A stretch of 64,000 nt of DNA from Thermoplasmatales archaeon. GTDB lineage: Archaea > Thermoplasmatota > E2 > UBA202 > JdFR-43. This document shows, in pieces, positions 1 to 64,000 of the stretch (its first letter is position 1; each line of letters starts with the position of its first letter). A model generated the notes under the pieces. The model saw only the letters and a list, made by a program, of their open reading frames with translations. It made no database searches and was not told the origin of the DNA. The stretch lies in assembly GCA_014361195.1 (NCBI GenBank), contig JACIWA010000001.1:124001-188000 (forward strand). The letters are read 5' to 3'. Both the position numbers and the translations under genes were made by a program.

Positions 1-289
1 CAAAATTTTTATTTGCAACCTTTGCAAAAACATATGCTTCAAGCTCGTTAATTGTCAATGTTTTCCTCAGGTCATCTATATCCCTTGCTTCAATCACAAC
101 AATCTCATGAACAAAATTATCCCTTATATAGGATGCAATTTTCTCCCTCTTGCTCGGAGTAAGCTTCTTTGAATCCTTAACTCCCGCCCCCAAAAGCTTC
201 TCCTCATCTTCTTCCTCAATCCATACACCCGCAACAACCATTGGCCCAATAACCGGGCCCCGTCCCGCTTCATCTATCCCGCATATCAT
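1..289 (-). CDS. rnhB: Ribonuclease HII, N-terminal part (gene runs off the window)
   Basis: The first 96 codons of RNase HII, which nicks RNA in RNA-DNA hybrids and at single ribonucleotides in DNA. The N-terminus carries the family signature GIDEAGRGPVIGPM with the catalytic Asp-Glu pair, followed by the conserved DSKKL segment near residue 40. The start codon at 289 is preceded by a GGTGAT ribosome-binding site and overlaps the stop codon of the upstream endonuclease Q gene in an ATGA arrangement, so the two are probably translationally coupled. The 3' end is cut off by the window edge, so the remaining catalytic residues cannot be checked. Confidence 0.95.
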   Translation of the reverse strand, partial: MICGIDEAGRGPVIGPMVVAGVWIEEEDEEKLLGAGVKDSKKLTPSKREKIASYIRDNFVHEIVVIEARDIDDLRKTLTINELEAYVFAKVANKNF

Positions 290-1410
290 ATTATCACCTC
301 TCCATATTTTCCTCCTCCGCCGGGAATTATTTTTATTTTTCCTTCTCTAAATGCAATGATTGCATCAACGATTGCTTGAGGGCATCCCTTGAGCTCACTT
401 AAATTCGCATCAAGGAGTAAATTTATTTCATTTCCATGTTTCAGGAGATCTTCCCATCTTTTAATGGCGAGAGATGAATAGGGGCTTATATTCAGCGAAC
501 ATGCTATTATCTCCACCAGAGGGAGAATATGAACATATTTTGCTCTATCTTTTGGATGATTTGGTTCTTTATAATCAGCGAGCTCATCAACTCTATCTTT
601 TACCCCTTTCTTTATCTTACCCCCGCATTTGCATTTCCAGCCCATTTTCTCCGCCTCATTTTTTTCATAAATTCTATAACAGGAATGGCAGGCGGTACGA
701 TTATATTTCCCTTTCTCTGGAGGATAGCCCGCATTGATAACTATTTTATTTTTTAATATTGCCTTTTTTATCTCATCCCATTCAATTTCATTTAACTCTA
801 TTCTGTTAAATTCCCTTCCTAAACGATGTGGTGAAGAGGAGTGAGCATCTGAATTTGTTAGGAACGGCAATGAATTTAATTCTTTTATTCGATCAGCATA
901 GCTTGAATCCGCACTTAGGCCAAGTTCAACAAAAGAAGGCTTCTTTCCATAATATTCAATCAATGAGTCAAAATATGCATAAAGAGAAGTATAAGGAGTG
1001 AATGCATGAGCGGGGCCTATCAAAGCATTTGATTCATAAGAAAAATCGATTAATTGCTCACCGCTTACAAAAATTTTTGGTCTCCCACTTAGCTCATCTT
1101 TTATGTAATTTCTTGCAATTTCTTTAAAATGCTCAACAGAATCAAAATCTGGAAAAAGTAAGAGATGGTGAACTCTATTTTTATCCTCTATCTCGCAGGT
1201 CAGAATGAAATTTATTCCATCTACTTCTATTTTCCCATTTTTATAATAATTCCTTATTTCTTTTTGCCACTTTTCATGCAGACAATCGCCTGTGCCAAGA
1301 ATATGCAATCCCTTTTTCTTTGCCCCAATTGCAAGATTTTTTAAATCAATTTTCTCTGATGTTCCACCAGAAAAAGATGAATGAATATGTAAATCCGCAT
1401 TTGCGAGCAT
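286..1410 (-). CDS. endoQ: Endonuclease Q (PHP-domain DNA repair nuclease)
   Basis: 374 residues. This PHP-fold archaeal nuclease family cuts DNA 5' of deaminated bases (uracil, hypoxanthine, xanthine) and abasic sites. Visible PHP metal motifs are DLHIHSSFSGG at the N-terminus, GTGDCLH near residue 40, GPAHAF and TNSDAHSSSPHRLG. A zinc ribbon follows (CHSC ... CKCGG), and the C-terminal IIPGGGG..YG segment matches the family end. I chose the ATG at 1410, just after the hutH stop, over a TTG at 1431 that would overlap hutH. It sits between hutH and rnhB in one minus-strand run. Family assignment is by motif recall. Confidence 0.85.
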   Translation of the reverse strand: MLANADLHIHSSFSGGTSEKIDLKNLAIGAKKKGLHILGTGDCLHEKWQKEIRNYYKNGKIEVDGINFILTCEIEDKNRVHHLLLFPDFDSVEHFKEIARNYIKDELSGRPKIFVSGEQLIDFSYESNALIGPAHAFTPYTSLYAYFDSLIEYYGKKPSFVELGLSADSSYADRIKELNSLPFLTNSDAHSSSPHRLGREFNRIELNEIEWDEIKKAILKNKIVINAGYPPEKGKYNRTACHSCYRIYEKNEAEKMGWKCKCGGKIKKGVKDRVDELADYKEPNHPKDRAKYVHILPLVEIIACSLNISPYSSLAIKRWEDLLKHGNEINLLLDANLSELKGCPQAIVDAIIAFREGKIKIIPGGGGKYGEVII

Positions 1411-1411
1411 T

Positions 1412-2929
1412 TTATTCCATTTTTCCAACAATTTTTTCTACTTCTCTTACAATTTCTCCATTCTGAATAACTTTTTCAATTTTTTCTATATCTTCGTACA
1501 TTGCTCTATCTTCTTTTAACTCCTTAACATATTTTCTTACAATTTCTTTTGCCCTTTTACTTGCTTTTGATGGACTTAATTCAAAAAAATCCAGGGCTTG
1601 AGATGCAACTATGTATTCAATTGCTATTATTTTCCTCGTATTTTTCATTATTTGCAAACATTTTCTTGCTCCTATGCTTCCCATTGATTGATAATCTTCC
1701 TGATTTGCAGAAGTAGGAATATTATCAACACTTGAGGGATAAGCCATGCTTTTATTTTCACTTGCAAGAGATGCTGCAACATATTGAAGTATCATCATTC
1801 CAGAATTTATTCCAGGCTCTTTTATAAGAAAGGCGGGCAATCCAGATAAGTTTTTATCAAGCAAGCGAAATATCCTTCTTTCAGAAAAATTCCCCATTTT
1901 TGTGAGCAATATATTAAGAATATCAATTAAAATAGCGAGGGGCTCACCATGAAAATTTCCTCCAGATAAGGCAAAGTTTTCAAAGATTAGAGGATTATCA
2001 GTAACTGAATTTATTTCTATTTCGAGCATTTTTCTCAAAAAACTCAAATATTCATGCATTGCACCAAATACCTGAGGCATGCATCTTAGAGTATATGCAT
2101 CCTGAACTCTCTCACAATCTTTATGGGATGCAATTATCTCGCTTCCTCTCGTAAGCTTCCATAAATTCCTTGACACCGCAATTTGCCCATTATAAGGGCG
2201 AAGCTTGCTTATTTCTTCCCTGAATGCCTGATCCGTTCCCTTCAAAGCTTCTAAGCTCATAACCCCCGCAATCTGGGCATTTTTTAGCAAATTAATTGAA
2301 TCATGCAGGGCCAAACAGGCAATAGCACTCATAAATTGTGTGCCATTTATCAGAGCAATTCCTTCCTTCGCAGAAAGCTCAACTTTCTTTATTGAAAGCT
2401 CTTTAAAGACATCCTCAGTTTTCCTAACCCTCCCATTTAAAAAAGCAAGTCCTTCCCCCATCATTGAAAGAGCGAGATGAGCCAGCGGCACCAAATCACC
2501 GCTCGCCCCAACAGAGCCCTGTGAGGGTAAAAATGGATGAAAATTTTTATTAAGCATTTCCGCAAGCTTTTCAACTATCTCCGCTCTTACTCCGGAATAA
2601 CCTTTTGCAAGCGATTGAAGGCGGAGAAAAATTATTGCTCTTACAATCTCCTCTTCCAGGGGCTCGCCGACGCCGCATGAATGGCTCCTAACCAAATTTT
2701 TTTGCAATTTCTTAATCTTTTCCTTTCCTATTTTTACATTTTCAAGAACACCAAAGCCAGTATTTATTCCATAAACCGCCTTACCTTTTTCAATTATATC
2801 TAATAAATTTTTCCTCCCCTGCTCTATTTTCTCCATTGCTTCCTTGCTTATTTCTACCTTATACCTATTTCTTGCAACATTAACAACATCCTCTATTCCA
2901 ATATTTTTTCCATCTATACAAACTTTCAT
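1412..2929 (-). CDS. hutH: Histidine ammonia-lyase
   Basis: 505 residues, the usual length. The enzyme removes ammonia from histidine to give urocanate, the first step of histidine breakdown. The autocatalytic MIO cofactor triad Ala-Ser-Gly lies in GSVGASGDLVPLAH at about residue 142. Other family marks are YGINTGFG, RSHSCGVG and the IPTSANQEDYQSMG segment, where Tyr replaces the more usual His. No hutU, hutI or ftcD is nearby, so the rest of the pathway must be encoded elsewhere. It lies 18 nt after the DUF131 gene and directly before endonuclease Q. A role other than catabolism cannot be excluded, but MIO-dependent aminomutases are less likely on sequence. Confidence 0.93.
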   Translation of the reverse strand: MKVCIDGKNIGIEDVVNVARNRYKVEISKEAMEKIEQGRKNLLDIIEKGKAVYGINTGFGVLENVKIGKEKIKKLQKNLVRSHSCGVGEPLEEEIVRAIIFLRLQSLAKGYSGVRAEIVEKLAEMLNKNFHPFLPSQGSVGASGDLVPLAHLALSMMGEGLAFLNGRVRKTEDVFKELSIKKVELSAKEGIALINGTQFMSAIACLALHDSINLLKNAQIAGVMSLEALKGTDQAFREEISKLRPYNGQIAVSRNLWKLTRGSEIIASHKDCERVQDAYTLRCMPQVFGAMHEYLSFLRKMLEIEINSVTDNPLIFENFALSGGNFHGEPLAILIDILNILLTKMGNFSERRIFRLLDKNLSGLPAFLIKEPGINSGMMILQYVAASLASENKSMAYPSSVDNIPTSANQEDYQSMGSIGARKCLQIMKNTRKIIAIEYIVASQALDFFELSPSKASKRAKEIVRKYVKELKEDRAMYEDIEKIEKVIQNGEIVREVEKIVGKME

Positions 2930-2947
2930 GCTATTAATATCGTTTGA

Positions 2948-3334
2948 TTAAAATAATTTTGCTCTATAAAGCAAAAACAGCAGGAAGAAAAATATAAAGA
3001 TAAACATTGAAATTATTAAAAGAAATAAAGCGGTTTTCATGCTATCTGAAATAACTATTGGAAAGGGACCTATTAAAATAACCCCTCCTTTTGTTTCCTT
3101 GGTTTCCTTGCATTCATTATATTCAACCTCTCTTTCAATTCTTTTAAAGGAGCCAACAAAAAACATAATAAATGACAGGAAAAGAAAAATTATTCCGAGG
3201 AAAGAGAATAATCCACTGCCATAAATAAAGGGAAAAATTATGAAGATGCCTCCTTTTAACTCGCCTTCAATAAATGCGAATATAAAAGAGATAATTGCAA
3301 ATATAAAGAATACTAAGGAAAATTTATTCTCCAT
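2948..3334 (-). CDS. DUF131 family membrane protein
   Basis: 128 residues with about four hydrophobic segments: one near the N-terminus, a pair around residues 30-62, and one at the C-terminus. The segment GGVILIGPFPIVIS before the last helix matches the hallmark of the archaeal DUF131 (TIGR00304) family, whose function is unknown. The start codon overlaps the end of uppS by 11 nt, so expression is probably coupled to that prenyltransferase. A link to polyprenyl-lipid handling in the membrane is only an inference from this neighbour. The protein is longer than the shortest family members. Confidence 0.7.
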   Translation of the reverse strand: MENKFSLVFFIFAIISFIFAFIEGELKGGIFIIFPFIYGSGLFSFLGIIFLFLSFIMFFVGSFKRIEREVEYNECKETKETKGGVILIGPFPIVISDSMKTALFLLIISMFIFIFFFLLFLLYRAKLF

Positions 3335-4196
3335 ATCTTCTCTGCCTCCTCTGATATGACTGAATTGCTTTTAAAAAATCTGTTTTTTTCAGAGCGGGCC
3401 AATATACATCCGTAAAATATAGCTCTGAATAAGCAAGTTGCCACAATAAAAAATTTGATATTCTTTCTTCACCAGATGTCCTCATAACTAAGTCTGGATC
3501 AGGGAAAGGAAGATGAGATGTGTAAAGATATGAAGCGACGGTTTCCTTATCTATTTTTTCTGGCTTTATTCTTCCATTTTCAATATCTTTTGCTATCCTC
3601 CTTATTGCTTCTAAAATTTCCTCCCTTCCACCATATCCAATTGCTATATTTAGGAAATAATCCTCATAATTTTCAGTTTTTTTCATTATATCAAGTGCAG
3701 CTTTCCTTACTTCATCTGGCAAAAGCTCAATGTTTCCAATGATTTTTATTCTCACTTTTTTTTCATGTATCCTGTTATCTTCAGATAATTTTTTTAAATC
3801 CTCTTCAAAAAGTTTCATCAAATGATTAACTTCTTCTCTTGGTCTTTTAAAATTATCTGTTGAAAATGCAAAAACAGTCAATATTTTTGTCCCTATTTCA
3901 TAGCACCATTCTATCACTTCTTTAAGCTTATCTTCCCCAATTTCATGCCCTTTATAAGGAGGTAAGCCAGATTTCATTGCATATCTCCTGTTTCCATCCA
4001 TTATTATTGCTATATGCTTTGGAACTCCTCCTCTTTTTATCTCTTCGAGCATCTTTTTTTCAATTATCCTTTCCGCTTCTCTATATATTAGCCTGAAAAG
4101 CTTGTTATTTTTTATTTTATCAATGACCTGCCTTGCAAAATTTGTTTCTATTAATCTTTCCCCAAATTCATCCGCTTTATTCCTTATATCAACCAT
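3324..4196 (-). CDS. uppS: Cis-polyprenyl diphosphate synthase (UppS family)
   Basis: About 290 residues. It condenses isopentenyl diphosphate onto an allylic primer to build the long polyprenyl carrier that archaea use for N-glycosylation. Family motifs are IAIIMDGNRRYAMKSGL (catalytic Asp), the FAFSTDNFKR segment, and the C-terminal DLVMRTSGEERISNFLLWQ motif. An upstream in-frame ATG at 4247 would lie 5' of the promoter. I prefer the ATG at 4196 because a TATA box (minus-strand TTTATTTATA, 4221-4230) is about 29 nt before it. It is the first gene of a run continuing through DUF131, hutH, endoQ and rnhB. Confidence 0.93.
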   Translation of the reverse strand: MVDIRNKADEFGERLIETNFARQVIDKIKNNKLFRLIYREAERIIEKKMLEEIKRGGVPKHIAIIMDGNRRYAMKSGLPPYKGHEIGEDKLKEVIEWCYEIGTKILTVFAFSTDNFKRPREEVNHLMKLFEEDLKKLSEDNRIHEKKVRIKIIGNIELLPDEVRKAALDIMKKTENYEDYFLNIAIGYGGREEILEAIRRIAKDIENGRIKPEKIDKETVASYLYTSHLPFPDPDLVMRTSGEERISNFLLWQLAYSELYFTDVYWPALKKTDFLKAIQSYQRRQRRYGE

Positions 4197-4220
4197 ATAT
4201 ATTAATTTAATATGAAGGAG

Positions 4221-4230
4221 TATAAATAAA
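4221..4230 (-). promoter_or_regulatory. TATA box for uppS operon
   Basis: The minus strand reads TTTATTTATA here, centred about 29 nt before the chosen uppS ATG at 4196. That spacing fits a nearly leaderless archaeal transcript and decides the start codon. No purine-rich BRE is obvious beyond the general AT bias. Confidence 0.5.
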
Positions 4231-4262
4231 TTTTTAAATTCCAACAAAAGAAGGAAAAAGGA

Positions 4263-7157
4263 TTAGTAAGGAGGTGGCAAGAAGCTTCTTCCGCCATCCC
4301 ATGCTATCACACCACCTTCCTTTCTGAATATAAACACTGCATCACCAATGGAAATGTTAAAGTTGAAAGGTGGGTAGCCAACTATGTGTTCAGGTGCCCA
4401 TGTTTGATTCCATGCCCTCCATCTTCCTACTTTTGTGCAATTGCTTATATTGCTTCCAAGTGTGCTTGCATTTGTATTTTCAATGTTTGCCCATCCTATC
4501 AAATTGTAGCCGACATATAATGATACATTTATCTCTTCTATCAAGCGACCTTCAATTGAAAAATTCTTTTGCTCTGTTAATTTTGTAAATATCCAGTAGC
4601 CCATGCCAGAAACTATTTCAAAGTTGTTTTTATCTGGAATTTCCGCAACCCATGATTCGTATCTCTGGATAGACGCATTAAATCTAACAATAACTGTAAC
4701 ATTGCATCCTTGGCTATTTAGGAAATTACCTAATTCCTTTGCATTTGTTATACTTTCATTTTTAACTGGAATTGTAAGCATATTCCACTTTGGATACAAA
4801 GTATAGGTATGCACATATTTTACGCATAATATTGCTTCTGGTAATGTGCTTGCATTTGGCAATGGCTCTTGATTTCCAAGTAAATCATATGCCACTGCAT
4901 AGAATTGATAATATCCAGAGCCATTTGAAGCGGTAAATTCCCATTGCCATGGTTCATTATTTTCTAATGTTTCCAACTCTATCCATGGACTGAATGAAGA
5001 ATTGTATCTTGAAAATCTGTAATAGAGTGTAACATTTGCTACTCCAACCGCACAACCTGGTAAATCTTCTGCAGTTACAGTGATAGTGATTGGATTTGTT
5101 TCATTTACAATCTGGCAATATGGAACAATTTCATCAACAGTAGCATTTGGTGAGCTATTATCAACATATACTGTTTGATTATGCCATGCGGTATTTCCTA
5201 AATCATCTATTGCAGTTATATTAATCCAGTGCTCACATTCTTCTGAGATTGTAAAGTTAATGCTTGCTGTTCCACTTGTTACATTATCCCATAGATCATA
5301 GATAAGCTGTGGAATTTCTCCAGTTGCATTATATACTTTAACATTTAGATGAACTGAGCCAATTGGGCATAAGCCATCATCTGTTGAATTTACCCATATT
5401 GTTGTTTGAGAAGTGATGTGGTCACTATATTTTGGTCCTTCAAATTCTTTTGTTATTTCTGGTGGAGTATTATCTAAAATTACTGTTTCTGATTTTATAG
5501 GATACTCAGTATTGCCTGCGGTATCCACACTGTAGTATTCTATAATATACTCTCCATCATTTCCACTTATTAAAAATGAGATTCCTGTTGACCAGTCTGA
5601 ACTTGATGAAGCGGGATAATATCTATAATAGGTATTTGCAATTCCGATATCATCTGTTGGTGTTAAAGTAAAGATTGTGCTACTTTTCACATATGTATTG
5701 CCATCGCTAATATATTTTGGGGAGCCAATTGAGAGAGAAGTTACTGGAGGTTTGTCGTCTAAGCCTCCTATTACAAGAGATGGGTCACCAAACACATTGA
5801 TATATAAATACCTGCGTGTGCGATCCCAGTCACTACCAATGTCATAACTTCCATTAATTATCTTATCATTCAGTGATTTCCATAAATCTCCTAATATCCT
5901 GTGCCCTTCTGCAAAAGATTGGAAAAATTTCTGCATAACTGGAGAGCCCATAACACCACTTGATTCAGCTGTTGAACCCACAAATGCTATGGCTCCATTT
6001 TCATAATAGAGGTCCCAATACTCTGGCATGCAAGAGATATCAGTTGCTGAACCTTGAATAACGTTTGGTTCAGCAGGCTCAACCCATGAGCCAATAGGTA
6101 TAGGATAAGTATATTCTCCACCATAATCCCTCACTGTTCCATTAACATCAATATATCTATTGATAGGGCATATAGGGCCTAATTTAGCGGTGCTACATCC
6201 AAAACTATAAATTACTGTGAGTTTATCCACATTTGTCAATCCATCCATATCTGTTTGAACATTATATACCCCCCAACTGACGTTATTACCATGACTTATT
6301 ACGTTCATAAATCCCGCTCCATCGTTTAGATGGGTATTTATATTTGTTGAATTTGGGTAATGGGGATCGTCATCCGCTAAAGAATGGTACATTTTATGAG
6401 AAGTAAAACCTATAGATGACATATTCGTATTTATATCATCATTTTGTTCTTCATCATAAGTTGTTGGAAGAGAAGGATATACCCAGTCACCTGTACCAGT
6501 AACCAGTAAAATGTTCTTAAACCAGGTATCATTAAATGATACACCTGTCTCATACCTGATTACTTTATCAACATATGTTCTCACCTCTTCAGCATTACTT
6601 GCAGGAATTCTTCCAACAGAAACATCAAATTCATAGTTCATCCCATCTATGTTATCAAAATCACCATCATCATCGTCATCTATTATTTCACCAAAAATAC
6701 CATTCCCATTAGCATCCCAGCTACAGAAGCTTCCATTGCTATCATATAGATCAGCATAATAGTGATCAGTTAAATAATATTGAAGCCAATTTATATGAGT
6801 TGAATTATATCTTTTAAGATAGAAATATCTCATAGGTAGTTTATCAACATCACCAACAAGTAAAACATATTTTATACTATGATTCTCTTTATAGTCCGCT
6901 ATACATTTTTTAACCTTCTCCGCTTCGTCAGCACCGCTATAATTTGAATATATATCCTCTAATGTTACTATTAGTGCTGGCCTAAGAGTTGCATCTTTAA
7001 ATTGTTTTAATGGCAGCAATTCATCCTGAAATTCTTGGGGTGTTATTATCAGTAAATCGTAATTGCCAGAGTTCGCTTCTGAAATTCTCACAGCAAATAA
7101 TTGTATCAGCATCATCACTATAACCGCCATAATTAACGATTTTTTCATCATTTTCAT
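4263..7157 (-). CDS. Secreted C25 (gingipain-type) cysteine peptidase, 964 aa
   Basis: The N-terminus is a signal peptide (Lys-rich start, hydrophobic core to about residue 28). Residues about 30-470 form a C25 caspase-fold domain: YDLLIITPQEF, YVLLVGDVDKLP, and the catalytic His in VISHGNNVSW (about 289) and Cys in SFGCSTAKL (about 320). The domain ends with NVFGDPSLVIGG, as is typical. Behind it lie OmpL47- and Ig-like beta domains (YYSVDTAGN, VYVDNSSPN) and a C-terminal region of about 200 residues ending in GGRSFLPPPY. There are many N-x-S/T sites. No C-terminal anchor or PGF tail is visible, so the protein is probably released or held by another surface protein. An AGGTAAAGAG site precedes the start. 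Confidence 0.9.
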   Translation of the reverse strand: MKMMKKSLIMAVIVMMLIQLFAVRISEANSGNYDLLIITPQEFQDELLPLKQFKDATLRPALIVTLEDIYSNYSGADEAEKVKKCIADYKENHSIKYVLLVGDVDKLPMRYFYLKRYNSTHINWLQYYLTDHYYADLYDSNGSFCSWDANGNGIFGEIIDDDDDGDFDNIDGMNYEFDVSVGRIPASNAEEVRTYVDKVIRYETGVSFNDTWFKNILLVTGTGDWVYPSLPTTYDEEQNDDINTNMSSIGFTSHKMYHSLADDDPHYPNSTNINTHLNDGAGFMNVISHGNNVSWGVYNVQTDMDGLTNVDKLTVIYSFGCSTAKLGPICPINRYIDVNGTVRDYGGEYTYPIPIGSWVEPAEPNVIQGSATDISCMPEYWDLYYENGAIAFVGSTAESSGVMGSPVMQKFFQSFAEGHRILGDLWKSLNDKIINGSYDIGSDWDRTRRYLYINVFGDPSLVIGGLDDKPPVTSLSIGSPKYISDGNTYVKSSTIFTLTPTDDIGIANTYYRYYPASSSSDWSTGISFLISGNDGEYIIEYYSVDTAGNTEYPIKSETVILDNTPPEITKEFEGPKYSDHITSQTTIWVNSTDDGLCPIGSVHLNVKVYNATGEIPQLIYDLWDNVTSGTASINFTISEECEHWINITAIDDLGNTAWHNQTVYVDNSSPNATVDEIVPYCQIVNETNPITITVTAEDLPGCAVGVANVTLYYRFSRYNSSFSPWIELETLENNEPWQWEFTASNGSGYYQFYAVAYDLLGNQEPLPNASTLPEAILCVKYVHTYTLYPKWNMLTIPVKNESITNAKELGNFLNSQGCNVTVIVRFNASIQRYESWVAEIPDKNNFEIVSGMGYWIFTKLTEQKNFSIEGRLIEEINVSLYVGYNLIGWANIENTNASTLGSNISNCTKVGRWRAWNQTWAPEHIVGYPPFNFNISIGDAVFIFRKEGGVIAWDGGRSFLPPPY

Positions 7158-7262
7158 TATCTCTTTACCTACTTATCCAAAAACCCACAAATTAGGCTTT
7201 TAGATTTACATAAATCAAAAATTGATATTTAAAAGTGTTGGCTACTTTTCCCAAGCTTGCAT

Positions 7263-8897
7263 TTAAACCCCAATTATATTTCCTCCCTCATCTACATCTA
7301 TATTTTCCGCTGATGGCTTCATTGGCAGTCCAGGCATTGTTGTTATTTTTCCAGTAATTGGAACAAGGAAGCCCGCTCCCGCAGATATCCTTATTTCCTT
7401 TACTGTTATCTTGAAATTTTTTGGCCTCCCTCTTAAAGAAGGATCGTCTGATAAGCTATATGGTGTTTTTGCAATACAAACTGGCAAGCAATTCAGCCCT
7501 ATTTTATTTATTCTTCTTATTTCATCTTCCGCTGGCAATGTATAAACAACCTTCTCCGCCCCATATATTTTTCCAGAAATTATCTCTATCTTTTCTTTCA
7601 CCGAAAAATCATTTTCATATAAAAACCTGAATTTTGGCTTATTATTATATATGGTATCTATAACTTTTCCCGCAAGCTCAATTCCTCCTTCTCCTCCCTC
7701 TTCATACACTTCCGCCACCGCGAAGGGCACGCCTTTTTCCTCGCAAAATTTCTCCACAACCCTTATTTCTTTTTCGCTATCATTCTCAAACTTATTGAGA
7801 GCAACAACCATTGGCAAACCAAAAGTTTGAATATTTTCAATATGTTTTTCAAGATTTTCAAGCCCTTTCTTAACCGCATTTATATTTTCCTTTCTTTTTG
7901 CATCTTCAATATCCATTCCTCCATGCCATTTGAGAGATTTTAATGAAACTACAATTACCGCTATATCTGGCTTTAAATTGTTTCTGCAAACTATGTCAAA
8001 AAATTTCTCCGCTCCTAGATCAGTCCCAAATCCCGCTTCTGTTACAAAATAGTCAGCGAGCTTAAGCCCCATTCTTGTTGCAATTAAACTGCTTGCCCCA
8101 TGAGCAATATTTGCAAAAGGACCGCCATGAACAAAAGCGGGAATATTTTCTGTTGTCTGGACTAAGTTAGGCATTATTGCATCTTTAAGCAGAGCGCACA
8201 TTGCTCCAACCGCATTAAATTTTTCCGCTCTTATTGGCTCATTTTCACGAGAATATGCAACTATTATTTTGCCTATCCTTTCCTTTATTTCCTTTATGCT
8301 CTCGCTTAAACAGAGAATTGCCATTATTTCCGATGCTGCGGTAATTGAAAATTTCTCTTCTCTTGGCACTCCATCTTTTGCACCACCGAGTCCAATAACA
8401 ACATTCCTCAAACTTCTATCCCCTATATCAATTACTCTCGGCCACAAAATATATCTCGGATCTATCCCAAAAGAATTTCCATAAAAGATATGATTGTCAA
8501 TGAGCGAGGAAAGCAGGTTATGGGCTATACTCACCGCATATTTATCTCCAGTAAAATGCATATTTATATCCTGAGATGGCTCAACTTTGCTTTTCCCCCC
8601 GCCTGTGCCACCGCCTTTTGCGCCCATAAGGGGGGCGATGCTTGGCTCCCTTATTGCGAGGCACGCCTTTTTTCCGAGCTTTGAGAGGGCTTGAGCTAGG
8701 CCGATTGTGATTGTTGTTTTTCCTTCTCCTTCAAAAGTGGGGTTTATGGTTGTTATAAGAATGAGCTTTCCGTTTTTTCTTCCTTTTAGCCTTTTTAAGA
8801 TGTCAAGCTTTACTTTTGCTTTATATCTTCCATATGGAATTAATTCATCCTCTTTTATTCCAATCTTTTTTGCAATTTCTTCTATGGGCTGGAGCAT
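7263..8897 (-). CDS. fhs: Formate--tetrahydrofolate ligase
   Basis: 544 residues. The enzyme uses ATP to join formate and tetrahydrofolate into 10-formyl-THF. The nucleotide-binding segment PTFEGEGKTTITIG lies at about residues 52-66, followed by REPSIAPLMGAKGGGTGGG, and the C-terminus has the RISAGAGFLVPITGKI and MPGLP motifs. A TATA-like ACTTAAAAC lies about 25 nt before the start. It is transcribed divergently from the phenylacetate-CoA ligase gene across a 66-nt gap. With folC and gcvPAB in the same window it points to folate-based rather than methanopterin-only one-carbon metabolism. Confidence 0.96.
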   Translation of the reverse strand: MLQPIEEIAKKIGIKEDELIPYGRYKAKVKLDILKRLKGRKNGKLILITTINPTFEGEGKTTITIGLAQALSKLGKKACLAIREPSIAPLMGAKGGGTGGGKSKVEPSQDINMHFTGDKYAVSIAHNLLSSLIDNHIFYGNSFGIDPRYILWPRVIDIGDRSLRNVVIGLGGAKDGVPREEKFSITAASEIMAILCLSESIKEIKERIGKIIVAYSRENEPIRAEKFNAVGAMCALLKDAIMPNLVQTTENIPAFVHGGPFANIAHGASSLIATRMGLKLADYFVTEAGFGTDLGAEKFFDIVCRNNLKPDIAVIVVSLKSLKWHGGMDIEDAKRKENINAVKKGLENLEKHIENIQTFGLPMVVALNKFENDSEKEIRVVEKFCEEKGVPFAVAEVYEEGGEGGIELAGKVIDTIYNNKPKFRFLYENDFSVKEKIEIISGKIYGAEKVVYTLPAEDEIRRINKIGLNCLPVCIAKTPYSLSDDPSLRGRPKNFKITVKEIRISAGAGFLVPITGKITTMPGLPMKPSAENIDVDEGGNIIGV

Positions 8898-8963
8898 CTT
8901 AGATAATAGTGGAGCATGTTTTAAGTTTTGTGAAATTTAAATATTTATTTTGCATTTACATGC

Positions 8964-10220
8964 ATGAAATTCTGGGATGAAAAAATTGAAACGATGCCAC
9001 TGGAAGAGCTAAAAAAGCTTCAGCTGAGAAGGCTTAAAAAAGTGGTTAAGATTGCTTATGAAAGAAATGAGATATATCATCGCAAATTTGATGAAAAAGG
9101 AATAAAGCCATCTGATATAAAAAGCTTGGATGATTTATCAAAATTACCATTTCTTACAAAAGAAGAGATGAGAAATTATTATCCATTTGGATTGCTCTGC
9201 GTTCAGCTTGATGATTGTGTTGAATTGCATGCATCATCAGGAACAACTGGAAAGCCGGTTGTAAATGTATATACACGCAAGGATATCGAGATATGGGCTG
9301 ATGTAATGGCAAGAGCTCTCTGGGCAAACGGACTGAGGAAAAATGATATAATGCAGAATTCCTATGGATATGGATTATTTACAGGAGCTCATGGATTTGA
9401 AAAAGGAGCTCAAAAAATTGGCTCACTTGTTATTCCTGTGAGCTCTGGAAATACAAAAAGGCAGATAAATATAATGAAAGATTTTGGGGCAACAAGCATT
9501 GCTTGCACTCCAAGCTATGCTTTATATATGGCGGAAGTTGCGGAGGAAATGGGATTTTGCCCCAGAGAAGATTTTTCTCTTCGCCTTGGATTTTTTGGGG
9601 CGGAGGCATGGAGCGATGAAATGAGGAGGAAAATTGAGGAGAAGTGGGGAATAAGGGCATGTGAGCATTATGGGCTTACTGAAATAATAGGGCCTGGAGT
9701 GGTCAGCGAATGTGAGGAAAAGAAATTGCATATAAATGCGGATCATTTCCTGCCTGAAATAATTGATCCGAAAACAGGGGAAAGAATTGAAGAAGGAGAG
9801 GGGGAGCTTGTTTTCACAACTCTAACAAAAGAGGCATTTCCCGCAATAAGATTCAGGACAAGAGATATAGCAAGTTATAGCGAGGAAAAATGCATTTGCG
9901 GACGAACACTACCAATTCAATCACGCATTAAGGGAAGGAGCGATGATATGATGAAGGTTAAAGGAGTAATAGTATTTCCAAGCCAGATAGAGGAGGCGAT
10001 AATAAAGGCGGGAGGAAGCGAAAATTATCAGATAGTGAAGAAAAAAGAAGGAGAAATCTCAACTCTTTTAGTTAGAGTTGAAGGAGAAGATGAGGGAATT
10101 GCAAAAAGAATAGAGGATGAAATATATACAATGCTTAGCCTGCATATTCCTGTTGAAATTGCAAAGCCTGGCTCGCTTCCAAGAAGCGAAGGAAAAGCAA
10201 AAAGAATTGTGGAGGAGTAA
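8964..10220 (+). CDS. paaK: Phenylacetate--CoA ligase family enzyme
   Basis: 418 residues, typical of the PaaK branch of adenylate-forming enzymes. It activates an aryl acetate with ATP and CoA. The P-loop-like motif is ELHASSGTTGKPV at about residues 90-102. The adenylation motifs YGLTEIIGPGV and FRTRDIASY follow, and the C-terminal lid has a RSDDMMKVKGV segment with conserved Arg and Lys. A TATA-like run (AAATTTAAATATTT) lies about 20-25 nt before the ATG. In a peptide-fermenting archaeon it would act on aryl acetates made from aromatic amino acids. The exact substrate cannot be read from the sequence. Confidence 0.88.
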   Translation: MKFWDEKIETMPLEELKKLQLRRLKKVVKIAYERNEIYHRKFDEKGIKPSDIKSLDDLSKLPFLTKEEMRNYYPFGLLCVQLDDCVELHASSGTTGKPVVNVYTRKDIEIWADVMARALWANGLRKNDIMQNSYGYGLFTGAHGFEKGAQKIGSLVIPVSSGNTKRQINIMKDFGATSIACTPSYALYMAEVAEEMGFCPREDFSLRLGFFGAEAWSDEMRRKIEEKWGIRACEHYGLTEIIGPGVVSECEEKKLHINADHFLPEIIDPKTGERIEEGEGELVFTTLTKEAFPAIRFRTRDIASYSEEKCICGRTLPIQSRIKGRSDDMMKVKGVIVFPSQIEEAIIKAGGSENYQIVKKKEGEISTLLVRVEGEDEGIAKRIEDEIYTMLSLHIPVEIAKPGSLPRSEGKAKRIVEE

Positions 10221-10310
10221 AGAGAAATTAAAAGAGCAAAATAATAAAAGATCAAGGAAAAAGCTTGGAGAAAAGTGGATCTCTGATTATGAAAAGAGAT
10301 AGGGCATTAA

Positions 10311-11267
10311 CTAAATCATCACAATAATATTGAATAAAATGACGAAGATGGGGATGGAAAAGATTGTTGACCATGTTACCGCTAGTGCGGTTACTTTTCC
10401 ATCTATTCCATAGGGAATCAAAAACATGTTTGTGCTTGTAATTGGAAGAATTGAATTTATCAGCAAAACCGCAAACCATTCAATTGGAAAAAATTTAATT
10501 GCTACAAGAGGGAAAAGAATAATAAATGAAATTAAAGGAGTGAGGAAGAGAGTGAGGAATAGTATTTTTCCAACCGCTTCAAAATGCTCATTGCCTTTTA
10601 AAAAAATTTTTTTAATCTCGCTTATCTTTAAATCCTTCAAGCTTATGGTTGCTCCAACATAATACAGGCCTGATATTATGGTTAAGGATGCAAGAAAATC
10701 AATAATTTCTCCATATGCCATTGTTTTTGTTGTTAAACCTGTATATGAATGGAGAATTACCGCTGAGATGGGATAAACAAGCAAATACCATGGATATATT
10801 TTTAAATAAAATGGCAATGGATTTTTTTCCTTTCCTTTCCCCTTTCCTCTTGATAAAATATAGGGAACTATTGCAAATAAATAAATTCCTAGCAAACTCA
10901 TATATATTGCCGCATAAACTGCTATTTTTTCTATTGAAAGCAAGGCTCCACCAATAAATGCGGAACTTCGCCCCTGATTTACAACAATTGTCTTTAATTC
11001 ATTTTTTCCTTTTTTCAAAGCAAAAAGATAGGCAATTAAATATAAAAAGAGCGTGAAAAGTACAGAAACAATTATGAAATCAATTTCATCTTTTCCAAAA
11101 TTAACATTCAGGAAATTTTTAAAAACAAGAATAGGAACAAAAATAAAAAGAAGGATTAGCCCAAATTTTTTCATTTTTTTCTCAATTGCATCGCCATATC
11201 TACGAGAAAGTAAGATATTCATGAATAAGCCAACTGGTATCCATATCAATGTATATAGACCACTCAT
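10311..11267 (-). CDS. AEC-family (auxin efflux carrier type) permease
   Basis: 318 residues with about eight to ten hydrophobic helices in two blocks separated by charged loops. The C-terminal block, with NSILPITSTNMFLIPYGIDG and a final hydrophobic helix, resembles AEC/malonate-type permeases. The substrate is unknown. It is the last gene of the minus-strand cluster, 46 nt after the macro-domain gene, and converges on paaK. The N-terminus MSGLYTLIWIPVG already begins a transmembrane helix, as the family does. Confidence 0.72.
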   Translation of the reverse strand: MSGLYTLIWIPVGLFMNILLSRRYGDAIEKKMKKFGLILLFIFVPILVFKNFLNVNFGKDEIDFIIVSVLFTLFLYLIAYLFALKKGKNELKTIVVNQGRSSAFIGGALLSIEKIAVYAAIYMSLLGIYLFAIVPYILSRGKGKGKEKNPLPFYLKIYPWYLLVYPISAVILHSYTGLTTKTMAYGEIIDFLASLTIISGLYYVGATISLKDLKISEIKKIFLKGNEHFEAVGKILFLTLFLTPLISFIILFPLVAIKFFPIEWFAVLLINSILPITSTNMFLIPYGIDGKVTALAVTWSTIFSIPIFVILFNIIVMI

Positions 11268-11313
11268 ATAGGGGAGAATTTTTTCTATAATTTTTTCACC
11301 TTGATGGAAAAAC

Positions 11314-11850
11314 CTATTGTTTTAAAAATTTTTTCAATTCTTCCGCCACTCTTAAAAAAGTTAAATATGTTTTATCATCATAAAGAACAATTCTCACTTC
11401 CATTTCATATCCTTGCTTTAAAAAAGATAAAATTGTTTCAAGAGAAATTTTTGCCGCTTCCTCAACAGGATAGCCATATATGCCCGTGCTTATCGCTGGA
11501 AATGCAATGCTCTTTACCCCATGCTCAACCGCAATCTTCAAGCTATTCCTGTAGCATTCCGCAAGAATCATCTCATCCTCCTGCCTCCCTGTATAAATTG
11601 GCCCAACAGTATGAATCACATATTTCGCCAATCTATAACCCTTAGTAATTTTTGCCTCCCCCGGCCTGCATCCGCCTAGCTTCTTGCATTCCTCCCAGAG
11701 CTCTTTTCCCGCCGCTCTGTGAATTGCCCCGCTCACCCCTCCGCCAGGCGTGAGTTGGGGATTTGCTGCATTTACAACCGCCTCTACTTGTTGGGTGGTT
11801 ATATCTCCTTTTAATATTTCAAGAGTTGATTTGCCTATTTGGATTATCAT
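11314..11850 (-). CDS. Macro domain ADP-ribose / O-acetyl-ADP-ribose hydrolase
   Basis: 178 residues forming one macro domain. The motifs are VEAVVNAANPQLTPGGGVSGAIHRAAG near residues 25-50 (Asn-Ala-Ala-Asn and the Gly-rich loop), IHTVGPIY, and AFPAISTGIYGYP. Such proteins bind ADP-ribose and commonly hydrolyse O-acetyl-ADP-ribose or ADP-ribose on proteins. The start overlaps the stop of the upstream HD hydrolase gene by ATGA, which suggests coupled production of the two hydrolases. The residue pattern resembles the MacroD/YmdB type. Its actual substrate here is unknown. Confidence 0.92.
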   Translation of the reverse strand: MIIQIGKSTLEILKGDITTQQVEAVVNAANPQLTPGGGVSGAIHRAAGKELWEECKKLGGCRPGEAKITKGYRLAKYVIHTVGPIYTGRQEDEMILAECYRNSLKIAVEHGVKSIAFPAISTGIYGYPVEEAAKISLETILSFLKQGYEMEVRIVLYDDKTYLTFLRVAEELKKFLKQ

Positions 11851-13034
11851 TTTATCCCAAATATTATTTCATTTGAATACTTTTCTACTTTGCTTCTATA
11901 TTCTTCAGGACAGGAAACCATTATTGCCCAATCTGTAATTCCTCTCATCTGAAGGGCATTTGCTATAGGAGTTATCTCCCCTATGTTTCTTATCTTTCCA
12001 TCCTCAAAAATTTTTATATCTACTTTCCTTATTCTTGGCTCTGAAAGCAATATATCCTTTCCAGGAATATCAACAATTACATATCCATCATCTATTCCAA
12101 CTTTTCTTGCAATCTCTTCCTCAATATAGCTTGGATTTTCTATTTCTGCAATAATTTCTTTTTCTTTCTCATTCATCTCATCAAAACTTTTTGCAAATGC
12201 TTTTTTGAAGAGCTTTCTATATTTCAGCCTATTCACAATATCTCTCTGAAATTCTCCCTCGCTTTTAAGCTTTTCAATCAGCTCACAATCTGTAAGCAGT
12301 GAAAAATTAAAATCACTTGCTTTTTTTATTGCTTTAACGAGCATCAATTCCGCTATTCTTACAGTTTTATGAAGATATACAGAGGAATACATCAATGCCC
12401 TTGCAACAAGAAGGCTTTCAAGAGCACTTATTCCCTTCTTTTCAAAAACAATTTTTCCATCATATAATTTCATTGTTTGAATTAATCTATCACTATCTAT
12501 AACTCCATATGCTACACCTGTATAATATGCATCTCTCATCAAATAATCTATTTGATCCGCATCAAGGGGGCCATGTATTATCTCTGAATGATATCCTTTC
12601 TTTCCATCAAGAATCTTAACAATCTCTTCTTTATCTATTCCATGTTTATCTAGAACTTCCGCAACCCCATTGCTTATCTTGCCAAGGATAATTTCCTTTC
12701 CTATATCCACATGATTTTTACCAGTTCTTTCATGCAATATAGCTTCAAGGGTATGTGAAAATGGGCCATGACCAACATCATGAAGAAGAGATGCAACAAC
12801 AATTCCCTCATTTTTTATATCAAGTGCTTCACATATTTTACTTGCTATAAATGATGTTCCAAGAGAATGCTCAAGCCTTGTATGATTTGCTCCAGGATAA
12901 ACAAGATAGGTGAAGCCGAGTTGTTTTATTCCGTGCAATCTCTGCAATTCTGGAGTTTCAAGCAATTCAAGAATAGCCCCGCTTACTTTTATATTTCCAT
13001 ACAATGAATCTCTTATAAATTTTACATTCTCCAT
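11847..13034 (-). CDS. HD-domain phosphohydrolase (dGTPase-like, COG1078 type)
   Basis: 395 residues. The metal-binding HD signature is spread over HTRLEHSLGTS (about residue 50), SLLHDVGHGPFSHTLE (about residue 83) and GPLDADQIDYLMRDAYYTG (about residue 158). This is the pattern of the SAMHD1-like dNTP triphosphohydrolase family common in archaea. The nucleotide specificity is not readable. The start overlaps the end of the 1528-residue surface protein gene by 13 nt, and the stop overlaps the macro-domain start by 4 nt, so it lies inside a continuous overlapping operon. Confidence 0.88.
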   Translation of the reverse strand: MENVKFIRDSLYGNIKVSGAILELLETPELQRLHGIKQLGFTYLVYPGANHTRLEHSLGTSFIASKICEALDIKNEGIVVASLLHDVGHGPFSHTLEAILHERTGKNHVDIGKEIILGKISNGVAEVLDKHGIDKEEIVKILDGKKGYHSEIIHGPLDADQIDYLMRDAYYTGVAYGVIDSDRLIQTMKLYDGKIVFEKKGISALESLLVARALMYSSVYLHKTVRIAELMLVKAIKKASDFNFSLLTDCELIEKLKSEGEFQRDIVNRLKYRKLFKKAFAKSFDEMNEKEKEIIAEIENPSYIEEEIARKVGIDDGYVIVDIPGKDILLSEPRIRKVDIKIFEDGKIRNIGEITPIANALQMRGITDWAIMVSCPEEYRSKVEKYSNEIIFGIK

Positions 13035-16000
13035 ATTCCTAATCTATATTTCCTCATAAATATAAGAATTGCTGAAGCAGCTATTATTATCGCAAGCTCA
13101 AATCCAGGTATTTTTTCCTTCTCCCTTATATTTATAACTCCATAAAAAGTGCTATTTGCCCCATCATCATCAAAAACAGTCAATTTTACAGTATATGTCC
13201 CTCTCTTCTCATACTTATGCTTCACCACTTTCCCATATCCAGCGCTTTCATCTCCAAAATCCCATGTATAATTAACAATGGACCCATCCCTATCATAGCT
13301 TGGAGATGCATCAAATGTAACCTCTTCTTTCTCCCTCGCCTCCTGGGGGGCGGAGAAAATCGCAAAAGGAGCAATATTTGCTACTTCTATAACTTTTTCC
13401 TTTGTAGCGGTAGCCCCATCATTATCTGTAATAATAAGAGTTACGGTATAGCTTCCATTATCCGCATATTTATGGGTTACATTTATTCCATATCCAACGC
13501 TTCCATCTCCAAAATTCCAGGTATAGTTGGCAATGGAGCCATCTGAATCATAGCTATTATTTGCATTGAAGAATATTTGGTCTAAATCTGTTGGATTTAA
13601 TGGATTCCATGTAAAGTTTGCAAAAGGAGGAAGATTAATTACTGTGATTGATTTTGAAATGCTTGATTTAGCCCCATCATTATCAGTTACAGTTAGAGTT
13701 ACTCTATAAACACCTTTGTTTTTATATTTATGAGTTGGATTTTTATCATAGCTTTTGTTTCCATCTCCAAATTCCCATGTATAATTAACTATTTGCCCGT
13801 CTGGATCAAAAGATGCATAATTTGGCATATCTGAATAGAAATAAACTGTAGCAAGAATTGTAACATTATCTAAAAAGAAGAAGTTTGCAATAGGTGGAAC
13901 ATTTGATACATTTATTATCTTTGTTATACTGTTTTCATCTCCATCATCATCTCTTATAATGAGAGTTACATTATATGTTCCATTATCCGCATATCTATGG
14001 GTTACATTTATTCCATAGCTAATGTTTCCATCTCCAAATTGCCATGTATAATTAACTATGAAGCCATCTAAATCATTGCTTGAAGAAGCATCAAAAGTAA
14101 TGTTTTCAAGAGAGAACGGGCTTAATGGACTCCAAGTAAAGTTTGCAAAAGGTGGACGATTTGAGACATTTATTATATTTGTTGTACTGTTTTCCTCTCC
14201 ATCATCATCTATTATAGTGAGAGTTACATTATAGCTTCCATCATCGATATATCTATGCTCAATCACTTTTCCATATCCAGTGCTTCCATCTCCAAATTGC
14301 CATGTATAATTAACTATGGAGCCATCTAAATCATAGCTTGAAGAAGCATCAAAAGTAATATTTTCAAGAGAGAACGGGCTTAATGGACTCCAATTAAAGT
14401 TTGCAAAAGGTGGACGATTTGAGACATTTATTATATTTGTTGTACTGTTTTCCTCTCCATCATCATCTATTATAGTGAGAGTTACATTATAGCTTCCATC
14501 ATCGATATATCTATGCTCAATCACTTTTCCATATCCAGTGCTTCCATCTCCAAAATCCCATTTATAATTAACTATGGAGCCATCTAAATCATAGCTTGAA
14601 GAAGCATCAAAAGTAATGTTTTCTAAATCTGTTGGATTTAATGGATTCCAAGTGAAGTTTGCGAAAGGTGGACGATTTGAGACATTTATATCTTTTTCCA
14701 TGCTATCGCTTTTTCCTTCATCATCAGTAACCGTCAAATTTACTTTATAAATCCCTCTTTTACCGTATTCATGATAAGGATTTTTTTCATTGCTATAATT
14801 TCCATCTCCAAAATTCCAAATCCATGAAACAATATCTCCATCGAAATCAAAAGAAGCATCGATGAAAGACACTTTTTCAAAAGAATAGGGAGTTTCTGGG
14901 GAGAAATTAAATTTGCATATCGGTTGGCCCGCTTCCTTTATCAACGGGAAATAATCAGTGATATTTTGATCTATTATATATGGTTCATCTCCTATTCCAT
15001 CAATATCTTCATCTTTGCCAGTATAGTTACTCCAGTAATTTCCAACGCTTCTGTTTCCAATGCTTTTATTCCATATATTTGCTCCATCATCAACTGCATC
15101 TATTACATTATTTATGAAATTGTTGAAGTAGAAAATATTCTCAGAGGACTTTGAAAGATTAGCTCCATAAATGCTCTCCCTGAAAGTATTTTTATACATC
15201 TCATTCAAAGAAGAATTAACTATTTTGACACATACAACGCATTCCTTAAAATTATTATTTTCTATTTTGCTTGAATTAGCTTCTACAAAAATTCCATTAT
15301 TGTTGGAATATATTGAGCAATTTCTTATAGTGGAAGCATTAGCAAGATAAATCCCATTGAATGAATTATCATGAATTGAGCAATTCTCTATTGTTGCATT
15401 CTTCCCATATATTTTTATCCCATCGTAATTATTATATATCTCGCATCCCCAAATTGTCACATTTTCCCCAAAAATTTTTATTCCCGCATCACTCCAGCAT
15501 TCCCTTACAACAAGATTATAAATTCTAACATTTCTTGCAGAGATATTGAAAGCATTTCCCCCTCTCCCATCAAATATTGCATTCCATCCACTTATCATAG
15601 CTTCCTTATCTACCCTGACATTCTCCTCATAAACCCCAGGAAAAACGAAGCAGGCGCCCCCATTTTGCAGTGAAGAAATTGCATCAGTAAGCGAGGAGAA
15701 ATGGTCAATGAGCCATCCTGGAATTGAAGCATTAAAAGACGGGCTAATCCATGCAAAGGATGGGTGGTAAGAAATTTTGTTAATTAAAGGATATAAATCT
15801 TTTGCTCCACCTTGCAATTCATAGGGCTGATCTCCTATTCCATCCCTGTTTTCGTCTTTGCCCGTGTAATTGCTCCAGTAGTTTCCAATAGCTTTCTCAT
15901 AGCTTGATTGCCAGTCATTTGCTCCTATATCAAAAGCGGTGTTGTTTATGAAATTGTTATGCCATATACTGTTATTTGATGAAACTATATAAACTCCATA

Positions 16001-17608
16001 ATATCTATTGTTTTCTATTGAGCAATCATATATCTTATTCATAGATGAGTTCTGGCTTATCTCCACTCCAAAATAGGAATTGTCCGCTATAAAATTCTTA
16101 TACACATTTGAGAAAGAAGAGTTAAAGAAGTAAATCCCTTTTGTATTACTTGATATTGAGGAATTTGAAACTGAGCAATTCAAAGAATTTATTAAGTATA
16201 TTCCAATTACCCCGTTTTTAATACTACAATTGGAAATGCTAACATTTCTTGAATTTTGGATTCTAATGCAATTTTCTCCTCCAACTATCTCAAATCCACT
16301 AATCTTTAAATTTTCAGCTGATATAACAATTGCATCACTTGCGGAAGTTATCTTTGCATTTTCATCGCTAAAAATTTCCAGACTTTTATTTATGAAAACT
16401 TTTCCATATGTGCCATTATATACTCTGCATTTTCCTCCTTCCGCAATAGCATCTATTGCTTCCTGAATATTCTTGAAATGGTCTATTTTCCAACCAACAG
16501 TTTGCTCGCTGTAATCATCATCCACCCATATGAAGTAAGGAGGATATTCAATTTTTTTGATTAACGGAAGGAAATCCTTGCAATTGAAATTAATGTATGG
16601 TTCATCTCCTATTCCATCATTATTTTCATCTCCGCCAGTATAATCGCTCCAGTAATTTCCAATGCTTTTATTCCATATGTTTGCTCCATCATCAAATGCA
16701 TTTATTCCATTATTTATGAAATTGTTATGATATATTGAATTGTTGTAGGAATTTTCAAGGTATATTCCATAACCTATATTTCCTAAAAAGTTGCAGTCAT
16801 TTACTGTATTGTTGAATGATTTCTCCATTTTTATTCCTATCATGTTTTCTGAAAGATTTATGAAGGAAAGCTTTGAGCTATTTGTTTCAATTAATAAAAT
16901 CCCGCAGAATGAATTATTTATCGAAATTTTTGATAAACTAATGTTCGTTGATTTTTCTATTTTTATGCTCTTGTTTTCTATTCCATCTATAGCTATTTCT
17001 TCAAGAATACAATCTTTTGAATTATTCAACATTATACCCCAACCCTTTGCGGAGTTATTTGCGAAAGTTTTTAGATTTTTTAATAATATATTTCTCCCGC
17101 TCGCATTAATGGGTATAAATGCTCCTTCTATTGTGCAGTTTATTATGCTTACATTATTTGCAAATATTTCAATACCTGTAATATTGCCTGCATTCAAAGA
17201 GCAATTCTTTAAAGTAAAATTGTTAAATGCTTTTATTAATGCCTTGCTTGCATTCTCTATTTTAAAATTCTCAATTATTACATTTTCAGATAGAATATTT
17301 ATTGCATATTCTTTCCCGATCCCATTTACTATAACATTTTTTCCCATTCCAACAATTCTCACCTCCTTATTTACAAAAATATTCTTCGGGTAATTTCCAT
17401 CAAAAACATATATTGTATCCCCATCATTTGCATCATTTATTGCATTTTCAATACTATTCCATTTATGATTGCTTGGATCCTCTGTAAAATCATCGTCAAC
17501 AAATATTATCTTTGGATATCCTCCTCCAACTTTTGCAAAAGCCAGGGTTAAGAATGCTATTCCAATAAACACAAGCACTATCTTATTTATTCCCATCCCC
17601 TTAAGCAT
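13022..17608 (-). CDS. Giant surface protein: three NosD-like beta-helix blocks, seven PKD domains, PGF-type C-terminal tail
   Basis: 1528 residues with a signal peptide at about 1-26. Three right-handed beta-helix blocks begin at about residues 30, 354 and 613. Each opens with a (V/I)DDD or related segment and an 'I..AI..A..G' motif, and ends near GNYWS(D/N)YTG.(D/E). Seven PKD domains (W.FGDG signatures) fill about 894-1495. The C-terminus is KIPGFELAIIIAAS followed by basic residues, an archaeosortase/PGF-CTERM-like tail. N-x-S/T sites are very dense. The start overlaps the DUF429 gene by 8 nt and the stop overlaps the HD hydrolase gene by 13 nt. Two adjacent PKD repeats are nearly identical at DNA level. 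Likely a cell-surface adhesin or scaffold; the ligand is unknown. Confidence 0.88.
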   Translation of the reverse strand: MLKGMGINKIVLVFIGIAFLTLAFAKVGGGYPKIIFVDDDFTEDPSNHKWNSIENAINDANDGDTIYVFDGNYPKNIFVNKEVRIVGMGKNVIVNGIGKEYAINILSENVIIENFKIENASKALIKAFNNFTLKNCSLNAGNITGIEIFANNVSIINCTIEGAFIPINASGRNILLKNLKTFANNSAKGWGIMLNNSKDCILEEIAIDGIENKSIKIEKSTNISLSKISINNSFCGILLIETNSSKLSFINLSENMIGIKMEKSFNNTVNDCNFLGNIGYGIYLENSYNNSIYHNNFINNGINAFDDGANIWNKSIGNYWSDYTGGDENNDGIGDEPYINFNCKDFLPLIKKIEYPPYFIWVDDDYSEQTVGWKIDHFKNIQEAIDAIAEGGKCRVYNGTYGKVFINKSLEIFSDENAKITSASDAIVISAENLKISGFEIVGGENCIRIQNSRNVSISNCSIKNGVIGIYLINSLNCSVSNSSISSNTKGIYFFNSSFSNVYKNFIADNSYFGVEISQNSSMNKIYDCSIENNRYYGVYIVSSNNSIWHNNFINNTAFDIGANDWQSSYEKAIGNYWSNYTGKDENRDGIGDQPYELQGGAKDLYPLINKISYHPSFAWISPSFNASIPGWLIDHFSSLTDAISSLQNGGACFVFPGVYEENVRVDKEAMISGWNAIFDGRGGNAFNISARNVRIYNLVVRECWSDAGIKIFGENVTIWGCEIYNNYDGIKIYGKNATIENCSIHDNSFNGIYLANASTIRNCSIYSNNNGIFVEANSSKIENNNFKECVVCVKIVNSSLNEMYKNTFRESIYGANLSKSSENIFYFNNFINNVIDAVDDGANIWNKSIGNRSVGNYWSNYTGKDEDIDGIGDEPYIIDQNITDYFPLIKEAGQPICKFNFSPETPYSFEKVSFIDASFDFDGDIVSWIWNFGDGNYSNEKNPYHEYGKRGIYKVNLTVTDDEGKSDSMEKDINVSNRPPFANFTWNPLNPTDLENITFDASSSYDLDGSIVNYKWDFGDGSTGYGKVIEHRYIDDGSYNVTLTIIDDDGEENSTTNIINVSNRPPFANFNWSPLSPFSLENITFDASSSYDLDGSIVNYTWQFGDGSTGYGKVIEHRYIDDGSYNVTLTIIDDDGEENSTTNIINVSNRPPFANFTWSPLSPFSLENITFDASSSNDLDGFIVNYTWQFGDGNISYGINVTHRYADNGTYNVTLIIRDDDGDENSITKIINVSNVPPIANFFFLDNVTILATVYFYSDMPNYASFDPDGQIVNYTWEFGDGNKSYDKNPTHKYKNKGVYRVTLTVTDNDGAKSSISKSITVINLPPFANFTWNPLNPTDLDQIFFNANNSYDSDGSIANYTWNFGDGSVGYGINVTHKYADNGSYTVTLIITDNDGATATKEKVIEVANIAPFAIFSAPQEAREKEEVTFDASPSYDRDGSIVNYTWDFGDESAGYGKVVKHKYEKRGTYTVKLTVFDDDGANSTFYGVINIREKEKIPGFELAIIIAASAILIFMRKYRLGIWRM
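14163..14678 (-). repeat. Tandem 258-bp PKD-coding repeats, nearly identical
   Basis: Two consecutive 258-bp units (14163-14420 and 14421-14678) code for neighbouring PKD domains. About the first 130 bases of each unit are identical by eye, and differences are confined mostly to the far half. A more diverged unit lies at lower coordinates, with partial similarity from about 14060. This looks like recent in-frame tandem duplication within the surface-protein gene. Confidence 0.85.
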
Positions 17609-18146
17609 AAAGCATATAGGAGAAGTTAAACTTAAACTTTTTTATTTTTTTAGGAATAACTATTTTTTCTTTCTCACCTATTTCTTCCGCTTTTCCTATA
17701 AGATAAAGATATGCAGTATATGCAGCAAGATATGCATCAATCTCATGCTTTGTCTTTGCTTTTATACCCAGTTTTTTCGCCATGTTGCGCCAGTCTCTGT
17801 CGTAAACTCCAATTATTTTTGCGGTTGCGGTGGGAAAAACTTCTATAAATTTGCAGTTAAATTTTTTAACTAGATTGCTTGCTCTTCTTGTCAGAATTTT
17901 CATTCCCTTCATTGTTGGAGGCATTGCTCCATATTTTTTAAGCATCAAGTCTGCTTTCCTAACTTTAATTTCTTCCATAATTGGTGCATCTATCCCAACT
18001 ATATCTGGCTTAACTTGTTGCAGAAAGGAAAGAATTTCCTCATCGCTGTAGAGAATAAAAAATTCAGGCTCTTCTTTCAATATGCACAACCCGCTTTTAT
18101 TTTTTGGAAGAGCAGCCAGGTCAAGCCCCACTATCTTTTTCTCCAT
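17601..18146 (-). CDS. DUF429 family protein (RNase H-like fold)
   Basis: 181 residues. The N-terminus KKIVGLDLAAL and the segment VGIDAPI at about residue 50 are the Asp-bearing strands of the DUF429 family, which has been predicted to adopt an RNase H-like nuclease fold. KHEIDAYLAAYTAYLY near residue 135 supplies a further conserved Asp. The function is not established. The start overlaps the small surface-protein gene by 16 nt and the end overlaps the beta-helix/PKD gene by 8 nt, so this cytoplasmic protein is translated between two exported ones. Confidence 0.75.
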   Translation of the reverse strand: MEKKIVGLDLAALPKNKSGLCILKEEPEFFILYSDEEILSFLQQVKPDIVGIDAPIMEEIKVRKADLMLKKYGAMPPTMKGMKILTRRASNLVKKFNCKFIEVFPTATAKIIGVYDRDWRNMAKKLGIKAKTKHEIDAYLAAYTAYLYLIGKAEEIGEKEKIVIPKKIKKFKFNFSYMLYA

Positions 18147-18757
18147 AATATAAGCGCAAGAGCAAATAATAAGAAAATCAGCTCAAAGCCTGGCAAACCC
18201 TTTTTTTCTTTTGTTTTTTGCTCTTCTTCCTGCTCTTTTTCAAAAGCGGGGGCAAATTTATCTGGAGCCCAATCACCATGCCATTTATTATCTACACCAA
18301 TTTTTTCATACTCCGATGAATAGGCAAAAAATTCTTTAATATCTCCTAATTCCGCGGTTTCAAATTTTGCAAAAATGGTATCATCTTCATATTCGATTTC
18401 ACCCTGCATACAAGTTGAAATATCTTCTCCTTTGATGCTATAGCATATTTCCGTCTGATTTGAAAAAACAATATAATAGCTTCTTCCTGTCGTGTTTAAA
18501 TACATCCAGTAAAAAACTTTATCTGAATTTTCTATCTTACCATACACCTTCAATTTTAAAATAATGCCCCCGTTACTTATTTCATATGATATCTCCTTTA
18601 TATCAATATTTGGTTTATTAGAAGAAATAGCTTTATAGGAATTTAAATTTTCATTCCATTCCACATACATTACATCATTTTGCTTGTCAGCAATTTTTTC
18701 CGCGTGTACACTTCCTAAAAAAATCAAAGCAAAAATTAAAATTATTGCTTTCTTCAT
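18131..18757 (-). CDS. Small exported surface protein with PGF-type C-terminal tail
   Basis: 208 residues with a clear signal peptide (MKKAIILIFALIFLGSVHA). The middle is beta-rich, with no domain I recognise. The C-terminus is a charged linker rich in Glu, Lys and Gln, then GLPGFELIFLLFALALILWRKR; the layout PGF, hydrophobic helix, basic end matches archaeosortase substrates. It shares the PGFEL tail with the 1528-residue protein two genes downstream. It starts 15 nt after folC. Two Cys residues near positions 105 and 115 might form a disulfide. Confidence 0.75.
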   Translation of the reverse strand: MKKAIILIFALIFLGSVHAEKIADKQNDVMYVEWNENLNSYKAISSNKPNIDIKEISYEISNGGIILKLKVYGKIENSDKVFYWMYLNTTGRSYYIVFSNQTEICYSIKGEDISTCMQGEIEYEDDTIFAKFETAELGDIKEFFAYSSEYEKIGVDNKWHGDWAPDKFAPAFEKEQEEEQKTKEKKGLPGFELIFLLFALALILWRKR

Positions 18758-18772
18758 ATTTTAAATGATTTT

Positions 18773-19939
18773 TTAGTATAAATATTTTTCTTTCAGGATT
18801 TTCCTTGCTTCCCCTACTAAATATAAGCTCCCAACTATACAAATAATTTCATTTTCCTTTGCTATTTCATTTGCAAATTCTATCGCTTCCCTTATCTCAC
18901 TTTTAACAAAAAAATCAACTCCTATTTTTTTTCCAATTTCCGCTATTTTTTCCGCATCCATGGCTCTTCTGCTACCTGATTTTGTTGCAATATAAAATCT
19001 TGCAGGAGGAAGGCGGGATATCATTTCTGGAATATTTTTATCTTTCATTGCTCCAAAAATTACAATCAAGCGGTTGTAATCAGCAAGCGAAGAAGAGAAT
19101 GCTTCAATTGCCTTTGGATTGTGAGCACCATCCAAAATAAAATTTCCAATCCTTTCCATTCTTCCCGGCAAAAAAGTTTTCCTTATTCCTTCAATTATTT
19201 TTTCTTTACCTATTCCAAGCAATTCACTCGCTTTAATTGCTATTGCTATATTCTCCCCCTGGAAAACTCCATTCATTTTTGTTTCAACAAGATATTTTTC
19301 ATTTGCTTCAATCAAAAACTTATTATTTTCAACTTTCCTCCATTTCACATCCTCACCAACTACATATAAATCTTTAGCAAAATTTTTTATTAATTCAAGG
19401 GCCTCTCCTTTGCATGCAGTAACTACAGGAGCATTTTTTATAATTCCAGCCTTTTCTCTTGCTATGGAAGAAATATCTTTTCCAAGATAATTTTCATGCT
19501 CCAGTGAAACATTAGTGATTATGCTTATCTCAGGCTCTATAACATTTGTTGCATCCAGCCTTCCACCCAAACCAACTTCAAAAATAGCATAATCAACATT
19601 TTTCTTTTCAAAATAATCTATTGCAATTGCGGTAAGAGCTTCAAAATATGTAAAATTGTATTTATTCAAATATTCATATCTTTCCACTTCCTCATCACTT
19701 ATCTCAACCCCATCAACAACTATTCTTTCATTTAATCTTTCAAGATGAGGAGAAGTATACAAGCCAACACTATAATTTTCTCTCAGGATATTATAAATGA
19801 AATGGCAAACACTCCCCTTACCATTTGTTCCACCTACATGAATACATTTATATTTTATCTTCTCCCTTTCCTTCATGAATTTTTCCATTCTTTCCAAGCC
19901 AAGGGAAATTCTATTTTCATCTAATTTTTCAAGCCACAC
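18773..19939 (-). CDS. folC: Folylpolyglutamate synthase / dihydrofolate synthase
   Basis: About 388 residues from a GTG start at 19939. The enzyme adds glutamate to folates. Family motifs are HVGGTNGKGSVCHF (ATP loop), YTSPHLERLNERI, FEVGLGGRLDATN, and ILDGAHNPKA near residue 290. An upstream ATG at 20047 would add about 36 residues unlike the family and place the start beyond the promoter. The GTG sits about 25 nt from a TATA box and gives the expected WLEKL..ENRISLGLERM N-terminus. It heads the minus-strand cluster and is divergent from rpo7. Confidence 0.9.
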   Translation of the reverse strand: MWLEKLDENRISLGLERMEKFMKEREKIKYKCIHVGGTNGKGSVCHFIYNILRENYSVGLYTSPHLERLNERIVVDGVEISDEEVERYEYLNKYNFTYFEALTAIAIDYFEKKNVDYAIFEVGLGGRLDATNVIEPEISIITNVSLEHENYLGKDISSIAREKAGIIKNAPVVTACKGEALELIKNFAKDLYVVGEDVKWRKVENNKFLIEANEKYLVETKMNGVFQGENIAIAIKASELLGIGKEKIIEGIRKTFLPGRMERIGNFILDGAHNPKAIEAFSSSLADYNRLIVIFGAMKDKNIPEMISRLPPARFYIATKSGSRRAMDAEKIAEIGKKIGVDFFVKSEIREAIEFANEIAKENEIICIVGSLYLVGEARKILKEKYLY

Positions 19940-19956
19940 AGACCAAAAAACCAAAT

Positions 19957-19969
19957 AATATTTATAAGC
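19957..19969. promoter_or_regulatory. Shared divergent TATA element for folC and rpo7
   Basis: The plus strand reads AATATTTATAAGC, and the minus strand of the same block reads GCTTATAAATATT, so a TATA box can be read both ways. It is centred about 24 nt from the rpo7 ATG (19988) and about 25 nt from the folC GTG (19939). Only 48 bp separate the two start codons. Both transcripts would be essentially leaderless and would compete for the same TBP site. Confidence 0.55.
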
Positions 19970-19987
19970 AATTTCATATATCGGTGC

Positions 19988-20536
19988 ATGTATTATGAAA
20001 CAACAATAGAAAATACAATAAGGATTCCTCCAACACATCTTACCCATGATTTAGAAGAAGTTGTTACAAAAATTGTCCAAGAAACATTTGAAGGAACAAT
20101 GGATAAGGAACACGGGCTTATATTGGTTGCAAAAAATGTGAAAAGGAAGGGAGAAGGATATATTCTACATGGAGATGGAGGGATATATCAAAAAGTAACT
20201 TTCGATGCGGTAACTTTCAAACCAGAACTGCATGAAGTAGTTGATGCTATAGTTGCAGATATAGTTGAATTTGGAGCCTTCTGCCACATCGGGCCGTTGG
20301 ATGCGCTCTTGCATAAGAGCCAGATAATGAATGACAGGGTAATTATAGACGTGGATAACAAGAGAATAGAAGGAAAAGACACTAAGCAGGTTTTAAAGGT
20401 GGGTGATAAAATAAGAGTAAGAATAGTTACTGTTTCACTAAATGAAATGAACCCCAGGGAAAGCAAGATTGGCCTCACCGCACGCCAGCCTGGGTTAGGA
20501 AAGGAAGAATGGCAAAAGAAGGGTGAGAAAAAATGA
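19988..20536 (+). CDS. rpo7: RNA polymerase subunit Rpo7 (RpoE')
   Basis: 182 residues, the normal length. It forms half of the Rpo4-Rpo7 stalk. The N-terminal half is the RNP-like tip domain (TIRIPPTHL, GTMDKEHGLI). The C-terminal half from about residue 80 is an S1 RNA-binding domain (HEVVDAIVADIVEFGAFCHIGPLDAL ... IGLTARQPGLG). It begins at a leaderless-type start and overlaps spt4 by 4 nt, heading the transcription-translation operon that continues to gcvPB. Confidence 0.97.
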   Translation: MYYETTIENTIRIPPTHLTHDLEEVVTKIVQETFEGTMDKEHGLILVAKNVKRKGEGYILHGDGGIYQKVTFDAVTFKPELHEVVDAIVADIVEFGAFCHIGPLDALLHKSQIMNDRVIIDVDNKRIEGKDTKQVLKVGDKIRVRIVTVSLNEMNPRESKIGLTARQPGLGKEEWQKKGEKK

Positions 20537-20709
20537 GGGCTTGCAGGAAATGCCATGCTCTTACAAACAAAACAACATGCCAATATTGCTCTGAAACAAC
20601 AAGCGATGAATGGCAGGGATATATGATAATAATAGATGCGGAGAAATCTAAAATTGCTCAAAAGGTAGGAATTAAAAATAAAGGAAAATATGCATTGAAG
20701 GTTAGATGA
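20533..20709 (+). CDS. spt4: Transcription elongation factor Spt4 (RpoE'')
   Basis: 58 residues. It binds Spt5 and helps RNA polymerase processivity. The zinc-binding pairs are CRKC at residues 4-7 and CQYC at 16-19, followed by SDEWQGYMIII, which matches archaeal Spt4. Both ends overlap neighbours by ATGA (rpo7 before, the dephospho-CoA kinase gene after). It is short but complete. Confidence 0.95.
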   Translation: MRACRKCHALTNKTTCQYCSETTSDEWQGYMIIIDAEKSKIAQKVGIKNKGKYALKVR

Positions 20710-21185
20710 TGTATATCTTGCCAGAAGATAAAAAAGAAGAGCTAAGAAAACCTTTAGGAAAAATCAAGAGCAAAATAGGGAAGGAAAATCTGAAGGGAAA
20801 AATAGTAAGCGTTGGGGATATGGTAACATTGTCTCTTGAAAAGGAAGGAATAGAGCCAAATATAGCAATAGTTGATTATAAAATTGAAAGGAAAGGATAT
20901 GAAAGGAAAGATTTTTATGCGGAAAAAATTATAAAAGTTAAAAATCCAGCTGGCCAGATAACCCGCGAATTATGGAATGCAATAGCAACCGCATATATTG
21001 AGGATAAAAAAGTGTTGATAGAAGTAGAGGGTGAGGAAGATTTAGCTGCATTGCCCGCCATATATCTTGCCCCTGATAACACAACAGTTATATATGGAAT
21101 GCCATGTAAGGGTATGGTTGTTGTAAATGTTGGAAGAAAAGAAAGAGAAATAGTTGAAAAATTTCTGAAAAGCCTGGAGGGATAA
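20706..21185 (+). CDS. GTP-dependent dephospho-CoA kinase (DUF359)
   Basis: 159 residues. This archaeal family phosphorylates dephospho-CoA with GTP in the last step of CoA synthesis. The recognisable features are VSVGDMVT, IVDYKIER, the NPAGQIT segment, and VEGEEDLAALPAIYLAP, the usual family core. Two ATG codons (20706 and 20709) are adjacent; the first overlaps the spt4 stop. The position between spt4 and rps24e is a common arrangement in Euryarchaeota-like genomes. Confidence 0.9.
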   Translation: MMYILPEDKKEELRKPLGKIKSKIGKENLKGKIVSVGDMVTLSLEKEGIEPNIAIVDYKIERKGYERKDFYAEKIIKVKNPAGQITRELWNAIATAYIEDKKVLIEVEGEEDLAALPAIYLAPDNTTVIYGMPCKGMVVVNVGRKEREIVEKFLKSLEG

Positions 21186-21186
21186 A

Positions 21187-21510
21187 ATGGAGATAGAAAT
21201 AAAGGATAGGAAGGAAAACAAATTGTTTAATAGAGAAGAGATTGAATGCGTTTTGAAATATGAAGGAAAAACTCCTGATAGGCAAAAAATAAGGGAAGAG
21301 ATTAAAAATGCTATTGGCAGAGATTGCTTTGTTGTTTTGCAGTATGTAAAGCAGAGATATGGAGAAAATAAAGCGGATGTATATGCAAAGATTTATCCAT
21401 CTCAAGAAGATGCAAGGAGGATAGAACCATCTTATATAGTTGCAAGGAATCTCGGAATAAAAGAGGAAAAGAAGGAAAAAGAGGAGAAAAAGGAAGGTGG
21501 TAAAAAATGA
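21187..21510 (+). CDS. rps24e: Small ribosomal subunit protein eS24
   Basis: 107 residues. The N-terminus [19 protein letters not shown] and the central [15 protein letters not shown] segment mark the S24e family, and the C-terminus is a Lys/Glu tail. It starts one base after the dephospho-CoA kinase stop and overlaps rps27ae by 4 nt. Confidence 0.96.
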
Positions 21511-21659
21511 AGAAAATAGAGCTGTATGAATTAAAGGATGGGAAAATAGTAAGGAAAAGGAAGGAGTGCCCGAAATGCGGGCCCGGCGTTTTTATGGGGG
21601 AGCATGGCAACAGGATAAGCTGTGGGAGTTGCGGGTATACTGAGTTCAAAAAACAATGA
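21507..21659 (+). CDS. rps27ae: Small ribosomal subunit protein eS31 (S27ae)
   Basis: 50 residues. A zinc ribbon with CPKCG and CGSCG pairs and the conserved HGNRISCG turn identify S27ae. Start and stop both overlap neighbours (rps24e and gcvPA) by ATGA, so ribosomal-protein translation leads directly into the glycine decarboxylase genes. Confidence 0.96.
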
Positions 21660-22954
21660 GAGAAATGCTCGATTTTCTCAGGATAAAAAACATTGAGGAG
21701 CTTTTTGAGGATATACCCAAAGAAATAAGGATTGGAATTAATCTGCCAGAGCCAAAAGAAGAGATGGAAGTTGAGGAAGAAATAAGAAATATTTTGAAGA
21801 AGAATAAATCATTTTTTGATTTTCCTTCTTTTCTTCCAATAATAAAGCCCCACTATATTCCACCCGCTGTTGAAGAAATAGTTGGCAGAGAGGAATTTTA
21901 TACTTCCTATACTCCCTATCAAGCAGAAGCATCTCAAGGATTGCTTCAAGCTTTGTTTGAATATCAATCAGTTATTTGTGAGCTAACTGGAATGGATGCT
22001 GCAAATATATCCATGTATGATATGGCTTCAGCACTTGGAGAAGCATGCCTAATGGCGGAAAGGATAAAAGGAAAAAAGAAAGTGATAATTCCTTCAAATA
22101 TATTCTGGCATAAAAAGAGTGTGCTGAAAAATTATGTTAAAGGAGCGGGCATAAAAATTTTTGAAAGAAAATTCGATAGCAATGGATTATTTGAAATTGA
22201 AGGCAAAGATGAAATTAAAGATGCCTCCGCAATATATATTGAAAATCCGAATTTTTTTGGAATAATAGATGATAGATACAAGGAAATTATTGAAATGAAG
22301 GAAAGGAGCGATGCTTTATTAATTGTTGGTGTAGATCCTCTTTATTTAGCAATCTTTAATCCCCCTTCATTTTATGGAGCGGATATTGTCATAGGAAATG
22401 GATATCTAGGAAATCATATGAATTTTGGAGGACCAATGCTTGGAATATTTGCCTGCAGAAAGGAATATCTCCGCCAGATGCCTGGAAAAATAGTTGGAGC
22501 GAATGATGAAGGAAAAATATCATTTAGTATGACATTGCAGACAAGAGAGCAACATATAAGGAGGGGAAAGGCAACTAGCAATATATGCTCAAATGAAGCT
22601 CTATTATGCATATCATTCCTAGCATATGTTGCAATTCTTGGAAGAAATGGACTAAGAAAAGTTGCGATTAAAAATATGGAAAATGCGGAATATATGGCAA
22701 AAAATCTTGAAAAAATAGGATTTAATCTGCCATTTAAAAGAAAATTCTTCAATGAATTTGTTGCAATATGTCCAGTTAATGCAAGCCATTTTAATGAAAA
22801 ATTGTTTGAAAAAGGGATTGAGAGCGGGCTTATAATAGATGAATATGTTAAAAATGGCCTGCTTTTTGGGGTTACTGAAATGCACAGCAAAAAATTGATT
22901 GATGAATGCATTGAAAAAATGAAGGAGGTTATAGAAAATGATGGCAAGTTATAA
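21656..22954 (+). CDS. gcvPA: Glycine dehydrogenase (decarboxylating) subunit 1
   Basis: 432 residues, the N-terminal half of the split P-protein of the glycine cleavage system. Family marks include [17 protein letters not shown], the [20 protein letters not shown] stretch, and the [13 protein letters not shown] segment. It pairs with GcvPB, which holds the PLP lysine. The gene overlaps rps27ae by 4 nt and gcvPB by 17 nt. The H, T and L proteins are not in this window. Confidence 0.95.
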
Positions 22955-24332
22955 TGAAAAACTTCTGATAGAAATTGAAGAGAAGCCAGAAGAAGAAATT
23001 GAGGGTATTGAAAGAAAGGAGCTAAATATACCAAATTTGGAGGAAAGAGAAGTTGTCAGACATTTCATCCATTTAAGCCAGATGAATTATGGTGTAGATA
23101 CTGGCTTTTATCCGCTGGGCTCATGCACAATGAAATACAATCCAAAAATTCTTGAGAAAATTTCAAGAAATGAGAAAATAAATTATGTTCATCCCCTGCA
23201 AAATGAAAGAAATGTTCAGGGTTGCCTTGAAATTCTTTATAAGCTTGAAAAATTGTTATGCGAGATAACTGGAATGGATGCATTTTCCCTGCAACCCTGT
23301 GCAGGAGCACATGGCGAGCTTACTGGATTGCTGATTGCGAGGGCATATTTTGAAAAGAAAGGGGAAAGTAGGAAGGAAGTAATTGTGCCAGACTCCGCTC
23401 ACGGGACAAATCCCGCTTCAGCAAAAATGGCGGGTTTTGATGTAATTGAAATACCTTCGAAGAATGGAATGGTTGATATGGATGCATTGAAAAGTGCTTT
23501 GAGCGAAAATACTGCAGTTTTCATTCTTACAAATCCGAATACGCTTGGAATATTTGAAAAGAATATAATTGAAATATCAAAAGAAGTTAAAAAGAAGGGC
23601 GCTTTGCTTTATTATGATGGAGCAAATCTGAATGCAATCATGGGAATAACAAAGCCAGCAGTAATGGGATTTGACATAGTTCATCTAAACCTTCACAAAA
23701 CCTTTGCAACACCCCATGGAGGAGGAGGCCCAGGAAGTGGCCCAATTGGAGTAAAAAACTTCCTTGAAAGATTTTTGCCTGTTCCAAGAGTAAGAGAAAA
23801 GGATGGTGAATACTTTTTTGATTATAATATGCCAGATTCTATAGGAAAAGTTAGCTATTTCTATGGAAATTTTTCAGTTTTGCTGAAAGCATATGCATAT
23901 ATAATTATGAAAGGTAAAAAGCTTGAAGAAGTGAGTAAAAGAGCGGTTCTGAATTCAAATTATTTAATGGAGAAGTTGAGAAAAGTTGGTTTAGAAGTTC
24001 CTTTCTATGGCAGAAGAATGCATGAATTTGTTGTTTCAACAAAAAATTTAAATATAAGGGCAATTGATGTTGCAAAAAGATTGCTTGATTATGGATTTCA
24101 TCCTCCAACAATATATTTTCCACTTATAGTTGAAGAGGCAATGATGATTGAGCCAACTGAAGATGCAACAAAAAAGATGCTTGATGGATTCAGCGATGCA
24201 ATTGAAAAAATTATAAATGAGCCAGTTGAAATTCTTAAAAATGCCCCTCACAATATGCCCGTTAAAAGAGTGGATGAAGCAAAAATTGCAAAGAAAATGT
24301 TGCTGAGTTGGAAGGATTTGAAATTAAGATAA
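22938..24332 (+). CDS. gcvPB: Glycine dehydrogenase (decarboxylating) subunit 2
   Basis: 464 residues. This is the catalytic half of the split P-protein: it decarboxylates glycine on PLP and passes the aminomethyl group to the lipoyl H-protein. The PLP-lysine region HLNLHKTFATPHGGGGPG is intact at about residues 250-267, and the PDSAHGTNPASA and GVDTGFYPLGSCTMKYNP motifs are present. Two neighbouring ATGs (22938 and 22941) are possible. With folC and fhs nearby it supports tetrahydrofolate-linked glycine use. Confidence 0.96.
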   Translation: MMASYNEKLLIEIEEKPEEEIEGIERKELNIPNLEEREVVRHFIHLSQMNYGVDTGFYPLGSCTMKYNPKILEKISRNEKINYVHPLQNERNVQGCLEILYKLEKLLCEITGMDAFSLQPCAGAHGELTGLLIARAYFEKKGESRKEVIVPDSAHGTNPASAKMAGFDVIEIPSKNGMVDMDALKSALSENTAVFILTNPNTLGIFEKNIIEISKEVKKKGALLYYDGANLNAIMGITKPAVMGFDIVHLNLHKTFATPHGGGGPGSGPIGVKNFLERFLPVPRVREKDGEYFFDYNMPDSIGKVSYFYGNFSVLLKAYAYIIMKGKKLEEVSKRAVLNSNYLMEKLRKVGLEVPFYGRRMHEFVVSTKNLNIRAIDVAKRLLDYGFHPPTIYFPLIVEEAMMIEPTEDATKKMLDGFSDAIEKIINEPVEILKNAPHNMPVKRVDEAKIAKKMLLSWKDLKLR

Positions 24333-24379
24333 ATTTAAAATCAAACTTAAAATAAAAAATATATAAAAAGGGAAGAGGG

Positions 24380-27300
24380 TTAGAAGTTTATTATGAATAC
24401 GCTTATTCTGTCTTCTGCTGTCTGGCCACTGCTATCATATGCAATCGCTTTTATCTCATGCATTCCTATTGCTCTTTCATCCCATGTCCATGAATATGGT
24501 GCACTTGTATCTGTGAATTTAAGCACTCCATCAATATAGAATTCTACTTTTGCTATGCCTGTTGTTGAGCTTGCAGTTGCTTCAATTGTTATTCCTCCTA
24601 TTATTACTGGCATTGGCAATGGAATTATTTCTCTATCCATCACATACAATGCATTTCTTGGTTTAACTATGGTTACTGTTGGTGGGGTTGGTGCTGTTAT
24701 TGTGAATGTTCCATCACTTGTATCACTTGCCTTATTTCCAGCAATATCTTTTGCAATTATTTTAATCATGTAGTTGCTTCCATATGGTAAGCCTGCGGTA
24801 TTCCAATTGTATGAACCAGTATTTGGAATATTGCTTGCTATTAAATTCCAGGTTAAGCCCGCATCATTGCTATATAGCAAATCAATTCCTGCAATTCCTA
24901 TATTATCGCTTGCTGTCCATCTTATTGTTATTATTCCTCCTAATACCTCGCCACCATTTGGATATATTACTTTAACTGTTGGCGATGTTTTATCTATCTT
25001 AAAGGTGGTTATCTTTGCTGGTGTTTCAACAATGCATGAGTTGCTTATTGAATAATATTCTATTGTATGTGTTCCCTCTGATGTAAATGTAAATGGTCCA
25101 ACATAATTCTGCCATGCTCCTCCATCAATGCGATAATATGTTTCTTTAACTCCGCATATGTAAGCAACGCCTACCAGTTTAATCTGCACATTGCTTACAT
25201 ACCAACCATTTTCACCCATTGTTCCATCTATTATGCAAGTTGTTATTGGCATTGAATATGCAATTCCGAAGCTGCAGGATTTAATTGATTCTGTTGATCC
25301 TAAGACATCAACTGAGTAGTATTCAACTGTGTAAAGCCCTTCTGTTGAAACAGTCACTGGCCCAGTATAAGTTTGCCATTCTCCTCCATTTATTCTATAT
25401 CTTGTATATGCAACTCCTTGTGGGTCTGTTGCATACAGATAAATTGTAACTGGTCCAATATACCAGTTATTGCATCCAAGTGGTCCAAGGCATGAGCAAG
25501 TTGTTACTGGTGGCTCATTAATTGTCCTCATTGTTGCTTCTTTATAATCATTTGCTGGATTTGTATCTCCATCCAGCAATGTTGTTACATTTATTGTGTA
25601 AATCATGTTTTCTTCAGCGGTAAATGGTGGGAATGTTACCTGTGTTTCTTTTCCTCCTGGTAAGTTATAAACTGTTAGTGTTTCATCGTATATAATTCCT
25701 TTATTTATAATCTTCACTATTTCAACATCATCTACATACCATCCTTCATAAGTAACAATATCATCACTTACAAATATGAATGCAACATTTATCTTTCCAG
25801 TTGTTGTGTTTATGTAAGGTGTTATATCAACTTCATCTTCTTTCCATCCACCAGATGAGCCAGTGTATGTCTTAAGTATAGAGAATGTGTAGTTATCTCT
25901 GCTTGCACATACATATCCAAAGTCATAATTATTCTCAATATTGTACCAATGTTTCCACTTCAACATTAACTTAGTTGCTCCTGTTGCATCTATTTCTGGT
26001 GATACTAGCCAATCTTCCATATAATTTATGTATTGTCCAGTTATTTCATTTCCACAATACCATGAATGGCCTGGGCTTGCATACCTTCTTGTGCTTATAT
26101 GCCACAAATCATAGGTTGGGTCTCCATAGATATCGAAATGAGTCCATCCATCTTCTCCACTCTCAACATCATCAAAGAATATTGTAGATATTCCGTGCGC
26201 GTATATTCTGCATCTTACATCAAATGTTTCTGTTGTTGTTCCATAGTTCTTTACTGTTGCCTTAATTGGATAGCTACCTGGTTCAAACATAGTTTCTGCT
26301 ATAATTGTTACATTATCTATTTCAAACCACCAGTCATAATTTCCAAAGTAATGCCATCTTATTATTACAGTCTGGCCGATGTATGGTGTTAAATCAATTG
26401 TTACGAGTTCTCCTGGTCCATAGGGCGAGTGGTCTTCATCCCAGTGCAACAAGTTAGTCCATGTTAATCCACCGTTTGTGCTTATATCTACATCTGCATA
26501 GTCATTTGGTGGGGACGTAGTCAAATCATTATATGAAGCAACATATATTAATGTTGCTGAAGTATAGCCCGCTAAGTTAATTGGTGGAGACCATAGCTCT
26601 GTGTCCATTGTCTTTCCTGAGCCAAATTTATCACTATCCGCATCAGCGCAATAACCATCTCCTCCCGCATAGTTTGGTCTGCCCCATTCATCATTTCTCT
26701 TCCATCTTCCACCAGGATCTGCATTTTCCTTAACTGTCCAGCCAGCGGGCGGGAATGTTCCCTCGAACTTTTCATTCAGCAGAGTTACAATATTTACTGG
26801 ATAATCTATTGATTTGACTCCAACATCTCTTACATCGAGTATTTGAACCATTGCCTGTGTTGCATTGTTTGCATTGTTTTCATCTCCTGGCAAGCGTGTC
26901 TCTACAATCATTGTATAGAATCCTTCTGTTGCAAAGTCATATGGGCTAAATGTTACATATGCAGTTCCTCCAGCAGGTATACTTGGAACTGTTTTATCGT
27001 CTTCAAATAGTAAGGTGCGAGCAGTGAGCAATATATCATCAACATATAGGTAATACATATTTGCTGCACTGTAGCAGTGGAAACCAATATAATATGTTCC
27101 ATCAGTTGGAACATTAAATACAACAGTTGCCTGTGCATATACAGTATTTATTATGTTAGGATTATCCCATAATTTAGTTGTCATTCCTCCTGATGATTGG
27201 CTTGTTCCAATCCACACATCCATCTTTTCAGGATAAGAGCTTGAATACGCTCTATACCAGAATGAAAGCTCGTATTCAACTCCCGCTTGCAAGCTTAATC

Positions 27301-30300
27301 CAGGAGTGAATAGCCAATCGTTTGCTGGATTAGTAGTGTGATAACTATATCTTGCCATTATATATCCACTGTGGGCATAAGTTGATGAATTGTATGTCTC
27401 CCAATATTTAGTATCTCCATTTGTATTTTCAACAAGCCATCCTGTTCTAAAGTTTGGTGGTGTTAATCCTTCAAAGTCCTCGCTCAATAATATATTTGTT
27501 TGTACTATTGATAGATGAACTGGTACATTGCTAAGAGGAACATTTCCAAAGTTCTTTATTGTTGCATTTACCGCATAGCTTCCAGTGCATTTAATTCCAG
27601 TTGGATAATTGATTGATATTGCTCCCGCATCATATACGTTGTTTATCTCTACAATCATTGATTTTGCATCATTTCCAGTATTTTCATCTCCAGGCATCGC
27701 TGTTTTAACAACTATTAAGTAGTTTCCTTCTGTTGCAAAGTTATATGGGCTAAATGTTACATATGTTGAGCTATATGCATTTACATTAACTGTTTTATCT
27801 TCACCATATAGCAAATCCGTTGAATATACATATATATCATCAAGGTATATTGATGCTCCTCCTCCCGCCTTATGATTAAATCTTATTGAAATGCTTTGTT
27901 CCGCATATGCAGATAAATCAACAGTAAACTTATACCATGTTCCTGAAGTCATTGCGTTTAACATGTTATAATCAATGCTTAACAGTGTTGTCCATGGTCC
28001 ATCTTGAGTTGGTCCAACGCTTACATTGAAGAATTCACCAGAATATGCAGTATAAGATCTCAATAACCAGAACTCAAGAGCATTATTCCCACTTCCAAGA
28101 GAAATCATTGAAGTTGCCATATATCTCTCTCCAGAAGTATAGATTGAATAAGCTGAATATGTTCCACTATGCTTATATGTTGTGCTTCTTGACCAAGTTG
28201 CAGTTCCACTTACTACTACTACTTGCCATCCTGTTGGTGGCCATGATACTTCAAATCCTTCAGTGAATATTGAAGAGCTGATTTGGTATATCGAGCAATT
28301 CACTGGAACATCTGTCTTATTAACATTTCCAAAGTTTGTTACAGTTGCATTTACTGCATGCAAGCCAGTTGGTGCAATTGGAGGTGGATAATTAATTGAT
28401 GTTACTCCAACATCATCTATATCATTTATTATCAAGGTTATTTCTTTATAATCATTTGTGTTATCTTCATCCCCTACAAGCAATGTTGTTACATTTATCT
28501 TATATGTATCTTCAATGCTCACTGCCCATGGGTCAAATACTACATATGTTTGCTGTCCAACAGCTAAGCCACTAACTGTTTTTTCATTTGTAAATACAAT
28601 CTCATCCAATGAATTTCTTATTGTGCAATTTACATTAAATGCTCCCACTGGCACGTTTCCAAAGTTTGCAACAGTTGCATTTACCGCATATGTTCCAGTG
28701 AACTGTGTTCCAGTTGGATAGTTAATTGAAACAGTACCCACATCATAAATATCATTTACTATGATTGTTACTTCTCTATAGTCATCATCTGGATTTGCAT
28801 CTCCAAATACAATTGTTGTTACATTTATCCTGTATGTGTCTTCAGTTGTTGCTATCCACTCATCAAACTCAACATATTTTTCCTCATCAGTTAATAAACT
28901 TGGAATTATTAGCTCGTCTGTAAATACAATTTCATCCGATGAATTTCTTATTGTGCAATTTACTTTAACATCCGTCAGATTTGCTGCTCCAACATTCTTT
29001 ACTGTTGCATTTACTTTAAATGGTGTGCCTGTTGTATATGTTCCTGGCAATGGGCTATTAATTGATTTAACCTGTGCATCATATACGCCTTGTAAGAATA
29101 CAATTGTTGTTGTCCAGTCATTGCTCGGGAATTCATCTCCAGTTAGCAATGTTGTTACATTTATTAAATAATTACCAGCGCCACTTGTAATATTCCATGT
29201 ATCAAATTCAACAAATTCCTCTTCACCTGGTGGTAATGGTGTAGTAGATGCCACAAGTTCATCATCTCCAAATACATATTTATATGTTGGAGCTCCCGTA
29301 ATCTTTACATTATCTACCATCCAGTACCATGCCCATGCTCCGCTATCATTGTAATACCACCTTATTCTTACATATGACTGACCAGCTGCATATGAGGATA
29401 TATCGTATACCATGTGTCCTTCAACTGTTGTGGTATAATTTGCTATGGTTACCCATGGAGCAGCTGATGAGCCAACTTGTATATCAACTCTACCCCAAGA
29501 GCCAGTATAATGGTAATAATAGGTATCAAATTCAAGTATAACTCCTGTTTGGTCAACGCAGCTGAATGCTGGAGTTATCAATTGCTCATCCATGTATTTT
29601 GTTCCTGAACCAAATTTATCACTATCAACAATCATGAATGGCGCAATACATCCACCTCTTGGAGCTCTATTTCCTGGATTTAAGTGTGTCCACGTTGCGG
29701 GAATATCTGTTCCTGGATATGTTCCAGGTGTTCCACCATCAACAATTGTCCAGCCAGGTGGCGAGTCAGTTGAAAAATCTGTGAATAGCAACAATGTTCC
29801 TGGAATCATCTTATATATTGTGCAATTTACTGGAATATCATCTGATTGCGGAACATTTCCAAAGTTCTTTATTGTTGCATTTACCTCAAGCGAAGGTGGC
29901 AATGGAATTGTTCCGGTTGGATAATTAATTGCTGTTGCTCCAACATCATCAATGTTCCATATATTCAACAATGTTGATTTTGCATCATTTCCAGTATTTT
30001 CATCTCCCGGAAGATTTGTTTTTACAACTATTAAGTAGTTTCCTTCTGTTGCAAAGTTATATGAGCTGAATTCAACATATTTCTCCTCTCCCGCATTTAA
30101 GTCAACTGCTGTATTTTCTCCAAATACCAAATTCAATGAATATACATATATATCATCAAGGTATATTGATGCTCCTCCTGTTGCTAAATAATTAAATCTT
30201 ATTGAAATGCTTTGTCCCGCATACGCTGATAAATCAACCGTGAATTTATACCATACATAAGTTGTCAATGTATTAAGCATGTTATAATCCATGCTTAACA

Positions 30301-33300
30301 ATGTTGTCCATGGCCCATCTTGAGTTGGTCCAACGCTTACATTGAAGAATTCACCCGCATAATTGGAGTAAACTTTTAGCAACCAGAAATCAACTGCATA
30401 ATCTCCTCCACCCAACGATATTACTGGAGATGCCATATATCTTTCTCCACTAGTGGAGGCTGTATATGCAGAATATGATCCACTGTGCTTATATGATGAG
30501 CTTTGTGTCCAATTTGTGGTTCCACTTACAATCCTTATTTGCCATCCTGTTGGTGGCCATGTTTCAAATCCTTCAGTGAGTATTGAAGAGCCAATTTGAT
30601 ATATTGAGCAATTCACTGGAACATCTGTTAAATCAACATTTCCAAAGTTCTTTACACTTGCATTAACCGCATATGAGCCAGTTGGTTTAATTCCTGTTGG
30701 ATAATTAATTGCTGTTGCTCCTGTATCATATATATCATTTACTTCAACTGTTATTTCTTTATAATCATTTGTTGGATCTTCATCGGGTGGTGTTGTCCAT
30801 TTTGTTGTTACATTTATTAAATATAAACCTTCAGTGGGTGTCCATGGGCTGAATTCAACATATTTCTCCTCTCCTGCATTTAAGTCAACTGTTTCATCTT
30901 CTCCAAATAGCAATGTTTTGGAATTTATAACAACATCATCAAGACATATGTAGCTTCCTGATGATGTGCTTGTATAATGATTAAATCTTATTACAACGTT
31001 TGAACCAGCATATCCGGATAAATCCGCTGAAAATCTATACCACGAATAGTTGGTCATTGAATTGAGCATATTATAATCAATTCCTATTAATAATGTCCAT
31101 GGTCCTAATGTGCTTGGTCCAACATAAACATTGAAATACTGACCCGTCGATGGAGCATAATATTTCATAAGCCAGAATTCAAGGTAATAGTTTTCGCTTC
31201 CAAGAGATATTGATGGTGATGTTAAATTCTTATGACCAGATGTATAAGATGTATACGCTGCAGCTCCTCCGCTATGCTTGTAAGATGTGGTTCTATACCA
31301 ATAGGAAGTAGCGGTCCATCCTGTTGGTGGGAATGTTGTGGATTCAAATCCTTCATTTAAAAGAGGTGTGCCAACCAGATATATTGAGCAATTCACTGGA
31401 ACATTGCTAAGAGGAACTGTTCCATAGTTCTTTGCGGTTGCATTTACTTTATGTGATTTTGTTGTTGTTATTATTCCTGTTGGATAGTTTATTAATTTAA
31501 TTCCCGCATCATATATATCATTCACTTCGAGAGTAATTTGCTTATAATCATTTGTTGTATCTTCATCTCCCGCCAAGCTTGTTGAAACATTTATTATATA
31601 GAAGTCCTCTGTTTCAAAGTTATATGGGGTAAATTCAACATATTTGAATTCTCCCGCATTTAAATCAACTTGCTTATCTTCACCAAATACTAAGTTATAA
31701 GTGCGAGCGGTGAGCAATATATCATCAACATATAGGTAATACATATTTGCTGCACTGTAGCAGTGGAAACCAATATAATATGTTCCATCAGTTGGAACAT
31801 TAAATACAACAGTTGCCTGTGCATATACAGTATTTATTATGTTAGGATTATCCCATAATTTAGTTGTCATTCCTCCTGATGATTGGCTTGTTCCAATCCA
31901 CACATCCATCTTTTCAGGATAAGAGCTTGAATACGCTCTATACCAGAATGAAAGCTCGTATTCAACTCCCGCTTGCAAGCTTAATCCAGGAGTGAATAGC
32001 CAATCGTTTGCTGGATTAGTAGTGTGATAACTATATCTTGCCATTATATACCCACTGTGGGCATAAGTTGATGAATTGTATGTCTCCCAATATTTAGTAT
32101 CTCCATTTGTATTTTCAACAAGCCATCCTGTTCTAAAGTTTGGTGGTGTTAATCCTTCAAAAGTTTCATTTAATAATGTTCCCAATGGAATTATTTGATA
32201 TATTGAGCAATTTACATTAACATTTGTTTGATCTGTATTTCCAAAGTTCTTTACAGTTGCATTTACCGCATGCAAGCCAGTATTTACTCTTCCTGTTGGA
32301 TAATTTATTGCTTCAATTCCAACATCAACAATATCATTTACTTCTACTGTTATATTCTGCCAGTCATTCTTTGAATATTCATCTCCAGAAAGTTTTGTTG
32401 TAACATTTATTGCATATAATCCTTCAGTGCTTACACTCCATGGAGCAAAATCAACGCCTGTTTGCTCTCCTGATGCTAAGCTTATTGTTTTCTCATCATA
32501 ATGAACCAATTCCGCATTCCATGAATAAACAATTACATCATCAACATACATTCCTTCTTTTTGTGTTGAGGCATCTGATACAAATGTGAATTTAATCCTT
32601 ACTTGATTTGTTAAATTAACATATTTTTCTATTGGAACATGCCATACCTGTCCAAACTCAGTATACAGCATGTATGTTTTAACTTCCTTCCATGTTGTTC
32701 CATTGTCATCGCTCAAATATAATGTTCCATAGTCTTTATATCCATAATAGAATTGCCCATCTACCCAGAACCAGAATTCAAGAATTGCATGATCTACTCC
32801 ACTTAAATCAATTGGTTTCGAAATCAAGCTATCATTTGCATTTGCTCTATAAGTTGCTTCATCTGTGCACTTAAAGGAGTATGTTGGGCTCTTATAGCGT
32901 GCAGTTGAAATTGTCCATGTATGGCCATCGCCATTTCCATCAACTGCTGTCCAATTACCGGAACCGCTTTCCATATCATCGAAGAAATGAATATTCTTTG
33001 TTAGCTTGTATATTGAAAGATTTACATCAAAGTTGCTTTGATCATTTAATCCAGTGTTTTCAATTGTTGCATTTACAGTATAAGTTCCTGTTCCAAGAAT
33101 TTGCCCTGCTTTTGGTTCATTTATGCTCTTTGTTCTTACATCATCGTTGTGTGTTGTTCCTGGCTTGAATGCAATTTCTGGGTCGCCAAGCAAGTTCAAT
33201 TCATAATAGCACCATCTCATACAATCTTCTTGCAAGCGATATAAATTATCTTCTTTTGAATCCTGATTTGCTCTTCCCAACTCCCTTAAATTTTCTCCAA

Positions 33301-35002
33301 ATACCGCATCCCAGAATTCTCTGTCATATGCCTGGCTTGGTCCATCTGTGGAATAGCGAACTCCCCATCCATAGTTTGCATTCATTATCACTGCAAATGC
33401 TCCGTGCTGGGATTTAACAAGGTGCTCCGCTACACAATCCTCAACTTTGAAATGTCCCGCTATACATCCTTGTGAATATGCAAAGAAATATTTCGTATTT
33501 GTTAATGCATAAATATCACTTTCATACATCTTCATTACTACATTGTAGTTGGCATGCCCCAAATGATTTATCATATGAACACCCGAGTTAATAATGGTAG
33601 ATAACTCAGCTACACTCCAATCATAGCCAGGCGCATCATGCAATGCACTTATATTATATTCATTTCCTGGAATACCAACTGTATAATAGCCATTTGCATT
33701 TGAGCCATTTCTCATCTCTTCTTTATAGCTTGAGCCATAATCCGCAATTCCTCCAAATCCAAGATATTCTGAGCAAAGCAACGCCTTGTTTAGATATGGA
33801 TCTTGCGAAGCATCATATTCAAGTGTCTTCTTTACAAAGTTTGAGAGCTCTTCCGCATTTTCAACTGGTGCCCTTCCAACATATACCTCCGCTCTTAAAT
33901 CAACATCTTTTCCTCCTGGCCCATCATTTGGCTCTCCCCAGTAGCTATCTCCATCGCTGTTATAGTCTCCATCAAGGCAGGCATAGTATAAATCTGATTC
34001 CATATCGGGGTCAATATCTCCTCCCGAATATGCTTGAACCCATAGCCCTCTATATGGAACAACACTTATATCCCCTCCAAGCAACACATATTGAGTATGC
34101 CATTCCTGATATGCCCATTTTATGAAATTTCTTATCTTTTCTGGATTATCCCTGCCACCAAAGTTTGAATAAATATATTCAACTGTTACAATTGTTGCAT
34201 TCATTCCCTTTGCAATCTTTGAATTCATCAAGGTAGTAAAGTTATATGTGCCAGGAGCATTTTTTAATGCTTCATTTGTTATAATAACATACTCGCATGA
34301 ATGGCCTGGATTAAGTGGATATGTTAAAACCTCTCTTGGATTATCAACTACTCTTGTAACTAATTCTCTATCTTCTTCTGTTCCTCTGAATAGTTCATTT
34401 AATTCTCCTTCTTTCAATTCAACAACAAGTTCCATGTTTGGATATAAATACAGTTCATATGTTGATGGATTCCATTGTACAGGATATAAATTTATTGTTA
34501 CTATTGGAAAGCCTCTTAAATATTGAGTTGATACTTCCTTGTATAGATAGCCAGGATATATCTCGCTTGATTTGTATATCTCTTCTTTTTCTTCTATTTC
34601 TGGCTCCTCATCGCTTCCAATTGGAACAGGCCTTTGCTTTGGAACAATCTTTGCCTTTCCTATTAAAATGGGTTCTCCCGCAATAACTTTTATTTCCTTT
34701 ACTTCTGCTCCATAGGGTAGCAATACATTCACTGGCTTAACAGGAATTGCGGGTTCGCCGGCATTTCCTACAGTTGGTAAGTCCATAGCAAGATTGGTAT
34801 ATTCTTCTCCCGCAAGAAACACATTTTCAAGCCTTGGCTGTATAAAATCAAATTTCATTCTTATTGGTGTCCTTATTGGCTCACCTTTTGTTATTGTTGA
34901 GCCTTCTGTTAATGGCTCAATTGCGTTAGCTGGCAATGCCATAGAGCTCATTACTAACGCCAACACAACACATACGCTTATTCCTGCTTTTTTTCCTTTC
35001 AT
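24380..35002 (-). CDS. Giant secreted C25 (gingipain-type) peptidase with CARDB-like units and inserted adhesin modules
   Basis: About 3540 residues from the ATG at 35002, which has a GGAGG site 8 nt upstream; the in-frame TTG at 35017 lies on that site. Signal peptide to about residue 28 (ends LPANA), prodomain, then a C25 domain with catalytic His in NHLGHANYN (about 483) and Cys in SQGCIAGH (about 512). Ten CARDB-like units follow (about 33.15 down to 25.5 kb), opening with variants of ND(I/V)YD.G...INYPTG. Nine jelly-roll 'choice-of-anchor J'/cleaved-adhesin modules (FEG..PP.GW, YVDD) sit inside them. The C-terminus has two OmpL47-like domains, a Ser-Thr-type beta domain and a Big_7-like Ig domain, with no anchor seen. 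The catalytic-plus-adhesin plan recalls bacterial gingipains. Confidence 0.9.
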   Translation of the reverse strand: MKGKKAGISVCVVLALVMSSMALPANAIEPLTEGSTITKGEPIRTPIRMKFDFIQPRLENVFLAGEEYTNLAMDLPTVGNAGEPAIPVKPVNVLLPYGAEVKEIKVIAGEPILIGKAKIVPKQRPVPIGSDEEPEIEEKEEIYKSSEIYPGYLYKEVSTQYLRGFPIVTINLYPVQWNPSTYELYLYPNMELVVELKEGELNELFRGTEEDRELVTRVVDNPREVLTYPLNPGHSCEYVIITNEALKNAPGTYNFTTLMNSKIAKGMNATIVTVEYIYSNFGGRDNPEKIRNFIKWAYQEWHTQYVLLGGDISVVPYRGLWVQAYSGGDIDPDMESDLYYACLDGDYNSDGDSYWGEPNDGPGGKDVDLRAEVYVGRAPVENAEELSNFVKKTLEYDASQDPYLNKALLCSEYLGFGGIADYGSSYKEEMRNGSNANGYYTVGIPGNEYNISALHDAPGYDWSVAELSTIINSGVHMINHLGHANYNVVMKMYESDIYALTNTKYFFAYSQGCIAGHFKVEDCVAEHLVKSQHGAFAVIMNANYGWGVRYSTDGPSQAYDREFWDAVFGENLRELGRANQDSKEDNLYRLQEDCMRWCYYELNLLGDPEIAFKPGTTHNDDVRTKSINEPKAGQILGTGTYTVNATIENTGLNDQSNFDVNLSIYKLTKNIHFFDDMESGSGNWTAVDGNGDGHTWTISTARYKSPTYSFKCTDEATYRANANDSLISKPIDLSGVDHAILEFWFWVDGQFYYGYKDYGTLYLSDDNGTTWKEVKTYMLYTEFGQVWHVPIEKYVNLTNQVRIKFTFVSDASTQKEGMYVDDVIVYSWNAELVHYDEKTISLASGEQTGVDFAPWSVSTEGLYAINVTTKLSGDEYSKNDWQNITVEVNDIVDVGIEAINYPTGRVNTGLHAVNATVKNFGNTDQTNVNVNCSIYQIIPLGTLLNETFEGLTPPNFRTGWLVENTNGDTKYWETYNSSTYAHSGYIMARYSYHTTNPANDWLFTPGLSLQAGVEYELSFWYRAYSSSYPEKMDVWIGTSQSSGGMTTKLWDNPNIINTVYAQATVVFNVPTDGTYYIGFHCYSAANMYYLYVDDILLTARTYNLVFGEDKQVDLNAGEFKYVEFTPYNFETEDFYIINVSTSLAGDEDTTNDYKQITLEVNDIYDAGIKLINYPTGIITTTKSHKVNATAKNYGTVPLSNVPVNCSIYLVGTPLLNEGFESTTFPPTGWTATSYWYRTTSYKHSGGAAAYTSYTSGHKNLTSPSISLGSENYYLEFWLMKYYAPSTGQYFNVYVGPSTLGPWTLLIGIDYNMLNSMTNYSWYRFSADLSGYAGSNVVIRFNHYTSTSSGSYICLDDVVINSKTLLFGEDETVDLNAGEEKYVEFSPWTPTEGLYLINVTTKWTTPPDEDPTNDYKEITVEVNDIYDTGATAINYPTGIKPTGSYAVNASVKNFGNVDLTDVPVNCSIYQIGSSILTEGFETWPPTGWQIRIVSGTTNWTQSSSYKHSGSYSAYTASTSGERYMASPVISLGGGDYAVDFWLLKVYSNYAGEFFNVSVGPTQDGPWTTLLSMDYNMLNTLTTYVWYKFTVDLSAYAGQSISIRFNYLATGGASIYLDDIYVYSLNLVFGENTAVDLNAGEEKYVEFSSYNFATEGNYLIVVKTNLPGDENTGNDAKSTLLNIWNIDDVGATAINYPTGTIPLPPSLEVNATIKNFGNVPQSDDIPVNCTIYKMIPGTLLLFTDFSTDSPPGWTIVDGGTPGTYPGTDIPATWTHLNPGNRAPRGGCIAPFMIVDSDKFGSGTKYMDEQLITPAFSCVDQTGVILEFDTYYYHYTGSWGRVDIQVGSSAAPWVTIANYTTTVEGHMVYDISSYAAGQSYVRIRWYYNDSGAWAWYWMVDNVKITGAPTYKYVFGDDELVASTTPLPPGEEEFVEFDTWNITSGAGNYLINVTTLLTGDEFPSNDWTTTIVFLQGVYDAQVKSINSPLPGTYTTGTPFKVNATVKNVGAANLTDVKVNCTIRNSSDEIVFTDELIIPSLLTDEEKYVEFDEWIATTEDTYRINVTTIVFGDANPDDDYREVTIIVNDIYDVGTVSINYPTGTQFTGTYAVNATVANFGNVPVGAFNVNCTIRNSLDEIVFTNEKTVSGLAVGQQTYVVFDPWAVSIEDTYKINVTTLLVGDEDNTNDYKEITLIINDIDDVGVTSINYPPPIAPTGLHAVNATVTNFGNVNKTDVPVNCSIYQISSSIFTEGFEVSWPPTGWQVVVVSGTATWSRSTTYKHSGTYSAYSIYTSGERYMATSMISLGSGNNALEFWLLRSYTAYSGEFFNVSVGPTQDGPWTTLLSIDYNMLNAMTSGTWYKFTVDLSAYAEQSISIRFNHKAGGGASIYLDDIYVYSTDLLYGEDKTVNVNAYSSTYVTFSPYNFATEGNYLIVVKTAMPGDENTGNDAKSMIVEINNVYDAGAISINYPTGIKCTGSYAVNATIKNFGNVPLSNVPVHLSIVQTNILLSEDFEGLTPPNFRTGWLVENTNGDTKYWETYNSSTYAHSGYIMARYSYHTTNPANDWLFTPGLSLQAGVEYELSFWYRAYSSSYPEKMDVWIGTSQSSGGMTTKLWDNPNIINTVYAQATVVFNVPTDGTYYIGFHCYSAANMYYLYVDDILLTARTLLFEDDKTVPSIPAGGTAYVTFSPYDFATEGFYTMIVETRLPGDENNANNATQAMVQILDVRDVGVKSIDYPVNIVTLLNEKFEGTFPPAGWTVKENADPGGRWKRNDEWGRPNYAGGDGYCADADSDKFGSGKTMDTELWSPPINLAGYTSATLIYVASYNDLTTSPPNDYADVDISTNGGLTWTNLLHWDEDHSPYGPGELVTIDLTPYIGQTVIIRWHYFGNYDWWFEIDNVTIIAETMFEPGSYPIKATVKNYGTTTETFDVRCRIYAHGISTIFFDDVESGEDGWTHFDIYGDPTYDLWHISTRRYASPGHSWYCGNEITGQYINYMEDWLVSPEIDATGATKLMLKWKHWYNIENNYDFGYVCASRDNYTFSILKTYTGSSGGWKEDEVDITPYINTTTGKINVAFIFVSDDIVTYEGWYVDDVEIVKIINKGIIYDETLTVYNLPGGKETQVTFPPFTAEENMIYTINVTTLLDGDTNPANDYKEATMRTINEPPVTTCSCLGPLGCNNWYIGPVTIYLYATDPQGVAYTRYRINGGEWQTYTGPVTVSTEGLYTVEYYSVDVLGSTESIKSCSFGIAYSMPITTCIIDGTMGENGWYVSNVQIKLVGVAYICGVKETYYRIDGGAWQNYVGPFTFTSEGTHTIEYYSISNSCIVETPAKITTFKIDKTSPTVKVIYPNGGEVLGGIITIRWTASDNIGIAGIDLLYSNDAGLTWNLIASNIPNTGSYNWNTAGLPYGSNYMIKIIAKDIAGNKASDTSDGTFTITAPTPPTVTIVKPRNALYVMDREIIPLPMPVIIGGITIEATASSTTGIAKVEFYIDGVLKFTDTSAPYSWTWDERAIGMHEIKAIAYDSSGQTAEDRISVFIINF
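27015..27475 (-). repeat. 461-bp intragenic repeat, copy A
   Basis: Encodes one complete jelly-roll adhesin module of the giant peptidase (CARDB-like unit 9). Compared by eye with 31701-32161 it differs at only two positions, both synonymous (ACT/ACC for Thr and GGA/GGG for Gly). The encoded module is therefore identical in the two copies. Confidence 0.93.
31701..32161 (-). repeat. 461-bp intragenic repeat, copy B
   Basis: Partner of 27015-27475, lying 4.7 kb away in the same reading frame and orientation (CARDB-like unit 2). The edges are sharp and coincide with the module boundary, while the flanking CARDB-like sequences are clearly diverged. This suggests recent module copying or gene conversion. 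Confidence 0.93.
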
Positions 35003-35045
35003 TTTATCTGCCTCCAAACTTATATCAAAAAAATATATATAAATT
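35003..35045 (-). promoter_or_regulatory. Promoter and ribosome-binding site of the giant peptidase gene
   Basis: A TATA-rich run (35030-35045, minus-strand AATTTATATATATTTT) is followed by GGAGG (35011-35015) 8 nt before the ATG at 35002. This gene therefore has a short leader with a strong Shine-Dalgarno site, unlike the leaderless starts of many neighbours. The site decides the start codon. Confidence 0.55.
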
Positions 35046-35060
35046 TTTTCCTGTCAAATG

Positions 35061-35429
35061 TTAGCTTGTGTCAGATGCTACTCTTACAACTGTTTTTATT
35101 CCTCCTCTTAAATTGAAATCTCCAATAACTTCAATAAATTTTGGCTTCAATGCATCGCTCAAATCCTTATAAATTTTATTTGTTGCTTCTTCATGCGTCA
35201 CATATTTATAGCGATATGAGTTCAAATAAAGTTTAAGAGATTTCAGCTCAACTATATACTTGTCAGGTATATATCTTATTTTTATTGTTGCAAAATCAGG
35301 ATAGCCAGATCGAGGGCATAAAGAAGTAAATTCAGAAAAGGTTATTTCAACAAAGTAATTTTTCTCTGGATAAGGATTTTCCCATAATTCAATTTTTGCC
35401 TTTTTTATTTCTTTTTCCCCATATTTCAT
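35061..35429 (-). CDS. queF: QueF-type preQ0 reductase / QueF-like protein
   Basis: 122 residues forming one T-fold unit. The catalytic Cys38 (TSLCPRSG), Asp45 (PDFATI), His79-Glu80 (THEE) and the ELKSLKLY motif (61-68), which binds NADPH in bacterial QueF, are all present with bacterial spacing. Bacterial QueF reduces preQ0 to preQ1 for queuosine, while archaea normally turn preQ0 into archaeosine, some with a QueF-like amidinotransferase. Which reaction this one performs is open. The start overlaps the PIN gene stop by 1 nt, downstream of aIF2-gamma and S6e. Confidence 0.85.
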
Positions 35430-35812
35430 TATGGTATTTCCTCCATTTCAAGTTTTTCTCCTTCTCTTAAATATATTATAGATAAGCGCATTTCTTTTGC
35501 CTTTTTCTTCAATTCCTTATCATTTGTTAAAATCGCTGCCTCCATTTTAATTGCGGTCTCAATAACTCCATCATCTCCCTTGCATGAAGTTTCTACAACC
35601 CTGAAACACCTTTTCTTTATTATGCTGAGGGCAAGCTGAGCCGCCCTGCCTGTTTCTCCTCCTTTCTCAGCAAGTTTTTCAACTTCTTCAACCACACTTC
35701 TAGGAACAATTATTCTACAAACTCCTAAAAGGCGATTCAATTCTTTCTCAATATTTATATCAAATTGATATGGCATCAGGAGGGCATTTGTATCAAGCAC
35801 TACTGCCCTCAT
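35429..35812 (-). CDS. PIN-domain protein, Fcf1/Utp24-like
   Basis: 127 residues. The acidic residues of the PIN nuclease site are in [11 protein letters not shown] (residues 4-14), the [10 protein letters not shown] helix, the GDDGVIETA segment and the [13 protein letters not shown] strand. This archaeal family is related to the rRNA-processing nuclease Fcf1 and often sits beside translation genes. It overlaps aIF2-gamma by 4 nt. There is no antitoxin-like partner, so a toxin role is unlikely. Confidence 0.82.
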
Positions 35813-37014
35813 TTTATTTCACCGTACCCATATAAATGCCATCTCCCCCCTATATTGCGGGAAATTGCAACCCTTTGCCCCACTTCCGCACATACAGGAA
35901 TTTTCAAATTAACTTCAATATAATCTTTCTTCAATGTTTTTGGAATACCAACAGTTGTAGCGGTACCAACTGTAAGCATCAGCGATTCATTGCTCCTTAT
36001 TTTTCCCAAATCCTTTCCCTCAACTCTTTCAATAACATGCAAATCCATGCACAAATCATAAAGAACAGGTGGAAGATTTTTTCCAACAACCTTTCCAGCA
36101 AGTCCATCCGCCTTAGTAAAAACTGGATCAAGATATGTTCCTATAGCAAGCAATCCTCCAGGATAAGCTTCGCTTACAATTTCTCCTCCAGTCATTATAG
36201 AAGCAATTTCAGTAAAAATTGACTCATATGATACTTTTCCATGACTCTCTACTCTTATTCCAGGCCTTATTTCAATTTCATCCCCAACTCTCAGCACACC
36301 TTCCTTTAGTGAGCCACCTATAACCCCACCTTTCAGATCAGATGGCTTTGTTCCAGGCCTATTTACATCAAAACTGCGGGCGGAATACATCAGAGGAGGC
36401 TTGCTTTTATCTCTTTGAGGAGTAGGAATAAATTCTTCAATTGCCATTATAAGCACATCAAGATTTACCTCATGGTGGGCGGAAACTGGAATTATTGGAG
36501 AATTGCTCGCTATTGTATCTTTTAAAAAATCAACTATCTCCTCATAACTTTTCATTGCCCCTTCTTTCCCAACCAAATCAATTTTATTCTGCACAACTAT
36601 AACATTCTTCGCCCCAACAATATCAAGCGCCATCAGATGCTCCTCTGTCTGCGGCTGGGGGCATTTCTCATTTGCAGCGATCAAAAGCATTGCCCCATCC
36701 ATGATGGCGGCGCCAGATATAACAACCGCCATAAGAGTTTCATGCCCTGGAGCATCAACAAAAGAAACCTTCCTTAAAAATTTTGTTTCTTCTCCGCAGT
36801 GCTTGCAAACTGGTTTTGTTGAATAGCATTCTGGCTCATCGCAATTTGGACATTTATAAAAAGATGCATCCGCATAACCAAGTTTTATTGAGATACCTCT
36901 TTTTATCTCTTCTGAATGCTCATCAGTCCATTTTCCAGTTAATGCCTGGGTTAAAGTAGTTTTTCCATGGTCAACATGTCCTACCATCCCAATATTTATT
37001 TCTGGTTGGCTCAT
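35809..37014 (-). CDS. eif2g: Translation initiation factor aIF2 subunit gamma
   Basis: 401 residues. This GTPase carries initiator Met-tRNA to the small ribosomal subunit. G1 is GHVDHGKTTLTQALTG, G3 is DAPGHE and G4 is NKID. A zinc knuckle (CPNC ... CKHC) lies at about residues 54-74, as in all aIF2-gamma proteins. Two beta-barrel domains follow. It overlaps rps6e by 4 nt at its start and the PIN gene at its end. Confidence 0.97.
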   Translation of the reverse strand: MSQPEINIGMVGHVDHGKTTLTQALTGKWTDEHSEEIKRGISIKLGYADASFYKCPNCDEPECYSTKPVCKHCGEETKFLRKVSFVDAPGHETLMAVVISGAAIMDGAMLLIAANEKCPQPQTEEHLMALDIVGAKNVIVVQNKIDLVGKEGAMKSYEEIVDFLKDTIASNSPIIPVSAHHEVNLDVLIMAIEEFIPTPQRDKSKPPLMYSARSFDVNRPGTKPSDLKGGVIGGSLKEGVLRVGDEIEIRPGIRVESHGKVSYESIFTEIASIMTGGEIVSEAYPGGLLAIGTYLDPVFTKADGLAGKVVGKNLPPVLYDLCMDLHVIERVEGKDLGKIRSNESLMLTVGTATTVGIPKTLKKDYIEVNLKIPVCAEVGQRVAISRNIGGRWHLYGYGEIK

Positions 37015-37406
37015 TTTTCCTTTAATTTACCAGCAGACTTGAGCAATTCTTCAATTGGCTTTGCTCCCTTTTTTGTTATTTTCATGTTTATTTGAGATGT
37101 ATTTAAGCTTATTGTATTTCCACAAACTGTTAATCTTTTCCTAACTCCTTTATCTTTTGGCTTAAATCCCTTACCTTTTGCGGTTAATATTTTCCTTCTC
37201 TGCATACCTGGTAAATCACTTCTCATTGGAAACCCATCTTTGTCAGAACCACCTGTTATCTGCAACTTATAGCCTGGTAAGGAAACGAATATTCCATCTA
37301 CTTCCTCACCAATCTTTTTGCCTATTAATGAGTTTGCATGATGCCCATCAACTACTATCTGCCAGCTTTTTGCCCCATCACTTATTACAACCTTGAATTC
37401 CGCCAT
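37011..37406 (-). CDS. rps6e: Small ribosomal subunit protein eS6
   Basis: 131 residues from the ATG at 37406, which gives the usual MAEFKVVISD start; an in-frame ATG 9 nt upstream is possible. The conserved core GGSDKDGFPMRSDLPG and the RKRLTVCGNTI segment identify S6e. A TATA-like CTTTTTATT lies about 20-25 nt upstream. It is the first gene of the S6e, aIF2-gamma, PIN, QueF run. Confidence 0.95.
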   Translation of the reverse strand: MAEFKVVISDGAKSWQIVVDGHHANSLIGKKIGEEVDGIFVSLPGYKLQITGGSDKDGFPMRSDLPGMQRRKILTAKGKGFKPKDKGVRKRLTVCGNTISLNTSQINMKITKKGAKPIEELLKSAGKLKEK

Positions 37407-37549
37407 AGCAATCATCCAGCAAATAAAAAGGTATTTTAATATTTTTGGTTATTCAGATACTTTCGATGCTTATCTATAAAGAGATTTTGCCAAAAAAATC
37501 TTCTGAAAATATAAGCAAGAAATATGCTTGCTTTAACCTCAGCACAATT

Positions 37550-37708
37550 TTATCTCCATAGATAGCAGTTATTTGATTGCTCATAGCTCCTCTTTAAATC
37601 CTTTATCGCTTGCAATATTTCTCTTGCAATATAGTATTCCTTTATACTGATTTCACCATAAATATAGGCGCTACCTCTTTTTTCACAGTTATAAAGTTTT
37701 TTATTCAA
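37550..37708 (-). other. Doubtful 52-codon ORF in the longest intergenic gap
   Basis: The 425-bp gap between rps6e and the EamA transporter (37407-37831) holds no clear gene. On the minus strand a TTG-started frame of 52 codons encodes a helix-prone, Tyr/Lys/Glu-rich peptide with the segment YYIAREILQAIKDLKRSYE. It has no clear ribosome-binding site, and an in-frame stop lies three codons before the TTG. It could be a small protein or the remnant of a decayed gene. I recognise no family. Confidence 0.25.
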
Positions 37709-37831
37709 TTTATCTCAAATTTATATTAAGCTTTCAGAATGAATAAATCTTCTATTTTCATTTCCATAAATTTTTAACCGTTATCCCACCCAGCCATTAA
37801 ATATAATTTTAAATTTAGAAAAATAATATCA

Positions 37832-38704
37832 ATGGTCATGAAAAACAAAATGAAAGGAATTTTATCAATATTAGGCGCAAGCTTTCTTTGGGCTACTGAG
37901 CCAATTTTCGCAAAACTTGCTTATAAAAGCTCAGATTTTGTTCAAACATCAACAGTGAGAGCAATAATTTCCTGTATAATAGCCATTTTTTATATTAAAG
38001 CGAGAAAATCAAATTTGAAAATAAATAGAGAAAATTTCATTAAAATTTTATATATAGGAATTTTTGGCACACTAGTTGGTGATTTTTTATATCTTTTTTC
38101 ATTGACAAAAATTCCAGTAATAAATGCAGTTTTATTAGCCCATATCCAACCTGTCTTTATAGTAATAATCGGCTTCTTTTTGTTAAAGGAGGATAAATTA
38201 AACAAATATGATTTTACAGGAATTTTTCTTATGATTTTATCCGCTTTCTTAGTAACTACAAAAACAATTCAAAATTTTTTGTCTATGAAATTTGGAACAA
38301 GCTATGATTTTCTTGTTTTGCTCGCAACATTTACTTGGGCAACAACCGCAATAGTTGGAAGAAAATATCTTACTCACCTAAATGCAGGGGTTTTAACTTT
38401 TTACAGATTTTTAATACCATCTTTCATCCTTCTCTCTTATTTAGCAATAAATTCAAAAATATCTTCTCCAAATATCTATCAAATATTTCTCGGTTTTATA
38501 GGAGGAGCGGGAACTATTTTATATTATGAAGGCCTAAAAAGAATTAAAGCAGCTCAGGTTTCCGCGATAGAATTATCAACTCCTTTCTTTGCTTCCATAT
38601 TGAGTTTTTTCATCTTAGGTGAAAATATAGCTATATTGCAAATTTTTGGCATCCTTCTCCTCATGGCTGGAATATATTTTTTATCCAAGAAAGAAGCAAG
38701 TTAG
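37832..38704 (+). CDS. EamA-family (DMT superfamily) transporter
   Basis: 290 residues with about ten hydrophobic helices in two five-helix halves. Each half shows the EamA pattern: ILGASFLWATEPIFAKL at the N-terminus, and LLATFTWATTAIVGRKYL at about residue 165. The second repeat ends with LRRI..A-like LKRIKAAQVSAIELSTPFFASILSFFILGE, which is typical of the family. The substrate is unknown (metabolite or amino-acid export is common in the family). A TATA-like box lies about 28 nt before the ATG. An alternative ATG is at 37838. Confidence 0.85.
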   Translation: MVMKNKMKGILSILGASFLWATEPIFAKLAYKSSDFVQTSTVRAIISCIIAIFYIKARKSNLKINRENFIKILYIGIFGTLVGDFLYLFSLTKIPVINAVLLAHIQPVFIVIIGFFLLKEDKLNKYDFTGIFLMILSAFLVTTKTIQNFLSMKFGTSYDFLVLLATFTWATTAIVGRKYLTHLNAGVLTFYRFLIPSFILLSYLAINSKISSPNIYQIFLGFIGGAGTILYYEGLKRIKAAQVSAIELSTPFFASILSFFILGENIAILQIFGILLLMAGIYFLSKKEAS

Positions 38705-38707
38705 TAT

Positions 38708-38779
38708 GCGGGCGCCGGGATTCGAACCCGGGTTATAGCCGTGGCAGGGCTATGTGATACCAGACTACACTACGCCCGC
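38708..38779 (-). tRNA. tRNA-Gly(GCC)
   Basis: 72 nt with no intron and no encoded CCA. The acceptor arms GCGGGCG/CGCCCGC pair fully. The anticodon stem TAGCC/GGCTA encloses loop CTGCCAC with anticodon GCC, and the T arm is CCGGG-TTCGAAT-CCCGG. The gene is GC-rich against an AT-rich background, as expected for a thermophile-type RNA. A TATATAT run lies upstream on the minus strand near 38800. It lies between the convergent-side end of the EamA gene and panE. Confidence 0.97.
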
Positions 38780-38861
38780 TTAAAAGTAAATTATCGATTT
38801 GATATATAACATTTTATATTTTGAATGAAAAAAAATTTATTTGATTGCTCGATTTTATTCA

Positions 38862-39758
38862 ATGAAATTTATAATATTTGGCGCTGGCGCAATTGGCTCA
38901 CTTTTTGGAGGATTACTTTCAAGAAAAAATGATGTTTTGCTTGTGGGAAGAAAGGAGCATATTGAAGAAATAGAAAAAAATGGGCTAATTGTGGAAGGCT
39001 TTACCAATGAAATTTTTTATCCTAAGACTGAATGGGATGGAAGCAAATATGATTTTGTTATTCTTACAACAAAAGCATATGATACAGAAAAAGCGGTGGA
39101 TGAAATTTTAAGAAAATTTGGAGAAATTCCTATTATTTCAATTCAAAATGGTTTGAGAAATGAAGAAATTATAGCAGAGAAAATGGGGATTGAAAATGTT
39201 ATTGGAGCACTCACCACTCATGGAGTAACATTTATTGGGAATGGAAGGATATATCATGCGGGAAAGGGAGAAACAATAATAGGGGAGTTAAGCGGTGAAA
39301 TAACTGATAGAATAAAAAATATTTGTAAAACATTTAACGAATGTGGAATTGAAACGAAAATAAGCGGTGAAATAAAGAAAGAGAAATGGAAAAAAGCAAT
39401 AGTTAATTCCGCAATAAATGGTCTGACTTCTATTTTAAGATGTAAAAACGGGGAGATAATTAAAAATGAATATGCAATAGAATTAATAAAAAAAATATGC
39501 ACTGAGGCAATTGAAGTTGCAAAAGCAGAAGGAATTGAGATAGAGGATATAATTGAAAAAGTGAAAGAAGTTGCAGAAAATACTTCAGAAAATATTTCTT
39601 CAATGCTACAGGATATAATTTCTGGAAAAAAAACAGAAGTAGATGAAATAAATGGAGAAATAATAATAAGGGCAAAAAAACATGGAATAAAAACTCCAGT
39701 AAATGAAGTGATATATAGCTTAATAAAAGCAAATGAAAGTGTGCGGCATCTGGGTTGA
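38862..39758 (+). CDS. panE: 2-dehydropantoate 2-reductase (ketopantoate reductase)
   Basis: About 298 residues from the ATG at 38862, which begins the Rossmann motif MKFIIFGAGAIGSLFGG; a TTG at 38841 would add seven unlikely residues and sits on the TATA region. Other marks are TTKAYDTEKAV, SIQNGLRNEE, and the KWKKAIVNSAINGLTSIL segment with the catalytic Lys and Asn. The enzyme makes pantoate for CoA with NADPH. The last 19 nt overlap, in antisense, the probable H/ACA RNA. Confidence 0.93.
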   Translation: MKFIIFGAGAIGSLFGGLLSRKNDVLLVGRKEHIEEIEKNGLIVEGFTNEIFYPKTEWDGSKYDFVILTTKAYDTEKAVDEILRKFGEIPIISIQNGLRNEEIIAEKMGIENVIGALTTHGVTFIGNGRIYHAGKGETIIGELSGEITDRIKNICKTFNECGIETKISGEIKKEKWKKAIVNSAINGLTSILRCKNGEIIKNEYAIELIKKICTEAIEVAKAEGIEIEDIIEKVKEVAENTSENISSMLQDIISGKKTEVDEINGEIIIRAKKHGIKTPVNEVIYSLIKANESVRHLG

Positions 39759-39797
39759 CCTAACGCTCATTGATCACGCAGGGGCCCGTGATGCCGC
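39740..39797 (-). ncRNA. Probable H/ACA guide RNA (one hairpin)
   Basis: A GC-rich island in an AT-rich gap. On the minus strand an 8-bp stem GCGGCATC/GATGCCGC (39797-39790 with 39750-39743) is followed at once by an ACA box (39742-39740). The sequence inside gives two free strands (about ACGGGCC and TCAACCCA) as a pseudouridylation pocket around an upper stem (CCTG.CG with CG.TTAGG). The tip UGAU-CAA-UGAG allows tandem sheared G-A pairs, as in the L7Ae-binding K-loop. A competing hairpin ATCACG/CGTGAT is also possible. It lies downstream of the L7Ae operon and antisense to the last codons of panE. The target is not identified. Confidence 0.5.
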
Positions 39798-39879
39798 TGT
39801 CGCTCCATATTTTACCTCCATTCATTTTTCATAGAGGTCTTAAGATGGAGCTAAAAATATATCTGCAAAATATATAAAT

Positions 39880-40332
39880 TTAATCCTCAAAAATCCATCT
39901 TTCATCATCCATGCTATATTCCACTATTTCATCTTTGCTAAACCACAATTTTATTTCTTTTTCAGCGGTTTCCTTGCTATCGCTAGCATGTATTATATTC
40001 CTCCCTATATCTTGAGAAAAATCTCCTCTTATTGTTCCTGGCATTGCATCGCTTGGATTTGTTGGGCCAACAATCTTTCTAACTCTTGAAACCGCATCTT
40101 TTCCTTCAACAACCATTGCAAGAACTGGACCACTTGTTATATAATTTATCAGCCCATCGAAAAAATTCTTACCTTTATGAGCCATGTAATGCTTCTCCGC
40201 CATCTCTCTAGATATTTTTAAAAATTTAATTGCTACTATTTTAAATCCACAATCCTCTATTCTCTGCAAAATTTTGCCGATTAATCTCCTCTGCACACCA
40301 TCTGGCTTTATCATTAAAAAAGTTCTTTCCAT
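39880..40332 (-). CDS. ndk: Nucleoside diphosphate kinase
   Basis: 150 residues, full length. It transfers phosphate between nucleoside triphosphates and diphosphates through a phosphohistidine. The catalytic His is in NIIHASDS at about residue 113, and the N-terminal MIKPDGVQRRLIG and the PGTIRGDF motif are present. It is the last gene of the L7Ae, S28e, L24e, Ndk run, a widely conserved archaeal order. Confidence 0.97.
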   Translation of the reverse strand: MERTFLMIKPDGVQRRLIGKILQRIEDCGFKIVAIKFLKISREMAEKHYMAHKGKNFFDGLINYITSGPVLAMVVEGKDAVSRVRKIVGPTNPSDAMPGTIRGDFSQDIGRNIIHASDSKETAEKEIKLWFSKDEIVEYSMDDERWIFED

Positions 40333-40336
40333 AATC

Positions 40337-40507
40337 TCACTTTGCTTTTGTTATCCATCTAACTTTCTTAGGTTCTCTCCCGAGTTTTAGCATATTTTTA
40401 TGGCACTTTCCTGAGCAAAAATAGTAAGCGGTTCCATCCTTCTTTACAAACATTGTTCCTGTTCCAGGTTCAATCTCATTTCCGCAAAAAGTGCATTTTT
40501 TTGCCAT
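40337..40507 (-). CDS. rpl24e: Large ribosomal subunit protein eL24
   Basis: 56 residues. The zinc-binding pairs are CTFC at residues 5-8 and CSGKC at 31-35, and the GTGTMFVKKDGT and KLGREPKKVRW segments are typical of archaeal L24e. The start overlaps the S28e stop by one base (TAATG), and the gene ends just before ndk. Confidence 0.96.
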   Translation of the reverse strand: MAKKCTFCGNEIEPGTGTMFVKKDGTAYYFCSGKCHKNMLKLGREPKKVRWITKAK

Positions 40508-40716
40508 TATTTCACGCTCAATCTCTTTGCTTCTCTTTCCGCTTCTCTGAGCATTAATATATCCCCTTTCCTTACAGGACCCATTAAATTTCTTGTTATA
40601 ACCCTATTTTTATCCCTTCCTTCAAGAATTTTCACTCTAACCTGCAATACTTCCCCGCACATTCCTGTTCTGCCAATTATTTCCACAACTTCCGCTGGAA
40701 TGCTCTCCTCAGGCAT
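40507..40716 (-). CDS. rps28e: Small ribosomal subunit protein eS28
   Basis: 69 residues. The [12 protein letters not shown] start, the [10 protein letters not shown] segment and the [18 protein letters not shown] end are diagnostic of S28e. It follows rpl7ae after one base and overlaps rpl24e by one base. Confidence 0.97.
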
Positions 40717-40717
40717 G

Positions 40718-41083
40718 TCATCCCTTTATCTCCTTCACTTTCTTAACAACTTCTTCAAAAATTTCTTTCGCATCTCCCTCGCTTATTATCGCAACAACAG
40801 ATGCCTGCACCTGCAGGCCAGCTGCTCGCCCCAGCTCCTCCTTTGAAGGAACATAGGAATAGGGCACGTTTTTTTCCTCGCATAGATATGGCATGTGAGC
40901 GAGTATTTCTTCAGGAGAAACATCTTTCGCCATTATAACAAGCTTCGCTTCCCCTCTTTCTACCGCTTTTGTTACCTCATTAGCTCCCTTCTTTATCTTT
41001 CCACTGCTCCTCGCTTTCTCAACCAGCTCATACGATTTTTTAACTATCTCTTCAGGTATTTCAAACTTTACATAGATTGGCAT
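40718..41083 (-). CDS. rpl7ae: Large ribosomal subunit protein eL8 / K-turn binding protein L7Ae
   Basis: 121 residues. L7Ae binds K-turns in rRNA and in C/D and H/ACA guide RNAs. The RNA-binding helix [14 protein letters not shown] is at about residues 33-46, and [11 protein letters not shown] and the LGRAAGL loop follow. Unlike many starts here, the ATG has a strong AGGAGGC site 7 nt upstream, in a leader that can fold into a hairpin. Its operon ends next to the probable H/ACA RNA. Confidence 0.97.
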
Positions 41084-41141
41084 TTACATCGCCTCCTATC
41101 ATAGGCATGAGAAATATTTTGGTTATATATAAATATATTGG
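41084..41141 (-). promoter_or_regulatory. L7Ae promoter and structured leader
   Basis: A TATA box lies in 41123-41141 (minus-strand AATATATTTATATATAA), so the transcript should carry a leader of roughly 22 nt. In the leader GCCT and AGGC can pair, or CCTA with TAGG around TGA, burying the AGGAGGC ribosome site (41091-41097). A TGA and GA pair occur close together, so a K-turn-like fold that L7Ae itself might bind is possible but not proven. Confidence 0.4.
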
Positions 41142-41225
41142 TTGCGTAAATTGTTAAAAATTTTTGAAAAATTGGAATAAAAAATCTTATCCAAACAATT
41201 ATTATATAGAAAAAGTTTATTTATC

Positions 41226-42233
41226 ATGATTTTGAAAGATGAAAAGAAGCTTGATCTTTCTTACATACCGGATAAAATAATGTGCAGGGATGAAGAGATA
41301 AGGAGGTTGAGATATTTAATAAAAAGCGGTAGAGCCCTTATAAGCGGGGGAGTAGGCACTGGAAAAACATTGCTTGCCCGCTATGTGGGAGGGGATGCTT
41401 ATGTAAATTGCTATGTAAACAGAACTGAACATAGGGTTTTGGAAGAAATTTTAAAACAGATAAAACCTAAATTCAATCCCGCTGGACTGCCAACCCAGAA
41501 GCTATGGAATGAAATTGATGGAAAAAGAATAATAATTGATGAAATTGATGGAATGGAAATTGATGAATTAAGACATTTTGCATATACTCTTTCAAGACAG
41601 AAGGAATTTGGTAAAAAAATAGATTATATAGCAATCACAAGAAGTCATTTGATTTTAAAGCAAATTCTTGATGAAGCAACATGGAGCACATTTGCCCAGA
41701 ATTCTGTTGTTGAGCTGAAGCCATATTCATGGGAACAAATGAAAGAAATATTATCTTATAGGGCGAGTGAGAGCTTGAATAGAGAGTGCTATGATGAAGA
41801 AATAATTTCATTAATAGCAGATATAGCAATCTCTTCAGTTGGACATACAAGAACTGGAATTTCAATTCTTCTAAATTCCTCTTTAATAGCGGAGACAAAA
41901 ATGCATAAAAAAATTGAGGTGGAAGATGTAAGGGAAGCAAATATTGATGAAATTTTTTTTGATTTGAATACCATGGAAAAAGAAGAGCTTTTGTTGCTTC
42001 TTTCTGTTGCGGATGCGTGCAAAAATAAAGCTTATGTTAGTTATGATGAGATAATGGAAAAATTTTTTTTAAGGAATGAAGAGTATGAAATGAATATCGA
42101 TGAAAGAAAATTTGAGAAGATATTTAAAAAACTTTTAAGTCAGGATTTAATAAAGGAAAGCAAGTTTGGCTATACCATTCTAAATTTTCCAGCAAATTTA
42201 TTAGTTAAGGAAATTGAGAAAATTATTTCATGA
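41226..42233 (+). CDS. cdc6: Orc1/Cdc6-type AAA+ ATPase
   Basis: 335 residues. The N-terminal KIMCRDEEIRRLRYLI matches the lead-in of Orc1/Cdc6 proteins. Walker A is SGGVGTGKTLLAR (about residues 40-52) and Walker B is RIIIDEIDG (about 100-108). The SVGHTRTGISILLNSSLIAE helix and a C-terminal winged helix (about 255-335) follow. It could be an origin-binding initiator or a diverged paralogue. No clear origin repeats are visible in the 120-bp AT-rich gap upstream. It is leaderless, with TTATTATATAG about 22 nt before the ATG. Its 3' end overlaps the convergent GalT-like gene by 11 nt. Confidence 0.85.
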   Translation: MILKDEKKLDLSYIPDKIMCRDEEIRRLRYLIKSGRALISGGVGTGKTLLARYVGGDAYVNCYVNRTEHRVLEEILKQIKPKFNPAGLPTQKLWNEIDGKRIIIDEIDGMEIDELRHFAYTLSRQKEFGKKIDYIAITRSHLILKQILDEATWSTFAQNSVVELKPYSWEQMKEILSYRASESLNRECYDEEIISLIADIAISSVGHTRTGISILLNSSLIAETKMHKKIEVEDVREANIDEIFFDLNTMEKEELLLLLSVADACKNKAYVSYDEIMEKFFLRNEEYEMNIDERKFEKIFKKLLSQDLIKESKFGYTILNFPANLLVKEIEKIIS

Positions 42234-43092
42234 ATTCCCTTATTTCTTTCGCAACTTCTTCTGGCATTTTTTCAAGAATTGTCTCAAAATGAATTCTTTC
42301 AAAAAACATCGCGTCATTTCTATAATATTTAACCATATTTTGCCTAGTTAATATTCTGAAATGCGTTGGAAATTCTTTATCCATATCAATGAAAACAGCG
42401 AGATTAAAGCTATTCCTCCTTATGCTTGAATAATAGGATAATATTTTGCTGATAACTAATGCAAGCTTTTCAACTTCATTCTCTTCTTTACAGAACCCAA
42501 AAACCTCATTGAAACCAAAAGGAGCAAAAGGAACAAATAAATAAAATCCATTTATTTTTCCTATAAATCTATCCCCTTTAATCTCCTCTTCAATATATGA
42601 AAAAAATTTATCCTTATTTTTGATTATCTTTTCCATATATGTTGTAGGGTACTCACTCAAAACCACTTGCGTATGGGGATGCAGGATGCTGGCGCCAGCG
42701 GGCATGAGGTAGTTCCAGTTGATTGAGGCATATCTTGCTTTTCCGTCATAGAAATTTTCAATGTATTCTGAGCAGAGTAAAAAATTGCTTTCAAGCAACT
42801 CCGCAGAAAACTCTTCTGGCTTGATATAATGATTTTTAAATGCGCATACACCACTATATTTTGCATAAGGATTTATGTTCGGAAACAGGAAAGAGTGAGA
42901 ATTTTCCATAAATCCAAAATCAAATTTTGCAAGCTTATCTTTAGTGCAAAAAATGCAATCTTTTTCTATAATTTCTTTAAAATCCTCCTGTCTGTCTATT
43001 TCAAGCCCCGCTCTTTTCATTATTCTGCAATTCCTCTCCCATACCTCATCTTTTCTTATCTCTACGTTTCCTTCCTTAAATTTTTCAAACAT
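42223..43092 (-). CDS. GalT-like HIT-superfamily nucleotidyltransferase
   Basis: 289 residues. The N-terminal zinc pair CIFC (about residue 48) and the active-site ASILHPHTQVVLSEYPT (about residue 135, with the His-Pro-His-Thr-Gln core) are those of galactose-1-phosphate uridylyltransferase relatives. A second half with the HFRILTR segment resembles the GalT C-terminal lobe. The sugar phosphate used cannot be read from the sequence; it might feed sugar nucleotides into glycosylation. It follows the creatininase-family gene with a 3-nt gap. Confidence 0.78.
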   Translation of the reverse strand: MFEKFKEGNVEIRKDEVWERNCRIMKRAGLEIDRQEDFKEIIEKDCIFCTKDKLAKFDFGFMENSHSFLFPNINPYAKYSGVCAFKNHYIKPEEFSAELLESNFLLCSEYIENFYDGKARYASINWNYLMPAGASILHPHTQVVLSEYPTTYMEKIIKNKDKFFSYIEEEIKGDRFIGKINGFYLFVPFAPFGFNEVFGFCKEENEVEKLALVISKILSYYSSIRRNSFNLAVFIDMDKEFPTHFRILTRQNMVKYYRNDAMFFERIHFETILEKMPEEVAKEIREFMK

Positions 43093-43095
43093 GAG

Positions 43096-43860
43096 CTAAA
43101 TCCCGAGCAATATTTTTAATTTTTCCGGTAGCTCATCGGTTTTTCCTTCCTTTAAAGACATTGCGGATTTAAAGCATATCTCAACCATTTTTTTAAAAAA
43201 TTTCTCCCCGTATTCTTTTTTTGCAAGAGAAGGTGAGCCAATATAGGCATCTTTTGCTCCAATTTCCTCAAATGTTTTAAAAAAATCCAATGCATGCATT
43301 TTTATTTTTACATCCTCTACCTTACATTTTTTTATCCGCTCTGGAAAAAGGTATAAGGCAAGAGATGTTTCTTTTATATCCCCGTGAATTTCATATTCGT
43401 CTTTTTCAAATAATTCTCCTTTAAAATATGCAATTGAAATTGGCTCGCATGCCACTATACCCTTTTTTCTTGCTTTTTTAATTGCTTTATGTATCGCTTT
43501 TATATGAAAAATATCCATGTGAAAATTTAGAATTAAAAAATATTTGAAATTATGTTTTGAAAAAGACAGGAAAATGTCCATCAATATATTATATAAATTT
43601 TTCCATGAAACATTTATTGTGCCAGGAAAATTTCTTGCATATCTGCAAACACCGAGTGGCAGAGAAGGGAGTGATAAAATTTCTATACCATTTTCCTCCA
43701 TTTTTTCCATCAATGCCTCTTCAACTTTTTTTGAAATAAGAAGGTCTGTAGCCAATGGCAAATGAGGACCATGAGCTTCTAAAGGACTGATTGAAATAAA
43801 AATTATGGCATCTCTGCTTATCTTATCTACTTCTTTCCAGCTCATATCTTCTATTTTCAT
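43096..43860 (-). CDS. Creatininase-superfamily amidohydrolase
   Basis: 254 residues. The metal motif SPLEAHGPHLPLATDLLI (about residues 26-43) is clear, and a later IHGDIKETSLALYL supplies the Glu. The family's NGHGGN motif is replaced by NFHMDIF, keeping only one His, so activity or specificity may differ. Relatives act on formylated pyrimidines in riboflavin/F420 synthesis (ArfB) or on creatinine and peptides. It is followed by the GalT-like gene in the same direction and is divergent from the hydrogenase maturation gene. Confidence 0.75.
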   Translation of the reverse strand: MKIEDMSWKEVDKISRDAIIFISISPLEAHGPHLPLATDLLISKKVEEALMEKMEENGIEILSLPSLPLGVCRYARNFPGTINVSWKNLYNILMDIFLSFSKHNFKYFLILNFHMDIFHIKAIHKAIKKARKKGIVACEPISIAYFKGELFEKDEYEIHGDIKETSLALYLFPERIKKCKVEDVKIKMHALDFFKTFEEIGAKDAYIGSPSLAKKEYGEKFFKKMVEICFKSAMSLKEGKTDELPEKLKILLGI

Positions 43861-43904
43861 AACCCTATATTATAAATTTATAAATGTTTTTTTCTTTACC
43901 AATG

Positions 43905-44339
43905 ATGAATATATTGCTTGGTATAGGAAATGAGATGAATGGCGATGATGGCATTGGTGTATATGTTGCAAAAAAGTTAAAAAGCAATGAATGGAAAACA
44001 ATAAATTGTGCAACTGTACCGGAAAATTTTTTTTATGAGATAATAAAGCATAAGCCAAAAAAGATTGTTATGGTTGATGCTGCAGATATGGGACTGAAAT
44101 GCGGGGAAATAAGAAGAATCAGGAAAGAAAAAATAGGAAAAGCAACATTCTCTACCCATTCAGTTCCTCTTTCAATTTTTGTATCCCATTTGCAAAAGGA
44201 AATAGGAACAGAAGTAATAATAATAGGAATTCAGCCAAAGACAATGTATGGTAAGATAAGTAAAGAAGCTAAGAGTTCCGCAAACAAGCTTATAAAGATG
44301 ATTAAAGAGGAAAAGATAGAAGAAATTGAGGAGTTATAA
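43905..44339 (+). CDS. hycI: Hydrogenase maturation protease (HycI/HyaD family)
   Basis: 144 residues from the ATG at 43905; an ATG at 43902 adds one residue. These endopeptidases cut the C-terminus of the large subunit of NiFe hydrogenases after nickel insertion. The family motif NILLGIGNEMNGDDGIG has the first acidic ligand, VDAADMGL the second, and FSTHSVPL the His. No hydrogenase gene occurs in this window. It precedes purD closely but purD has its own TATA box. Confidence 0.88.
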   Translation: MNILLGIGNEMNGDDGIGVYVAKKLKSNEWKTINCATVPENFFYEIIKHKPKKIVMVDAADMGLKCGEIRRIRKEKIGKATFSTHSVPLSIFVSHLQKEIGTEVIIIGIQPKTMYGKISKEAKSSANKLIKMIKEEKIEEIEEL

Positions 44340-44373
44340 AAAAATTTTATATTTCCTAAGTTTATACATTATA

Positions 44374-45696
44374 ATGAGAGTTTTAGTTATTGGTGGAGGG
44401 GCAAGAGAGCACGCTATCTGCTATGCTTTGAAAAAAAGTGATGCGGAAATCTATTCTTTTATGAAAAACTCTAACCCTGGAATAAAAAGAATTGCAAAGG
44501 ATTACATCCTTCATAATGAATGCGATGCGGAGAAAGTTGTTTCATATGCTCTTTCAAAAAACATTGAACTTGCAATAGTTGGGCCCGAGGCCCCCTTGCA
44601 GGAAGGAGTAACAAACTCACTCCTCAACAATGGAATTCCAACCGCATCCCCCTCTAGGGAGGCGGCGGAAATAGAAACAGATAAAGAGTTCATGAGAAAA
44701 TTGATGAAGAAATATAGAATAAAGGGGAGTGTTAAATTTGATGCATTTTCTGATGCAAAATCCGCAGAAGAATTTATAGAGAAATTGAATGGAAATGTTG
44801 CAATAAAACCAGTTGGACTTACTGGGGGGAAAGGTGTAAAGGTTTATGGCTCACATTTTAGCAATGCAATTGAGGCAATAGAATATGCAAAAGAAGTTAT
44901 ATCTAAAAAGATAGGTGGTAAAAGCAGAGTTTTAATAGAGGAAAGAGTAGTTGGTGAAGAATTCACACTTCAAGCTTTCTGTGATGGCAAAAATATTTTT
45001 CCAATGCCAGTTGTACAAGATTATAAAAGGCTTTTGCCCAACGATGAAGGACCAAATACTGGAGGAATGGGCTCAATTTCATCAAAAGATTTCATACTCC
45101 CATTTATGGAAAGAGATGAATATGAAGAAGCTTGCTCGATTTTGCAGAAAATAATTGAGGCATTAAAAAAAGAGGGAAGGGAATACAGAGGAGTTATTTA
45201 TGGGCAGTTTATGCTAACATTTGATGGAGTTAAAGTTATTGAAATAAATGCAAGATTTGGTGATCCAGAAGCAATGAATGTTCTATCAATTTTGAGGACA
45301 GATTTTCTTGATATATGCGATGCAATGGCAAATGGAAATTTGAGAAATAGCATGGTTGGATTTCATGAAAAGAGCACTGTATGCAAATATATTGTGCCTT
45401 GTGGCTATGGCTACGAACCTCTTGAAAATAAAGAAATAGAAGTCGATGAAAAGAAAATAGGCGAGGAAGGAGGAAAAATTTTTTATGCTTCTGTAAATGA
45501 AAAAAATGGAAAAATATATACTACAAAATCCCGTGCCCTAGCAATCCTTGGAATAGCGGATGAAATATATGAGGCGGAGGAGATATGTGATAGATGTCTT
45601 AAATATGTAAAAGGTGATATTTTTGTAAGGCATGATATAGGAAAAAAAGAAACGCTTGAAAAAAAGATGATGAAGATGAGGTTGCTCCGTGGTTAA
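44374..45696 (+). CDS. purD: Phosphoribosylamine--glycine ligase
   Basis: About 440 residues from the ATG at 44374. It makes glycinamide ribonucleotide in purine synthesis. Visible ATP-grasp marks are VIGGGAREHAI at the start, GPEAPLQEGV, KPVGLTGGKGVKVY, DEGPNTGGMGSIS and INARFGDPEAMN. An upstream ATG at 44326 would lie before the TATA-like AAATTTTATATTT (about 24 nt before the chosen start). It is joined end to end with the GPN GTPase gene (TAA-ATG). Confidence 0.95.
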   Translation: MRVLVIGGGAREHAICYALKKSDAEIYSFMKNSNPGIKRIAKDYILHNECDAEKVVSYALSKNIELAIVGPEAPLQEGVTNSLLNNGIPTASPSREAAEIETDKEFMRKLMKKYRIKGSVKFDAFSDAKSAEEFIEKLNGNVAIKPVGLTGGKGVKVYGSHFSNAIEAIEYAKEVISKKIGGKSRVLIEERVVGEEFTLQAFCDGKNIFPMPVVQDYKRLLPNDEGPNTGGMGSISSKDFILPFMERDEYEEACSILQKIIEALKKEGREYRGVIYGQFMLTFDGVKVIEINARFGDPEAMNVLSILRTDFLDICDAMANGNLRNSMVGFHEKSTVCKYIVPCGYGYEPLENKEIEVDEKKIGEEGGKIFYASVNEKNGKIYTTKSRALAILGIADEIYEAEEICDRCLKYVKGDIFVRHDIGKKETLEKKMMKMRLLRG

Positions 45697-46461
45697 ATGA
45701 TTCATCTCTATTTAGTTGGTACCGCTGGCTCCGGCAAAAGCACTCTAGCAAATGCATTCAATGAGTGGTGCCACCGCCAGGGATATGATTCGATAGTGGT
45801 TAATCTTGATCCTGGGGTGATAAAAATTCCTTACTCTCCAGAGATTGATATAAGAGAATGGATTTCTCTGGAAGAGGTTATGAAAAAATATGACCTTGGA
45901 CCAAATGGAGCACAAATATTATGTGCGGATATGCTTGCTTTAAATGTTAAAGAAATTGAAGAAAGGCTTTCCGAATATAGAGCGGATTATGTAATTTTTG
46001 ATACTCCTGGCCAAATGGAACTTTTTGTTTTCAGAAGCTCTGGAAAAATAATTATTGATCAACTTGGAAAAGATAAATCAATGCTTGCTTTTTTAATAGA
46101 CCCAGCCCTTGCCACAACTCCCGCAAATCTAATATCCCAGCTGATGCTTTCCGCAGCAGCTCAATTTAGGCTCGGTCTTCCAACGGTAAATATTCTTACC
46201 AAAATAGATATTGTTGAAAAAGAAACACTAGAAATTATAGAGGAGTGGGGCAGAAATCCAGAAAGGCTTGAAAATGACCTAATGTTTTATTCTCCTTCAC
46301 TGCATACTCAGATGAGCGAGGGAATAATGAAGGTTATAAGAGATATGCAGGCACATACCACCCTTATACCAATTTCATCTGAAACATGGGAAGGAATGGA
46401 AGATCTATATGCGAGTATTCAGGACATTTTTTCTGGAGGAGAAGATCTTGAAAGGAAATAA
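45697..46461 (+). CDS. GPN-loop GTPase (Gpn1/XAB1-like)
   Basis: 254 residues. The P-loop is VGTAGSGKSTLAN (residues 7-19). The diagnostic Gly-Pro-Asn insert is in YDLGPNGAQ at about residue 70, and G3 is FDTPGQME. Eukaryotic GPN proteins help assemble RNA polymerase II. The archaeal role is not well known. It starts immediately after the purD stop and abuts the convergent coiled-coil gene with no spacer. Confidence 0.92.
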   Translation: MIHLYLVGTAGSGKSTLANAFNEWCHRQGYDSIVVNLDPGVIKIPYSPEIDIREWISLEEVMKKYDLGPNGAQILCADMLALNVKEIEERLSEYRADYVIFDTPGQMELFVFRSSGKIIIDQLGKDKSMLAFLIDPALATTPANLISQLMLSAAAQFRLGLPTVNILTKIDIVEKETLEIIEEWGRNPERLENDLMFYSPSLHTQMSEGIMKVIRDMQAHTTLIPISSETWEGMEDLYASIQDIFSGGEDLERK

Positions 46462-47298
46462 TTATTCTGGAAGCTTAAACTTGCTGAAAGCATTTGAAGC
46501 CATTTCTATGTAATTTTTGTTCTCTTCATACCATTCTTCCCATTTATCCAATTTTGAGCGAACCTTTTCATATTCATTGCTCAGCTCTTCATATTTCTTA
46601 TAAAGCTTTGCAAGTCTTTCCTGTTCTTTCTTATAAAGCATTTCAATTTCCCTGCTTTTTTCCTTATACTTTGTCAATTCTTTCAATGGCTCAAGCTCCT
46701 TTATTTTTTCCCTCAGCTCCTCCACTTCCTTTTTATATGGTACATAACTTCTTAGCTCCGCTATTTCTTTCTCCATTGAAGATTTTCTTTCCTTTTCAGC
46801 CATTAATTCCTTCTTCAATCTTTCAATTTCCCTGTTTTTTTCTTCAATTTCTTTCAAAGCTCTCTCAAGCCTATCTCTATCCTCCTTAAGCTCTTTCATT
46901 TCTTCTATTTTTTCCTCAAGCTCGGATATCTTTCTATCTCTTTCTTTTATCCCCCCTTCTTTTTCCATCATTCTTTCTTCAATAGAATTAATTTCGTCCT
47001 CTTGCCTTTTATATGCATCCCATAGCTTTTCAAGCCTCATCCTTTCTTTTTCCAGCTCATTTTTATATCTCTCCGCCTCCTGTAGGGCGGCGAGAGCTCT
47101 TTCTTCCGCATTTTCGACTTTCTTTTTCATTGAGGTAATGCTTTCTTTTACTCTGTTAAGTCTGTCGGAGGAAATTATTTTTTTAAGTTTTTCTAGCACT
47201 TCTCTTTCCTTATAGGGGCTCTTTAAAACCGCATCTATCTCTTCAACTATTTTATCAAAATCTTCCTTAAATTTATCAATTCTGTATATTTCTTCCAT
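46462..47298 (-). CDS. Long coiled-coil protein, unknown function
   Basis: 278 residues, almost wholly charged heptad-type helix from about residue 50 to 250, very rich in Glu, Lys and Arg. There is no signal peptide, membrane helix or catalytic motif. The ends are less charged (a short N-terminal helix and a C-terminal FSKFKLPE). It is divergent from rps3ae and converges on the GPN GTPase with no gap. A structural, tethering or chromosome-associated role is possible, but the sequence does not show which. Confidence 0.7.
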   Translation of the reverse strand: MEEIYRIDKFKEDFDKIVEEIDAVLKSPYKEREVLEKLKKIISSDRLNRVKESITSMKKKVENAEERALAALQEAERYKNELEKERMRLEKLWDAYKRQEDEINSIEERMMEKEGGIKERDRKISELEEKIEEMKELKEDRDRLERALKEIEEKNREIERLKKELMAEKERKSSMEKEIAELRSYVPYKKEVEELREKIKELEPLKELTKYKEKSREIEMLYKKEQERLAKLYKKYEELSNEYEKVRSKLDKWEEWYEENKNYIEMASNAFSKFKLPE

Positions 47299-47382
47299 TA
47301 ATAAGAATGAATTTTTGGCTATTTAACATTTTTGAATTGCCTAAAGACCAATTTATTTATATATCAATAGTATTACCGCTTA

Positions 47383-48045
47383 ATGGCAGAAAAAAAGAAA
47401 AAAGATAAGACATGGTATTGGCTAATTAGTCCGCAAATGTTTGGTAAAGCAAGGATTGTAGAAACACCTTCCGACAGCCCTGAAAATCTTTATGGAAGGA
47501 CTGTAGAAGTTTCTATGCAAGAGCTGACTGGAGATTTTTCGAGAGCTCATCTGAAGTTAATTTTTAAGGTAAAGGAAGTGAGTGGGCTTGAAGCATATAC
47601 TGACTTTATAGGCCATACAACGACTACAGATTATGTAAAAAGAATATCAAGGAGGCACAGAGCAAAAATAGATGGAGTTTTTGATGTTACAACAAAAGAT
47701 GGGAAGAGAATAAGAGTAAAGCCTTCTGCATATGCCCTAAAAAGACTTCAGACTTCGCAGAAAAGTGCTATAAGAAAGATAATGAAAGAAATTATTGAAA
47801 CAATGGCAAAGACAAATACTTTCGATGATTTCATAAAATTGATGCTTGAGGGAGAAATGTCAAAGCAGATATATAAATTATCAAAGATAATATATCCAAT
47901 CAAAAGAGTTGAGATCCATAAATCTGAACTGCTTGAAGGAATAGAAGTTGAGGCAAAGGGAGAGGAAGAAGAAACGGAGGAAAAAAAGGAAGAAGAATTA
48001 GAGAAGACAGAAGTAGAAAAAGAAGAAGAGGCTGAAGCGAGTTAA
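47383..48045 (+). CDS. rps3ae: Small ribosomal subunit protein eS1 (S3Ae)
   Basis: 220 residues. The WYWLISPQMFG start, the TDYVKRISRRHRAKIDGV core and the IYPIKRVEIHKSELL end are diagnostic of S3Ae. The last 30 residues are an acidic Glu/Lys tail. A TTTATTTATATATC box lies about 26 nt before the ATG, so the transcript is leaderless. Confidence 0.96.
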   Translation: MAEKKKKDKTWYWLISPQMFGKARIVETPSDSPENLYGRTVEVSMQELTGDFSRAHLKLIFKVKEVSGLEAYTDFIGHTTTTDYVKRISRRHRAKIDGVFDVTTKDGKRIRVKPSAYALKRLQTSQKSAIRKIMKEIIETMAKTNTFDDFIKLMLEGEMSKQIYKLSKIIYPIKRVEIHKSELLEGIEVEAKGEEEETEEKKEEELEKTEVEKEEEAEAS

Positions 48046-48059
48046 CTCAAATTATTGGC

Positions 48060-48965
48060 TCAAATTAATTCCATTATTTCTTCCTTTAATTTATCTATAC
48101 CCTCACCACTTTTGCAAGAAATTTTAATATAATCTGTTTTCCCACCGCTCAAATCAACTTTATTTTCAACAACTATAATGCGCACATTGAACATATTTTT
48201 TATTTCTTCAAGAAGATTAATTTGATTCTCAAGAGGATAGCCACAATGCAGTGAGGCATCTAAAACAAAAATCACCGCTTTCGGCAAATATTTAAGTGCA
48301 ACTATTGCCTGCTTCTCTATTTCATTTCTCTTTTCAATGGGGCGATCGAGCAGGCCTGGGGCTTCAACTATCTGAATTTTCCTATCTTCATAACCATTGC
48401 TAATATATAAATGACCAACAATTAGCCCTTTTGTTGTAAAGGGGTAAGGAGCGATTTCCGGCTTTGCGGTGGAAAGAAGAGATAAAATTGAGGATTTTCC
48501 AACATTTGGATAGCCCGCTATTACTATGGTTGGTGTATCTGTGGAGATTGATGGTATCTTAGAAATTTTTACTCTCGCATTCTCAAGAAATTTCAAATTC
48601 TCATCAATTTGATCTAGCAAAGAGGAAATTCTTCCATATAAACTGATAACAATTTTTCTTGCATCCTCTCCTTTCTTTATTTTCTTTATTGCATCCTTTG
48701 ATATAATCAATATTTTCTTTCTCGTCCACTCAACAGATGAAAGAGATTTTTTCAATTTATCTATTCCTATAACTAAATCCAGTAATTCATAATAAAAAGG
48801 ATGCAAATTATCAAAACTTGGAAAATCTCTTACATATCTTTTAAGATTATCATTTAAAATTTCCCTCAATTCTTCAATTTTCTCTAACCCTTTTTTCTTT
48901 TTTGCTTTTCTAAAAGCCTTCTCAATGAGCTGTTTCGCATTTAATATCTTTCCTATTTTCCACAC
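48060..48965 (-). CDS. nog1: NOG1-type GTPase (ribosome biogenesis)
   Basis: 301 residues, the short archaeal form. The N-terminal about 150 residues are helical, and the GTPase domain follows: G1 GYPNVGKSS, Thr in PFTTKGLIVGH, G4 ENKVDL, and SCKSGEGID as G5. G3 reads EAPGLLDRP instead of the usual DTPG, an Asp-to-Glu change. It likely acts in large-subunit maturation. It converges with rps3ae with a 14-bp gap. Confidence 0.92.
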   Translation of the reverse strand: MWKIGKILNAKQLIEKAFRKAKKKKGLEKIEELREILNDNLKRYVRDFPSFDNLHPFYYELLDLVIGIDKLKKSLSSVEWTRKKILIISKDAIKKIKKGEDARKIVISLYGRISSLLDQIDENLKFLENARVKISKIPSISTDTPTIVIAGYPNVGKSSILSLLSTAKPEIAPYPFTTKGLIVGHLYISNGYEDRKIQIVEAPGLLDRPIEKRNEIEKQAIVALKYLPKAVIFVLDASLHCGYPLENQINLLEEIKNMFNVRIIVVENKVDLSGGKTDYIKISCKSGEGIDKLKEEIMELI

Positions 48966-49032
48966 ACGATATATAGCAGAAGAAATATAAAAGATGTTGC
49001 AAAGTAAAATATTTATGGGAAAATATTATCTT

Positions 49033-50190
49033 ATGGAAAAGTTTGCGGTAATTGCTTTACTTGTGTTGCTTGCTCCGGTGGCTTGCGGGAATGTTTTTTA
49101 TGTTGGCGAGGGGTGGGATTATAAAAAAATTCAGCCCGCTATAGATGATGCAAATTTTTATGACACGATCATAGTTTATCCTGGATTTTACACTGAAAAT
49201 ATCACAATAAACAAATCAATTTATTTAGAGGGAAGGGATGCGATCATAAGTGGTGGAATCAAAATATTTGCAAATGATATAAACTTATCTGGATTTTTGA
49301 TAAATGGCTCCTATTTTGCCATAGAAATAAAAGGTAATAGAAATGTGATAAAGAATTGCAGCATAATATTTTCAAATTCTTATGGAATAAAAATAGAAGG
49401 GAAAAATAACATGATTGAAGGAAATAAAATTTTTAAAAACAATTTTGGGATATATCTGTATTTTTTCTCTGAAAACAATACAATAAGGAATAATGAAATA
49501 TACAGAAATAATTGCGGGATTTATGTCTGGAAGGGAATCGGGAATGCTTTTATTGGAAATATAATAAGGAATAATTTAGAAGGTATAAAAATTGAAGGAG
49601 GGGAAAACAACTTTTTGAATAAGAACAATATTTCTGAAAATAGCAAGGGAATTTATCTATGCTGTAATGCAAAAGATAATTTAATTTTTGAAAATAATTT
49701 TATTGGAAATTTAATGCATGTTTATTGCTATGCGGATAAAAATATATGGAATTTGAGCAACGGAAATTATTGGGATAATTTAAGTGGTGATATATTTTTT
49801 ATAGATGAAAAAAATATTGATTATTCTCCCTCTAAATCTCCTTATGATATTGAAAACCTTTCCTCTAAAATTTATATTTTTTATCCAGAAGAAAATGCGA
49901 GTGTTAGTGGAAAAATAGTTATTCAAGGAATGGTTGAAAAAGAAGGAAAAGTAAGGATAAGAATTGATGATGGACCATGGGAAAATGCAACTGGAACTTT
50001 TCTATGGTATTATGAGCTAGACACAAAAAATTTGAGAGATGGAAAACATGAAATATATGTTGAATTTGAAGGAAATGTAATGGCTAGAACAGTATATTTT
50101 AAAAATAAAAAATCAATTCCATCTTTTGATGTTGCTTTACTCATTTTAGTTTTTTTGTTTATTTTAAAAAATAGAAAAAAATATCTATAA
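49033..50190 (+). CDS. NosD-like beta-helix surface protein with PSF-type C-terminal tail
   Basis: About 385 residues from the ATG at 49033 (a TATA-like TATTTATGG is about 24 nt upstream; the ATG at 48994 would precede it). Signal peptide MEKFAVIALLVLLAPVACG, then a parallel beta-helix of short Asn/Gly/Ile repeats to about residue 265, an Ig-like Big_9-type module (about 270-345), and a C-terminus SIPSFDVALLILVFLF with basic residues. The tail resembles the PGFEL tails of two other proteins here but has Ser for Gly. N-x-S/T sites are frequent. Probably cell-surface bound; the ligand is unknown. Confidence 0.82.
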   Translation: MEKFAVIALLVLLAPVACGNVFYVGEGWDYKKIQPAIDDANFYDTIIVYPGFYTENITINKSIYLEGRDAIISGGIKIFANDINLSGFLINGSYFAIEIKGNRNVIKNCSIIFSNSYGIKIEGKNNMIEGNKIFKNNFGIYLYFFSENNTIRNNEIYRNNCGIYVWKGIGNAFIGNIIRNNLEGIKIEGGENNFLNKNNISENSKGIYLCCNAKDNLIFENNFIGNLMHVYCYADKNIWNLSNGNYWDNLSGDIFFIDEKNIDYSPSKSPYDIENLSSKIYIFYPEENASVSGKIVIQGMVEKEGKVRIRIDDGPWENATGTFLWYYELDTKNLRDGKHEIYVEFEGNVMARTVYFKNKKSIPSFDVALLILVFLFILKNRKKYL

Positions 50191-50206
50191 AAATCTCATT
50201 AAACCC

Positions 50207-50446
50207 ATGGAAGGATTTATAATTTCAGATAAAATAAGGAAGACAATTTTTCTTGAAATTGCTTCTGGAGAAAAATCAATAACAAGGATAGCAAAAAAGA
50301 ATAGAATAATTGAAAATATAGCAAAAAATGCTTTAAATGAGTTGATTGAGAAAGGGATTGTTGAAGAAAAAAATGGAGAATATACTTTAACTGATGAAGG
50401 AATTAAATTATATGGAAAGCTTAAGGGAAAAAATTTAGTAGAATGA
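50207..50446 (+). CDS. Small winged-helix protein (separate HTH half of RibK)
   Basis: 79 residues. Helix-turn-helix followed by a wing (ALNELIEKGIVEEKNGEYTLTDEGIKL) is clear. In many archaea such a winged helix is fused in front of the CTP-dependent riboflavin kinase to make a regulator-enzyme (RibR type). Here it is a separate ORF whose stop overlaps the kinase start by ATGA. It may therefore regulate, or work with, the kinase in trans. Confidence 0.75.
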   Translation: MEGFIISDKIRKTIFLEIASGEKSITRIAKKNRIIENIAKNALNELIEKGIVEEKNGEYTLTDEGIKLYGKLKGKNLVE

Positions 50447-51132
50447 AGGGAATTGTTTGCAGTGGAAAGGGAGAAGGGAAGAAATACATTTCAATTCCTG
50501 AATACAAAAAGCAAATAGAGGAAAAATTCAATTTTTCTCCATATGAAGGAACCCTAAATTTAGAAGTAAGCAAAGAATTATTTAATGACCTGAAAATTAT
50601 TGAAGGAATAAAAATTCATGGCTTTAGGAAAGGAAAAAAATCTTTTGGCGGGGTAAAATGCTTTCCCATTAAAATCGCCCGCATGGAATGCGCCATGCTG
50701 ATGCCGGAAAGAAGCAAGCATAGGAATGTTGTAGAGGTAGTGTGCAATGAAAGGCTTAGAAATGGATTAAAAGATGGGGATGAAATATTTTTTTATTTCG
50801 AGCCTTTTTTGAAGAAAGGCATGGATGCAATTTTTTTTGCTCTTCCAAATGAAGGTAAGGAAGAAGGAAAAGTTACCATATATTATGATTCACCTTTTGA
50901 AGAGGGAAGGAGGGATTTATGCTATGAAAAAAATTTTCCCGATACATATTTGAAAAGGTTTATAGCAAGAGATACTGCATCTATAATATTTGAAGGAGAT
51001 GGAAAAGAAGAGCATTCCAAGCTATTTGAATGGATCAGAAGGAAAAATTATTCAATTATCTCTCCCTTAAGAAAAATAAAATATAGCCAACTTAATGAAT
51101 GGCAAATTGAAGTAAAGATAAAGAAGGAATGA
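50443..51132 (+). CDS. ribK: CTP-dependent riboflavin kinase with an extra C-terminal domain
   Basis: 229 residues. Residues 1-123 are the DUF120 kinase: GIVCSGKGEGKKYISIPEY, the SPYEGTLNLEV motif, and KIARMECAMLMPERSKH. It phosphorylates riboflavin with CTP to FMN. Stand-alone kinases are about 130 residues long. Residues about 125-229 (from AIFFALPNEGKEEG to the end) form an extra domain that I do not recognise, with a mixed alpha/beta pattern and an RRDLCYEKNFPDTYL segment. It overlaps the winged-helix ORF by 4 nt. Confidence 0.82.
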   Translation: MKGIVCSGKGEGKKYISIPEYKKQIEEKFNFSPYEGTLNLEVSKELFNDLKIIEGIKIHGFRKGKKSFGGVKCFPIKIARMECAMLMPERSKHRNVVEVVCNERLRNGLKDGDEIFFYFEPFLKKGMDAIFFALPNEGKEEGKVTIYYDSPFEEGRRDLCYEKNFPDTYLKRFIARDTASIIFEGDGKEEHSKLFEWIRRKNYSIISPLRKIKYSQLNEWQIEVKIKKE

Positions 51133-51199
51133 TTGAGGGCAAAATTAATTTTTCATTCCCCTACCAAAACATATTTTTAAATCCTCAATATACACATTC

Positions 51200-53305
51200 A
51201 TGGAAAGAATATTCATAGGAGTTGCATGGCCTTATGCAAATGGCTCCCTGCATCTAGGAACACTTGCGGGATGCTTGCTTCCAGGAGATATTTTTGCTCG
51301 CCATCATAGAATGAAAGGGAATGAAGTGCTTATGGTTTCTGGAAGTGATGAGCATGGCACACCAATAACAATAACCGCTGAAAAAGAAGGAAAGCATCCG
51401 AAAGAGATTGTTGATAAATATCATGAAGAGCATTTGAAGAATATAGAGGATTTTGGAATATTTTTTGAGAATTTTTCAAGAACAAGCAATGGATTTCATA
51501 AAGAAGTTGTTAAAAAATTTTTCCTGAATTTATATGAAAAAAATTATATCTACAAGAAAAAAATTCTTGCTTTATATTGTGAGAATTGCAATAGATTTTT
51601 ACCAGATAGATATGTTGAAGGAGTATGTCCATATTGTAATGGGAGGGCAAGAGGAGATCAATGCATTGATTGCGGAAAAACACTCGATGCAATTGAAATA
51701 ATTCAGCCTGTTTGCAAAATTTGTGGCAAAGCACCTGTTAAAAAGGAGACTGAGCATTTCTTTTTTAAAATATCAGAATTTGAGAAAAAATTGCTCGAAT
51801 GGCTTGAGGAAAAAAATTGGTGGCGCAGCAACGTTATAAACTTTACAATGAATTTCATAAGATCAGGTCTTAAGGATAGAGCAATAACTCGAGATTTAAC
51901 CTGGGGAGTAGAGGTGCCGATAGAAGGATATGAAAACAAAAGAATATATGTATGGTTTGAAGCGGTAATTGGCTATCTCTCCGCATCAATGGAGTGGGCA
52001 GAAAAAATAGGAAAAAAAGAAGAATGGAAAAAGTGGTGGGAGGGAGATGCAAAGCATTATTATTTTCTTGCAAAGGATAACATACCCTTCCATACAATCA
52101 TATGGCCCGCGATGCTGATGGCGCATGGCGGACTTAATTTGCCATATGATGTGCCCGCAAATGAATATTTAACCTTATCTGGAGAGCATTTTTCTAAATC
52201 AAGAGGGATAGGTATATGGCTTCCTGATATAGTTAGCAGATTTAATGTTGATTCTGTTCGCTACTATCTTTCTGTGAATATGCCAGAGAAACATGATACA
52301 AACTGGCAGTGGGAGGATTTTGTTGCAAAGAATAACAATGAGCTGGTTGGAATTTATGGAAACTTCATCCATCGGGTTGTTTCATTTGCCTATAAAAATT
52401 TTGGAAAAGTTACTAAATATAAGAAAGAGGGTAAAATCGATGAAATAGCTCTTGAAGAAGTTAGAAAAAATTTTATTGAAATGGGAGAGATGATTGAAAA
52501 ATGCAATTTCAAGGAAGGAATAAAAAAACTGATGAGAATTGCTCAGATAGGAAATCAATATATAAATTCTTCAGAGCCATGGAGATATCTTAAAGAGGAT
52601 AAAGAGAGGTGTGAGAGCATTATACATGTTTGCTTAAGAATTGTAAAAACTATTGCAATTGCATCCGCTCCATATATGCCAAAAACTGCAGAGAAAATAT
52701 GGAAAATGCTTGGATATAAGGATAGTGTTCATGACCATAAATGGGAAGAAGCTTTAGATGAAATAGATGAAAATGAATTGCCTTCGCCATACCCTCTTTT
52801 CAGCAAAATAGAATTAAGCGATATAATTGAGGAACCATTTTCAAAATTTGATTTGAGGGTTGCAAAAATAATTAGCGTTGAAGAACATCCAAATGCAGAT
52901 AAGCTTTATATAATTGAGCTTGATGTCGGAGAAATCGGGAAAAGGAAGATTGTTGCGGGAATAAAGCCATGGTATAAAAAAGAGAGGATATTGAATAAAA
53001 AAATAGTATATCTTGCAAACTTGAAGGAGGCAAAGATAAGAGGAATAACATCCAGAGGCATGCTCCTTGCCGCAGATGAAGGAGGCAGGCCATTTATCTT
53101 GCTTGCAAAAGCAAAAGAGGGAAGCGATGTTTTCATTGATGGAATAAAAAAAGAGGCTAAAGAAGAGATAGATTATGAAGAATTTTCAAAGGTTAGAATG
53201 CTTTCAAAAAATGGAAAGGTTGAATACAATGGAAAAACACTTAAAGATAAGGAAGGGGAAATAGAAATTGATGGGAATGTTAAAGATGGTTGTGTAATAA
53301 GATGA
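51200..53305 (+). CDS. metG: Methionyl-tRNA synthetase
   Basis: 701 residues. The class I 'HIGH' motif is HLGT (residues about 17-20). The zinc region has four Cys pairs (CENC, CPYC, CIDC, CKIC) and the 'KMSKS' motif is FSKSR, about residue 330. The C-terminal about 110 residues are a tRNA-binding EMAPII-like OB domain (FDLRVAKIISVEEHPNADKLYI). A TATA-like CATATTTTTAAAT is about 25 nt before the ATG. It overlaps the following PHP gene by 4 nt. Confidence 0.96.
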   Translation: MERIFIGVAWPYANGSLHLGTLAGCLLPGDIFARHHRMKGNEVLMVSGSDEHGTPITITAEKEGKHPKEIVDKYHEEHLKNIEDFGIFFENFSRTSNGFHKEVVKKFFLNLYEKNYIYKKKILALYCENCNRFLPDRYVEGVCPYCNGRARGDQCIDCGKTLDAIEIIQPVCKICGKAPVKKETEHFFFKISEFEKKLLEWLEEKNWWRSNVINFTMNFIRSGLKDRAITRDLTWGVEVPIEGYENKRIYVWFEAVIGYLSASMEWAEKIGKKEEWKKWWEGDAKHYYFLAKDNIPFHTIIWPAMLMAHGGLNLPYDVPANEYLTLSGEHFSKSRGIGIWLPDIVSRFNVDSVRYYLSVNMPEKHDTNWQWEDFVAKNNNELVGIYGNFIHRVVSFAYKNFGKVTKYKKEGKIDEIALEEVRKNFIEMGEMIEKCNFKEGIKKLMRIAQIGNQYINSSEPWRYLKEDKERCESIIHVCLRIVKTIAIASAPYMPKTAEKIWKMLGYKDSVHDHKWEEALDEIDENELPSPYPLFSKIELSDIIEEPFSKFDLRVAKIISVEEHPNADKLYIIELDVGEIGKRKIVAGIKPWYKKERILNKKIVYLANLKEAKIRGITSRGMLLAADEGGRPFILLAKAKEGSDVFIDGIKKEAKEEIDYEEFSKVRMLSKNGKVEYNGKTLKDKEGEIEIDGNVKDGCVIR

Positions 53306-53925
53306 AATTCGATATGCATATTCATACAATTTATTCTCCTGATGGAAATGAAAATCCAAAAGATATTATTAAATATTTAAAGAAGAAAGGACTGGATGGA
53401 ATGGCAATCGTGGATCATAACACTCTTCAGGGAGCAAAAAATGCAATTAAAATTTCTGAGAATTTTCTTGTTATTCCTGGGATGGAAATAAAAACAAGAA
53501 AGGGCCATATACTTGCGATTGGAATAGAAGAAGAAATAAATGGAAAAGAAGATATTATAGAAGAAGTAAATGAAAAAGGAGGGATAGCAATTATTGCCCA
53601 CCCTTTTAGATTTTCAAGAATAAGGATTAATGCGAATGGAATAGAAGTAATGAATGGAAGAAATTTTCCTCACCAAAATAAAAAAGCAATTGAATATGCA
53701 AATAAAAAGAATATTCCTTTTACCGCTGGGAGTGATGGCCACTATTTATGGGAAATGGGCAAAATATATATTGAAATGGATGCGGAAAAAGTTGATGATG
53801 CAATTGAGGAAATAATGAAAAGAAGGGTTAAAGTAGTAGGAGAAAATAATTTTTTTAATCCATTTAAATGCAAAATTTATTCTTTTTCATCGTTTGTAAA
53901 GAGGGGGTTTAAGAGAGTGAGTTAG
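53302..53925 (+). CDS. PHP-domain phosphoesterase
   Basis: About 207 residues from the ATG at 53302 (ATGA overlap with the metG stop). The four PHP metal motifs are present: MHIHTIYSPDG, VDHNTLQG, IIAHPFRFS and AGSDGHYLWEMG. It is shorter than TrpH-type nucleotide phosphoesterases but of the same class. The substrate cannot be read; phosphoesters of nucleotides or sugars are typical. Confidence 0.85.
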   Translation: MKFDMHIHTIYSPDGNENPKDIIKYLKKKGLDGMAIVDHNTLQGAKNAIKISENFLVIPGMEIKTRKGHILAIGIEEEINGKEDIIEEVNEKGGIAIIAHPFRFSRIRINANGIEVMNGRNFPHQNKKAIEYANKKNIPFTAGSDGHYLWEMGKIYIEMDAEKVDDAIEEIMKRRVKVVGENNFFNPFKCKIYSFSSFVKRGFKRVS

Positions 53926-53927
53926 CC

Positions 53928-54551
53928 TTACTTAAAAACTTCTCCCGTTTCTTTGCACCATAAAAGCAAATCAAGATGGGCAACAGGAATTGAAACTTTT
54001 TTTGAAAATTCTATCATTTTCTCCTCTATTTCAATATACTTTTTTGGAGACAAAGATTTAGGAATTTCATCTATAACTCCAAGATTTTTCAAATTTTTTA
54101 ATATATGCCTGTCAAGAATTGCAAGATCAAGAGCCAATCCTATATTCCTCAAAAAATGGCTTGCTTCCTTATAACCAATTCCTTTTATATTTTTAACAAT
54201 ATATTCTCTTGCCTCCATTGATGGCATATTTCTTATTTTTTCAATTATTCTGTCAAAATTTTCCATCGCATTGATAATATATTTTGCTTTTTTATTTTTA
54301 AATCTTATTTTCTTTAGCTCCTCCCTTATTTCCTCTTCCTTCATCAATTTTTTTCCTAAAATATTTTCAACCGCACACCAGCAAAACCTTGCTTTTGATT
54401 GAGGTGTAAGGATGCAAAATAGGAGCTCCGCAAGCATCTCTTCTTTGCTCTTCTCTTTTTTAAAATCATCTATCCTTCTCTCTATCTCTTCTTTTCTTTC
54501 CTCATATAAAATCCTTATTTCACTGAGTAAATTTTCTTGTAATACTCCCAT
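53928..54551 (-). CDS. ogg: 8-oxoguanine DNA glycosylase/AP lyase (Ogg2-type)
   Basis: 207 residues. It removes oxidised guanine from DNA and nicks the abasic site. The helix-hairpin-helix KNIKGIGYKEASHFLRNIG carries the catalytic Lys, and ILDRHILKNL the catalytic Asp, as in the archaeal Ogg2 family. The start at 54551 lies 37 nt inside the end of porB, a deep overlap for this window. No better in-frame start lies after the porB stop. Confidence 0.9.
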   Translation of the reverse strand: MGVLQENLLSEIRILYEERKEEIERRIDDFKKEKSKEEMLAELLFCILTPQSKARFCWCAVENILGKKLMKEEEIREELKKIRFKNKKAKYIINAMENFDRIIEKIRNMPSMEAREYIVKNIKGIGYKEASHFLRNIGLALDLAILDRHILKNLKNLGVIDEIPKSLSPKKYIEIEEKMIEFSKKVSIPVAHLDLLLWCKETGEVFK

Positions 54552-55408
54552 CTCTCATCAATCCATTTCTTTATTTTTTCAACATCCTCGCTTTTAAGAT
54601 GTGCAAATCTTCCCTGCATCTTCAGCCATTCTTCAATTGGCTTCCTTTCCTTACCTTCAAGAATTTTCTTGCTTTCAAGATTAAATTCAATTTTTCCATC
54701 AATGGCTTCATAAAGAACCCATGCTCCTGTCTCCACCGCAAGCCTTGCCATCTCAACTGTTTTGCTCATATCAAATCTCCATCCTGGTGGGCAAGGAGCT
54801 AAAATTTCTATATATCTCGGCCCATTAACTTCTTTTGCTCTCTTCATTTTTCTATATAAATCTTCTGGATATGCAATTGTTGAAGTTGCAACATAGGAAA
54901 TGCGATGTGCCATCACAATTTCCGCGAAATTTTTCTCATTCTCTTTTTTTCCGCTCCATGTTGTTGTTGTCCATGCTCCATATGGCGTAGCCCCGCTTCT
55001 CTGGATGCCGGTATTTGAATACATCTGATTGTTATAGCAAACATAAATGAAATTAGTTTGCCTCTCAAGCGCTCCAGATAATGCCTGCAGGCCAATGTCA
55101 TATGTGCCACCATCCCCCGCCCACACAACTGGTATAATATCTTCCCTGCCAAGCACCTTCAGTGAAGATGCAATCCCGCTGGCAGCAGCAGCACTTGCCT
55201 CAAATGCAATGTTTAGGGTAGGAATTGCAAAGGATGTTTTTGGATAGAGGGCTTGAATGACAGCACTGCAGGAAGCGGGCACAACAAATATAACTTTTTT
55301 TCCAAGAGCCTTTAATGCAATGCGAAGGGCAATTGTAATTGGACAGCCAGGACATGCTGCATGCCCTTTAAGTATATATTCTTCTTTTGGTAAATCTTTT
55401 ATTGCCAT
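54515..55408 (-). CDS. porB: Pyruvate:ferredoxin oxidoreductase, beta subunit
   Basis: 297 residues. This subunit binds thiamine diphosphate and one 4Fe-4S cluster. Cys ligands are in HAACPGCP (residues about 17-24), PASCSAV and APCPPGW. The thiamine motif is GDGGTYDIGLQALSGA followed by CYNNQMYSNTG. Start and end overlap porA and ogg. It is the last gene of the porC-porD-porA-porB run. Confidence 0.96.
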   Translation of the reverse strand: MAIKDLPKEEYILKGHAACPGCPITIALRIALKALGKKVIFVVPASCSAVIQALYPKTSFAIPTLNIAFEASAAAASGIASSLKVLGREDIIPVVWAGDGGTYDIGLQALSGALERQTNFIYVCYNNQMYSNTGIQRSGATPYGAWTTTTWSGKKENEKNFAEIVMAHRISYVATSTIAYPEDLYRKMKRAKEVNGPRYIEILAPCPPGWRFDMSKTVEMARLAVETGAWVLYEAIDGKIEFNLESKKILEGKERKPIEEWLKMQGRFAHLKSEDVEKIKKWIDERWEYYKKIYSVK

Positions 55409-56523
55409 CAGCTCACCTCAAATGGATAAAAACCTTCCTTCCCTTTCTTTGCAAGCTCATAAATTCTTTCAATATCTTTATAGCTAACATCCATCCCTCC
55501 TATTCCCGCTATAAAACCATAAGCATCTTTTACTCTTCCCTTAATTTCATTGTATACTATTCCTCCCAGTCCAGGAGAAATAGCTCTTTCAATTACAATT
55601 ATCTTATCATATTTTAACTTTTCAAAAGGCATTGGGCGATGTGTCCTCAAATTTACTACACCTACTTTTTCTCCTTTACTGCGAAGCCTGTCAACCGCAA
55701 ATTTTGCTTCACTTGCTATAGATGCCATCGAAAGAATTACATAATCCGCATCATCGCATTTATATTCTTCAACTAGCCCGTAGTAGCGACCGAATTTTTT
55801 CCCCCATTCCTCACCCACTTCTTCAATAACCTTTTTTGCATTTTCCATTGAAATCATCATATCATGCCTTACCTTTGCATAGTTAAATGGCTCGATTATA
55901 TTTCCATGAGTTATTGGCTCTTCAACACTTATTTTCCAGGCTGGCTTAAAAGGAGGTAAAAAATCATCTATTTCTTTTTGAGAAGGAACTTCAACAGGCA
56001 TTGATGTATGACTCAATATAAATCCATCATAGCAGATCATCGCGGGCAACATAACTTCCTGGCTCTCAGCAATTTTATACGCCTGTATAATTGTATCAAA
56101 AACCTCTTGATTTGAAGAACAGTAAAAATGTAACCATCCTGTATCACGCTGTGCCATTGAATCATTTGCATCACTCCATATATTCCAACCAGGCCCCACC
56201 GCCCTATTAACATTTACCATCACAACCGGCAGGCGAGCCAGGCCCGCCCAATGAAGCATCTCATGCATTAAAAGCAGGCCATGAGATGATGTTGCGGTAA
56301 AAGTTCTTATCCCGCATGCTTCTGCTGCAATGCAAGCGGTCATTGCGGAATGCTCTGATTCAACTCTTATGAATTCCGCATCGAGCTCTCCTTTTTCAAC
56401 ATATTCCGCAAGCCTTTCAACAATTGTTGTCTGAGGTGTTATAGGATATGCAGCTATAACTTTTGGTTTCGCCATCTTTACTGCGAGAGCTGAAATATGA
56501 TTTGCGGTATCTATAAAAATCAT
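55408..56523 (-). CDS. porA: Pyruvate:ferredoxin oxidoreductase, alpha subunit
   Basis: 371 residues. The N-terminal AYPITPQTTIVERLAEYVE and the FTATSSHGLLLMHE segments are typical of the alpha (thiamine pyrimidine-binding) subunit. The C-terminal lobe contains VGVVNLRTHRPMP. The complex oxidises pyruvate to acetyl-CoA and CO2 and reduces ferredoxin. It overlaps porD by 4 nt at its start and porB by 1 nt at its end. Confidence 0.96.
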   Translation of the reverse strand: MIFIDTANHISALAVKMAKPKVIAAYPITPQTTIVERLAEYVEKGELDAEFIRVESEHSAMTACIAAEACGIRTFTATSSHGLLLMHEMLHWAGLARLPVVMVNVNRAVGPGWNIWSDANDSMAQRDTGWLHFYCSSNQEVFDTIIQAYKIAESQEVMLPAMICYDGFILSHTSMPVEVPSQKEIDDFLPPFKPAWKISVEEPITHGNIIEPFNYAKVRHDMMISMENAKKVIEEVGEEWGKKFGRYYGLVEEYKCDDADYVILSMASIASEAKFAVDRLRSKGEKVGVVNLRTHRPMPFEKLKYDKIIVIERAISPGLGGIVYNEIKGRVKDAYGFIAGIGGMDVSYKDIERIYELAKKGKEGFYPFEVS

Positions 56524-56765
56524 TTTCCCTCCCTCTCCATTGAAATTGCCTTAACAGGACATTCATTTGAGCATATTCCACATCCCTTGCAATAGTCATA
56601 GTCAATAACTGGAAAATCATCAATTTCTATAGCACAATCCGGACAAAAAATCCAGCATCGATAGCATTTTATGCATTTCTCCGCATTTACAACTGGCCTA
56701 AACACGCGCCATGTGCCGGTTTTTCCCATTGCACCTTCAGTTGGATAAGATATTGATGTTTTCAT
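56520..56765 (-). CDS. porD: Pyruvate:ferredoxin oxidoreductase, delta (ferredoxin-like) subunit
   Basis: 81 residues with two 4Fe-4S clusters: CIKCYRCWIFCP (about residue 33) and CKGCGICSNECP (about residue 62). This passes electrons from the alpha-beta core to soluble ferredoxin. The gene overlaps porA by 4 nt. Confidence 0.95.
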   Translation of the reverse strand: MKTSISYPTEGAMGKTGTWRVFRPVVNAEKCIKCYRCWIFCPDCAIEIDDFPVIDYDYCKGCGICSNECPVKAISMEREGK

Positions 56766-56775
56766 ATCTTCACCT

Positions 56776-57327
56776 TCATATTTTCACCCTTTCATATGCG
56801 GATTTTACCGCATTTATGTTATTTTGAGCCAATTTTTCAGGAAATCTTTCTTTTATTGCCTCACACAAAGCTTCTATTTTCACTCCATCAATAAGCTTTA
56901 TGAGTGCTCCAACTATTGGAGTATTTACAACGGGTATTCCTCCAACCAAAATTTTATTCTCTATTGCAATGCTTGTTGCATCAACTGTGGCAACTCTAAA
57001 AGAATAAGAAAAATCTCTGGGGCTACGATTGCTATTGAGCAGAATAACTCCATCTTTTTTCAGCCCTGCTGTCACATCAATTACATCAGTTATGCCCATA
57101 TCAAGAACAACAACAATATCCGGCTCTTTTATTTCGCTCCTCAAAAAAATTTCCCCTTCGCTTATCCTCGCAAAGGCCTTAACTGGCGCCCCCCTCCTTT
57201 CCGCCCCGAAAAATGGGAAAGCTTGCACACCTCTGTTTCCGCTTTTCAAGGCGGCGCTTGCGAGAAGATTTGCTGCAGTAACCGCTCCCTGTCCGCCTCT
57301 TCCATAAAATATTATTTCCTTCAGCAT
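56776..57327 (-). CDS. porC: Pyruvate:ferredoxin oxidoreductase, gamma subunit
   Basis: About 183 residues from the ATG at 57327, chosen because MLKEIIFYGRGGQG is the usual N-terminus and a TATA-like box (57348-57360, minus strand CTTTTTAATTG) is about 27 nt upstream. Upstream in-frame ATGs (for example 57381) lie before the promoter. Motifs: GRGGQGAVTAANLLA, PFFGAERRGAPV and VGGIPVVNTP. It is the first gene of the por operon. Confidence 0.95.
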   Translation of the reverse strand: MLKEIIFYGRGGQGAVTAANLLASAALKSGNRGVQAFPFFGAERRGAPVKAFARISEGEIFLRSEIKEPDIVVVLDMGITDVIDVTAGLKKDGVILLNSNRSPRDFSYSFRVATVDATSIAIENKILVGGIPVVNTPIVGALIKLIDGVKIEALCEAIKERFPEKLAQNNINAVKSAYERVKI

Positions 57328-57520
57328 TTTGGTAATGTATTGCATTTCAATTAAAAAGTTTTTCCTAAGAGAGTTTGCCAACCTTGATGAATTGGCTTTT
57401 AATTTTTAGCACTTCAACAAATCATCCCTTAAACGGGGTATTATATTCACTGCCCCAGCATCTTGCATCTTGAGAGAAATAAAGGTTAAAATTTTAATAT
57501 TAGAAAAGTATATCCATCCG
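57328..57520. promoter_or_regulatory. Divergent regulatory region between por operon and acetate transporter
   Basis: 193 bp separate porC (minus) from satP (plus), each with its own TATA-like box (57348-57360 and 57492-57500). The middle holds a GGGG...CCCC dyad (57435-57456) and a short TTGATGA; neither forms a recognised element. The arrangement suggests co-regulation of pyruvate oxidation and acetate movement, but no operator is identified. Confidence 0.35.
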
Positions 57521-58048
57521 ATGAAGCTGAATCCTGCACCTCTTGGGCTTGCTGCATTTGCACTGACAACATTCCTGCTATCGATACATAATCTTGGCTT
57601 TATTGAAGGAAGCATTGTTATTTCATTAGCCATATTTTATGGAGGATTGGCTCAATTCTGCGCAGGAATGCTCTCTTTTAAAGCGGAGAATAATTTTGCG
57701 GGGACCGCCTTTTCCTCATATGGTGCATTCTGGCTTGCTTTCGGGCTTGCTGAATTGCTTAAAGGTTATGGAATTGTTAGCTTTACCGCTAAAGAAACAG
57801 GATTAATGCTTATTGCATGGGGGATATTTACCTTCTATATGTGGATTCCTTCATTGAAAATAGGAAAAGCTATTTCTCTTGTTTTCCTTACCTTATGGCT
57901 TACTTTCTTTGCCTTAGGATTTGCATCTCTTCTTTCATCCAGCCATAAGATAGGAGGGGCTATTGGTATAATTTGCTCAATCCTTGCATGGTATGTTTCT
58001 GCGGGTGAGCTGATAAATGAGTTTTATGGGAAGAAGGTAATTCTATAA
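57521..58048 (+). CDS. satP: Acetate transporter, GPR1/FUN34/YaaH (SatP) family
   Basis: About 175 residues from the ATG at 57521 (a TATA-like box is about 25 nt upstream). The N-terminal NPAPLGLAAFALTTFLLS is the family signature. About six hydrophobic helices follow, with a conserved FYGGLAQFCAGM segment. The family carries acetate or succinate, coupled to protons or as anion channels. The neighbouring por genes make acetyl-CoA, so acetate release is a plausible role. It overlaps the DUF89 start by 1 nt. Confidence 0.92.
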   Translation: MKLNPAPLGLAAFALTTFLLSIHNLGFIEGSIVISLAIFYGGLAQFCAGMLSFKAENNFAGTAFSSYGAFWLAFGLAELLKGYGIVSFTAKETGLMLIAWGIFTFYMWIPSLKIGKAISLVFLTLWLTFFALGFASLLSSSHKIGGAIGIICSILAWYVSAGELINEFYGKKVIL

Positions 58049-58914
58049 TGAAGATAAATTATTCCTGTGTTCCCTGCCTTTTAAACAGGGTTCTTTTTGA
58101 AGCAAAGCTTGTAATCAAGGAGGAGGAAAAAATTCATTATTTAATGAAAAAAGTGCTTGAGAAATTTTCGGAAATATATGATGAGAAGAGAAGTTCAGCG
58201 GAAATTGCAACAGAAATACATGCTCTTGCTTATGAATTAATAGGAAATAAAGATCCTTATAAAAATTTAAAAGAAGAGAGCAATAGAATAGCTTTATCAC
58301 TTCTTCCAAAAGCAAAGGAAATTATTGAAAATAGTGAAAATAAGCTTGAAAAAGCAATAATATGCTCGATAGCAGCAAACTCTATAGATTTTGGAATAGA
58401 AGGTAGTGCAAGCTCGCCGGATGAGCTCTTTTTAAAATTTGAAGAATATGTGAATGAAGGACTTTATATAAATGATTTTGAAAAGATGAAAAAATATCTT
58501 AAAGGAGAAATTCTGTATTTTACAGATAATTGCGGGGAGATAGTTTTTGATAAAATTGTGTGCGAATTGCTAAAAGAATATAATGTAAATATCTCTCTTG
58601 TATGCAAGAAGTATCCAATATTAACAGATGCAACCCATGAAGATGCAATAAAAATTGGATTTCAAGATATTGTAGATGAAATATTAACAACAGGAAAATT
58701 TTCTGTTGGAGTAGATTTTTCTGGAATAAGTGAAAAATTGAAAAGGAAATTGAAAGAAGCATCTCTTATAATATGCAAGGGAATGGCAAATTTTGAATCA
58801 TTTTCAGAGACAAAATATAAGCCAATAGCATATTTGATGAGAGTTAAATGCAATCCAATAGCAAAAAGCATTGGAGCAAAGAAATCAAAAAATATTTTAA
58901 AAATATATGAATAA
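58048..58914 (+). CDS. DUF89-family phosphatase-like protein (ARMT1 superfamily)
   Basis: 288 residues. The N-terminal CVPCLLNR, the central FTDNCGEIVFDK (about residues 150-163) with metal-binding Asp and Asn, and the later DATHEDA and ICKGMANFESFS segments are those of archaeal DUF89 proteins. This superfamily includes metal-dependent damage-control phosphatases and eukaryotic ARMT1. The substrate here is unknown. It overlaps satP by 1 nt and is probably co-transcribed. Confidence 0.85.
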   Translation: MKINYSCVPCLLNRVLFEAKLVIKEEEKIHYLMKKVLEKFSEIYDEKRSSAEIATEIHALAYELIGNKDPYKNLKEESNRIALSLLPKAKEIIENSENKLEKAIICSIAANSIDFGIEGSASSPDELFLKFEEYVNEGLYINDFEKMKKYLKGEILYFTDNCGEIVFDKIVCELLKEYNVNISLVCKKYPILTDATHEDAIKIGFQDIVDEILTTGKFSVGVDFSGISEKLKRKLKEASLIICKGMANFESFSETKYKPIAYLMRVKCNPIAKSIGAKKSKNILKIYE

Positions 58915-58939
58915 AAAAAGAGGGATTAAGGATAAGTAT

Positions 58940-60802
58940 TTAAGGATATCCACCTACTTTTAAGCTTGGATCTCCTAGCAAAACCCACTCTTCAACTGTC
59001 TTGCAGTCAATTGCATCCTTCATTGGATTACGAACTGTTATATAGTCCAATATTGCGGTTCCCCATGCCTCGCCAAGCATATCTTTTCCCTTCGCTCCAT
59101 ATGCATTGAAGAATCTATCTTCTATGAATCCACCGAAGTATTCCACTTCATCAGGTATTCCATTTTTGTTATCATCATATCCTCCTCCATGGCCGTATCC
59201 TAAGCCAGTGTTGCCAAATGTTGCTATTGCCCCCTTATTTGCCATCTTTACAAGATGCCAGCTGAAGCATTCATAAGTTGGCTGATATGTCCATGGATTT
59301 TGTAGGTCATCAAGTAAACTTATGTTAAATTCACTGTTATGACAACCACCTATTACTACAATCGGCTGTTTTTCTCCATTGCTGAGTAAATCCATATTAT
59401 AAGTCATAAGACCATTTACCCACGGTCCTTCTCCATTCTTGAAATGAGTTGCCCATGCAGTTGGGCTTCCATGGCCATCCATTGCAACAAAGCCGAATCC
59501 ACCGCTAAAAGTTTTTATCACATTTACCCATGCAAACTTTCCAGCAAAATAATTTGGTTCAACATATCCATATGTAAGAGTTCCATCAGATACATACAAA
59601 CTTGTTTTTTCAAATCTGTTTGCCATATACTTTTCATAGAACCATGATGTTGAGACCTCTCCTTCAAAAAAGTCATTTCCTCCAAAAGTATCTCCTCCAA
59701 TCAAAAGCATTTTTCTGAACCAACCCTGACCATATGCATTATTTTCATAGTTAATTATCTTATCAATCACATTTTTTAGCTCTTTCAAGCTCCGGCAGGC
59801 GAGCCTGCCGACATAAACATCTGGAGCCAAATCCAGTTTATCTTTTCCATATTTGAATGACCATGCTCCAAAAATTCCATCTCCATTCGTATCCCATGAA
59901 GAAAATGATCCATTCGCATCATAAATGTCCGCAAAGTATAAATCACTTAAATAGCCAAATTCCGCCCGGTCATCAAGTGCAGCATATCTTACAGGGCAGT
60001 ACCATAGAGCATCGTTGCTTGTTGTTGCTCCATCCATTCCCCAATTTCCTGTTAGATAAGATCTCTTGCCTCCTACAAGCATTACATACTTTATTCCATA
60101 TTCTTCAAGAACATCTTTTATGAAGTACTTCACTTTTTCTGCACCATCCCTTCCTTCATAACTTGAATAAATGTTTTCAACTTTCTCTGAAATTACTCTA
60201 AGCCCTTTCTCCTCTTTGTGCTGAATTAGCCTTGCTATTTCACTTTCCCACTCAGATGGATATATTATAAGTAAATCTTTTTGGGCTTCAAAATTTTCTT
60301 TTTCCTGCAAATTATATTCAATTTTTATTTCAAAATCCTTTGCTATCTCAACCATGTTTTCTTTTGCAATATGCCTTACTGGATATAAATATAGGGCAAC
60401 GATCGTTGATAGCTTTCCTTCATAAAGCCCTCCATATTCATTAATGCTATACCATGTTTCTGGATATATTTCATAGCTTTCCCCATCTCCTTCATATCTT
60501 ATGTCCTTTCCATAAGCTATGGCAGGTGGAGCTAAAATTATGCTTGCTTTCTTTTTCTCCACCATTTTTGGAGAACATTCTATGCTAACTTTTGTTCCAA
60601 GAGGGAAGACATATAATTTTACATAGTATGGCAACATTGGTTTTCCTGGGGATGAAGTATAATAAGCTTCACTATATGCTTCACCATATATCTCCGCATA
60701 GCCAACGCTTTCGATATTTTTATTGATTTTTCTGTTATCAACGCTTGCTCCACTCAAAAGAAGAATTGTTGTAACTATTCCCGCTATAATTATTTTCCTC
60801 AT
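58940..60802 (-). CDS. Secreted C25 (gingipain-type) cysteine peptidase, 620 aa
   Basis: Signal peptide MRKIIIAGIVTTILLLSGAS, a propeptide-like region to about residue 200, and a C25 domain: DLLIIYPSEWESEIA, KYVMLVGGKRSYL, catalytic His in AMDGHGSPTAW (about 443) and Cys in VIGGCHNSEF (about 486). It ends with LLGDPSLKVGGYP and has no extra beta domains or tail. This is the simplest of the three C25 proteins here. A GGTGAT site precedes the ATG. The gene is 38 nt after mtaD, so they may share a transcript. A GC-rich perfect inverted repeat lies within it at 59793-59810. Confidence 0.9.
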   Translation of the reverse strand: MRKIIIAGIVTTILLLSGASVDNRKINKNIESVGYAEIYGEAYSEAYYTSSPGKPMLPYYVKLYVFPLGTKVSIECSPKMVEKKKASIILAPPAIAYGKDIRYEGDGESYEIYPETWYSINEYGGLYEGKLSTIVALYLYPVRHIAKENMVEIAKDFEIKIEYNLQEKENFEAQKDLLIIYPSEWESEIARLIQHKEEKGLRVISEKVENIYSSYEGRDGAEKVKYFIKDVLEEYGIKYVMLVGGKRSYLTGNWGMDGATTSNDALWYCPVRYAALDDRAEFGYLSDLYFADIYDANGSFSSWDTNGDGIFGAWSFKYGKDKLDLAPDVYVGRLACRSLKELKNVIDKIINYENNAYGQGWFRKMLLIGGDTFGGNDFFEGEVSTSWFYEKYMANRFEKTSLYVSDGTLTYGYVEPNYFAGKFAWVNVIKTFSGGFGFVAMDGHGSPTAWATHFKNGEGPWVNGLMTYNMDLLSNGEKQPIVVIGGCHNSEFNISLLDDLQNPWTYQPTYECFSWHLVKMANKGAIATFGNTGLGYGHGGGYDDNKNGIPDEVEYFGGFIEDRFFNAYGAKGKDMLGEAWGTAILDYITVRNPMKDAIDCKTVEEWVLLGDPSLKVGGYP

Positions 60803-60840
60803 TTTATCACCATTTCTAAATACAATTCAGAATATAATTT

Positions 60841-62112
60841 TTACTGAGCGAAAAGTTCTTCCTTTGCCTTCTCTACTTCTTCATAAATTCTTTCAACATC
60901 TAAATTTAATTTCCTGTTCTTCATCAATAACTTTCCATTTATTATAACATCACTTACATTCATGCAATTTGAAGAATAAACAATATTTGAAATTACATTA
61001 TGGGATGGAATAAGATTTGGAGATTTCAGCTCAATGCATACCAGATCCGCTTTCTTCCCTTCTTTTATTACACCACCATCAATTCCAAGGAAGCGATATG
61101 AATTTGTTGTTGCCATATCAAAAACTTCTTGGGCATTTAAAATGCTTGCATCCCACCTGTGCTGTTTATGAATAAGGGCGCAGAATTTCATTGTCTCAAA
61201 CATATCAAGCTTATTATTGCTCCCCGCCCCATCCGTACCAAGGGAAACAAAAGCCTTATCTTCAATCAGCTCTGGTAGGGGAGTAAAGCCACCTGTGGCA
61301 AGCTTCATGTTGCTAACTGGATTATGGGCGACGCAGGCCTTTGATTTGGCTATTTCCTTTACTTCTTCTCTAGTAAGCCAGCAGCAATGGGCAAGTATTG
61401 TCTTTTTTGTCAGCAATCCATTCCTTTTAATTTGTTCTAAAACCCTTACACCATAATTTCTAAGGCAATCATAAACTTCTTTTCTTGTTTCCGAGCAATG
61501 AATATGAATATATGCATTGTATTTTTTTGCAATCTCACTTGCCTCCTTTAAAGTTTCAGGTGAGCATGTATATACAGAATGAGGGGCAACAACTGGCTTA
61601 ACTATCTCATCGCCCATCCATTTCCTTATAAATTTTTCACATTCCTTTAAAAGATTTTCTTTTTTCATCTCAGGAGTATCGAAATCAAGAATGCTGAAGC
61701 CAGCGAAGCATCTTATCCCTGTTTTTTTTGCCTGATTTGCAATTTCATCCTCATAAAAATACATATCCGCACAGCAAGTTGTGCCACTTGAAATCATCTC
61801 AATAAATGCAAGTTTTGTTGCTATGGAAATATGTTTTTTTCTTAATTTTGCTTCAATAGGCCATATTTTTTTAGTTAGCCATTCTTCCAGTTTCATATCA
61901 TCCGCATAACCACGAAAAAGAGTCATTGGTAAATGGGTATGCATGTTTATTAATCCAGGAATCACTATCCTGTTTTTTATTAAAAAATCCGCTTCATGAG
62001 AAATTTTTCCTATTTCAACAATTCTATCATCCTCTATATAAATATCTCCCTTCTTTATTCTCCTCCTTTCATCCTGACTAGCTATTATTGAATTTTTTAT
62101 CAGTATGCTCAT
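60841..62112 (-). CDS. mtaD: 5'-methylthioadenosine/S-adenosylhomocysteine deaminase
   Basis: 423 residues, an amidohydrolase of the MtaD/DadD type that deaminates adenosine-like nucleosides to inosines. Metal ligands are in NMHTHLPM (near residue 56), IHIHCSE and ILAHCCWL, and the catalytic Asp is in LGTDGAGSNNKLDM. The start directly follows the stop of the preceding gene. It is likely used in SAH and MTA recycling. Confidence 0.92.
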   Translation of the reverse strand: MSILIKNSIIASQDERRRIKKGDIYIEDDRIVEIGKISHEADFLIKNRIVIPGLINMHTHLPMTLFRGYADDMKLEEWLTKKIWPIEAKLRKKHISIATKLAFIEMISSGTTCCADMYFYEDEIANQAKKTGIRCFAGFSILDFDTPEMKKENLLKECEKFIRKWMGDEIVKPVVAPHSVYTCSPETLKEASEIAKKYNAYIHIHCSETRKEVYDCLRNYGVRVLEQIKRNGLLTKKTILAHCCWLTREEVKEIAKSKACVAHNPVSNMKLATGGFTPLPELIEDKAFVSLGTDGAGSNNKLDMFETMKFCALIHKQHRWDASILNAQEVFDMATTNSYRFLGIDGGVIKEGKKADLVCIELKSPNLIPSHNVISNIVYSSNCMNVSDVIINGKLLMKNRKLNLDVERIYEEVEKAKEELFAQ

Positions 62113-62733
62113 TTAATCAAGCAGTATTATGTTATATGGGGTTACAAAAGGATACTCAGTTATTTCTCCTTCTACCTCTACCTTCCTTCCTTCAACATCC
62201 ATCTTTTCCTTCAATAATATTCCAAGAACTCCTTCTTCATAAGCAAGCCTCATTATATATCCATCCCTATAAGGAACAACCGCTTTAACTACGCCTCTTA
62301 CCCTTACTTTCCCTTTAGATGGAACATAAGAAACCACTTTTTCCTTTTTCCTGTAAAGTTCATAAAAATTTGCTTTCAGCTCTTTTAGTATGTCTTCATC
62401 TGAAATAACAAAAGCAAGCTGATTTTCTTTAATTTCGCCCGCAAATATATATGCTTTCGTAAGCCCGATTGCATAGTTTCCAACTGCCTCTGGATTTTCA
62501 ACCGCATTTTTTGCTTTTGGGCTAGGGGTTGCAACAACTATCTTTGCATCTGGAGGTGGCTCAATGCTTATTTTTTCAGCAACTATTAGAGGATTTTTTA
62601 GCTCCGAAAGACTCCATTTTTTTAACAACTTGCATGTTTTTTCAGGCAAGCTTTTTTTCCATGCAAGCTCAACCGCAACAGAAACCGAAACTATCCCCAC
62701 TACTAAGCCCGCAATAAATCCTACTAAATCCAT
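62113..62733 (-). CDS. Membrane-anchored protein with a possible OB-like C-terminal part, unknown function
   Basis: 206 residues. An N-terminal transmembrane helix (VGFIAGLVVGIVSVSVAVEL) acts as anchor. Residues about 50-130 are mixed, with PPPDAKIVVATPSPKAKNAV, and the rest is beta-rich (GKVRVRGVVKAVVPYR, VEGRKVEVEGEITEYP), suggestive of a small barrel. No family is recognised. It is joined end to end with mtaD (stop at 62113, start at 62112). A role tied to nucleoside recycling at the membrane would be a guess. Confidence 0.65.
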   Translation of the reverse strand: MDLVGFIAGLVVGIVSVSVAVELAWKKSLPEKTCKLLKKWSLSELKNPLIVAEKISIEPPPDAKIVVATPSPKAKNAVENPEAVGNYAIGLTKAYIFAGEIKENQLAFVISDEDILKELKANFYELYRKKEKVVSYVPSKGKVRVRGVVKAVVPYRDGYIMRLAYEEGVLGILLKEKMDVEGRKVEVEGEITEYPFVTPYNIILLD

Positions 62734-62834
62734 AATTTAAATATATTCTTAATTATTAAGCTTTACCTTTTTTTATGCTAATTGATAACATTTGTCAAAA
62801 GAAAGAATTATTAAATAAAGTAACATTACATTTA

Positions 62835-64000
62835 ATGAGTTTTGAAAATTTATACTCCGCAAGGATAAAAAGAATTCGCTCTTCTGAAATAAGGGAATTG
62901 CTCGAAATATCCCAGCAACCAGATATGATATCTTTTGCGGGTGGTCTGCCAAATCCAAAAGCATTTCCAGTAGAAGATATAAAAGAAATAGTAAATAAAG
63001 TCCTTGAAGAAGAGCCAATAAAAGCCCTCCAGTATGGCGCAACGGGCGGGCTGGCGGAATTCAGGGAGGAGCTTGTAAAATATGCGAAAAGGCATGGAAT
63101 TGAGGCAAAATATGAAGAGCTTTTTATTACCGTTGGCTCCCAGCAAGCTTTAGATCTGGCTGGAAGGGTTTTTATTGATGAGGGAGATGTTATTTTTACT
63201 GCTTTGCCAACATATCTTGGAGCGATAAATGCATTTCTTGCATATGGAGCGAAGCTTGTGGGTGTGCCACTTGATGAAGATGGTATGAGAGTTGATTTGC
63301 TAGAGGAAAAGATAAAAGAGTTGAAAAAGAAGGGAGAAAAGCTTAAGATGATTTATACGGTTCCTACTTTTCAGAATCCCGCGGGAGTTGAGCTATCAGA
63401 GGAAAGAAGGAAAAGAATGATTGAATTAGCAAATGAGCATAATCTTATAATTGTTGAAGATGAGCCATATGAAAGGTTGAGATTTGAAGGAAAACCACTT
63501 AAAGCAATAAAATCATATGATAAAGAGGGGAGGGTAATTTACATGGCAACATTTTCAAAAATACTTGCTCCCGGCTTCAGGCTTGCATATGTTATAGGAA
63601 GTGAGGAATTGAGCAAGAAAATGCTAGTCGCAAAGCAATCAATGGATCTCTGTCCTCCTGGAATTACTCAGATTGTTGCATATCATTACATAAAGAATGG
63701 ATATATAGAAAGGCATATACCAAAAATCATAGAGATGTATAAGAGGAAAAGGGATATAATGCTTAATTCACTAGAAGAATATTTCCCTCACGGATGCAAA
63801 TGGACAAGGCCGAAGGGAGGAATGTTTTTATGGGTTGAATTGCCAAAACATATAAGCACAATTGAAATGTTTAAAGATGCGATAGCGGAAAAAGTTGCTT
63901 ATGTCCATGGTAAGGCATTTCATGTTGATGGTAGTGGGGAAAATACAATGCGCTTAAATTTCACAAATCCAGAAGATGAAATGGTGGAAGAAGGAATAAG
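62835..64000 (+). CDS. PLP-dependent aminotransferase, class I/II (LysN/MocR-like), 3' end missing
   Basis: 388 codons are present before the window ends; family members are about 400 long, so only a little is lost. Markers are MISFAGGLPNPKAFP, QYGATGGLAEFRE, PTFQNPAGVELS, and the PLP lysine in ATFSKILAPGFRLAY. This is the alpha-aminoadipate/aromatic aminotransferase group common in peptide-using archaea. The substrate is not readable. It is divergent from the membrane-anchored gene at 62733. Confidence 0.9.
   Translation, partial: MSFENLYSARIKRIRSSEIRELLEISQQPDMISFAGGLPNPKAFPVEDIKEIVNKVLEEEPIKALQYGATGGLAEFREELVKYAKRHGIEAKYEELFITVGSQQALDLAGRVFIDEGDVIFTALPTYLGAINAFLAYGAKLVGVPLDEDGMRVDLLEEKIKELKKKGEKLKMIYTVPTFQNPAGVELSEERRKRMIELANEHNLIIVEDEPYERLRFEGKPLKAIKSYDKEGRVIYMATFSKILAPGFRLAYVIGSEELSKKMLVAKQSMDLCPPGITQIVAYHYIKNGYIERHIPKIIEMYKRKRDIMLNSLEEYFPHGCKWTRPKGGMFLWVELPKHISTIEMFKDAIAEKVAYVHGKAFHVDGSGENTMRLNFTNPEDEMVEEGI

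Follow-up and report, generated by a model that had tools for sequence, protein, structure and literature searches.

A probable HgcG-like box H/ACA guide RNA antisense to the end of panE in a Thermoplasmatales archaeon

At the end of panE in a Thermoplasmatales archaeon, a short stretch of the minus strand (positions 39797 to 39740 of the 64,000-nucleotide window analyzed here) has a GC content of 62%, against ~30% around it, and can fold into a GC-rich hairpin. What this element encodes is the question addressed here. The original prediction was a single H/ACA RNA hairpin of about 60 nt. We now assign the element, with high confidence on sequence evidence, to the archaeal box H/ACA guide small RNAs (sRNAs) as an HgcG-like, divergent homologue of HgcG/Pab40, and put the probability of this explanation as a whole at roughly 90%. 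The RNA is a further example of an already known kind. The hairpin stood as first described, but its extent did not: the RNA spans ~112 nt and has two hairpins (39851 to 39740, minus strand), of which the original one is the second.

Hairpin 2 reads GCGGCAUC-ACGGGCC-CCUGCG-UGAUCAAUGAG-CGUUAGG-UCAACCCA-GAUGCCGC-ACA from 39797 to 39740. The structure proper (39743 to 39797) comprises an 8-bp lower stem (GCGGCAUC/GAUGCCGC), a pocket, and an upper stem with one bulged nucleotide (CCUGCG/CG-U-UAGG), delineated by folding and covariation. The coordinates, 8-bp basal stem, pocket, ACA, and UGAU-CAA-UGAG tip reported initially were all recovered by sequence inspection and folding. The strand folds with an energy of -25.2 kcal/mol (z = -2.7), and none of 200 shuffled sequences was equally stable. 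The 5' guide strand, ACGGGCC (39783 to 39789), has a GGGCC core that is invariant in the window's family (f1) and reads GGGUC in most other families; the 3' guide strand, UCAACCCA (39751 to 39758), was delimited by target analysis and keeps a CAACC core in most homologues. The kink-loop, UGAUCAAUGAG (39766 to 39776), with tandem G.A pairs, is a predicted L7Ae site; its GA..UGA is invariant in a 12-sequence alignment, in which the N.N pair below the loop covaries, with both sides changed in 7 of 12 rows. The ACA box lies at 39742 to 39740, and ANA occupies the same place in all 40 aligned homologues.

A scan against Rfam at gathering cutoffs returned tRNA only and no H/ACA match. A relaxed scan matched HgcG/Pab40 (RF00064) at 39905 to 39709 (E = 2.4e-11, 47.8 bits), and this match revealed a first H/ACA hairpin at 39851 to 39802 (minus strand), with its own kink-loop, UGAAAAAUGAA, a lower stem GCUCCAU/AUGGAGC, an upper stem, and a GACA linker (39801 to 39798) that aligns as its ACA box. 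Sub-threshold matches to the same family were found in 10 of 10 f1 relatives tested, and relatives scored 32 to 54 bits, all with E values of ≤ ~1e-5. Because the score is below the RF00064 gathering cutoff of 77 bits, the RNA is named HgcG-like and is not counted as a member of the Rfam family. A whole-genome search with RF00064 gave no match anywhere, and controls were equally without a match. Among relatives' sequences, two tRNA genes on the minus strand (L008:1127-1268 and L009:733-874) are interrupted by ~70 nt and overlap a weak hit to sR3, a C/D-box RNA known from tRNA-Trp introns.

Both hairpins have an ACA/ANA box 3' of the lower stem and a kink-loop with tandem G.A pairs. The pocket-closing pair of hairpin 2 lies 16 nt from ACA, within the range of 14 to 16 nt for archaeal box H/ACA sRNAs, and the GA stems comprise 9 bp plus one bulged nucleotide in hairpin 2 and 10 layers in hairpin 1. 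Hairpin 2 departs here, as a point against the assignment, from the productive folds of a P. abyssi survey, which had only 14 to 15 nt and 10 bp (PMC4652768); a distance of 15 to 16 nt is given as general elsewhere (PMC7991803).

Homologues were detected at the DNA level in 13 of 40 relatives. A covariance model built from 12 sequences, including that of the window, found a single full-length copy per genome in 61 of the 80 genomes examined from the class, among them all 17 of the family, and the RNA is also present in nine more genomes of the phylum. Named records with the hairpin 2 motif are Thermoplasmata metagenome-assembled genomes (JdFR-43, HyVt-387, B78_G9, and others). In the 12 family sequences, aligned with MAFFT and not fitted to the model, 96.6% of cells are paired and six pairs are changed on both sides. 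In the alignment of 40 homologues, which was fitted to the model and so favors structure, 94.7% of cells are paired, against 37 to 47% in slid controls, and both partners have changed in 25 of 28 base pairs, a result reached by none of 500 shuffles. The compensatory changes in relatives that had been proposed as a check are present far above control in both alignments. Together with the ACA/ANA boxes, the kink-loops, the homology to HgcG/Pab40, the conserved guide strands, and the encoded protein partners, they bear out the identification as an H/ACA guide RNA.

Those partners are Cbf5 (457 bits) and Nop10, both encoded in the genome, and an L7Ae/L30e-family protein encoded in the window at 41083 to 40718. 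The analysis thus covers structure, conservation, encoded proteins, and complementarity in relatives; expression, ribonucleoprotein assembly, and rRNA modification we infer as follows. A box H/ACA sRNA of ~112 nt would be transcribed on the minus strand, driven by a promoter of its own where the NDK gene ends. Cbf5-Nop10-Gar1 would assemble on each hairpin, and L7Ae would dock on each kink-loop. Both strands of a pocket would pair with rRNA on either side of a uridine, which Cbf5 would convert to pseudouridine. In the lineage, hairpin 1 would act on the equivalent of E. coli 23S U2496 and hairpin 2 most likely on U2555, giving two predicted pseudouridines in the peptidyl transferase region, the latter in the A-loop.

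A search of the window's assembly found neither 16S nor 23S rRNA, and relatives' rRNA was used for target analysis for that reason. Eight relatives from the class have both the RNA and their own 23S rRNA; stacking energies were calculated over all 23S uridines and summed over homologous positions. In the 23S rRNA of one relative (L026, genome G033), an insertion of several hundred nucleotides follows E. coli position ~1931, next to helix 69, and looks like an intron with an open reading frame inside it.

For hairpin 2, the best site over the eight genomes is U2555 in the A-loop (GGGGUUGU-UC-GCCCA), with a combined energy of -159.4. The target first proposed, UGGGUUGA-UN-GGGCCCGU, was only approximately right; a scan for that exact sequence in the organism's own genome, whose assembly is without the two rRNAs, did not single it out, yielding six matches with three mismatches versus four in the control. 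In loose mode, 1 of 1,500 permutations did as well at U2555 in all eight genomes, and in strict pairing none of 1,500 did so in the five genomes of families f4 and f5. In f1 and f2, which include the window's family, 64 of 1,500 permutations did as well, and the pairing there works only if a mismatch beside the pocket is tolerated, in a mode added after the data were seen. The window's own hairpin 2 guides ranked U2555 first (-20.1) and U2836 second (-18.6) on the 23S rRNA of a family member (G014). We favor U2555 as the predicted hairpin 2 target with moderate confidence, somewhat better than an even choice.

The same H/ACA RNA could direct hairpin 2 to another uridine, a less probable but serious alternative. 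U2586 is the second-best combined site over the eight genomes (-116.1), and it corresponds to position 2621 of Haloarcula marismortui, proposed as the target of the halobacterial homologue of Pf7 stem II (PMC2584109); even so, U2555 outscores it in all eight genomes, and pairing at U2586 leaves two guide nucleotides unpaired next to the pocket. In the window's family the competitor would be U2836, near the 3' end of 23S rRNA, which ranked first for G014 before the pocket mismatch was allowed but has no conserved pairing outside the family. U2836 was dropped as a candidate on this ground.

For hairpin 1 in relatives, the combined energy at E. coli 23S U2496 (GGCUUGC-UA-CUUCGAUGU) is -139 over the eight genomes, against -56.5 at the next site, and none of 1,500 permuted guides did as well. 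Uridines at 2493, 2496, and 2511 match the spacing of the pseudouridines at 2589, 2592, and 2607 of T. kodakarensis 23S rRNA, of which 2592 is the equivalent of the P. abyssi site guided by Pab40 (PMC6138745). By numbering arithmetic and this spacing, U2496 is probably the known Pab40 site, the equivalent of P. abyssi U2588.

Complementarity to this site is kept in 37 of 39 relatives and lost in the species of the window. Its pairing score there is -3.0, compared with values between -14 and -26 in nearly every relative and -16.7 in a relative of the same genus, whose hairpin 1 still matches U2496. Both guide strands have diverged: the 5' strand (39844 to 39839) reads CUUAAG here, a divergence confined to this species, and CGAAG in nearly all relatives, and the 3' strand (39813 to 39809) reads AAAAU, one nucleotide shorter than the GCAAG type of relatives. 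The distance from pocket to ACA is 13 nt instead of 14. Against a relative's rRNA, the window's hairpin 1 guides found no site better than random guides did. The only other clear exception is L086 (family f3, genome G018), whose hairpin 1 is poorly aligned and is possibly missing or replaced; hairpin 2, the third element described below, and the panE/NDK/S28e neighborhood are present at that locus.

In this species the guide function of hairpin 1 is probably gone, an example of a guide hairpin parting from its target in a single species, although loss, retargeting, and coevolution with the species' own rRNA may each account for diverged guides. Exchange of both guide strands with stems, kink-loop, and ACA kept might also mean that hairpin 1 has been retargeted to a non-rRNA or serves hairpin 2 only as a scaffold on which proteins dock, which we regard as unlikely. 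The divergence of hairpin 1 and its shortened distance to ACA could also be read as decay of the whole H/ACA gene, no longer used in this species; that reading is improbable, given that the hairpin 2 guides, both stems, the kink-loops, and the ACA boxes remain intact, as does the TATA-like box.

This TATA-like box, TTTATATA (39878 to 39871, minus strand), was identified by sequence only and lies right after the NDK stop codon, ~27 nt upstream of the RNA. It falls within positions -31 to -24 relative to hairpin 1, a block with an AT content of 0.87 to 0.97 in the 40 homologues. Since the box is conserved, it suggests that the RNA is served by a promoter of its own rather than by that of the L7Ae operon. 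Transcription would start at or near 39851, which fits a report that the Pab40 transcript begins with the first nucleotide of the H/ACA motif (PMC4652768). The L7Ae operon had been noted as a neighbor; it is indeed close by in the window, but this is no general feature, as NDK and S28e were seen as neighbors only in the window's genus and in one f3 genome (many other loci are short). With its own putative promoter and with these neighbors rare, the nearness of the operon carries no functional implication.

On the other side, panE (ketopantoate reductase; Pfam ApbA and ApbA_C; 38862 to 39758, plus strand) converges on the RNA. Its last 19 nt, encoding VRHLG and the stop codon, are the antisense of hairpin 2 over the latter's 3' guide strand, the 3' strand of the lower stem, and the ACA, and the first three bases of the guide strand are antisense to the stop codon itself. 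This overlap, predicted at the outset, is kept in most f1 genomes, and panE is the downstream neighbor in families f1, f2, and f3. A GC-rich hairpin between the convergent panE and NDK genes might be taken for a bidirectional terminator or processing signal with no guide function, a reading rejected as barely credible since conservation of the guide strands, kink-loop, and ACA equals or exceeds that of the stems, no U-run directly follows the stem, the neighbor observed in most relatives is not NDK, and families f4 and f10 have full-length homologues with both hairpins where the locus shows no PanE match.

Outside f1, a third conserved element lies ~110 nt 3' of hairpin 2 (L067, L068, L080, L081, L083, L085 to L087, L089, and L075). 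Its outer stem, UGYCGC/GCGRCA, contains a single covarying pair, and its CUGCUGC and ACAGCG motifs are invariant; apart from HgcG, no Rfam family gave a match at its place in these loci. The element is absent from the window's family, in which panE antisense follows hairpin 2 directly.

Among known systems, Afu-4 of A. fulgidus (Af4.1, Af4.2b, and Af4.3) is likewise described as a multihairpin H/ACA RNA. Af4.2b guides U2601 of A. fulgidus 23S rRNA (PMC4652768), which offset arithmetic places at approximately E. coli 2555, where hairpin 2 is predicted to act; this is a lead to the target rather than a test of it. Af4.1, by contrast, is a reported guide of a 16S site. HP1 and HP2 of H. volcanii, the homologues of Pf7 stems II and III, are homologous to the same Pab40 hairpins (PMC2584109) but are separated by a long spacer, and their proposed targets are E. 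coli 2586 and 1915/1917.

HgcG/Pab40 itself, named Pf7 in P. furiosus, shares with the RNA described here two H/ACA hairpins in the same order, the ACA linker between them, the guide motifs of the second hairpin (5' GGUC and 3' AACCC in the Rfam consensus), and a predicted hairpin 1 site at the equivalent of P. abyssi U2588 (PMC6138745), an equivalence drawn from uridines at -3, 0, and +15. It differs in its guide letters, in the score of 47.8 bits against a cutoff of 77, and in that hairpin 1 of the window is without a target match; Pf7 is reported to have three motifs (PMC2584109), and the window's RNA has no third. The known range of this pseudouridine guide, with Thermococcales and other Euryarchaeota in it already, is hereby extended across an uncultured class of Thermoplasmata, in which the default Rfam threshold misses it.
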